NCBI GenBank assembly: GCA_019689585.1
Contig: JADGHG010000008.1
Location: 1-33,928 of the forward strand
DNA length: 33,928 nucleotides
Direction: 5' to 3'
Origin: Clostridia bacterium
GTDB lineage: Bacteria; Bacillota; Sulfobacillia; RBS10-35; JADGHG01
How positions within the stretch are numbered: the first letter of the stretch is position 1; every line of letters begins with the position of its first letter. Below, in pieces: positions 1 through 33,928 of this stretch. The position numbers and the translations under genes are program-made. Below the pieces are notes generated by a model. It searched no databases and was not told the DNA's origin. It worked only from the letters and a program-made list of their open reading frames with translations.

Positions 1-720
1 TCGGGCCGCGTGAAGTACGTCGAGGAGATCGCCGAGGTCTGCGAGGAGCTCGCCCGCCAAGTCGCCCGGGCGCTCGGCGAGGGACGGACGCCGCTCGTCC
101 TGGGCGGCGACCACAGCATCGCGATCGGCACCCTGGCCGGTCACGCGCTCGCCGGTTCGGAGGTCGGCGTCGTCTGGATCGACGCGCACGCCGACTTCAA
201 CACACCTGAGACCTCGCCGAGCGGGAACGTCCACGGCATGCCGCTCGCGGCGGCCGCCGGGCTCGGGGACCGGCGCCTTGTCGATCTCTCCGCGCCCGGG
301 CCGCACGTGCGCCCGGAGCGGGTGGCGATCGTGGGCGCGCGCAGCGTCGACCCCGGCGAGCGGGAGCTCCTGCGCCGGACGGGCGTCCTCGTGCGGACGA
401 TGAAGGAGATCGACGAGCGCGGCATGGCAAGCGCGGTGCGCGAAGCGGTCGAGCGCGCATCCGACGGCGGTCGCCTCGGCGTCCACGTCTCGTTCGACCT
501 CGACGCCCTCGACCCTATGGTGGCGCCCGGCGTCGGCACGCCCGTGCCCGGGGGGCTCTCCTACCGCGAGGCGCACCTCGCCATGGAGCTCCTCGCCGAA
601 AGCGGCCTCGTCCGGTCGTGGGAGTTCGTCGAGGTGAACCCGATCCTCGACCTCGGGAACCGTACGGCGCAGACGGCCGTCGAGCTCATCCAGTCGGCGC
701 TGGGCAAACGCATCCTCTAG
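1..720 (+). CDS. rocF: Arginase (C-terminal part; 5' end outside window)
   Basis: Hydrolyses L-arginine to L-ornithine and urea in the cytoplasm, a Mn-dependent ureohydrolase. The frame is open to the window edge, and the product from the GTG at 10 has only 236 residues against about 300 for the family, so the true start lies upstream. Counting from that GTG, metal-binding motifs are GGDHS (32-36), DAHAD (58-62) and SFDLD (161-165). The segment TPETSPSGNVHGMPLA and the ending EFVEVNPILD are typical of Bacillus-type arginase rather than agmatinase. The gene is followed at 57 bases by tmk, the position where B. subtilis has the decarboxylase gene yaaO. It may connect to the cyanophycin genes at 8482-11912, because arginine is half of that polymer; this link is inference. 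Confidence 0.9.
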   Translation, partial: SGRVKYVEEIAEVCEELARQVARALGEGRTPLVLGGDHSIAIGTLAGHALAGSEVGVVWIDAHADFNTPETSPSGNVHGMPLAAAAGLGDRRLVDLSAPGPHVRPERVAIVGARSVDPGERELLRRTGVLVRTMKEIDERGMASAVREAVERASDGGRLGVHVSFDLDALDPMVAPGVGTPVPGGLSYREAHLAMELLAESGLVRSWEFVEVNPILDLGNRTAQTAVELIQSALGKRIL

Positions 721-776
721 GGGCAACGGTCGGGACGCGGCCGGCCGGGAGAGGGGGGCTGCGGACGGCGCACCTT

Positions 777-1385
777 GTGAGCTTCGAAGGCGGGGACGCC
801 TCGGGCAAGTCGACCCAGGCCCGGCGGCTCGTCCAGGCCCTCGCGGCCAGGGGCACGCCGGTCGTCCTCGCGCGCGAACCGGGTTCGACCCCTCTCGGCG
901 AACGGCTGCGCGAGCTCCTCCTCGCCGGGGAGACGCCGCCCTCGCCCCGGGCCGAGGCGCTCCTCTTCGCGGCCGCGCGGGCGGAGCTCGTCGAGCGGCT
1001 CGTCCGGCCCGCCCTCGCGGCCGGCGTGTGGGTCGTGCTCGACCGGTTCGCCGACTCGAGCGTGGCCTACCAGGGCGCGGGGCTCGGGCTCGGGGCCGAC
1101 GTCGTCGCGCGGCTCAACGATTGGGCGACGGGCGGGCTCTTGCCCGACCTCACATTTCTCCTCGACCTCCCGGTCGACGCGGCCGACGGGCGCACCTCGG
1201 CCGCCGACGCGATCGCCGGCCGCGGGGCCGCCTTCCGCGAGCGCGTGCGGCAGGCCTACCTGGAGCTCGCGGCGCGCGAGCCCGAGCGCGTCGTCGTCCT
1301 CGATGCCCGGAAGAGTCCGGATACAATCGAGGAGGAGATCTGGCGGCGCGTCGGCCGGTGGCTGGAGGGAGGGCGGTCGGGATGA
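777..1385 (+). CDS. tmk: Thymidylate kinase
   Basis: Phosphorylates dTMP to dTDP with ATP, an essential step of dTTP synthesis. From the GTG at 777 the product has 202 residues. The Walker A loop GGDASGKST is at residues 5-13 and the DR(Y/F) motif is at 89-91 (LDRFADSS), followed by YQGAGLG. The start is uncertain. The only purine-rich ribosome site, GGGAGAGGGGGG just before 759, is about 18 bases from this GTG. It sits right before an in-frame CTG at 759 that would give the usual six or seven residues ahead of FEGGD. No ATG, GTG or TTG lies between. The stop overlaps the darA start as ATGA, so translation is probably coupled. Confidence 0.93.
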   Translation: MSFEGGDASGKSTQARRLVQALAARGTPVVLAREPGSTPLGERLRELLLAGETPPSPRAEALLFAAARAELVERLVRPALAAGVWVVLDRFADSSVAYQGAGLGLGADVVARLNDWATGGLLPDLTFLLDLPVDAADGRTSAADAIAGRGAAFRERVRQAYLELAAREPERVVVLDARKSPDTIEEEIWRRVGRWLEGGRSG

Positions 1386-1711
1386 AGATGATCATCGCGG
1401 TCGTGCAGGACAAGGACGCGGCCAAGCTGATGGAGAGGCTCGTCGCCTCGGGCCAGCGGGCGACGAAGCTCGCGAGCACGGGCGGGTTCCTGCGCGAGGG
1501 CAACACGACCTTCCTCATCGGCTCGGCCGACGAGGAGGTCGAGACGGTGCTCCGCACGATCCGCGAAGTGTGCCACGCCCGGGAGCAGCTCGTCACCCCG
1601 CTCTCCCCGGTCGGCGGCCCCTCGGACGCCTACGTCCCCTACCCGGTCGAGGTGACGGTCGGCGGGGCGACCGTCTTCGTATTGAACATCGAGCGCTTCG
1701 AGAAGGTATGA
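1382..1711 (+). CDS. darA: Cyclic di-AMP receptor DarA (PII-like, YaaQ)
   Basis: PII-like signalling protein that binds cyclic di-AMP in Bacillota; its downstream partner is not well settled. The 109-residue length equals that of B. subtilis YaaQ/DarA. Similarity runs end to end: KLASTGGFLREGNTTFLIG in the first half and SYVPYPVEVTVGGATVF-like DAYVPYPVEVTVGGATVF near the end. The start ATG overlaps the tmk stop and the stop overlaps the holB start, both as ATGA, which places it in a tightly coupled tmk-darA-holB-rsmI unit. B. subtilis has yaaR between darA and holB; it is absent here. Confidence 0.95.
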   Translation: MKMIIAVVQDKDAAKLMERLVASGQRATKLASTGGFLREGNTTFLIGSADEEVETVLRTIREVCHAREQLVTPLSPVGGPSDAYVPYPVEVTVGGATVFVLNIERFEKV

Positions 1712-2685
1712 CGGCCGCCGCCCGGCTGATCCGGCGCGAGCTCGCCGAAGGCCGCACGGCGCACGCCTACGCCTTCCTGGGCCCGGCAAGCCGGAAGAAG
1801 CGCGCGTGCCTCGACGAGCTCGTCGGCGCCTTCCTCTGCCGTGCGAAGGGGCCGGGCGGCCTCGCGTGCGGCGCCTGCCGCGACTGCCGCGCGCGCGAAG
1901 CCGGCGAGCATCCCGACCTCCTCGCGCTCCGGCCGGACGGCCGGCGCATCGGGCTCGAGACGGCGCGGCTGGGCCTGGCCCACCTCGCCCGGCGGCCGCA
2001 CCAGGCGCCCGTGCGCGTCCTCGTCCTCGAAGCGGCGGACGAGCTGACGCCCGAAGCGGCGAACGCGCTCCTCAAGCTCCTCGAGGAGCCGCCCCCGACG
2101 GCACGCGCCGTCCTCGAAGCCCGAGCGGGCGGGTCGCTCCCGGCCACGCTCCTTTCGCGCTGCCGGGCCGTCGCGTTCCCGGCGCCGCCCCTCGACGAGG
2201 CGGCCGCTCACCTCGAAGCGCTCGGCGTCGAAGCCGGGCTCGCGCGCGAGGCGGCCGTCCTCGCGGAGGGCGACGTCGAACGCGCGAGCGCCTGGCTCGC
2301 CGAGGGGGAGGCCTGGCGGACGGCGCGGGAGGCCGCCCGGGAGGCCGTCCTGCGAGGGGGCGCGACGGTCGTCGAAGAGGTCGCGCTCGCCGAGTCGCTC
2401 GCGCGCCATGCGGCGCTCGGCTTCCCGGTCGCGGAATGGATGATGCTCGCCGTCCGCGACGGCTTGGCCCGGTCGTTGGGAGGGCGGGCGCTCTGGTTGT
2501 CGGCGCAAGAGGCGGAGGCGCTCGCCAGGCTCTCCCCGGAGCGCCTTCTCGCGATGGCGAAGACGCTCGAGCTCGTGCGCCGCTCGCTCCGGCAGAACGT
2601 GACGCCGCGGCTGGCGTTCGAAGCGGCCCTCATTGAACTCGGGCGGGCGCGGGGCGGGCCAGCGCGGGGCGGGCGGCTGGCGTGA
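1708..2685 (+). CDS. holB: DNA polymerase III delta-prime subunit
   Basis: Clamp-loader subunit that helps load the beta sliding clamp during replication. The product has 325 residues, close to B. subtilis HolB. The P-loop position is degenerate (LGPASRKKR), as expected for a delta-prime subunit that does not hydrolyse ATP. A zinc module follows with Cys at 44, 54, 57 and 60 (CGACRDC). The segment LEAADELTPEAANALLKLLEEPP is cut here for length: key parts are ADELTPEAANALLK and the LEEPP turn. The SRCR motif is the sensor/arginine-finger region. Starts inside the darA stop (ATGA) and ends inside the rsmI start (GTGA). In B. subtilis ricT (yaaT), yabA, trmN6 and yazA follow holB; all four are missing here. 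Confidence 0.92.
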   Translation: MTAAARLIRRELAEGRTAHAYAFLGPASRKKRACLDELVGAFLCRAKGPGGLACGACRDCRAREAGEHPDLLALRPDGRRIGLETARLGLAHLARRPHQAPVRVLVLEAADELTPEAANALLKLLEEPPPTARAVLEARAGGSLPATLLSRCRAVAFPAPPLDEAAAHLEALGVEAGLAREAAVLAEGDVERASAWLAEGEAWRTAREAAREAVLRGGATVVEEVALAESLARHAALGFPVAEWMMLAVRDGLARSLGGRALWLSAQEAEALARLSPERLLAMAKTLELVRRSLRQNVTPRLAFEAALIELGRARGGPARGGRLA

Positions 2686-3389
2686 CGGCCGGCCGGCTCG
2701 CCGTCTGCGCGACGCCGATCGGGAACCTCGAGGACGCGAGCCCGCGGCTCCTTTCGACCTTACGCGGCGCAAGCGCCGTCTACGCGGAGGACACGCGCCG
2801 GACGCGGGAGCTGCTCTCGGCGCACGGCATCCGCGCGCGGCTCGTCTCGTGCCACTCGTACAACGAGAGGCGCCGCGTGCCCGAGGTGCTCGCGCGGCTC
2901 GCGGCCGGGGAGACGGTGGCGCTCGTCACCGACGCGGGCACGCCTGGGATCTCCGACCCGGGCGCCGCCATCGTGCGGGCGGCGGCCGAAGCCGGGTACG
3001 ACGTGCAGGCCGTGCCGGGGCCGAGCGCCGTCACGGCGGCGCTGTCCGTCTCGGGCTTCCCGGCCGTGCCGTTCTCCTTCCTCGGCTTTTTGCCCCGGCG
3101 GCCGGGCCCCCGCCGCCGGCTCCTTTCGTTCTGGCGCGACACCGGCGTCACGCTCGTCCTCTTCGAGGCGCCCGGCCGGCTGGCCGAGCTCCTCACGGAC
3201 GTGGCCGACCTCTTCGGGCCCGGGCACCCGGTCGTCTTCGCGCGGGAGCTCACAAAGCGGTTCGAGCGGGTCGAGCGTGGGCCGGCAGCCGAGGTGCTGC
3301 GCCGGGTGAGCGAGGAGGTTCCGCGCGGCGAATGCACCCTCGTGATCGCGCCCCGGACGGGCGGAGGGGCGGGCGCGGGACCGGCCTAG
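2682..3389 (+). CDS. rsmI: 16S rRNA 2'-O-ribose C1402 methyltransferase RsmI, short form
   Basis: Uses S-adenosylmethionine to 2'-O-methylate C1402 in the decoding centre of 16S rRNA. Tetrapyrrole-methylase fold motifs are clear: ATPIGNLEDAS near the N-terminus, AEDTRRTR, VTDAGTPGISDPG and VPGPSA, then FLGFLPRR. The GTG start overlaps the holB stop (GTGA). The product is only 235 residues against about 280-290 for the family and stops right after the methyltransferase core in a Gly/Ala tail, so the usual C-terminal helix-turn-helix part is missing. The stop codon lies in a CTAG shared with the stop of the converging abrB gene. The codon at 2760-2762 is a rare TTA leucine codon. Confidence 0.92.
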   Translation: MTAGRLAVCATPIGNLEDASPRLLSTLRGASAVYAEDTRRTRELLSAHGIRARLVSCHSYNERRRVPEVLARLAAGETVALVTDAGTPGISDPGAAIVRAAAEAGYDVQAVPGPSAVTAALSVSGFPAVPFSFLGFLPRRPGPRRRLLSFWRDTGVTLVLFEAPGRLAELLTDVADLFGPGHPVVFARELTKRFERVERGPAAEVLRRVSEEVPRGECTLVIAPRTGGGAGAGPA

Positions 3390-3652
3390 ACGGCGCTTGT
3401 GAGGTGCGTCGACCGGGTGAGCGTGTCGATGCACTCCTGGCAGATGTTCTTGCCGCGGTACACCTGGATGCCCTGGGCCGAGCCGCAGAAGATGCAGGCC
3501 GGTTCGTACTTGCGCAGGATGATCTTGTCGCCGTCGACGTAGATCTCGAGCGAGTCCTTGTCGGCGATGTCGAGCGTCCTGCGAAGTTCGATTGGAATGA
3601 CCACACGTCCCAGGTCATCCACCCGGCGGACGATTCCGGTCGACTTGATCAT
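3386..3652 (-). CDS. abrB: AbrB-family transition-state regulator with a four-cysteine C-terminus
   Basis: DNA-binding swapped-hairpin protein; in B. subtilis AbrB represses many stationary-phase genes during growth. Residues 1-50 match AbrB closely (KSTGIVRRVDDLGRVVIP, then ELRRTLDI and LEIYVDGDKIIL). The ATG at 3652 is chosen because homology starts there and an AAAGGGG/GAGGG purine run precedes it. The 88-residue product ends differently from the B. subtilis protein: two CxxC pairs (CIFC and CQEC), about 16 residues apart, suggest a small zinc-binding knuckle. Position between rsmI and metG is the same as in B. subtilis, and the orientation is also opposite to its neighbours. Confidence 0.93.
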   Translation of the reverse strand: MIKSTGIVRRVDDLGRVVIPIELRRTLDIADKDSLEIYVDGDKIILRKYEPACIFCGSAQGIQVYRGKNICQECIDTLTRSTHLTSAV

Positions 3653-3695
3653 GGGCCCTCGCCCCTTTCTTGGACGCGAGCGGGTTCTCGCATCC

Positions 3696-3725
3696 ATCCT
3701 ACCAACGGCGCACAATTGAAGTAAA
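3696..3725 (-). promoter_or_regulatory. Candidate sigma-A promoter of abrB
   Basis: On the minus strand TTTACT (plus 3720-3725) is followed after 18 bases by TAGGAT (plus 3696-3701). Each hexamer matches consensus at four of six positions. Transcription would start near 3689, giving a leader of about 37 bases. This is one of the few A+T-rich patches in the gap between abrB and metG (3653-3886). Confidence 0.45.
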
Positions 3726-3828
3726 GACGCTCACCCGGCGCCCACGGCCCCGCCGCCCGCCCGGGGGGTGCCGTCGGCGCTTGCGCACCGCCGGGAATTG
3801 GACGTGGCGATACCAGAGCGGGTTCCGT

Positions 3829-3858
3829 TTGACAGGCCAGGGCCGCCGTCGCTATTGT
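3829..3858 (+). promoter_or_regulatory. Sigma-A promoter of metG-tatD-rsmA
   Basis: A perfect -35 TTGACA (3829-3834) is followed after 18 bases by TATTGT (3853-3858). Transcription would begin near 3865, about 22 bases before the metG ATG. This also argues against the in-frame GTG at 3857 as the metG start. No T-box leader is visible in the gap. Confidence 0.7.
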
Positions 3859-3886
3859 GGGACTACTTCCGCGGGCGGCGAGGAGG

Positions 3887-5875
3887 ATGTCGTCCACGGG
3901 CGTCGAGAGCCGGGCGCAGGCCGAACCGTTCTATCTGACGACCGCCATCGACTACACGAACGGCGATCCCCACTTCGGCCACGCGTACGAGAAGGTCACC
4001 GCCGACGCGATCGCGCGCTACCAAAGGCTGCGCGGCCGCGAGGTGGCGCTCGTCCTCGGTGCCGACGAACACAGCTATAACGTCGCGCGCGCCGCCCGCG
4101 AGGCGGGCCTCGAGCCGAAGGCGTACTGCGACCGCATGGCCGAGCGGTTTCGCGCCACCTGGGACCGGCTCGGCATCACCTACACCGACTTCATGCAGAC
4201 GAGCGACCCCCGCCACGAGGCTGCGGTGCGCACGTTCGTGCAGCGGATCTACGACAACGGCCACGTCTACCGCTCGACCTACCGGGGCCTCTACTGCCGG
4301 TCGTGCGAAGCCTTCTACACGGAGCGCGACCTGGTCGACGGGCGATGCCCCTGGCACGACGAGCCGGTCGAGACGGTGGAGGAGCCGAACTGGTTCTTCC
4401 GGCTCTCGGCCTTCCGGGACCGGCTGCGCCAGCACCTCCTCGACCACCCGGGCTTCGTCGAGCCGGAGTCCCGCCGGAACGAGGTGCTCTCGCTCCTTCA
4501 GGCAGGCCTCGAAGACCTCAGCATCTCGCGCGCCCACCAGAGCTGGGGCGTGCGCGTGCCCTGGGACGAGAGCCAGGTCGTCTACGTCTGGTTCGACGCC
4601 CTGATCACGTACGTGTCGGCGATCGGCTTCGGCTGGGACGAGGCCCGCTTCCGGCGCCTCTGGCCGGCCCGGCTCCATCTCATCGGCAAGGACATCACGC
4701 GCTTCCACGCGGTCGTGTGGCCAGCGATGCTCTGGGCGGCCGGTCTCGCGCTGCCGGAGAAGGTGTTCGTGCACGGCTTCTGGTACTGCAACGGACAGCG
4801 CTTCTCGAAGTCGCTCGGCAACGTCATCGATCCGCACGACCTCGTCGCCGTCTACGGCCGCGACGGGGCCCGCCACTACCTCGTGGCCGAGACGCCGTTC
4901 GGCCAGGACGGGAACTTCACGGACGAGTCGATCCGGAAGCGCGTGACGAGCGACCTCGCGAACGACCTCGGCAACCTGTTGCACCGGACGACGCGGATGA
5001 TCGAGCGCTACCGCGACGGCCGCGTCCCCGACCCGGGGCCCGGCCGCGCCGGGGAGACGGAGCTCGCGCGTCTGGCCGAACGCGTGCGGGACGCCTATGA
5101 GGCGGCCATGGAAGAGCTCCGGCTGCACGACGCGGTCGGCGAGGTGATGCGGCTCGTCCGGCGCGCCAACAAGGCCATCGACGAATGGGCCCCCTGGGCG
5201 CTGGCGCGCGACCCCGCGAAGGCGGGGGAGCTCGACCGCGCGCTCTACGCGCTCGCCGAGACCCTGCGCCTCGCCGCCCTCCTGCTCTCGCCCGTCCTCG
5301 TCGACGGGAGCCCCGAGATCTGGCGCCAGCTCGGGATCGCGGGGGAGGATCCGCCCCCGTTCCGCTGGGAGGACGCGGCCTGGGGCCGGCTTGCCCCCGG
5401 TACGGCGATCCGGCGCGGCCTACCGGTCTACCCGCGGCTCGACCCGGCGACGACCCGCCAGCTGGCGCCCGTCCGAACGCAGTCGGGCCGCCCGGCGGAG
5501 GCCGCCCCCGCGGGCGGGGGGGCCGAGCGGCCGGCGGCTCCGGCCGACGGGGCGCACGTCTCGTACGACGACTTCGCGCGGCTCGACCTGCGCGTGGGGC
5601 TCGTGCTCGCGGCTGAGGCCGTGGCCGGCTCGGAGAAGCTCCTCCGCCTGCGCGTGAAAGTGGGGGAGGAGATCCGCCAGATCGTCGCCGGCATCCGGGA
5701 ACAGTACCGACCGGAGGAGCTTCCGGGGCGACGGGTCGTCGTCGTCGCCAACCTCGCGCCGAGGCGCATCTTCGGGATCGAGTCGCAAGGCATGCTCCTC
5801 GCGGCCGAAGGCGGGGGGCGCCTTGCGCTCGTCGTACCGGAACGGGACGTCGACGACGGATCCCGCGTGAAGTGA
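3887..5875 (+). CDS. metG: Methionyl-tRNA synthetase with C-terminal tRNA-binding domain
   Basis: Charges tRNA(Met) with methionine. Class I signature motifs are HFGH (29-32) and FSKS (306-309). A zinc knuckle in the connective peptide has CRSC followed by CPWH. Residues from about 560 to the end form an EMAP/Trbp111-type OB-fold tRNA-binding domain (DLRVGLVLAAE, then ANLAPRRIFGIESQGMLLAA). The 662-residue length fits the long bacterial form. ATG 3887 is chosen because homology begins soon after it and the promoter lies just upstream. Oddly, the perfect AGGAGG ribosome site touches the ATG with no spacer. The stop overlaps the GTG of tatD. Confidence 0.96.
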   Translation: MSSTGVESRAQAEPFYLTTAIDYTNGDPHFGHAYEKVTADAIARYQRLRGREVALVLGADEHSYNVARAAREAGLEPKAYCDRMAERFRATWDRLGITYTDFMQTSDPRHEAAVRTFVQRIYDNGHVYRSTYRGLYCRSCEAFYTERDLVDGRCPWHDEPVETVEEPNWFFRLSAFRDRLRQHLLDHPGFVEPESRRNEVLSLLQAGLEDLSISRAHQSWGVRVPWDESQVVYVWFDALITYVSAIGFGWDEARFRRLWPARLHLIGKDITRFHAVVWPAMLWAAGLALPEKVFVHGFWYCNGQRFSKSLGNVIDPHDLVAVYGRDGARHYLVAETPFGQDGNFTDESIRKRVTSDLANDLGNLLHRTTRMIERYRDGRVPDPGPGRAGETELARLAERVRDAYEAAMEELRLHDAVGEVMRLVRRANKAIDEWAPWALARDPAKAGELDRALYALAETLRLAALLLSPVLVDGSPEIWRQLGIAGEDPPPFRWEDAAWGRLAPGTAIRRGLPVYPRLDPATTRQLAPVRTQSGRPAEAAPAGGGAERPAAPADGAHVSYDDFARLDLRVGLVLAAEAVAGSEKLLRLRVKVGEEIRQIVAGIREQYRPEELPGRRVVVVANLAPRRIFGIESQGMLLAAEGGGRLALVVPERDVDDGSRVK

Positions 5876-6645
5876 GCTGGTTCGACACCCACGCCCACGT
5901 GGCCGACGACGCCTTCGACGGCGATCGGGACGCCGTCCTCGCCCGCGCCTGGGAGGCCGGGCTCTCGGGCATCGTCGTCGTCGGGACCGACGCCGACTCG
6001 TCCCGGCGCGCGCTCTCGCTCGCCCGGGCGACGCCCGGCCTCTGGGCCACGGTCGGGCTTCACCCGCACGCGGCCGCCTCGCGCCTCGGCGACCTCGATG
6101 AGATCGCCTCGCTGGCAGAAGAAGGCGCGGTCGCCGTCGGCGAGATCGGCCTCGACTACCACCGCGGCAGGGAGACCCAGAAGGAGCAGCGGCGCGCCCT
6201 CGAAGCCCAGCTCGAGCTGGCCTCGAGGCTTCGCCTGCCCGTCGTCCTTCACGTCCGCGACGCGGCGGACGACATGATCGCGGTCCTCCGGGGTGTGGCG
6301 CTGCCCGCGGGCGGCGTCTGGCACGCCTTCACCGGCTTCTGGCCCGAGGCGGAGGCGGCGCTCGCGGCCGGGCTCCACATCGGCCTGGGCGGCATCCTCA
6401 CCTTCCCCCGCTCGGAGGAGCTGCGCAAAGTGGCGCGCCGGCTTCCGCTCGACCGCGTCGTCCTCGAGACGGACTCCCCCTACCTGGCCCCGGTCCCGTA
6501 CCGCGGCCGGCGAAACGAGCCGGCGTACGTGGTCGAGGTCGGCCGGTGCCTGGCGAGGCTTTTGGGCCTCTCGCCGGACGAGGTGGAACGACGCACCACG
6601 GCGAATGCGCTCGCGCTCTTCCGCCTGGCGGCCGGCGAGCGGTGA
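5872..6645 (+). CDS. tatD: TatD-family metal-dependent hydrolase
   Basis: TIM-barrel nuclease/hydrolase of the TatD family; members have 3'-5' DNase activity, and the physiological role is not settled. The product has 257 residues, the usual length. Metal ligands visible in order are THAH near the N-terminus, the glutamate in GEIGLDYHR, the histidines in LHVRDA and WHAFTGF, and the aspartate in LETDSPYLAP. The GTG start overlaps the metG stop, and the stop overlaps the rsmA start, so the three genes form one coupled unit. In B. subtilis yabE and rnmV lie between this gene and rsmA; both are absent here. Confidence 0.93.
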   Translation: MSWFDTHAHVADDAFDGDRDAVLARAWEAGLSGIVVVGTDADSSRRALSLARATPGLWATVGLHPHAAASRLGDLDEIASLAEEGAVAVGEIGLDYHRGRETQKEQRRALEAQLELASRLRLPVVLHVRDAADDMIAVLRGVALPAGGVWHAFTGFWPEAEAALAAGLHIGLGGILTFPRSEELRKVARRLPLDRVVLETDSPYLAPVPYRGRRNEPAYVVEVGRCLARLLGLSPDEVERRTTANALALFRLAAGER

Positions 6646-7496
6646 GGGGCGAGGCGGCCTGGATCCGCAGGGCGCTCGCGGCCCACGGGCTTCGGCCGAA
6701 GAAGTGGCGCGGCCAGCACTTCCTCGTCGACCGGGGCGCGTGTCGGCGCATCGTCGCCGCGCTCGAGGTCGGGCCCCGCGACCTCGCGTGCGAGGTCGGG
6801 CCCGGGCTGGGGGCGCTCACGGCGCTTCTCGCCGAGCGCGCCGGCCGCGTGGTGGCGGTCGAGGTCGAGCGCGGCTTCGAGCCCATCCTGCGGGAACGGC
6901 TCGCCGGTCGGGCGAACGTCGAGCTCCGCTTCGAGGACGCGCGCCGGACGCCGTGGGGGGAGGTCGTGCCGGCCGGCACCCGGGCGAAGCTCGTCGGGAA
7001 CCTGCCGTACAGCCTCACGGGCCCGCTCCTCGGCGCGGTGCTCGCCGCCGGGGACCGCTTCGAGCGCATCGTCGTCATGGTCCAGCGCGAGGTGGCCGAG
7101 CGGATGACGGCTGCGCCCGGCGGGCGCGCCTACGGCTTCTTCTCGGTCTTCGTCCAGGCGCACGCGCGCGTCGAACGGCTCTTCGGCGTGCCGCCGCAGG
7201 CCTTCTGGCCGAAGCCGAAGGTCGCCTCGGCCGTCGTGCGGCTCTGGCCCGCTCCCTGGCCCGGCGGACCGGAAGCCCGGACGCGTCTCATCCAGGTGGC
7301 GCGGATGGCGTTCTCCAGCCGGCGGAAGACGCTCTTAAACGCACTCGCCCAGGCCAGCGGCCGCAGCCGGGCAGACCTCGCCCCGACCCTCGCCCGGGCC
7401 GGGATCGCGCCCGAGCGGCGGGCCGAGACGCTCTCGCTCCCAGAATTCGCCGCCCTCGCCGGCGCGCTCCTGGCCGAGCCCCCGCGTGGGGGCTGA
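6642..7496 (+). CDS. rsmA: 16S rRNA (adenine1518/1519-N6) dimethyltransferase
   Basis: KsgA/RsmA dimethylates the two adjacent adenines near the 3' end of 16S rRNA during late 30S assembly. From the GTG at 6642 (GTGA overlap with the tatD stop) the product has 284 residues. The motifs GQHFL (24-28), the SAM-binding loop EVGPGLG (51-57) and the catalytic NLPY (120-123) are present, and PKPKVASAV lies near the end. Codon 7335-7337 is a TTA leucine codon, one of only two I found in genes of the window. The stop codon TGA is also part of the extended -10 of ykuK. Confidence 0.95.
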   Translation: MRGEAAWIRRALAAHGLRPKKWRGQHFLVDRGACRRIVAALEVGPRDLACEVGPGLGALTALLAERAGRVVAVEVERGFEPILRERLAGRANVELRFEDARRTPWGEVVPAGTRAKLVGNLPYSLTGPLLGAVLAAGDRFERIVVMVQREVAERMTAAPGGRAYGFFSVFVQAHARVERLFGVPPQAFWPKPKVASAVVRLWPAPWPGGPEARTRLIQVARMAFSSRRKTLLNALAQASGRSRADLAPTLARAGIAPERRAETLSLPEFAALAGALLAEPPRGG

Positions 7497-7502
7497 TATA
7501 AT
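7494..7502 (+). promoter_or_regulatory. Extended -10 promoter of ykuK
   Basis: TGATATAAT: a perfect TATAAT (7497-7502) with the TGn extension; the TGA is also the rsmA stop. No -35 is recognisable. Transcription would start near 7509, only about three bases before the ykuK ATG, so the message would be practically leaderless. Confidence 0.65.
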
Positions 7503-7511
7503 CGGGGCGCG

Positions 7512-8006
7512 ATGGCGTTCACCAGTCCCTCGCTCGGCCCCATCACGTTCGAGGGCATGTTCGAGGACATCCGGCGGTACGTGAGCCAAGTCCCGGACGC
7601 GCGCTACCGGCTCATCGTCGGGACCGACTCGCAGCTGCGCGAGGGTCGGGGCGTCCAGTTCGTGACGGCCGTCGTCGTGCACCGCCTCGGCAAGGGCGCG
7701 CGCTACTACTACCAGCGCGAGGAGCAGCGGCACATGCGCTCGCTGCGCCAGCGCATCCTCTACGAGACGTCGCTCAGCCTCGCCGTCGCGGCCCGCCTCG
7801 CCGAGCGGCTCGCCGAGGCGCACCTGCCCGAGCTCGACCTCGAGGTGCACCTCGACGTCGGGCCGAACGGCGACACGCGCGAGCTCATCCGCGAGATCGT
7901 CGGCATGGTCGTGGGGAGCGGCTTCCAGGCCAAGATCAAGCCGGAGTCGTTCGGGGCCTCGACCGTCGCCGACCGGTACACGAAAGCCGCATCGCGTCTC
8001 GGTTGA
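7512..8006 (+). CDS. ykuK: YkuK-family RNase H-like protein (DUF458)
   Basis: Predicted RNase H-fold protein of unknown cellular role. The 164-residue product begins with the family's GPITFEGMFEDIRRYV-type segment and carries the first acidic residue of the fold in VGTDSQ (Asp39). Other conserved-looking parts are YYYQREEQR, LDVGPNGDTRELI and KPESFGASTVADRYTK. The ATG is followed directly by family homology. Upstream there is only the weak GGGG of cggggcgcg, so initiation from a near-leaderless transcript is possible. In B. subtilis ykuK is elsewhere; here it takes the slot of yabG between rsmA and veg. Active-site function is inferred from the family only. Confidence 0.85.
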   Translation: MAFTSPSLGPITFEGMFEDIRRYVSQVPDARYRLIVGTDSQLREGRGVQFVTAVVVHRLGKGARYYYQREEQRHMRSLRQRILYETSLSLAVAARLAERLAEAHLPELDLEVHLDVGPNGDTRELIREIVGMVVGSGFQAKIKPESFGASTVADRYTKAASRLG

Positions 8007-8031
8007 CACCCCTCCACGCCTCTCATATACT
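8003..8031 (+). promoter_or_regulatory. veg promoter P1
   Basis: TTGACA (8003-8008), a 17-base spacer and TATACT (8026-8031). This is one of the best sigma-A promoters in the window. The -35 overlaps the end of ykuK. Confidence 0.8.
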
Positions 8032-8040
8032 GGTCGAATT

Positions 8041-8069
8041 TTGACATTCGACTATACGTTCGCTACCAT
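8041..8069 (+). promoter_or_regulatory. veg promoter P2
   Basis: TTGACA (8041-8046), a 17-base spacer and TACCAT (8064-8069). Start near 8076, about 27 bases before the veg ATG. It lies 38 bases downstream of P1, giving a tandem arrangement. In B. subtilis veg is also known for very strong sigma-A transcription. Confidence 0.75.
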
Positions 8070-8102
8070 AGTGACAGGCATGCGGCTGAAGGGGTGATGG
8101 CC

Positions 8103-8366
8103 ATGGCGTCCCAGCGCACGAGCCTCGCGGAGATCAAGGCCGACATCGAGAGCATGATCGGCCAGCGCGTGCACATCCGCGCCAACCCGGGCCGGCGCAA
8201 GATCGTCGAGCGCGTCGGCACGCTGGAGAAGACGTACCCCAACCACTTCCTCGTCCGCCTCGACCCCGAGGCGCAGGGCCGCGTCGTCTCCTACTCGTAC
8301 GCCGACATCCTCATGGACGCCGTGCAGCTCACGCCCTGCGAGAGCGTGACCGTCTCGGCCGACTGA
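8103..8366 (+). CDS. veg: Veg protein
   Basis: Small protein of the Veg family, linked in B. subtilis to biofilm matrix gene expression and spore outgrowth; its molecular role is unclear. The 87-residue product aligns with B. subtilis Veg throughout: LAEIKADIE, ANPGRRKIVERVGTLEKTYP and VSYSYADIL are diagnostic. Start choice: GAAGGGG (8088-8094) lies eight bases before the ATG at 8103; the earlier GTG 8094 and ATG 8097 are too close to it. Two tandem promoters precede the gene and a 12-bp hairpin follows it, so it is probably a single-gene, highly expressed transcript. Confidence 0.96.
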   Translation: MASQRTSLAEIKADIESMIGQRVHIRANPGRRKIVERVGTLEKTYPNHFLVRLDPEAQGRVVSYSYADILMDAVQLTPCESVTVSAD

Positions 8367-8401
8367 CGGGGCGCAGAGCGCCCGACCGCGAGGCAAGAAA
8401 G

Positions 8402-8427
8402 GGGCCGCCGGCCGAGGCCGGCGGCCC
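8402..8427. terminator. Hairpin after veg
   Basis: Perfect 12-bp stem: GGGCCGCCGGCC (8402-8413) pairs with GGCCGGCGGCCC (8416-8427), with a minimal GA turn. Only a short cttgg follows, with no T run. It lies 35 bases after the veg stop and separates veg from cphB, so a terminator is the likeliest role. Confidence 0.6.
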
Positions 8428-8481
8428 GTCCGCGTCTTGGGATTCGCATAGCGCTTGCACCGCGACGGCACGCTAGCGGCG

Positions 8482-9294
8482 ATGTCACGCGGCCTGGTGA
8501 TCCTCATCGGCGGGCGCGAGGCGACGCGCGGCGAGCCGGCCTGCCTTCGGCGCTTCGTCACCGAGTGCGGAGGGCGCCGGTGCCGGGTGGCCGTCATCGG
8601 GGTGGCGTCCGAGGACCCCCGCGCCGTGCGGGAGACGTATGAACCCGTGTTCGCCGAGCTCGGCGCCGAGGTGCGCTTCCTCATGCTCCCCGACCGCGGG
8701 AGCGCCTTCCGGCCCGAGGCCGAGGCGGCGGTCGGCGAGGCGGACGGCCTCTTCTTCGCCGGCGGCGACCAGCTTCGCATCACGAGCCTCCTCGGGGGGA
8801 CGCCGGTCGCGCGGGCCGTGCGGCGGAGGTGGGAGGAAGGCGCGGTGCTCGCCGGCACGAGCGCCGGCGCCTCGGCGATGAGCCAGACGATGATCGTCGG
8901 GGGCGAGGGCGACGCCCCGCCGACCCTCAACACGATCCGCATGGCGCCGGGGCTGGGCATCCTCGAGGGTGCCGTCGTCGACCAGCACTTCGCGCAGCGC
9001 GGGCGCATCGGGCGCCTGCTCTCGGCCCTCGCCCAGAACCCGGACGTGCTCGGCATCGGCCTCGACGAGGACACGGCTCTCGCCGTGGGCGGCGACGGCG
9101 TGGCCGAGGTCGTGGGCACGAACACCGTCACGTTCCTCGACGCGCGCGAGGCCTCGGGGTCGAACGCCTCGGAGGCGCGCTCCTCCGCCCTCGCCTTGAC
9201 GGACGTGCGGCTGCACGTCCTCCCCGGCGGCTACCGCTTCGACCTCCGCTCGCGCCGGCCGCTTCCGCCGCGGGACGGGGAGGTCGGCGTGTGA
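8482..9294 (+). CDS. cphB: Cyanophycinase
   Basis: Serine exopeptidase of family S51 that cuts cyanophycin (a poly-aspartate backbone with arginine side chains) to beta-aspartyl-arginine dipeptides. The 270-residue product has the typical length. The nucleophile motif GTSAGASAM places the catalytic serine at 127. Family features GGREA at the start, FAGGDQLR, VVDQHFAQRGRIGRL and GIGLDEDTALAV are present. ATG 8482 is chosen because homology (RGLVILIGG) begins right after it; no convincing ribosome site or promoter is visible in the 115 bases after veg. The stop overlaps the cphA GTG start (GTGA), so degradation and synthesis genes are translationally coupled. Confidence 0.93.
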   Translation: MSRGLVILIGGREATRGEPACLRRFVTECGGRRCRVAVIGVASEDPRAVRETYEPVFAELGAEVRFLMLPDRGSAFRPEAEAAVGEADGLFFAGGDQLRITSLLGGTPVARAVRRRWEEGAVLAGTSAGASAMSQTMIVGGEGDAPPTLNTIRMAPGLGILEGAVVDQHFAQRGRIGRLLSALAQNPDVLGIGLDEDTALAVGGDGVAEVVGTNTVTFLDAREASGSNASEARSSALALTDVRLHVLPGGYRFDLRSRRPLPPRDGEVGV

Positions 9295-11912
9295 AGATCG
9301 AGCGCATCGACGTCTTCGAGGGGCCGAACGTCTACTGCCTGCGGCCGACGGTGCGCATGCTCCTCGACCTCGAGGGGCTCGACGGCGTCGAGACGCGCGC
9401 CGTCCCCGGCTTCGACCGGGCGCTCCTCACGGTGCTCCCGGGGCTGCGCGACCACCACTGCTCGCGCGGCCGGCCGGGCGGCTTCGTCGAGCGGCTCGTC
9501 GTCGGCACGTGGTTCGGCCACGTCGTCGAGCACGTGGCGCTCGAGCTCCTCTGGCAGGCCGGCCAGGACGTCCGCTACGGCCGCACGCGTCGGCACAAGG
9601 GGTCCGTCTTCGCCGTCGTCTTCGAGCACGCGGAGCCCCGGGCCGGCCGGGCCGCGGCCGTCCACGCCGTCGGGCTCGTCGAGGACCTCCTGCGCGGGGA
9701 CGAGGAAGGCGCGCGCGCGAGGCTCGGCGAGGTGGCCGCCGTCGTCGAAGGGACGCGGCTCGGCCCCAGCACGCAGGCGATCTGGGACGAGGCGCGAAGG
9801 CGCGGCATCCCGGTCCGGCGCGCGGGGGACGGGAACCTCATCGAGCTCGGCTACGGCGTCCACCGGCGGCGGCTGTGGGCTACGCTCACCGACCACACCT
9901 CGGCCGTGGCCGTCGACCTCGCGGAGGACAAGGTGGAGACGAAGCGGATCCTCGCCGAGGCGGGGCTGCCCGTGCCGGACGGGGTCGCCGTGCGGGATGA
10001 GGAGGCGGCCGTGCGCGCGTTCTTCGCCTTGGGCGGCAAGGTCGTCGTCAAGCCGGCCCGCGGCAACCAGGGGCGCGGCGTCTCGGCCGGGCTCGGGAAC
10101 GAGCACGAAGTCCGGCGGGCCTTCCGCCTGGCCGAGGCCGAGGCGCGGCCGGGCGAGCCGGTCCTCGTCGAGCGCCAGGTGCCCGGCCGCTCGTTCCGCG
10201 TCCTCGTCGTCGCGGGCGAGGCCGTGGCGGCGGCCGAGCGCGTCCCTCCCTCCGTGGTCGGGGACGGACGCCGGACGGTGCGCGAGCTTGTGCGGGAGAC
10301 GAATTCCGACCCGAGGCGGGGCGAGGGACACGGGCGGCCCCTCACGCGCGTGCCGCTCGACGCGATCGCGCTCGCCTGCCTCGAGCGCCAGGGGCTCGGC
10401 CCGGACGACGTGCCGGCTTGCGGCCGCACCGTGTGGCTGCGCGACAGCGCCAACCTTTCGACCGGCGGGACGGCCCGCGACGCCACCGACGAGCTGCACC
10501 CGCAGGTGGCGCGCGCCGCCGAGCGGGCCGCGCGGGCCATCGGCCTCGATCTGGCGGGCGTCGACCTCGTCGCGCCCGCCGTGAGCCGCCCGCTCGAGGA
10601 GACGGGGGGCGCGGTGATCGAGGTGAACGCGAGCCCGGGGCTGCGCATGCACCTCCACCCGGAGCGCGGCCGCCCCCGGCCGGTCGCGGCGCGCATCCTC
10701 GACGCCCTCTACGGCGGGTCTTCGGCGCGCATCCCGATCGTGGCCGTGACGGGCACGAACGGGAAGACGACCGTCGCGCGCCTTGTGGCCCACGGCCTTC
10801 GCCGGTCCGGGCGGGTCGTCGGGCTCGCGGCCACGGGGGGCGTGGAGGTGGCGGGCGAGCGGCTGGCCGTCGGCGACACGACGGGGCCGCAGAGCGCGCG
10901 CCTTGTGCTCTCCGACCCGCGCGTGGAGGCGGCCGTGCTCGAGACGGCGAGGGGGGGCATACTGCGGGCCGGGCTGGGCTTCGACGCCTGCGACGTGGCC
11001 GTCGTCACGAACGTCGCGGCCGACCACCTCGGCCAGGACGGCGTCGAGACGCTCACGGACCTCGTCTGGGTGAAGAGCCTCCTCGCCGATGTCGTGCGGC
11101 CGGGCGGCTCGCTCGTGCTCAACGCGCAAGACCCGAGCGCGCGGGCGATCGCGCGCGGTCGGAGCGTCCGGCTCGTCTGGTTCGGCGGCTCGCCGGAGCG
11201 CGAGAGGCCCGATCCGGCCGGCGAGGCGTGGGTCTACGCGGCGGAGGGCGCGCTCTGGCTGGAAGGCGGGGGACGGCGGGAGAGGCTTCTCCCCGTCGCG
11301 CGGCTCGGCTTCGCCGGCGCCGGCCGGCCGGCCTACCAGCTCGAGAACGCGGCCTGTGCCGCGGCGGCGCTCCTTTCGCTCGGGGTCGGCCTGCGCGAGG
11401 TGGGCGAGGCGCTCGCCTCCTTCGGCGAACGCGACAACCTCGGCCGGTTCCAGGTCTTCGCCGCGCGAGGGGCGACGGTCGTCGTCGACTACGGCCACAA
11501 CCCGCCGGCCTGGGAGGCGACCCTGCCGGCCGCCCGCCGGCTGGCCTCGGGTGCGCTCTGGGGCGTGATCGGCGTCCCCGGCGATCGCCGCGACGACCTC
11601 GTCCGCGCCGCGGGGGCGGCGGCGGCGCGCTGGTGCACGCGGCTCGTCATCAAGGAGGACGCCGACCGGCGGGGACGGCGCCCGGGCGAGGTCGCCCGCC
11701 TCCTCCTCGAAGGGGCGGTGGCGGCCGGCTTCGAGCCCGGAAGGGCCGAGATCGTGCTCGACGAACGCGAGGCGGTGCGGCGCGCGCTGACGCTGGCGGC
11801 GCCGGGCGACGTCGTCGTCGTGTTCTACGAGTCGTTCGAGCGGGTCGTGCGGGAGGTGGAACAGGCCGCCTCCGCCTGGGAGCGGGCGGTAGGCGGGCTC
11901 GCGGCCACGTAG
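9291..11912 (+). CDS. cphA: Cyanophycin synthetase (CphA1 type)
   Basis: Makes cyanophycin by alternately adding aspartate to the backbone and arginine to its side chain, using ATP. The 873-residue product has the standard length and three parts: an N-terminal domain to about residue 200, an ATP-grasp domain at roughly 205-475 (KPARGNQGRGVS, EVNASPGLRMHLHP), and a Mur-ligase-like domain from about 480 with an intact P-loop GTNGKTT (488-494). The intact P-loop argues for a full synthetase rather than the CphA2 dipeptide-repolymerising form. An HxxxHxxxE motif (His77, His81, Glu85) lies in the N domain, where characterised enzymes carry a metal-dependent primer-making peptidase site. Starts inside the cphB stop. 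Neighbours veg and ispE are adjacent or nearly so in B. subtilis, so the pair looks inserted. Confidence 0.95.
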   Translation: MKIERIDVFEGPNVYCLRPTVRMLLDLEGLDGVETRAVPGFDRALLTVLPGLRDHHCSRGRPGGFVERLVVGTWFGHVVEHVALELLWQAGQDVRYGRTRRHKGSVFAVVFEHAEPRAGRAAAVHAVGLVEDLLRGDEEGARARLGEVAAVVEGTRLGPSTQAIWDEARRRGIPVRRAGDGNLIELGYGVHRRRLWATLTDHTSAVAVDLAEDKVETKRILAEAGLPVPDGVAVRDEEAAVRAFFALGGKVVVKPARGNQGRGVSAGLGNEHEVRRAFRLAEAEARPGEPVLVERQVPGRSFRVLVVAGEAVAAAERVPPSVVGDGRRTVRELVRETNSDPRRGEGHGRPLTRVPLDAIALACLERQGLGPDDVPACGRTVWLRDSANLSTGGTARDATDELHPQVARAAERAARAIGLDLAGVDLVAPAVSRPLEETGGAVIEVNASPGLRMHLHPERGRPRPVAARILDALYGGSSARIPIVAVTGTNGKTTVARLVAHGLRRSGRVVGLAATGGVEVAGERLAVGDTTGPQSARLVLSDPRVEAAVLETARGGILRAGLGFDACDVAVVTNVAADHLGQDGVETLTDLVWVKSLLADVVRPGGSLVLNAQDPSARAIARGRSVRLVWFGGSPERERPDPAGEAWVYAAEGALWLEGGGRRERLLPVARLGFAGAGRPAYQLENAACAAAALLSLGVGLREVGEALASFGERDNLGRFQVFAARGATVVVDYGHNPPAWEATLPAARRLASGALWGVIGVPGDRRDDLVRAAGAAAARWCTRLVIKEDADRRGRRPGEVARLLLEGAVAAGFEPGRAEIVLDEREAVRRALTLAAPGDVVVVFYESFERVVREVEQAASAWERAVGGLAAT

Positions 11913-11956
11913 GGCTCGGGCGAGGAGGCGGCCCGCCGCACGACGAACGTAGGCAC

Positions 11957-12925
11957 GTGCTAGCCGTCGAGGTGCTCGCCCCCGCCAAGCTGAACCTCGT
12001 CCTCGCCGCCGGACGGCGCCGGGCGGACGGCTACCATCCGCTCGCGACGATCTTCCAGACGATCTCGCTCTGCGACCGCTTGCGCGTGTGGCCTCTCCCC
12101 TCGCAGCCGTCTCGAGCCGCCGGGACGGAGGGGATCGTGCTGAGGGTCACCGGGCCCGAGGCCGCCGGCGTGGAGGCGGGCCCGGCGAACCTCGTCGCGC
12201 GCGCATACCGCGCCTTTCGACGCCGACTGGGCCCCGCCGGACCCGCAGGCGTGCGGGTCGCGCTCTTCAAGCGCGTGCCCAAGGGCGCCGGCCTCGGGGG
12301 CGGTTCGAGCGACGCCGCCGCGCTCCTTCGCGCGCTCGCCCAGATGACGGGGCGGAACGACGCCGAGGCGCTCGCCGAGGCCGCCCTCGAGGTCGGGTCG
12401 GACGTGCCGTACTTCCTCACGGGTGGGACGCGGGCCGCCTTCGGCCGCGGGGAGCGGCTTACGGCGCTGACGCCGCTCCCGCCCGAGGTGGTCGTCGTCG
12501 CCAAGCCGCCGCGGGAGCTCGAGACGGGGCGCGTCTTCCTCGCCTTCGACCGCTTGCGCGACGACGCGCTCGCCGACCCGGCGGCCGATCCGCGCTGGCG
12601 GAAGGCGGTCGCGGCGGCCGCGGCGGGCGACCGCGACGCCCTGTGGCGGTCCGTCTTCAACGACCTCGAGCCGGCGGCGCTCGGGCTCGCGCCCGAGATC
12701 GAGGAGGGGCGCGAGCGCCTGCGCGCGGCGGGCGCCCAGGCCGTCGGGCTTTCGGGGAGCGGCTCCGCGCTCTGGGCGGTGATGCCGAGCCCGGCCGCCG
12801 CCGATCGCGTCCGGCGCGCGCTCCGTCGCGCCGGTTGGTGGGCGTGGAGCGGCCGCTTCGTCGAGCGCCTGCCGGCCGTGCGCGTCCTGGGCCGGGCCGG
12901 CGCCGGGGAGGGAGACCCGGCATGA
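11957..12925 (+). CDS. ispE: 4-diphosphocytidyl-2-C-methyl-D-erythritol kinase
   Basis: GHMP-family kinase of the methylerythritol phosphate route to isoprenoid precursors. Motifs: APAKLNLVL close to the start, the ATP loop PKGAGLGGGSSDAA (108-121) and LSGSGSALWA near the C-terminus. The product from GTG 11957 has 322 residues, about 30 more than usual, mostly through Ala/Arg-rich loops. This start places the usual few residues before PAKLN; a good AGGAGG lies about 30 bases upstream, so the ribosome site is not ideal. The stop overlaps the next ATG (ATGA). Confidence 0.93.
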   Translation: MLAVEVLAPAKLNLVLAAGRRRADGYHPLATIFQTISLCDRLRVWPLPSQPSRAAGTEGIVLRVTGPEAAGVEAGPANLVARAYRAFRRRLGPAGPAGVRVALFKRVPKGAGLGGGSSDAAALLRALAQMTGRNDAEALAEAALEVGSDVPYFLTGGTRAAFGRGERLTALTPLPPEVVVVAKPPRELETGRVFLAFDRLRDDALADPAADPRWRKAVAAAAAGDRDALWRSVFNDLEPAALGLAPEIEEGRERLRAAGAQAVGLSGSGSALWAVMPSPAAADRVRRALRRAGWWAWSGRFVERLPAVRVLGRAGAGEGDPA

Positions 12926-13695
12926 TGGCATCCGTCGTCCTCGCCGGACGCGAGAACAAAGGCCGTCTCGCCTCCGTCTCGGACGCGCCGTGGGAGGCGC
13001 TCGTGCCCGTCGCGGGCCGGCCGATGGGCGCGCGGGTCGTCGAGGCGCTCCGGGGGGCCGAGGGGCTTACGCGCGTCGTCGTCGTCGGGCCGGAGGAGGC
13101 GGCCGGCTGGCGGGCCGGCGCGGCCGAGGTGAAGGTCCTCGCACCGGGCTCTTCGCTCGTCGAGAACCTCGTCCGGGGCGTGGAGGCGGCGCTTCCGGCC
13201 GACGAGCTCCTCGTCGCGACCTCCGACGTGCCGCTTCTCACCCCCGAGGACGTGGGCGAGTTCGCGCGCCGGGCGCGCGCACTCGAGGCCGACCTCGTGT
13301 ACCCCATCGTGCGGCGCGAGGTGTGCGAAGCCGCCTTCCCCGGCGTGCGGCGCACCTACGTGCGGCTCCGGGACGGGACGTTCACGGGCGGGAACCTCTT
13401 CTACCTGCGCGCCGAGCGGGCGGGCGCGCTCTGGCCCTTCCTCGAGCGGGCCTACGCGGCCCGCAAGAGGCCCCTGCGGCTCCTGCCCCTCTTCGGCGTC
13501 GGCACGATCGTTCGAGTACTCTTCGGTAGGGCGGGCCTCGGCTTCCTCGAGGCGCGGGCGAGCCGGCTCCTCGGGCTCAGGGCGCGGGCGCTCCCGTTCG
13601 AACGGCCCGCCCTCGCCGTCGACGTCGACAAGCCCGACGACCTCGAGCTCGCCGACCGCGTCCTCTTGGCGCGGGAGAAGGGGGAGGGCCCGTGA
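12922..13695 (+). CDS. MobA-like nucleotidyltransferase of unknown substrate
   Basis: Belongs to the nucleotide-sugar/MobA-like NTP transferase fold. Visible features are VVLAGRENK at the start in place of the usual LAGGxGxR, VPVAGRPM, the metal-binding TSDVPLLTPEDV (equivalent to the GDxP aspartate) and GGNLFYLR. The 257-residue product ends with VDVDKPDDLELA, a common ending of MobA-type enzymes. The glycine-rich nucleotide loop is reduced to AGRENKGR, so its base specificity cannot be read. It sits between ispE and purR with 4-base overlaps at both ends (ATGA, GTGA). It could act in cofactor or envelope sugar activation; this is not resolved. Confidence 0.8.
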   Translation: MMASVVLAGRENKGRLASVSDAPWEALVPVAGRPMGARVVEALRGAEGLTRVVVVGPEEAAGWRAGAAEVKVLAPGSSLVENLVRGVEAALPADELLVATSDVPLLTPEDVGEFARRARALEADLVYPIVRREVCEAAFPGVRRTYVRLRDGTFTGGNLFYLRAERAGALWPFLERAYAARKRPLRLLPLFGVGTIVRVLFGRAGLGFLEARASRLLGLRARALPFERPALAVDVDKPDDLELADRVLLAREKGEGP

Positions 13696-14519
13696 AGCGA
13701 GCCGACCGCCTCGCGGCGATCGTCCACCGGCTCGTGAACCAGCCCGGCCAGCTCGTGTCGCTCGCCCAACTAGGCCAGGCCTTCGACGCGGCCAAGTCGA
13801 CGGCCAGCGAGGACGTGGCCCGCGTGCGCGAGGCGTTTCGCGCGGCCGGGCTCGGCCGGGTCGAGACGATCCCCGGGGTCGGCGGGGGCGTGCGCTATCT
13901 GCCCGAGCCCGCGCCCGAGACGATCCGCGCCTGGGCCGAGGAGCTCCAGCAGGTCCTCGGGCAGCCGGGGCGCGTCTTGCCGGGCGGCCTCGTCTACCTC
14001 ATGGACGTGCTCTTCCACCCGGTCTGGGCGCAGCGCGTCGGCGAGGTCTTCGCCACCTGGTTCCGCGAGCGCGACCCGGAGTACGTGCTCACGGTCGAGA
14101 CGCGCGGTGTACCGCTCGCCCTCTTCACCGCCCGCGCGCTGGGCCGCCCGATGGTGCTCGCGCGTCGCAACAGCCGCGCGACCGAGGGCTCGGCCGTCAG
14201 CATCCACTACGCGAACGAAGGGGGCGACCGCGTGCAGACGATGAGCCTCGCCCGCCGGGCCCTCCCGGAAGGGCGCCGGGTGCTCGTCGTCGACGACTTC
14301 ATGCGGGGCGGCGGCACAGCCCGCGCGATGATCCAGCTCTTGGCGGAGTTCCGCGCCGACATCGTCGGCATCGCCGTCCTCATCGCGACGGCGAAGCCGG
14401 CGAAGAAGGAGGTCGGCAGCTTCGAGCCGCTCCTCCTCCTCGAGGAGGTCTCGGAGGAGAGCGGCCCCGTCCTGCGCCTCGGGCCCCGCGTGCGCAGGAC
14501 CTCGGGCGCGTCGGCGTGA
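13692..14519 (+). CDS. purR: Purine operon repressor PurR
   Basis: PRPP-responsive repressor of purine synthesis genes in Bacillota. The 275-residue product has an N-terminal winged helix (RLAAIVHRLVNQPGQL, then AKSTASEDV) and a C-terminal phosphoribosyltransferase-like domain whose PRPP loop is VVDDFMRGGGTA (about 200-211). The GTG start overlaps the previous stop. The neighbouring prs gene (19173) makes PRPP, its effector. I did not see a clear PurBox pair next to the gene, so self-control is not shown. Confidence 0.95.
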   Translation: MKRADRLAAIVHRLVNQPGQLVSLAQLGQAFDAAKSTASEDVARVREAFRAAGLGRVETIPGVGGGVRYLPEPAPETIRAWAEELQQVLGQPGRVLPGGLVYLMDVLFHPVWAQRVGEVFATWFRERDPEYVLTVETRGVPLALFTARALGRPMVLARRNSRATEGSAVSIHYANEGGDRVQTMSLARRALPEGRRVLVVDDFMRGGGTARAMIQLLAEFRADIVGIAVLIATAKPAKKEVGSFEPLLLLEEVSEESGPVLRLGPRVRRTSGASA

Positions 14520-14541
14520 ACGGGCGAGGGAGGCGGCCGGG

Positions 14542-15750
14542 ATGGACGTGACGATCCGCGACGTGGAGGAGGCGGCCGAGCGCGTGGCCCGGGTGGCCCA
14601 GCGCACGCCGACGAGGCGCGTGCCCTCGCTCGACCGCGTGGCCGGGCGGCGGCTCGCCCTCAAGATGGAGAACATGCAGAGGACCGGCTCCTTCAAGATC
14701 CGAGGGGCCTACAACAAGATCTCACGGCTTAGCCGGGACGAGCTCGCGCGCGGCGTCGTCGCCGCCTCGGCCGGCAACCACGCGCAGGGGGTGGCGCTCG
14801 CGGCGACGACCTGCGGCTCGCGGGCGACGATCGTCATGCCGCGCGCGGCCACGCTGCCGAAGGTCGTGGCCACGCGCGACTACGGGGCCGAGGTCGTGCT
14901 CTTCGGCGACGACTACGACGCCGCCTACGAGAAGGCCCGCGAGATCGAGCGCGAAGGCCGGCTCGTCTTCGTCCACGCCTTCGACGACCCGCTCATCGTG
15001 GCCGGCCAGGGCACGGTCGGGCTCGAGATCGCCGCCGACGCGCCCGAGGCGGAGCTCGTCGCCGTGCCGGTCGGGGGCGGGGGGCTGATCTCGGGCGTGG
15101 CGCTCGCGCTGAAGGAGCGGAACCCCCGCGTGCGCGTCGTCGGCGTCCAGGCCGAAGGCGCGGCCGCCGTCTACGAGTCGCGGCGCGCCGGGCGGCCGGT
15201 CGCGCTCGAGCGCGTGAAGACGATCGCCGACGGCCTCGCCATCAAGAGGCCCGAGGGGCTGACGCTCGACCTCATCGCGCGCTACGTCGACGACATCGTC
15301 CTCGTCCGCGAGGACGAGATCGCGCACGCCATCCTCCTGCTCGCCGAACGCGCGAAGGCCGTCGCGGAAGGAGCCGGGGCCGTGACGCTGGCCGCGGCCC
15401 TCGCGGGCCGACTGCCCGAGGCGAAGGAGACGGTCCTCGTCGTCTCCGGCGGCAACATCGACATGCTCCAGCTCACGCGCGTCCTCGACCACGGGCTGGT
15501 CGAAGCCGGCCGGTACGTGCGCCTCGCGACGACGCTCGCCGACCGGCCGGGCGCCTTGCGCGACTTCCTCACGATCGTGGCCGACGTCGGCGGCAACGTC
15601 GTCACGGTCGAGCACGAGCGGCTCCGGCCCGGCGTGGCTGTCGACGAGACGGACGTCGCCCTCACGATCGAGACGCGCGACCCGGGCCACGCCGAGGAGC
15701 TCCTCGCGCGGCTGCGGGCGGCCGGGTACGAGGTGCGGACGAGCCGCTGA
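14542..15750 (+). CDS. ilvA: Threonine ammonia-lyase with C-terminal ACT domain
   Basis: PLP enzyme that deaminates threonine to 2-oxobutanoate, the entry to isoleucine synthesis. The 402-residue product has the PLP lysine in GSFKIRGAYNK (Lys52), the substrate loop SAGNHAQGVA and the phosphate-binding VGGGGLISG. From about residue 325 there is an ACT regulatory domain (ATTLADRPGALRDFL, then GGNVVTVEHER), so amino-acid feedback or activation is likely. ATG 14542 follows GAGGGAGG by about nine bases. In B. subtilis the gene between purR and spoVG is yabJ (ridA), whose protein clears the reactive enamine made by this very enzyme; ilvA takes that place here. Confidence 0.94.
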   Translation: MDVTIRDVEEAAERVARVAQRTPTRRVPSLDRVAGRRLALKMENMQRTGSFKIRGAYNKISRLSRDELARGVVAASAGNHAQGVALAATTCGSRATIVMPRAATLPKVVATRDYGAEVVLFGDDYDAAYEKAREIEREGRLVFVHAFDDPLIVAGQGTVGLEIAADAPEAELVAVPVGGGGLISGVALALKERNPRVRVVGVQAEGAAAVYESRRAGRPVALERVKTIADGLAIKRPEGLTLDLIARYVDDIVLVREDEIAHAILLLAERAKAVAEGAGAVTLAAALAGRLPEAKETVLVVSGGNIDMLQLTRVLDHGLVEAGRYVRLATTLADRPGALRDFLTIVADVGGNVVTVEHERLRPGVAVDETDVALTIETRDPGHAEELLARLRAAGYEVRTSR

Positions 15751-15780
15751 CGGAGCCGGGGCGAGTCGGGCTCGCCTGGA

Positions 15781-15807
15781 AGGAATTGGGTCCTCGAACG
15801 CGAATCT
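15781..15807 (+). promoter_or_regulatory. Sigma-H-like promoter of spoVG
   Basis: AGGAATT (15781-15787), 14 bases, then GAATCT (15802-15807). This matches the sigma-H pattern AGGAWWT-N14-GAAT as in the B. subtilis spoVG promoter, which sigma-H drives. The R of RnnGAAT is a C here. The site lies about 58 bases before the spoVG ATG. Confidence 0.6.
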
Positions 15808-15864
15808 CTCCCCGAGCCGGCCGGTCCGTGAGGAGGCGGGCGCGCACCGCCTCCGCGAGGGGGG

Positions 15865-16266
15865 ATGGCGTTGCAGATCACCGAGGTGCGGCTCCGCCGC
15901 TCGCTCCGGGACGGGAAGACCCTCGCGAGCGCGTCGGTCGTCTTCGACGGGTCCTTCGTCGTCCACGACATCCGCATCGTGCTCGGCTCGCAGGGGCCGT
16001 TCCTGTCGATGCCGGCTCGCCGCACGCAGTCCGGCGAGTACCTCGACGTAGCCCACCCGCTGACGGCCGAGTACCGCGAGGAGCTCCAGCGCCGGGTCCT
16101 GGCGGCCTACGAGGAGTGGCGGCGCCGGAGCGGGGATGCGCCGGGCCCGGGCGCCGAGGCGCGCGCGCCCGGTGCCCAAGCCGCGACGGACGAGGCGGCC
16201 TGCGCACCCGAGGGGCCGGACGCAGCGGACGGCTCGTTGGCGGCGCGCGCAGGCGGCCAGGGTTAG
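15865..16266 (+). CDS. spoVG: SpoVG regulator with a long low-complexity tail
   Basis: Site-specific nucleic-acid-binding regulator, first known for a role in asymmetric septation and cortex formation. Residues 1 to about 90 match the family: ITEVRLRRSLRDGKTLASAS, VVFDGSFVVHDIRI and FLSMPARRTQSGEYLDVAHP. The remaining 43 residues are rich in Ala, Gly, Pro, Glu and Asp and have no counterpart in the 97-residue B. subtilis protein. ATG 15865 follows GAGGGGGG directly. The gene is preceded by a sigma-H-like promoter and followed by a 14-bp hairpin. Confidence 0.95.
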   Translation: MALQITEVRLRRSLRDGKTLASASVVFDGSFVVHDIRIVLGSQGPFLSMPARRTQSGEYLDVAHPLTAEYREELQRRVLAAYEEWRRRSGDAPGPGAEARAPGAQAATDEAACAPEGPDAADGSLAARAGGQG

Positions 16267-16278
16267 CCGGCCGGCCGG

Positions 16279-16324
16279 GGAAGGCCGAAGGCGGAAGGGG
16301 GGACGGACCGGCCTTCGGCCTTCC
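16279..16324. terminator. Two-way hairpin between spoVG and the flippase gene
   Basis: Arms GGAAGGCCGAAGG (16279-16291) and CCTTCGGCCTTCC (16312-16324) pair perfectly, and one more inner C-G pair makes 14 bp. The loop is 18 bases. It lies between converging stop codons at 16266 and 16336. No T run follows on either strand. Confidence 0.65.
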
Positions 16325-16335
16325 GCGCGCCGTCG

Positions 16336-17658
16336 TCACCTCGGGGCGGCGAACAGCGCCAGGATCCGGGCCCAGGTGAGGAGGCCGGCGGCGACGTGCG
16401 CGGCCCCGATGGCGGCCGCCGCGCCCGGGAGGCCCAGGCCGGGAAGGCCGGCGAGGAGCCAGAGGAGGGCGACCCGCAGCGAGGTGGCGACGAGCCCGAT
16501 GGCCATGGCGTCGAAGGTGCGCCCGAGCCCGGAGAGGATGCTCGCCCCCGTCTGGTGGAGGTACATGAGCGGCGCGGCGAAGGCGAGCACGCGAAGGAGC
16601 GGGGCGATCTCGGGCGCGCCGTAGAGGGCGCGGCCGAGCGCCGCGGGGAAGAGGGCGAGCGCGGCCGACGTGAGGAGGCCGACGGCCAGGGTGGCGGCGA
16701 GGGCGAGCGCCGCCCGGCGGCGCAGCGCGCGCCGCCGGCCGAGGGCGGCCGCCTCCGCGATCTCGGGCACGAGCGTGTTGGCGAGCGGGTGGACGACGAC
16801 CGTGGCGAGGAACACGACGGGGAGCGCCATCCCGACGAGCTGGCCGAAGGCGGCCGTCGCGGCGGCGACCGACAGGCCCGAGGCCATGAGGCGGGCCGGG
16901 ATGAGCCAGGCGTCGATGGTGGCGTTGAGCGAGCCGACGAGGTGCGCGAGGGCCACCGGCCACGAGAGGCCGAGGAGGTCGGCCGCAAGGACGCGCGTCT
17001 CGCCGGGCCGCGGCGCGGCCGCGGGCGACGCCAGGCCGCGCCCCCGGCCGCGCCGGAAGCTCGCGGCCAGGGCGCCGAGCCCCACCCATTCGCCGACCGT
17101 CGTGCAAAGCGCGGCCAGCGTGGGAAGCCACGCCTCGTCCTGCGGCCGGACCGGGCCGAGGAGGAGGTAGACGCACAAGACGCGCGCGGCCTGCTCGGCC
17201 ACTTGGCCCGACGCGATCGGCGTCATGCGCTCGCGGCCCTGGAAGTACCCGCGCAGGACCGTGGAGAGCCCCGAGGCTGCGAGGGCCGGCGCGAGCGCGA
17301 GGAGCGGACCCGCGACCCGCGCGTCCCCGAAGAGCGCCCGGGAGAGGGGGGAGGCGAAGGCGAGGAGGGCGGCCGTCGCGAGGAGGACCGGCGGCAGGAC
17401 GAGCCAGGTGGCCGTCTCGCGCACTCGTTCCGCGCCCGCCCGGTCCCCCTGGGCGAGCCGGTCGGCGACGAGCTTGGCCGTGCCCGTGGCGAGCCCGAGC
17501 GTGGCGACGGTCAGGAAGGCGAGGTAGACGGGGAACGCGCGCTGGACGAGCCCGAGCCCTTCGGCGCCGACGGCGCGGGCGAGGCCGACCCGGTAGGCGA
17601 AGCCGAGCAGGCGGTTCACGGAGCTCGCCGACGCGAGGACGAGCGTGGCCTGCAGCAT
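16336..17658 (-). CDS. SpoVB/MurJ-type polysaccharide flippase
   Basis: Membrane transporter of the MOP/MVF superfamily; relatives move lipid-linked sugars such as lipid II across the membrane, and SpoVB acts in spore cortex synthesis. The 440-residue product is almost entirely hydrophobic helices. Family landmarks are [17 protein letters not shown] at the N-terminus, [19 protein letters not shown] and [12 protein letters not shown]. It is somewhat shorter than the usual 500-520 residues. The start ATG at 17658 has no clear ribosome site, so it is provisional. It lies on the minus strand between spoVG and glmU, which are direct neighbours in B. subtilis. Whether it is the cortex flippase or another member cannot be told. 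Confidence 0.88.
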
Positions 17659-17761
17659 GCGGGAGCGGAGGAGCCGCGCCAGGGGACCGACCTCCCGCCG
17701 AAGGGCGGCTGGTGCGATGCCTATGTGGCCCGGCGGCGGCCCGATGCAGAGAGGGCGCGCG

Positions 17762-17770
17762 TGTTAGAAT
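17762..17770 (+). promoter_or_regulatory. Extended -10 promoter of glmU
   Basis: TGTTAGAAT: TAGAAT (17765-17770) matches TATAAT at five of six positions and has the TGn extension. No -35 is recognisable. Transcription would begin near 17777, about 11 bases before the GTG at 17788, so the leader would be very short. Confidence 0.5.
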
Positions 17771-17787
17771 TCGCGGGGGAATCCGGG

Positions 17788-19172
17788 GTGGGCGGGACCG
17801 TCGCCGTCGTCATGGCCGCCGGTCGCGGCACGCGCATGAAGAGCGAGCTGCCGAAGGTCCTGCACCCCGTCGCCGGCGAGCCGATGGTCCGGCTCGTCGT
17901 CCGGGCCGTGGCCGGGGCAGGCGTCGCGCGGACGGTCGTCGTCGTCGGCGAGGACGGCGAGCGCGTACAGGCCGTCCTCGGGCCCGGGCTCGGCTACGCC
18001 GTGCAGGCCGAGCCGAAGGGCACGGGCCATGCCGTGCTCCAGGCGGCGGGCGAGCTCGGGGACTGCGACCGGGTCCTGGTCGTGAACGGCGACATGCCGC
18101 TTCTCACGCCCGACACCCTCGCGGGCCTGATCGCAGCCCACGAAGCGCGGGACCGGGGCGAGGCCCCGCTCGCGGCGACGCTCCTTCTCGCCCGCTTCGC
18201 CGATCCGACGGGCTACGGCCGGGTCGTCCGCGACGACTCCGGCGAGGTGGCGCGCATCGTCGAGGACGCCGACGCCACGGCGGACGAGCGGGCGATCGAC
18301 GAGTGCTACACGGGCTGCGCCGTGTTCGAGTGGCGGCCGCTGCGCGAGGCGCTTTCGCGGCTGCGGCCGGACAATCAAAAGGGCGAACTCTACCTCACGG
18401 ACGCCGTCCGCGAGCTCCGGGCGGCCGGGTTCCGCGTGCGGGCGCACGCGGCCCCGGACGGCGAGTCGTGCCTCGGCGTGAACGACCGGAGGGAGCTCGC
18501 CCGCGCCGCGCGCATCCTCAGGCGGCGGAAGCTCGAGGAGCTCATGCGCGCGGGCGTCACCGTCGTCGACCCCGACACGACGTACGTCGAGCTCGCCGTC
18601 GAGGTCGGCCCCGACACGACGATCCACCCCTTCACGATCCTCGCCGGCGCGACCGTCGTCGGCGCCCGCTGCCGGGTCGGCCCGGCGGCCGAGGTCGTCG
18701 ACTCGCGCCTCTCCGACGACGTCGTGGTCACGCGCTCGGTCGTCGAAGGGAGCGAGCTCGGGCGCGGCGTGCGCATCGGCCCCTTCGCCCACCTCCGGCC
18801 CGGCACCCGCGTCGGCGACGAGAGCGAGATCGGCAACTACGCCGAGGTGAAGGCGAGCCGGCTCGGCCGCCAGGTCAAGGTCCACCACCACTCGTACATC
18901 GGCGACGCGGCGATCGGCGACCGCGTGAACGTCGGGGCCGGCGTCGTCACCGTCAACTTCGACGGCAGGCGCAAGCACGCGACCGAAGTCGGCGACGACG
19001 CCTTCCTCGGCTGCAACGCCAACCTGGTCGCGCCCGTGCGGGTCGGCCCCGGGGCGTACGTGGCCGCCGGCTCGACGATCACGAAGGACGTGCCCGAGGA
19101 GGCGCTCGCGATCGCGCGGGAGCGTCAGACGAACAAGGACGGCTGGGCCCGGCGCTTCGGCCGGGGAAAGGG

Positions 19173-19176
<4 letters not shown>
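17788..19176 (+). CDS. glmU: Bifunctional GlmU: GlcN-1-P acetyltransferase / GlcNAc-1-P uridyltransferase
   Basis: Makes UDP-GlcNAc, precursor of peptidoglycan. The N-terminal uridyltransferase domain has [27 protein letters not shown] and [10 protein letters not shown]. The C-terminal half is a left-handed beta-helix with hexapeptide repeats, including [29 protein letters not shown] and [11 protein letters not shown]. The 462-residue length fits. GTG 17788 is chosen: GGGGGA (17775-17780) lies seven bases upstream and the residue count before AAGRG is normal. An earlier in-frame GTG at 17761 would add nine residues including a TTA codon, but it lies inside the promoter. The stop overlaps the prs ATG. 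Confidence 0.96.
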
Positions 19177-20114
<938 letters not shown>

Positions 20115-20141
20115 CCGGAGGCCGGGGAGAGGGTGGCGGAG

Positions 20142-20762
20142 ATGGCGGAGCATGCCTTGAAGGTCGAGCCGCGGGAGCCGGGCCGGCCCGGGCGCGAACG
20201 GCGGGCCGGGTACGTGCCGGCCGTCGTGTACGGGCGGGGCCGTGCGAGCGAGGCGATCCGCGTGGCGGAGAAGGACCTGCGCGAGTTCCTGGCGGCGGGC
20301 GGGCACCACCACGTCGTGACGCTCACCGCCCCGGGCGGCTCCTTCGCCGCTGTGGTGAAGGAGATCCAGCACGACCCGGTGCGCGGCCGCGTCCTGCACG
20401 TCGACTTCCAGGCCGTCTCGCTCGACACGCGCATCCGGGCGCGCGTGCCCGTCGTGATCCACGGCGAGGCGCAGGTCGAGAAGGCGGGCGCCGTCGTGCA
20501 GCACCAGCTGCACGAGCTCGAGGTCGAGTGCCTGCCGGCCGACCTGCCCGAAGAGATCGACGTCGACGTGCGCGCCCTCGCGCCCGGCGAGGCCGTCCAC
20601 GTGCGGGACCTCACGCCGCCTCCGGGCGTGGAGATCCTCGAGGACGAGGACGCCGTCGTGGCGTCGGTCGTCATCCCGCGGGCCGTCGAAGCGGCGCTGA
20701 AGGCCGACGTCGGCGAGGCGGGCGAGGAGGGCCAATCCCAGCCCGGATCCGGCGGCGCCTAG
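20142..20762 (+). CDS. ctc: Ribosomal protein bL25 / general stress protein Ctc
   Basis: Binds 5S rRNA in the large subunit; the long TL5/CTC form adds a C-terminal domain. The product from ATG 20142 has 206 residues. The L25 part spans to about residue 90 (GYVPAVVYGRG, HHVVTL, VKEIQHDPVRGRVLHVDFQ) and the C-terminal domain follows (CLPADLPEEIDVDV, then DLTPPPGVEIL). The purine run GGGGAGAGGG ends about nine bases before ATG 20142. An in-frame GTG at 20133 would add three residues but touches that run. The gene lies 27 bases after prs and 7 before pth. Confidence 0.94.
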   Translation: MAEHALKVEPREPGRPGRERRAGYVPAVVYGRGRASEAIRVAEKDLREFLAAGGHHHVVTLTAPGGSFAAVVKEIQHDPVRGRVLHVDFQAVSLDTRIRARVPVVIHGEAQVEKAGAVVQHQLHELEVECLPADLPEEIDVDVRALAPGEAVHVRDLTPPPGVEILEDEDAVVASVVIPRAVEAALKADVGEAGEEGQSQPGSGGA

Positions 20763-20769
20763 GGCGCCG

Positions 20770-21342
20770 ATGTGGGTCGTCGCAGGGCTCGGGAACCCCG
20801 GGCCGGAGTACGCGAGGACGCGCCACAACGCGGGCGCGTGGGTCGTCGAGCGGCTCGGCGCGCTCCTCGGCGTGCGCATGCGGCGCGAAGGCCGGCTGCC
20901 GGCGGAGGTCGGGGAGGGTCGGGTCGACGGCGAGGCCGTCGTCCTGTGCCGGCCGCTCTCGTACATGAACGAGAGCGGCCGCCCCGTGGCGCGGCTTCTG
21001 CGCGCGCGCGGCCTTAAGGCGCGCCGGCTCGTCGTCGCCCACGACGACCTCGACCTCGCGCCGGGGCGCCTGCGCCTGCGCGAAGGCGGCGGGCTCGGCG
21101 GGCACCATGGGCTCGAGTCGATCGCATCGCTCGTGGGGCCGGACTTCGGCCGCGTCCGCGTCGGCATCGGCCGGCCGGCCGTGCGGGACGACGAGGCGGT
21201 CGTCCGGTGGGTCCTCGGCGCGCCCGAGCCGGAGGAGGCGGCACTCATCGAGGACGCCGTGAAGCGGGCCGCCGAGGCCGTCCTCGCCGTCGTCCGCGAG
21301 GGCTGGCAGGCGGCGATGAACCGTTTCAACGGCCCGCCGTGA
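20770..21342 (+). CDS. pth: Peptidyl-tRNA hydrolase
   Basis: Releases tRNA from prematurely dropped peptidyl-tRNA. The 190-residue product has the family signatures GLGNPGPEYARTRHNAG (with the catalytic His), RPLSYMNESG, HDDLDLAPGRLRLREGG and GGHHGLESI. It starts seven bases after ctc without a strong ribosome site, so it may depend on coupling. In B. subtilis the small anti-sigma-F gene fin (yabK) lies between pth and mfd; here the gap is 11 bases and holds only the mfd ribosome site. Confidence 0.96.
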   Translation: MWVVAGLGNPGPEYARTRHNAGAWVVERLGALLGVRMRREGRLPAEVGEGRVDGEAVVLCRPLSYMNESGRPVARLLRARGLKARRLVVAHDDLDLAPGRLRLREGGGLGGHHGLESIASLVGPDFGRVRVGIGRPAVRDDEAVVRWVLGAPEPEEAALIEDAVKRAAEAVLAVVREGWQAAMNRFNGPP

Positions 21343-21353
21343 GGAGGCCGGCG

Positions 21354-24300
21354 ATGGAAGCGTGGTGGGAGCTCTTCGCCGACTGGCCGGAGTTCGCGGG
21401 GCTCGTCCAGGCCCTGCGCAAGGGGGCGCGCGAGCTCTTGGGGCACGGCCTCCCGCCGGCCGCCCAGGCGGCCGTGCTGGCGGCGCTGCTCCGCGCGACG
21501 GGCCGGCCGCTCCTCGCGATCGCGCCCGACTGGGAGAGCGCGCGCGACACGGCCGAGCTCGTCTCGGCCTGGGCCGGCGAGGAGTCGGCCTGGCTCCTGC
21601 CGCCGAGCGACGTGCTCTTCCACGGCGTGGCCGCGCAAGGACGCGAGGCGGCGGCGGCCCGCGTGCGGGCGCTCTCGCGGCTGCGGCGGGGCGCCGTGGC
21701 CGCCGTGGCGCCGGTGGCCGCCGTCCTGCGGCGCCTGCCGCCGCCGGCCGCCTGGGACGAGGCGACGGTCGAGCTCCGGGTCGGCGCCCGGCTCGAGAAG
21801 GACGCCTTCTGCGAGCACCTGGCGGGAAGCGGCTACGACCCGCGGCCCGAGGTCGACGCCGTCGGCACGTTTGCCGTGCGGGGCGGCATCGTCGACGTCT
21901 ACCCGCCCGACGGACCGGGACCCGTCCGGATCGAGCTCTTCGACGACGAGATCGACTCCTTGCGGGTCTTCGACCTCGAAGACCAAAGGTCGCGGAGGGA
22001 GGTCGAGGCCGTCGCCATCCCGCCGGCGCGCGAGGCCTTCGCCCCCAGGGCGCGCCTTCTCGAGGCGGCCGAGGCCGTCCGCCGGGAGGCGCGGGCGCTC
22101 GCCGAAGGCGGGGCGGGCGAACGCGTGCGCGCCCACGCCGAAGCGCTCGCCGAGGGACTTCGGGCCGGCCGCGGGGGAGCGCTCGAGGCCGGTCTCCCGT
22201 ACCTCTACGACGACCTCGCGACTATCGCCGACTACCTCGGGGAGAGAGGGCTCGTGGTGCTCCTCGAGCCGGCGCGGCTCGAGGAGGAGGCGCGCGCGGC
22301 CGAAGGGCTGCGCCAGAGCTTCGTCGCCGACGAGCTCGCCGCCGGCCGCGCGCTTCCGCGCCAGGTCGGGGCGCTTCTCGGCTGGGAGGAGCTCAAACGG
22401 CGGCTCGCCGCGCAGGGCGTCGTCCTCCTCGCGGGGCTCCCGCGTCACCCGAAGGACTTCCACCCCCAGGGGAGCTGGTCGCTCGTCGCGCAGGAGGTGC
22501 CGCCCTTCCACGGCCAAGAGGCGCTCTTCACGGACGAGGTCCGCCGCTATCGCGAGAGCCGCTATCGGGTGCTGGTGGCGGCGGGGGGCGGCGAGCGGGC
22601 CGAGCGCGTCCTCGAGGCGCTCGCGCGGGCGGGCGTCCCCTGCGACGGCGCTCTAGACGTGAAGACGCCCGTCGTGCCGCCGGCCGGCGCCGTGTGGGTG
22701 ACGCCCCTCGCGATCCGGCGGGGGGCCGTCTGGCCGGCCTTGCGGCTCGTCGTGATCGGCGAGGTCGACCTCGCGGGGCCGCGCGCGGCCCGGCGCCCGC
22801 GCCGCCGTCGGCCGCTCGGCCAGCCGGGGGCGCGCCTCGAGAGCCTCGCCGACCTCGCCGTCGGCGACTACGTCGTCCACGTCCACCACGGGATCGCGCG
22901 CTACCTCGGCACGCGCGCCATGACGGTCGGCGGCGTCCGGCGCGACTACCTGCTCTTGAAATACGAGGGCGAGGACCGGCTCTACGTGCCGACGGACCAG
23001 ATCGACCTCGTCCAGCGCTACGTCGGCGGGGCCGCCAACCCCCGGCTCTCGCGGCTCGGTGGCGGGGAGTGGCAGAGGACGCGCCAACGGGTGAAGGAGT
23101 CGGTGACGAACATGGCGCGCGAGCTGCTCGCGCTCTACGCCGCGCGCCAGGCGCTCCCCGGCCACGCCTTCGCGCCCGACACGCCCTGGCAGGCGGAGTT
23201 CGAGGACGCCTTCCCGTGGGAGGAGACGCCCGACCAATTGCGGGCGATCGCGGAGGTCAAGGCCGACATGGAGGCGCCTCGGCCGATGGACCGCGTCCTT
23301 TGCGGCGACGTCGGCTACGGCAAGACGGAGGTCGCCCTCCGGGCCGCCTTCAAGGCGGTCATGGACGGCCGCCAGGTGGCCGTGCTCGTCCCGACGACGA
23401 TCCTGGCCGAGCAGCACTACCTCACCTTCACGGAGCGCTTCCGCGGCTTCCCGGTCGAGATCCGCATGCTGAGCCGCTTCCGCTCCGAGGCCGAGCAGGA
23501 GCGGACGATCACGGGGCTTCGCACCGGCCAGGTCGACGTCGTGATCGGGACGCACCGCCTCGTCCAGGGGGACGTCGCCTTCAAGAACCTGGGCCTCCTC
23601 GTCGTCGACGAGGAGCACCGCTTCGGCGTGGCCGCGAAGGAAAGGCTCGTGCAGCTCTCCCGCTCGGTCGACGTCCTGACGCTCACGGCCACGCCGATCC
23701 CGCGCACGCTCCATATGGCGATGAGCGGGCTGCGCGACCTCTCCGTCATCGAGACGCCGCCCGCGAACCGGTATCCGGTCGAGACGTACGTCGTCGAGAT
23801 GGACGACGCCGTCGTGCGCCAGGCGATCGAGCGCGAACTCGCCCGGGGCGGCCAGGTGTTTTACGTCCACAACCGCGTGCGCTCGATCGAGCGGGCGCGC
23901 GAGCGCCTGCGCCGCCTCGTCCCGGCGGCCGACGTCGTCGTCGCGCACGGTCAGATGCCGGAGGCGGAGCTGGAACGGGTGATGGTCGAGTTCCTCCACG
24001 GCCGGCACGACGTGCTCCTCTGCACGACGATCATCGAGTCGGGGCTCGACATGCCCAACGTCAACACCCTCATCGTCGAGGACGCGGACCGGCTCGGCCT
24101 CGCCCAGCTCTACCAGATCCGCGGCCGCGTCGGCCGCTCGGACCGCGTCGCGTACGCCTACTTCACGTTCCGCCCGCAGAAGGTGCTGACCGAGGCGGCG
24201 GAGCGGCGGCTCGCCGCGCTCAAGGACTTCGCCGACCTCGGCTCGGGGCTCAAGGTGGCGCTCCGCGACCTCGAGATCCGCGGCGCCGGGAACATCCTCG

Positions 24301-24911
24301 GCCCGGAGCAGCACGGCTTCGTCGCCCAGGTCGGCGTCCACCTCTACGCGCAGCTCCTCGAGGAAGCCGTGGCGGAGCTCAAGGGCGAGCGACGCGTGCC
24401 CGAGACGCGCGTCTCGGTCGAGCTGGCCGTCGACGCCTACCTCCCCGAGGACTACGTGGCGGGAGCTCGCCACAAGCTCGAGTTCTACAAGAAGGTGAAC
24501 CAGGTCGCGACGCTCGCGGACGCCGACGCCATCGAGGCGGAGCTCGGCGACCGCTTCGGGCCGCCGCCCGAACCGGTTCGGAACCTAGTCGCCCTGAGCC
24601 GGCTGCGCGTGCGCGCAGAGGCGCTCGGCGCGCTCGCGCTCACCCAGGAAGGGCGCGTCGTCCGGCTCGTCTTCCCGGGCTTCATGGCCGAGCGCCTCGA
24701 CGCGGCCGGAGCGCTCGCCGCGCGGTTCCGGCGGCGGATCGGCGCCGAGCGGAAGCCGCACCCCTCGCTCACCCTGGTCCTCGAGGATCCGAGGAACCCG
24801 CTTCCGGACGTCCTCGCCTGGACCGAGACCCTCTCGCAGCTCGACGCCTTCCGAAGCTGGCGGGAGTCTTTCGCGCAACCGGCCGCGCTCGGGTCGGCCG
24901 ATCGCGGCTGA
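21354..24911 (+). CDS. mfd: Transcription-repair coupling factor Mfd
   Basis: Large ATP-driven translocase that removes RNA polymerase stalled at DNA damage and recruits UvrA. The product has 1185 residues against 1177 in B. subtilis. In order: an N-terminal UvrB-like region, a CarD-like RNA-polymerase-binding domain around residues 500-570 (GDYVVHVHHGIARYLGT), a RecG-like helicase core with Walker A GDVGYGKT (651-658) and DEEH (752-755), LTATPIPRTLHMAMSG and RVGRSDRVAYAYF, and a C-terminal TRCF domain. GAGGAGG (21341-21347) lies six bases before ATG 21354 and overlaps the pth stop. Confidence 0.97.
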   Translation: MEAWWELFADWPEFAGLVQALRKGARELLGHGLPPAAQAAVLAALLRATGRPLLAIAPDWESARDTAELVSAWAGEESAWLLPPSDVLFHGVAAQGREAAAARVRALSRLRRGAVAAVAPVAAVLRRLPPPAAWDEATVELRVGARLEKDAFCEHLAGSGYDPRPEVDAVGTFAVRGGIVDVYPPDGPGPVRIELFDDEIDSLRVFDLEDQRSRREVEAVAIPPAREAFAPRARLLEAAEAVRREARALAEGGAGERVRAHAEALAEGLRAGRGGALEAGLPYLYDDLATIADYLGERGLVVLLEPARLEEEARAAEGLRQSFVADELAAGRALPRQVGALLGWEELKRRLAAQGVVLLAGLPRHPKDFHPQGSWSLVAQEVPPFHGQEALFTDEVRRYRESRYRVLVAAGGGERAERVLEALARAGVPCDGALDVKTPVVPPAGAVWVTPLAIRRGAVWPALRLVVIGEVDLAGPRAARRPRRRRPLGQPGARLESLADLAVGDYVVHVHHGIARYLGTRAMTVGGVRRDYLLLKYEGEDRLYVPTDQIDLVQRYVGGAANPRLSRLGGGEWQRTRQRVKESVTNMARELLALYAARQALPGHAFAPDTPWQAEFEDAFPWEETPDQLRAIAEVKADMEAPRPMDRVLCGDVGYGKTEVALRAAFKAVMDGRQVAVLVPTTILAEQHYLTFTERFRGFPVEIRMLSRFRSEAEQERTITGLRTGQVDVVIGTHRLVQGDVAFKNLGLLVVDEEHRFGVAAKERLVQLSRSVDVLTLTATPIPRTLHMAMSGLRDLSVIETPPANRYPVETYVVEMDDAVVRQAIERELARGGQVFYVHNRVRSIERARERLRRLVPAADVVVAHGQMPEAELERVMVEFLHGRHDVLLCTTIIESGLDMPNVNTLIVEDADRLGLAQLYQIRGRVGRSDRVAYAYFTFRPQKVLTEAAERRLAALKDFADLGSGLKVALRDLEIRGAGNILGPEQHGFVAQVGVHLYAQLLEEAVAELKGERRVPETRVSVELAVDAYLPEDYVAGARHKLEFYKKVNQVATLADADAIEAELGDRFGPPPEPVRNLVALSRLRVRAEALGALALTQEGRVVRLVFPGFMAERLDAAGALAARFRRRIGAERKPHPSLTLVLEDPRNPLPDVLAWTETLSQLDAFRSWRESFAQPAALGSADRG

Positions 24912-24915
24912 GCTC

Positions 24916-24944
24916 GCCCCGGCGGCATACGTCCGCGCCGGGGC
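24916..24944. terminator. Hairpin after mfd, overlapping the spoVT promoter
   Basis: GCCCCGGCG (24916-24924) pairs perfectly with CGCCGGGGC (24936-24944) around an 11-base loop. It begins four bases after the mfd stop. No T run follows. The loop contains the GCATA that serves as the -35-like part of the sigma-G site. Confidence 0.5.
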
Positions 24945-24955
24945 CGCGCATACTA
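24925..24955 (+). promoter_or_regulatory. Sigma-G-like promoter of spoVT
   Basis: GCATA (24925-24929) and CATACTA (24949-24955). The -10 fits the sigma-G consensus CATWHTA exactly and GCATA fits GHATR. The 19-base spacer is one or two longer than usual. Start near 24961, about 24 bases before the spoVT GTG. B. subtilis spoVT is driven by sigma-G. Confidence 0.55.
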
Positions 24956-24984
24956 CGCCCTGCTTGCGAGGGGGCGTCTCGCCG

Positions 24985-25536
24985 GTGAAGGCGACCGGGA
25001 TCGTGCGGCGCATCGACGACCTCGGCCGGATCGTGATCCCGAAGGAGATCCGGCGCACCCTGCGCATCCGCGAAGGCGACCCGCTCGAGATCTTCGTCGA
25101 CCGCGACGGCGAGGTCATCCTGAAGAAGTACTCCCCGACCGGGGAGCTCGGCGACTTCGCGAAGGAGTACGCCGACTCGCTCCACGACGCGACGGGGCAC
25201 GTCGCGCTCGTCTGCGACCGCGAGGCCGTGATCGCCGTGGCGGGCGCCCCCAAGCGCGAGTTCCTCGACCGGCGCGTCGGCACCCTCGTCGAGCGGGTCC
25301 TGGCGACGGGAGAACCGGTCTTCTGGAACGGCTCGGGCAGCCCGCCGGAGGGGGGCGTGACGCGCGACGAGCCGAGGCTTTCGTTCCGTTCGGTCGTCGT
25401 CTGCCCGATCGTAGCCCGGGGCGAGGCGATCGGCGCCGTCGTGCTCGGCAACCGCGAGGACGGCCGCACGGGCGAGGTCGAGCTCAAGCTCGCGCAGACG
25501 GCCGCGCGCTTCCTCTCGCGCCAGATGGCGGTCTGA
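24985..25536 (+). CDS. spoVT: Stage V sporulation regulator SpoVT
   Basis: Forespore regulator that adjusts sigma-G-dependent genes. The 183-residue product has an AbrB-like swapped-hairpin domain at 1-50 ([20 protein letters not shown]; then [20 protein letters not shown]) that is nearly identical to the B. subtilis protein, followed by [15 protein letters not shown] and a GAF-like domain ([19 protein letters not shown]). GTG 24985 is chosen because the family begins there (M/V-KATGIV) and GAGGGGG lies ten bases upstream. A sigma-G-like site precedes the gene. Confidence 0.97.
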
Positions 25537-25548
25537 GGGAGGCCAGGG

Positions 25549-25557
25549 TGCCATAAT
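25549..25557 (+). promoter_or_regulatory. Extended -10 promoter of yabM
   Basis: TGCCATAAT: CATAAT (25552-25557) matches TATAAT at five of six positions and carries the TGn extension; no -35 is recognisable. It lies 13 bases after the spoVT stop; start near 25564, 20 bases before the GTG. Confidence 0.5.
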
Positions 25558-25583
25558 GGGGCCATCGCCCCGGGGGTGGCTCC

Positions 25584-27236
25584 GTGCGCCGCGACTCCTT
25601 CGTCGTCGGCTCCCTCGTCCTCGTCGCAGCGAGCCTCCTCGGTCGCGCCCTCGGCGCCACCTACCGGATCGCCGTCCCCCTCCTCGTCGGCCGGGGGACG
25701 GAGAAGGCCGCCGTCGTCATGGGCCTCTACGGCATGGCGGCGCCCGTCTACGGGGTGCTCTTGAGCGCGGCCGCGACCGGTCTGCCGGTCGCCCTCGCCC
25801 GCGTCGTCTCGGCGCGCGTCTCACTCGGCCGGGGGCGGGAGGCGGAGGCCGTCCTGCGGACGGCGCTCCTCCTCGTCCTGGCCGTCGGCGGCGCGGCCGC
25901 CCTCGGCCTCTTCCTCCTCGCGCCCTGGTACGCCGAGCGCATCGCCCGGGACGCGCGCGCGGCCCCGGCCGTCGCCGCCGTCGCGCCGGCCGTGCTCGTC
26001 GTCTCGCTCGGGGCCGTCCTGCGCGGGTTCCTTCAGGGCCTCCGGCTGATGACGCCCTACGCCGTCAGTCAGGTGACGGAGCAGCTCGTGCGGGTGGCCG
26101 CCATCCTCGCGCTCGTCGTGCTCTTCGTCCCCTGCGGCGTCGAGTGGGCGGCGGCGGGGGCGTCGCTCGGCGCCACGATCGGCGGGCTCGCCTCGCTCGC
26201 GTACCTCTTCGCGCGCCTCGGCCCGGCGCGCGAGCTCGCCCGCTCGGGGACGCAGCCGGCCGGCGGCCCGGGCGATCCCGTGGCAGCGGCCGGCCCGCCC
26301 CCGCCCAAGGGGGCGCCCTGGCTCGAGCTCGTCTGGCTCGCCGTCCCGATCTCGCTTTCGTACATGGTCCTGCCCATGGTGAACTTCGTCGACGCGCTCG
26401 TCGTGCCTTCGCGCCTTCACGCCGCCGGCCTCGGCGAGCGCGCCACGGCCCTCTTCGGCTACCTCACCGGGTTCGCCATGCCGTTCATGGTCCTGCCGAC
26501 GACGATCACGGCCGCGCTGGCCATGAACCTCGTCCCGGCCGTGAGCGAGCGCGAGGCGCGCCGGGACGACGCCGGCGTGAAGGCGCACCTCGCGCTCGCC
26601 GTGCGGCTTGCGCTCTTCGTCTCGCTCCCGGCCGCGTTCGGGCTCTTCGCGCTCGCGACGCCGATCGAGTCGGTCGTGCTCGGGGCGCCTGCCGCCGGGC
26701 CGATCCTCGCGACCCTCGCGCCGGGGGTCGTCATGGTCGCCGTCCAGCAGGTGACGGCCGCGTGCCTGCAGGGGCTCGGCCGCCCGGCCGTGCCGATGTG
26801 GACGCTCTTTCTGGGCGGGAGTGTGAAGCTCGCGCTCACGTACGTGCTGGCGGGCGATCCGGCCCTGAACGTCCGAGGTGCGGCCCTCGGGACGGTCGCC
26901 GCCTTCCTCGTCGCCGCGGGGCTCAACGCGTCGGTCCTCGCTTGGCTCGGGTACCGCCTCCCCTGGGGCCGGCTCGTCCTGGGGCCGCTTGTGGCCTCGG
27001 CCGGCATGGCGCTTTTGGCCGCGTGGGCGGAGGCGGCGGCGCGGACCGGCGTCGGCGCGGCCGGCCCCCTCGGCGAGGCGCTGGCTTTGGCCCTCGCGAT
27101 CGTCGTCGGGCTCGTGTCGTACGCCTACTTCGCCGCCTGGACCGGGGCCGTACGCGCCGAGGAGGTCGAGGCGCTCCCCAAGGTCGGCCGCCGGGTGCGC
27201 CGCCTCGGGGAGCGGCTTCGGCTCTGGCGGGCATGA
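25584..27236 (+). CDS. yabM: SpoVB/MurJ-type polysaccharide flippase YabM
   Basis: Membrane protein of the same MOP superfamily as the gene at 16336, here in the exact position of yabM after spoVT in B. subtilis. The 550-residue product has about 14 hydrophobic stretches; landmarks are [20 protein letters not shown] near the N-terminus, [40 protein letters not shown] and [13 protein letters not shown] Pro/Gly-rich cytoplasmic-looking loop lies near residues 220-245. It ends in a basic tail ([15 protein letters not shown]). The GTG start is preceded by GGGGGTGG. The substrate is unknown; a lipid-linked cell-wall or exopolysaccharide precursor is likely. Confidence 0.92.
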
Positions 27237-27329
27237 ACGGCCGGGGCGCCAGGCAGACTGGACCCGGGTCCCGGGACGACCTGCGGGCCAAAGCTGCAGG
27301 AGATGCCGGGGGCGGCGCGAACATCCCGG

Positions 27330-27346
27330 ACGGACGAAGAGTCCGT
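27330..27346 (+). other. Small hairpin in the leader of the HU gene
   Basis: ACGGAC (27330-27335) and GTCCGT (27341-27346) pair around GAAGA. It lies 28 bases before the HU GTG inside a 137-base gap. It may shape the message just ahead of the ribosome site AAAGGGGAG. A function is not shown; I see no promoter of good quality in this gap. Confidence 0.3.
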
Positions 27347-27373
27347 GGAGACGGGAAAGGGGAGAACCGGACG

Positions 27374-27649
27374 GTGAACAAGAACGACCTGATCGCGTCG
27401 GTGGCCGAGCAGGCGAAGCTCTCGCGCAAGGACTCCGAGCGCGCCGTGAACGCGGTCGTCGACACGATCCAGAAGGCGCTCGCCCGCGGCGACAAGGTGT
27501 CGCTCGTCGGCTTCGGCACCTTCGAGGTGCGCCAGCGCCGCGCGCGCACCGGCCGCAACCCGCAGACGGGCGAGCCGGTGCGCATCCCCGCGACCCGCGT
27601 ACCGAGCTTCAAGGCCGGCAAGGGGCTCAAGGAAGCCATCGGCAAGTAA
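27374..27649 (+). CDS. hup: DNA-binding protein HU
   Basis: Dimeric nucleoid protein that bends DNA. The 91-residue product has the HU sequence through its whole length: [39 protein letters not shown] (the beta arm follows) and [21 protein letters not shown] 27374 is chosen because the family starts MNK and AAAGGGGAG (about 27356-27364) is well placed. An in-frame ATG at 27233, overlapping the yabM stop as ATGA, would add 47 Gly/Arg-rich residues. In B. subtilis yabN (MazG family) occupies this position; it is absent here, and the HU gene stands between yabM and rqcP. Confidence 0.95.
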
Positions 27650-27661
27650 CCCGGGCGGCCG

Positions 27662-28129
27662 ATGGCCGGGGCCGGTCGGTCGCACGGAAGAGCGCGAGGC
27701 CGCAACACGGGCGGCGGGCCCAAGGCGGACGGGCCCGCCGCGCGCCGTCCGGCCCCGGAGCTGCCGCCGGGCGCCGTCCTCCCGAAGGGCGCCCGGCTCC
27801 CGGCCGACCTCGTCCTCCTCCGTTCGATGCGCCTCGACGCCTTTTTGCAGGTGAGCGGGCTCGTGCGGCGCCGCGCCTCGGTCGGCTTCCTGTGCCGGAC
27901 GGGCCGCGTGCGCCGGAACGGCGAGCCGACGCGGCCGGCAGCCCGCGTCCGGCCGGGCGACGTCGTCGAGATCCACCACGCGAGCCGCGACCTGGCCGTG
28001 CGGGTCAACCTGCTCGCGGAATGGTGGCCGGCCGGCCGCGAGAGGCTCATGTACCAGCTGCTGCACGAGGTGCGCCGGCCCGAGTTCGTCCAGGGCGACG
28101 TCGACCCCGATCTGGCGCCCGTCCTCTAG
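27662..28129 (+). CDS. rqcP: S4-domain ribosome quality control protein RqcP (YabO), N-terminally extended
   Basis: RqcP binds the 50S-peptidyl-tRNA complex and helps RqcH add alanine tails to stalled nascent chains. The S4 domain is plain: MRLDAFLQVSGLVRRR, GRVRRNGEP and RVRPGDVVEI. From ATG 27662 the product has 155 residues, 55 of them a Gly/Pro/Arg-rich extension ahead of the conserved MRLD; B. subtilis RqcP has 86 and starts there. The internal ATG at 27827 would give 100 residues but is preceded by pyrimidines, and the first ATG also lacks a clear ribosome site. So the start is unresolved. It lies 12 bases after HU. Confidence 0.85.
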   Translation: MAGAGRSHGRARGRNTGGGPKADGPAARRPAPELPPGAVLPKGARLPADLVLLRSMRLDAFLQVSGLVRRRASVGFLCRTGRVRRNGEPTRPAARVRPGDVVEIHHASRDLAVRVNLLAEWWPAGRERLMYQLLHEVRRPEFVQGDVDPDLAPVL

Positions 28130-28137
28130 CCGCGCTG

Positions 28138-28156
28138 CGGCCCCGGCCGGGGGCCG
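28138..28156. terminator. Short hairpin after rqcP
   Basis: CGGCCCC (28138-28144) pairs with GGGGCCG (28150-28156) around GGCCG. It lies nine bases after the rqcP stop and ahead of the yabP promoter candidate. No T run follows; in DNA this rich in G and C a chance 7-bp hairpin is not surprising. Confidence 0.25.
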
Positions 28157-28163
28157 GAGCCCC

Positions 28164-28193
28164 GTCATGGCCGAGCCCCGTCCGCCATAGGAC
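28164..28193 (+). promoter_or_regulatory. Weak sigma-E-like site before yabP
   Basis: GTCATGGC (28164-28171), 14 bases, then CATAGGAC (28186-28193). The first halves match the sigma-E pattern (GTCATATT-N14-CATACAnT) and the second halves do not. Position suits yabP: start near 28200, followed by GGGAAGGGGG. yabP and yabQ are mother-cell (sigma-E) genes in B. subtilis. Confidence 0.3.
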
Positions 28194-28217
28194 TGGAGGC
28201 GGGAAGGGGGCGCCGGC

Positions 28218-28529
28218 GTGGACGGCCCGGAGGGTCGCACGGACCGCCCGGCCGCACCGGGCCGGGTGCACGAGGTGACGGTGAGAAACCGCGAGGCGGC
28301 CGAGGTGACCGGCGTCCTGCACGTCGCGAGCTTCGACGACCGCACGATCGTCCTCGACACGGAGCTCGGCCTTCTCACGATGTCGGGCCAGGACCTGCAG
28401 ATCAAGCGACTCGACCTCGCCGAAGGCCGGTTCTCCGTCGAGGGCGTCATCACGAGCGTCGAGTGGAGCGAGGCGCGCCAGCGGCCGGACGAGCGGGGCC
28501 GCGGCATCCTCTCACGGCTTCTGCGTTAG
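28218..28529 (+). CDS. yabP: Spore protein YabP
   Basis: YabP/YqfC-family protein made in the mother cell early in sporulation; its biochemical role is unknown. The 103-residue product matches the family over most of its length: VHEVTVRNREAAEVTGVLHV, SFDDRTIVLDTELGLLTMSG, QDLQIKRLDLAEGRFSVEG and the basic end ILSRLLR. GTG 28218 is preceded at seven bases by GGGAAGGGGG. It is followed after six bases by yabQ, the same pair as in B. subtilis. Confidence 0.94.
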   Translation: MDGPEGRTDRPAAPGRVHEVTVRNREAAEVTGVLHVASFDDRTIVLDTELGLLTMSGQDLQIKRLDLAEGRFSVEGVITSVEWSEARQRPDERGRGILSRLLR

Positions 28530-28535
28530 CCGGTC

Positions 28536-28916
28536 GTGCCGCTCTCCGTCCAGCTCCACGCGCTCGTCCTCACGACGCTCACCGGCGTCGCGCTCGGCCT
28601 CCTCTGGGACGCGCAGGGGCTCCTGCGGCGCTTCCTCCGGCCAGAGGGGCGGATGCGCGACGTCTTCGACGGCGCCCTCGCGCTCGTCGCCGCGCTCGTC
28701 GTCGCCTCGGGCCTCTTCTTCGCGGGCTGGGGCGAGCTCCGGCTCTACGCCCTCTTCGGCGGCGGCCTGGGGCTTTGGGCCTACTTCTCGCTCGGGAGCC
28801 AGACGGTCGTGTGGGCGGGCGAGCGTGTCCTCCACCGGGCGGCGCGCGCCGTCGCGCGCGTCGGGGAGGGACTGCGCGCACGGCTTGCATGCGGCCGGGG
28901 CCGGCGCCAGAATTAG
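28536..28916 (+). CDS. yabQ: Spore cortex membrane protein YabQ
   Basis: YabQ-family membrane protein needed for spore cortex formation in B. subtilis. The 126-residue product has hydrophobic helices at about 5-25 (LHALVLTTLTGVALGLLWD), 45-65 (ALALVAALVVASGLFFAGW) and 68-92, with the family motif GLLWDAQGLLRRF between the first and second. The C-terminus is basic and ends in GRGRRQN. The GTG at 28536 lies six bases after yabP with no separate ribosome site, so coupling is likely. Confidence 0.9.
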   Translation: MPLSVQLHALVLTTLTGVALGLLWDAQGLLRRFLRPEGRMRDVFDGALALVAALVVASGLFFAGWGELRLYALFGGGLGLWAYFSLGSQTVVWAGERVLHRAARAVARVGEGLRARLACGRGRRQN

Positions 28917-28944
28917 GTCACCCTGTATCAAAGGCGTCTTCGAG

Positions 28945-28976
28945 TTGTCTACAGACTGTCCACAAACGGTGGACAA
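28945..28976. promoter_or_regulatory. Cluster of three DnaA-box-like sites
   Basis: TTGTCTACA (28945-28953), CTGTCCACA (28956-28964) and, on the minus strand, TTGTCCACC (plus 28968-28976). Each differs by one base from TTGTCCACA, the form of DnaA box used by high-GC bacteria. Starts are 11 and 12 bases apart, about one helix turn. The last two form the dyad TGTCCAC-N5-GTGGACA. The gap 28917-29013 is much richer in A and T than its surroundings. It lies 38 bases before the HTH gene. Another regulator using the dyad is the main alternative. Confidence 0.55.
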
Positions 28977-29013
28977 ACGAGGAGCCCGGCCGGGGTGAGG
29001 CGGTGGCGAGGCC

Positions 29014-29256
29014 GTGACGATCGAGATCCGGGGGGCGGAACGGCTCAGCTTCCGCGAGCGGCAGGTCGTCGCGCTCAAGGAGACGGGCCACTCGAACGAG
29101 GAGGTGGCGGCCCGCCTCGGCATCGGCCCGGGCACGGTGGCGACCCTCTTCCGCCGCGCCCGCGCGAAGGGGTACCAGGTCGTGATCGTCCTCGCGGGCG
29201 ACCCCCTCGCCGTCTTCCCCCCGACCGAGGAGGCGGGCGATGAGGCCGAAGGCTGA
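29014..29256 (+). CDS. Small helix-turn-helix protein (LuxR/sigma-70 region 4-like)
   Basis: An 80-residue protein made almost wholly of one helix-turn-helix: LSFRERQVVALKETGHSNEE, then VAARLGIGPGTVATLFRRAR. This resembles the C-terminal DNA-binding domain of LuxR/GerE proteins and sigma-70 region 4. There is no receiver or other sensor domain. The tail is acidic (PTEEAGDEAEG). The GTG start follows GAGG closely. The end overlaps the divIC start by 17 bases. B. subtilis has no gene here between yabQ and divIC. A cluster of DnaA-box-like sites lies just upstream. Target genes are unknown. Confidence 0.75.
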   Translation: MTIEIRGAERLSFRERQVVALKETGHSNEEVAARLGIGPGTVATLFRRARAKGYQVVIVLAGDPLAVFPPTEEAGDEAEG

Positions 29257-29629
29257 GGCGCGGCGGGGGAGCGAGATGCGAGCCTTCTTCCAGGCCGGCT
29301 ACCGGGCCGCCGGCGGCCGGCTGGCCGGCGGCCCGAGCGGCTTCCCTAGGCGCGTGCGGCGGCGGTGGCGCTGGCGGCGCACGCTCCTTGCGTTCGCGCT
29401 CGCCTACGCGGCCCTCGCGCTCGTGCGACAGGAAGTCGCGCTCCACCGCCTGGCGGCCGAGGCCGAGCGGTACGAGCTGCGCATCGAGGACGCCCGCGCC
29501 GAGGCGGACGCCTTGCGCGAGCGCCTCTCCGAGCTCGCCTCGCCGGCCGCCGTCGAGCGGGAGGCGCGCGGCATGGGTCTCACGAAGCCGGGCGAGATCG
29601 TCTTCGAACCCTTGTGGCCGAGCCGCTGA
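29240..29629 (+). CDS. divIC: Cell division protein DivIC (FtsB family)
   Basis: Bitopic division protein that partners with FtsL and DivIB at the septum. The 129-residue product has a strongly basic cytoplasmic part up to about residue 47 (RRVRRRWRWRR), one membrane helix (TLLAFALAYAALALV), then a coiled coil (about 65-100) and the family ending EREARGMGLTKPGEIVF. ATG 29240 is chosen because GAGGAGG (29227-29233) lies six bases upstream inside the previous gene; a second in-frame ATG at 29276 has a weaker GGGGGAG. The basic N-terminus is longer than needed for the family. Confidence 0.93.
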   Translation: MRPKAEARRGSEMRAFFQAGYRAAGGRLAGGPSGFPRRVRRRWRWRRTLLAFALAYAALALVRQEVALHRLAAEAERYELRIEDARAEADALRERLSELASPAAVEREARGMGLTKPGEIVFEPLWPSR

Positions 29630-29637
29630 GGGCGCGG

Positions 29638-29643
29638 TATAAT
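29638..29643 (+). promoter_or_regulatory. -10 element before yabR
   Basis: A perfect TATAAT eight bases after the divIC stop, without TGn and with only a poor TTGTGG (29612-29617, 20 bases upstream) as a possible -35. Start near 29650 would give a leader of about 33 bases for yabR and possibly the tRNA. Confidence 0.5.
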
Positions 29644-29682
29644 CATGGCTGCTGACTTCAGCACAGGGGGATCGCGCTCCGC

Positions 29683-30114
29683 ATGGCCCTTGCCGTAGGC
29701 GAGATCGTCGAAGGCACCGTCACGGGCATCACGCGCTTCGGCGCCTTCGTCGAGCTGCCGGACGGCCCGACCGGGCTCGTCCACATCTCGGAAGTCTCCG
29801 ACAGCTACGTGGAGGACATCCACGACCACCTAAAGCGCGGCGACAAGGTGAAGGTCAAGATCCTGTCGATCGCGCCCGACGGCAAGCGCATCGGGCTCTC
29901 GATCCGGCAGGCCTTGCCGGGGGCGAGCGAGAAGCGGCCGCGCGGGGGCGGCTCGGGCGGCGCTCGGCGCGGCGGACGCGGGTACCGCGGCCCGCTCAGC
30001 TTCGAGGACAAGCTGCAGCGGTTCATGCGCGACAGCGAGGACCGGCTCTCCGAGTTGCGCCACAAGGAAGATCGACGCGGCGGCCGCGGCACGCGGGGCG
30101 CGCGCGGCTTCTAG
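29683..30114 (+). CDS. yabR: S1-domain RNA-binding protein YabR
   Basis: General RNA-binding protein related to polynucleotide phosphorylase S1 domains; exact role unknown. Residues 1-75 form a single S1 domain (VGEIVEGTVTGITRFGAFVE, HISEVSDSYVEDIHDHLKRG, GKRIGLSIRQA). A basic Gly/Arg-rich linker follows, then a conserved helix FEDKLQRFMRDSEDRLSEL and an RGGRGTRGARG tail, all as in the B. subtilis protein. The 143-residue length is slightly above the family. AGGGGG lies 12 bases before the ATG. Position between divIC and the tRNA is as in B. subtilis. Confidence 0.95.
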   Translation: MALAVGEIVEGTVTGITRFGAFVELPDGPTGLVHISEVSDSYVEDIHDHLKRGDKVKVKILSIAPDGKRIGLSIRQALPGASEKRPRGGGSGGARRGGRGYRGPLSFEDKLQRFMRDSEDRLSELRHKEDRRGGRGTRGARGF

Positions 30115-30124
30115 CCCAGACCTC

Positions 30125-30210
30125 ACCGGGGTGGCGGAACGGCAGACGCGGGGGACTTAAACTCCCCTAGCCTTCGGGCTGTGCGGGTTCGAGTCCCGCC
30201 CCCGGTACCA
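30125..30210 (+). tRNA. tRNA-Leu (anticodon UAA)
   Basis: Full cloverleaf of 86 bases with encoded CCA. The acceptor stem pairs ACCGGGG (30125-30131) with CCCCGGT (30200-30206), with discriminator A. The anticodon stem GGGGA/TCCCC carries the loop CTTAAAC, so the anticodon is TAA. The long variable arm GCC-TTCG-GGC marks a class II leucine tRNA. The T arm is GCGGG-TTCGAGT-CCCGC. It reads UUA, a very rare codon in this genome region, and probably UUG. Confidence 0.97.
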
Positions 30211-30222
30211 TCCGGGAAGACG

Positions 30223-30252
30223 AGCGCCCTGCGGCGTCCGCCGCAGGGCGCT
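30223..30252. terminator. Two-way terminator between tRNA-Leu and trxA
   Basis: AGCGCCCTGCGGC (30223-30235) pairs perfectly over 13 bp with GCCGCAGGGCGCT (30240-30252) around GTCC. It lies 12 bases after the tRNA and 28 beyond the trxA stop, and serves converging units. Only TT follows the stem. Confidence 0.75.
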
Positions 30253-30280
30253 TCGCGCGCTCGAGCCTGGTCTCGACCGC

Positions 30281-30598
30281 TCAGCCGAGCAGCCGCGCCA
30301 CCTCGTCCTTCAGCCGCTCGAGCGGGCGGGCGCCCGTGAGGCGGCCGAGCTCCTTGCCGTCCCGGAAGAGGACCATGGTCGGGATCCCGAGGATGCCCAT
30401 GCGCTGGGCCAACTCGGGGTTCTCGTCCACGTTCACCTTCGCCACCTGGATCTCGCCGCCCCACTCCTCCTGGGCCCGCTCGAGGACCGGCGCCATCTGG
30501 CGGCACGGCCCACACCAGGGCGCCCAGAAGTCGACGAGGACCGGCACCGGGCTCTTCTCGATCACGTCGGTGAACTGCTGCGCGTCTACCTCGACCAT
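30281..30598 (-). CDS. trxA: Thioredoxin
   Basis: Small dithiol protein that reduces protein disulfides. The 105-residue product has the active site WCGPC (28-32) within VDFWAPWCGPCRQMAP, the cis-proline segment GIPTMVLF and the ending DGKELGRLTGA, all standard. ATG at 30598 is chosen because GAGAGGGTGG lies upstream at a workable distance; the in-frame GTG at 30607 touches that site. The gene converges on tRNA-Leu and has its own promoter upstream. Confidence 0.97.
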   Translation of the reverse strand: MVEVDAQQFTDVIEKSPVPVLVDFWAPWCGPCRQMAPVLERAQEEWGGEIQVAKVNVDENPELAQRMGILGIPTMVLFRDGKELGRLTGARPLERLKDEVARLLG

Positions 30599-30628
30599 GG
30601 CGACCACCCTCTCGGCACTTCCATTTGT

Positions 30629-30657
30629 ATAGTAACTCGGCTGTCAGGTTCCGGCAA
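30629..30657 (-). promoter_or_regulatory. Candidate promoter of trxA
   Basis: On the minus strand TTGCCG (plus 30652-30657), 17 bases, then TACTAT (plus 30629-30634). Each matches four of six positions. Start near 30622, about 24 bases before the ATG. Confidence 0.45.
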
Positions 30658-30711
30658 GCGGCCGGCCCGAGCCGACTGCGCGCCTCCGTCGTCGGGTCGT
30701 ATGCTACCATG

Positions 30712-30720
30712 GTCCGGGCG
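30712..30720 (+). promoter_or_regulatory. Extended -10 promoter of the ferredoxin gene
   Basis: TGCTACCAT: the same TACCAT -10 as veg P2, with TGn and no recognisable -35. Start near 30727, about 28 bases before the ATG. Confidence 0.45.
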
Positions 30721-30754
30721 CGGCAAGCGCGCTCACGGGGGAGCGTGCCGGTCG

Positions 30755-30991
30755 ATGATCTTCGTCATCTGCGAGCCGTGCATCGGGGTGAAGGACGCGA
30801 GCTGCGTCGAGGTCTGCCCCGTGAACTGCATCTACGAGGGCGAGGACCAGTACTACATCAACCCGGACGAGTGCATCGGCTGCAGCCTCTGCGTCACCGT
30901 CTGCCCCGTCGAGGCCATCTTCGACGAGGACGAGGTCCCGGAGCAGTGGAAGTCGTACATCGAGAAGAACCGCGCCTTCTTCGAGAAGTGA
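30755..30991 (+). CDS. 7Fe ferredoxin ([3Fe-4S][4Fe-4S])
   Basis: Small electron carrier. The 78-residue product is very close to the 7Fe ferredoxin of Bacillus (Hydrogenibacillus) schlegelii. Cluster ligands by that comparison: Cys9, Cys17 and Cys50 for [3Fe-4S]; Cys21, Cys40, Cys43 and Cys46 for [4Fe-4S]. Supporting motifs are EPCIGVKDASCVEVCPVNC, EGEDQYYINPDEC and WKSYIEKNRAFFEK. ATG 30755 is preceded by GGGGGAG at 11 bases. It is a single gene; redox partners are not in the window. Confidence 0.96.
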   Translation: MIFVICEPCIGVKDASCVEVCPVNCIYEGEDQYYINPDECIGCSLCVTVCPVEAIFDEDEVPEQWKSYIEKNRAFFEK

Positions 30992-31010
30992 CCTCAAGCC
31001 GCAAGCCCCG

Positions 31011-31823
31011 TCAGTAGTGGGCGAGGTTGCCCGTCGCCCGCGCGGCCCGTTCCATGCGGCCGAACACGAGAAGTCCGAGCGCCAGGTAGGCGGCGGAGAC
31101 GACGGAGGCGAGAGCCAGCTCGCGGACCGGCATCTGCCAGAGTCGCGTGCCCTGGGTCATGGCGTCGATCGTGAGGTGCGCCGGCAACGTGAGCGGCAGA
31201 AGGCCGAGGAGCGGCGAGGCGTCGAGCGGGGCCGCGATGAGGAAGATCAGAAGGAACTGGAGCACCTGGTAGAGGGCCTGCACGCGCTTGTAGATCAGCG
31301 CGAGGCCGGCGAGGCCGAAGCCGAGCCCGACGCTCGTCCCGACGACGAGGAGGAGGAGCGGCACGACGGTCGCGAGGTCGACGTGCAGCGTGCGGCCGCT
31401 CGTGAGGAGCATGGCGGCCAGGATGACGGCGGCGATGGCGAAGTTCAGGACCGTGTCGACGAGGACCGTGACGAGCGAGACCCAGCGGAAGCCGAAGGGC
31501 GTCATCATCACCTGCTCCAGGGTGCCCCACTGCGCCTCCTGCATGACCTTGTCGGCGAGGTCCTGGTAGGCCGCGAGCGCGAGGAACCAGAGGAAGAACC
31601 CGACGACGAGCTGGTCGAGCGTGCGACCGAGCCCCGGCACGGGCGAGCCGGCGAAGCCGCCGCCCACGTAGTTGGCGCCGAGGAAGAAGACGAGGAACAC
31701 GAGGTAGAGGGAGACGAGGAGGCCCAGGGTGTTGAAGGCGTAGCGCAGGAACATCACGGCCGAGCGGTGCCAGAGGGCGCGCGCGAGGATCCAGAGGCCT
31801 TCGGCGCCGCGGGCTGCGCTCAC
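31011..31823 (-). CDS. ABC-2 type exporter, permease subunit
   Basis: Membrane half of an ABC exporter. From the GTG at 31823, which overlaps the ATPase stop as GTGA, the product has 270 residues and six hydrophobic segments. The ABC-2 signature stretch is AQWGTLEQVMMTPFGFRW, followed by several helices and LPLTLPAHLTIDAMTQG. Substrate cannot be predicted. The same frame stays open upstream through the ATPase gene, but that translation is not protein-like, so the GTG is the right start. The gene converges on the ferredoxin gene. Confidence 0.9.
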   Translation of the reverse strand: MSAARGAEGLWILARALWHRSAVMFLRYAFNTLGLLVSLYLVFLVFFLGANYVGGGFAGSPVPGLGRTLDQLVVGFFLWFLALAAYQDLADKVMQEAQWGTLEQVMMTPFGFRWVSLVTVLVDTVLNFAIAAVILAAMLLTSGRTLHVDLATVVPLLLLVVGTSVGLGFGLAGLALIYKRVQALYQVLQFLLIFLIAAPLDASPLLGLLPLTLPAHLTIDAMTQGTRLWQMPVRELALASVVSAAYLALGLLVFGRMERAARATGNLAHY

Positions 31824-32830
31824 GGCGAGGACGCCTCCCGCGCCGCCTCCGCCGCCTCCCGCTCGGGGAGCAGCTGGCCGCGGCTGGATGTGACGCGCAG
31901 GAAGACCTCGGCCAGATCGGGCTCGCTCCGCGCGATCGCGCGGAGCGGCGCCCCGAACTCGCGGATGCGGTCGACGACCTCGTAGAGCTCGCCGGCGTCG
32001 GCCAGCTCGACCTCGAACGACGTGCCGGCGGGCGAGCCCTCCCAGGCGCGCACGCGGAAGCGCTCCCGCAGGCGCTCGCACGCCGCCTGCGGCAGCTCGC
32101 CCACCACCTCGATCCGGTAGGCCTCGGCGCGGAAGAGCCCGACGAGGTTCCGCACCTCGTCGTCGACGACGACCCGGCCGGCCGAGAGGATGACGACGCG
32201 GGCGCAGAGGTCCTCGACCACGTCCATGTCGTGGCTCGAGAGCACGATCGTCCGCCCGTGCTCCCGGGCGAGCTCCTTCAGCGTGGCCTGCAGCTGGCGC
32301 GCCGTCGCGAGGTCGAGGCCGAGCGTCGGCTCGTCGAGGAACAGCACCTCGGCCTCGCGCGCGAAGGCGCAGGCGATCGCGACCTTCTGCTTCATGCCCC
32401 GGGAGAGGTCGTTCACGGTGGCGTGCTGGCGGGAGGCGAGGTCGAAGCGCTCGAGGAGCTCGTCGAGGAACGGGCGGCGCCGGCGCGGGTCGACGCCCAT
32501 GAGGCTCGCGAAGAACTCGAGGTTCTCGCGCACGGTGAGCCGCCAGTAGACGTTGCGGCTCCCTTCGAGCACGCTCGCCACGTGGCGGTAGGCGCGAAGC
32601 GGTTCGCGGCGCACGTCCGCGCCCAGGATGCGCACCTCGCCGGCGTCGGGCGTCACAAGGCCGAGGATGCACTTGATGACGGTCGTCTTGCCGGCCCCGT
32701 TCGGGCCGAGGAGGCCCACGACGGAGCCGCGGGGCACCGCAAAGGAGACGCCGTCCACGGCGCGGAGCCGCTTGGCGCCGCGGCCGTACGACTTGCAGAG
32801 CCCTTCGACCGAGACGGCCGCCTCGTCCAC
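31820..32830 (-). CDS. ABC-2 type exporter, ATP-binding subunit
   Basis: ATPase that powers the permease encoded just downstream. The 336-residue product has Walker A GPNGAGKTT (42-50), signature LSRGMKQ (LSGGQ variant), Walker B VLFLDEPTLGLD and the H-loop SSHD. After about residue 215 a C-terminal domain of 120 residues follows, as in NatA- and DrrA-like exporter ATPases. The GTG start has a clean GGAGG six bases upstream. A promoter with direct repeats lies at 32851-32897, so the pair probably has its own regulator, which is not in the window. Confidence 0.94.
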   Translation of the reverse strand: MDEAAVSVEGLCKSYGRGAKRLRAVDGVSFAVPRGSVVGLLGPNGAGKTTVIKCILGLVTPDAGEVRILGADVRREPLRAYRHVASVLEGSRNVYWRLTVRENLEFFASLMGVDPRRRRPFLDELLERFDLASRQHATVNDLSRGMKQKVAIACAFAREAEVLFLDEPTLGLDLATARQLQATLKELAREHGRTIVLSSHDMDVVEDLCARVVILSAGRVVVDDEVRNLVGLFRAEAYRIEVVGELPQAACERLRERFRVRAWEGSPAGTSFEVELADAGELYEVVDRIREFGAPLRAIARSEPDLAEVFLRVTSSRGQLLPEREAAEAAREASSP

Positions 32831-32850
32831 GATCGGCCTCCGTCACCGCG

Positions 32851-32879
32851 AAGGTAATCGTGGACATTAACGGTGTCAA
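32851..32879 (-). promoter_or_regulatory. Promoter of the ABC exporter operon
   Basis: On the minus strand a perfect TTGACA (plus 32874-32879), 17 bases, then TACCTT (plus 32851-32856). The -35 lies in an A+T-rich patch that holds the repeats described next. Confidence 0.6.
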
Positions 32880-32897
32880 TATCGAAGTTAACGATGT
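32867..32897. repeat. Direct repeats over the ABC exporter promoter (operator candidate)
   Basis: TTAACGGTGT (32867-32876) and TTAACGATGT (32888-32897), ten bases with one difference, starting 21 bases apart (two helix turns). The first overlaps the -35. Such phased repeats often bind a repressor or activator; the protein is unknown. Confidence 0.5.
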
Positions 32898-32911
32898 TGC
32901 GAGGCGAGCGA

Positions 32912-33178
32912 TCAGGAGCGACGCGCCGGCACCTTGCGCTCGACCAGCTTGAACATCGCGTGCGCGATGGCCTCGCGCTCCTTCGCGTCGCTCACGTCCC
33001 AGAGCTCCTTCAAGAGGCGCTGTTCCGGGTTCTTCGGCTCGTACGACGCGGCGAGCCAGTCGCCGATCGCCTTGGCCCGGTCGGCCATCATCGCCTGCGA
33101 CATGCCGACGTCCTTGCCGAGGTTCACCTTCTGCTTCAGCTCGCTCAGGAACGCCTCGAACGAATCGGTGAGCGCCAT
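32912..33178 (-). CDS. DUF3243 protein (YmfJ-like)
   Basis: Small protein of unknown function found in spore-forming Bacillota. The 88-residue product matches B. subtilis YmfJ: FLSELKQKVNLGKDVGMSQ, AKAIGDWLAASYEPKNPEQ and LLKELWDVSDAKEREAIAH. ATG 33178 is preceded at eight bases by GGGGAGG. No membrane segment or signal peptide. It lies 50 bases downstream of the hydrolase gene on the same strand and may be cotranscribed with it. Confidence 0.85.
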   Translation of the reverse strand: MALTDSFEAFLSELKQKVNLGKDVGMSQAMMADRAKAIGDWLAASYEPKNPEQRLLKELWDVSDAKEREAIAHAMFKLVERKVPARRS

Positions 33179-33228
33179 GCCCTCGCCTCCCCGGAGATCC
33201 GCTCCCAGTCTTCCCAGGTCGGCTCCGT

Positions 33229-33928
33229 CTATGCGCGGCCGACCGCCGGCGGATCCGGCGCGGCGAGGAAGGAGGTCGCCTCGGCGAGGAAGCGCTCGGG
33301 GTGCTCGACGGGGAGGCAGTGGCCGCAGTCGTCGAACACGACGAGCCGGGCGCACGGCAGCCGCTCGGCCGCGCGCAGGCCCTGGCGAAGCGGCAGCACG
33401 CGGTCCTCGCGGCCCCAGAGGAGGAGGATCGGCTTGGCGAGCGAGGAGAGGGGGACGTCCACCATCATGTCGCGCTGACCTCGGAAGAGGAGGCCGCCCT
33501 CGCGCGCGACGGCGAGTTGCACCTGCGCGTACCACGGCTGGCGCGACATCGCGAGGTGAGCCGCGACGAAGTCGCGCGGGAGCGGCTGGGCGGCGAGGCC
33601 CGGCACGGGCACGGGTCCCTCGCCGGGCGGGAGCGGCGGCAGCGGCCGGCGGGCGAGCCAGGGCCCGAGGAGCGGCGCGCCCAAGAGGCGAAGGGCCCAC
33701 GTCACTTCGGGCCCCAGCCCGGCCGGGGCGGCGAGCACGAGCCGGCGTACGCGCTCGGGCGCGTGCGCGGCCGCGTGGAGCGCCACCCCTCCGCCCAGCG
33801 ACCAGCCGACGAGGTGGGCGGCGGGGAGCTCGAGGGCGTCGAGGAGTTCGGCGACGTAGGCCGCGAGCTCGCGGCCCGGCCGGGGGGAGCGGCGCGGGGG
33901 GGGGGGGTGGTATAAACATCTGACGCGG
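33229..33928 (-). CDS. Alpha/beta hydrolase (5' end outside window)
   Basis: Alpha/beta-fold hydrolase of unknown substrate. The nucleophile elbow GWSLGGG is read from about 33807 down to 33787, then the acid in LLWGREDRVLP and the histidine in FDDCGHCLPVEHPERF. A start at the GTG at 33786 would cut off the catalytic serine, so that start is wrong and the gene extends upstream. The frame is open to the window edge, but above about 33893 it reads through a run of 12 G into HPPPP, where an alpha/beta hydrolase should have a DLPGHG-like segment; the last 35 bases may contain a frame or sequence error. Confidence 0.8.
   Translation of the reverse strand, partial: RVRCLYHPPPPRRSPRPGRELAAYVAELLDALELPAAHLVGWSLGGGVALHAAAHAPERVRRLVLAAPAGLGPEVTWALRLLGAPLLGPWLARRPLPPLPPGEGPVPVPGLAAQPLPRDFVAAHLAMSRQPWYAQVQLAVAREGGLLFRGQRDMMVDVPLSSLAKPILLLWGREDRVLPLRQGLRAAERLPCARLVVFDDCGHCLPVEHPERFLAEATSFLAAPDPPAVGRA
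33896..33907. repeat. Homopolymer of 12 G
   Basis: Twelve consecutive G just 21 bases from the window end, inside the hydrolase gene. The A+T-richer bases that follow (tataaacatctgacg) look unlike the gene. A sequencing or contig-end artefact is a real possibility. Confidence 0.8.

Follow-up and report, generated by a model that had tools for sequence, protein, structure and literature searches.

A conserved array of DnaA-box-like sites precedes a small HTH gene in many Bacillota and may place it under the control of replication

Across many families of Bacillota, the gene of a small helix-turn-helix (HTH) protein is preceded by an array of DnaA-box-like sites whose sequence, spacing and gene context are conserved, and three sites in the window (the whole analysed stretch of 33,928 nucleotides) are provisionally identified as a somewhat decayed copy of this array. 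As judged from sequence comparison, the array, which lies in the leader of the HTH gene, is probably a composite operator (probability about 0.6), at which DnaA, the protein that starts replication, and a second binder would both act. Because the same precisely spaced array recurs before this gene across many relatives, replication probably controls the small HTH regulator.

Gene neighbourhood and the small HTH protein

The array lies in the gene order yabP, yabQ, array, small HTH gene, divIC and S1-domain gene, with the following features in the window:

28536-28916, forward strand: yabQ, a spore cortex gene that immediately precedes the array
28909-28932, forward strand: tentative degenerate sigma-H-like promoter, AGAATTA-N11-ATCAAA, read by eye
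28945-28953, forward strand: forward unit 0, TTGTCTACA, which differs from TTGTCCACA at one base and corresponds to anchored position 0 of the conserved array
28956-28964, forward strand: middle unit at +11, CTGTCCACA, kept in 127 anchored regions though unused for anchoring
28968-28976, reverse strand: inverted unit at +23, TTGTCCACC, which is TTATCCACA in most relatives
29014-29256, forward strand: gene of the small HTH protein (80 aa, Sigma70_r4_2/GerE-like, with three helices between two strands), which is the target that the array conserves
29240-29629, forward strand: divIC, gene of a DivIC/FtsL-like septum protein

The start of divIC overlaps the HTH gene by 17 bp, which suggests that the two genes are co-transcribed. 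The HTH protein scores above the cut-offs of the Pfam profiles Sigma70_r4_2 and GerE, and its predicted fold (strand, three helices, strand; pLDDT 88.6) has a core of the NarL/GerE/sigma region 4 type. Profile match and predicted HTH fold thus place it among the GerE/LuxR-type or sigma region 4 HTH proteins, from which it differs in being a stand-alone protein of 80 aa with extra N- and C-terminal strands. It matches no NCBIfam model at the cut-off of the model, has no Foldseek match at E ≤ 0.001, and carries no curated name in the family libraries searched. Of 61 genomes (own and relatives), 57 have the gene at E ≤ 0.001, a few of them only as a weak HTH match. It also occurs widely in the phylum, where the named matches include Sulfobacillus, Moorella, Thermincola, Desulfofundulus and Fermentithermobacillaceae.

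Three phased sites in the window

The preliminary description had reported three sites, each one mismatch from the high-GC DnaA box TTGTCCACA, with starts 11 and 12 bp apart, and they are found where it placed them. One-mismatch matches to TTGTCCACA occur four times in the window (0.86 expected) and 67 times in the entire draft genome of 1.86 Mb in 173 contigs, in which about 7e-5 triplets within 40 bp are expected by chance; the triplet of the window is the only one. The only other one-mismatch matches at most 40 bp apart are those of oriC, upstream of dnaA (C105:73-93), and the next closest pair (43 bp) lies between tatC and hpf. A chance origin of the array, which was also considered, is ruled out by the rarity of the triplet together with the box enrichment and the placement of the motif in 300 genomes described below.

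The window triplet has the geometry of the family in a weaker sequence, as 14 of the 17 anchor positions match and none of its three boxes is perfect. Its surroundings had been described as the most conspicuous A+T-rich gap of the window, a description that holds only in part: positions 28917-28980 have 50% G+C against 74.3% for the window, but other stretches are richer in A+T, such as one of 65 bp near 8012 with 44.6% G+C. The region 8012-8086, located between a forward and a reverse ORF, ranks with the 65-bp stretches of highest A+T content in the window.

Conservation of the array across Bacillota

Upstream regions were read in 54 genomes (own and relatives), 80 named loci and 40 phylum-level genomes, many of the genomes compared being metagenome-derived drafts. 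The site cluster is conserved in relatives, and far beyond the close ones. Before HTH orthologues it has a forward box at 0, a second unit at +11 or +12 and an inverted box at +23. Exact TTRTNCACA occurs 1.86 times per 150 bp in 149 non-redundant upstream regions (0.016 expected), compared with 0.11 in the adjacent 150-bp control stretch; these figures describe the enrichment and are not strict probabilities, as the set still includes related lineages and its regions are not independent. At least one exact box is present in 84% of these regions and at least two in 64%, and the spacing of box pairs peaks at 23 bp (63 pairs) and 12 bp (59 pairs) for forward-inverted pairs, and at 11 bp for forward-forward (33 pairs) and inverted-inverted pairs (15 pairs). 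The array thus has two features expected of a DnaA-box cluster of a regulated promoter, namely at least two close TTRTNCACA-type boxes upstream of a gene, and conservation in place and geometry.

The strict motif TTGTNCACA-N14-TGTGGAYA has 40 matches in 38 of 300 Bacillota genomes, 39 of which lie directly upstream of an HTH orthologue when their coordinates are compared, while the same motif shifted by 1 bp, as a control of the register, has no match in the 300 genomes. The single match away from an HTH gene is located in G203 (contig C6:1183869-1183899). The array is missing in a few HTH-bearing genomes (e.g. L117, L170 and L241). Three phylum-level genomes (L213, L216 and L218) contain runs of several inverted boxes, 11-12 bp apart, in the leader of the HTH gene, which exceed the usual triplet.

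The array belongs to the HTH gene rather than to divIC

The preliminary description had also proposed divIC as a target of the array, a proposal that the other loci contradict. At ten named loci neither yabQ nor divIC was found near the HTH gene, sequence being available there, and eight of them keep the box array (L097, L112, L115, L116, L127, L160, L161 and L167). Conversely, at 13 loci of genomes where no HTH gene, or none that is an orthologue, was found, neither an exact box nor a tandem array lies within 1.5 kb upstream of the S1-domain gene by which these loci were taken, a stretch that in most cases spans the yabQ-divIC gap. The array belongs to the HTH gene, not to divIC, because it is kept at loci without divIC and missing where the HTH gene is missing. 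The eight divIC-free loci that retain it, together with the array-less divIC loci, rule out divIC as the conserved target. Where divIC lies downstream, it may be controlled along with the HTH gene, being incidental to the conserved feature. Among open-licence full texts, a collection from which subscription papers are largely missing, none pairs "DnaA box" with divIC, and no paper combining yabQ, divIC and DnaA was found in this literature.

The same loci bear on whether the cluster mainly titrates DnaA near the origin, as oriC-proximal clusters of Bacillus subtilis do, with the HTH gene being incidental. The expected origin proximity is borne out, as roughly 64-280 kb separate the HTH gene from dnaA in 16 relatives (14 with a single contig and two with two contigs; circular distances where needed). 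However, the array has a fixed place in the leader of one gene, is kept when this gene relocates and is missing when it is missing, and it comprises only about three boxes, which makes titration as its main role very improbable.

Comparison with the boxes at oriC

At the oriC of this genome, the stretch preceding dnaA contains TTGTCCACA, TTGTGCACA and TTATCCACA. The box type assumed in the preliminary description was therefore right: TTGTCCACA is a real box of this organism, present at its own oriC alongside TTATCCACA. The assembly has only four exact TTRTCCACA sites, two at oriC and two between tatC and hpf.

In the same genomes as the arrays, oriC contains a triad of a forward box and two inverted boxes at +0/-12/-24, whose spacing supports DnaA as the binder of the array boxes. 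The array shares with these triads a forward box followed downstream by inverted boxes at similar distances (about 12 and 24 bp in the triads), while it differs in having 23 instead of 24 bp and TTGT instead of TTAT in the forward boxes, and in preceding another gene. At position 3, the A:G ratio is 141:33 in the oriC boxes and 28:8 in the inverted boxes of the array, which is indistinguishable (p = 0.65), whereas it is 3:41 in the forward boxes (p = 2e-20 against oriC). The inverted boxes thus resemble ordinary DnaA boxes, in agreement with oriC in their own genomes, while the forward boxes differ at position 3 and bear an extra TTGT constraint.

Phased TTGTA units and a possible second binder

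DnaA needs CACA. In the anchored profile, the forward units are constrained to TTGT, a unit at -11 reads TGTA without CACA at about 1 bit per base, and a weaker unit follows at -22; the preliminary description mentions neither this constraint nor the additional 11-bp units. Tandem TGTA-11-TGT units are present in 16 of the 24 regions without any exact DnaA box (0.18 expected), and family f133 has standard oriC boxes, yet only TTGTA units in the leader of its HTH gene. This persistence of TTGTA units without CACA where DnaA boxes are lost suggests a second binder besides DnaA, which would most simply be the HTH product. A TTGTA-array regulon was sought elsewhere and not found, nine of the ten matches being at the HTH gene, so the sequence specificity of the HTH protein gains no independent support from a second locus.

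The array could instead be solely the operator of the HTH protein, with tandem autorepressor sites and a fortuitous likeness to DnaA boxes. It goes wherever the HTH gene goes and is missing where the gene is missing, it is nearly unique in each genome, its forward units share TTGT and not the TTAT of oriC, and some lineages retain TTGTA units alone. Such an operator would, however, leave unexplained the inverted box TTATCCACA with the same position-3 bias as the oriC boxes of its own genome, the runs of several inverted boxes in L213, L216 and L218, and the layout matching the oriC triad, and this reading is therefore considered unlikely, though the strongest competitor. DnaA might also bind alone, where strong boxes nucleate a filament that spreads over the degenerate 11-bp units and switches in response to DnaA-ATP. 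The unbroken 11/12-bp register and the mixed box quality fit the cooperative binding of B. subtilis DnaA (PMC4447404), but TTGTA units without CACA outlast the DnaA boxes in genomes with standard oriC boxes, and binding by DnaA alone is rather improbable.

Promoter elements and the proposed operator

The pattern AGGAWWN-N11-RNNGAA is found just upstream of the array in 47 of the 127 anchored regions (1.3 expected), with a spacer of 11 in 43 of them, in agreement with the sigma-H elements RNAGGAWWW and RNNGAATWW separated by 11-12 bp (PMC8510167). In 18 regions, TATAAT is located exactly 37 bp before the forward box. The promoter is weak in this genome, where the tentative element at 28909-28932 has two mismatches to the pattern and no sigma-70 promoter was found in the window gap. 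Provided that the predicted promoters are used, the array is located at the likely promoter or shortly after it, a position that favours repression over activation.

The array is probably transcribed, and its inverted repeat (TGTCCAC-AAACG-GTGGACA) could give a 7-bp stem of an RNA hairpin in the leader. The pairing breaks, however, because array position 4 is an A opposite a G in 50 of the 127 sequences, uncompensated, so that a hairpin is disfavoured and hardly credible.

For the composite operator, we infer from the site patterns that the inverted box, and probably also the CACA halves of the forward boxes, would be bound by DnaA, while the 11-bp-phased TTGTA units on the same helix face would be bound by a second protein, in the simplest case the HTH product, which would then autoregulate its gene. 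The level of DnaA, or its nucleotide state, would then influence transcription of the HTH gene, together with that of divIC where the two are co-transcribed, and the HTH protein may act as a regulator in turn. More tentatively, the HTH protein and DnaA could compete or co-assemble on the overlapping 11-bp-phased sites as an old Bacillota switch, through which the state of replication would set a sigma-H-transcribed regulator acting on division or sporulation.

Comparison with known DnaA-controlled promoters

DnaA is a known transcription factor, but to our knowledge conservation across great evolutionary distances is rare among its targets outside oriC. The DnaA-controlled promoters of B. subtilis (sda, ywlC, trmE-noc, yyzF-yydD and ywcI-sacT; PMC4447404) likewise lie outside oriC and have several DnaA boxes each, and sda also ties replication to sporulation, as the array may do. 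The array differs from these promoters in its target, a small HTH regulator, in its fixed 0/+11/-23 geometry and extra TTGTA units, and in its conservation across many Bacillota families. DnaA binding at the ftsL promoter of B. subtilis (Goranov 2005, cited in PMC8203912) offers another parallel, namely a DnaA site (predicted here) near a division gene of the FtsL/DivIC kind, while the conserved partner of the array is the HTH gene and divIC does not adjoin it in every lineage.

In many lineages the array adjoins a division gene and sits behind a predicted sporulation-type promoter, which makes it a concrete candidate for the coupling of replication to division or development outside B. subtilis and opens this HTH family to functional study.

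A second DnaA-box cluster upstream of hpf

Between tatC and hpf, the gene of a ribosome hibernation factor, the genome contains a second cluster of DnaA boxes (G000 contig C34:12011-12070; about 2512-2572 in L005), which comprises TTGTCCACA, TTGTGAACA and TTATCCACA along with partial boxes. At least two exact boxes are present upstream of hpf in 8 of 30 genomes (own and seven relatives); the four genomes sampled from families f2 and f4 are all among these carriers.
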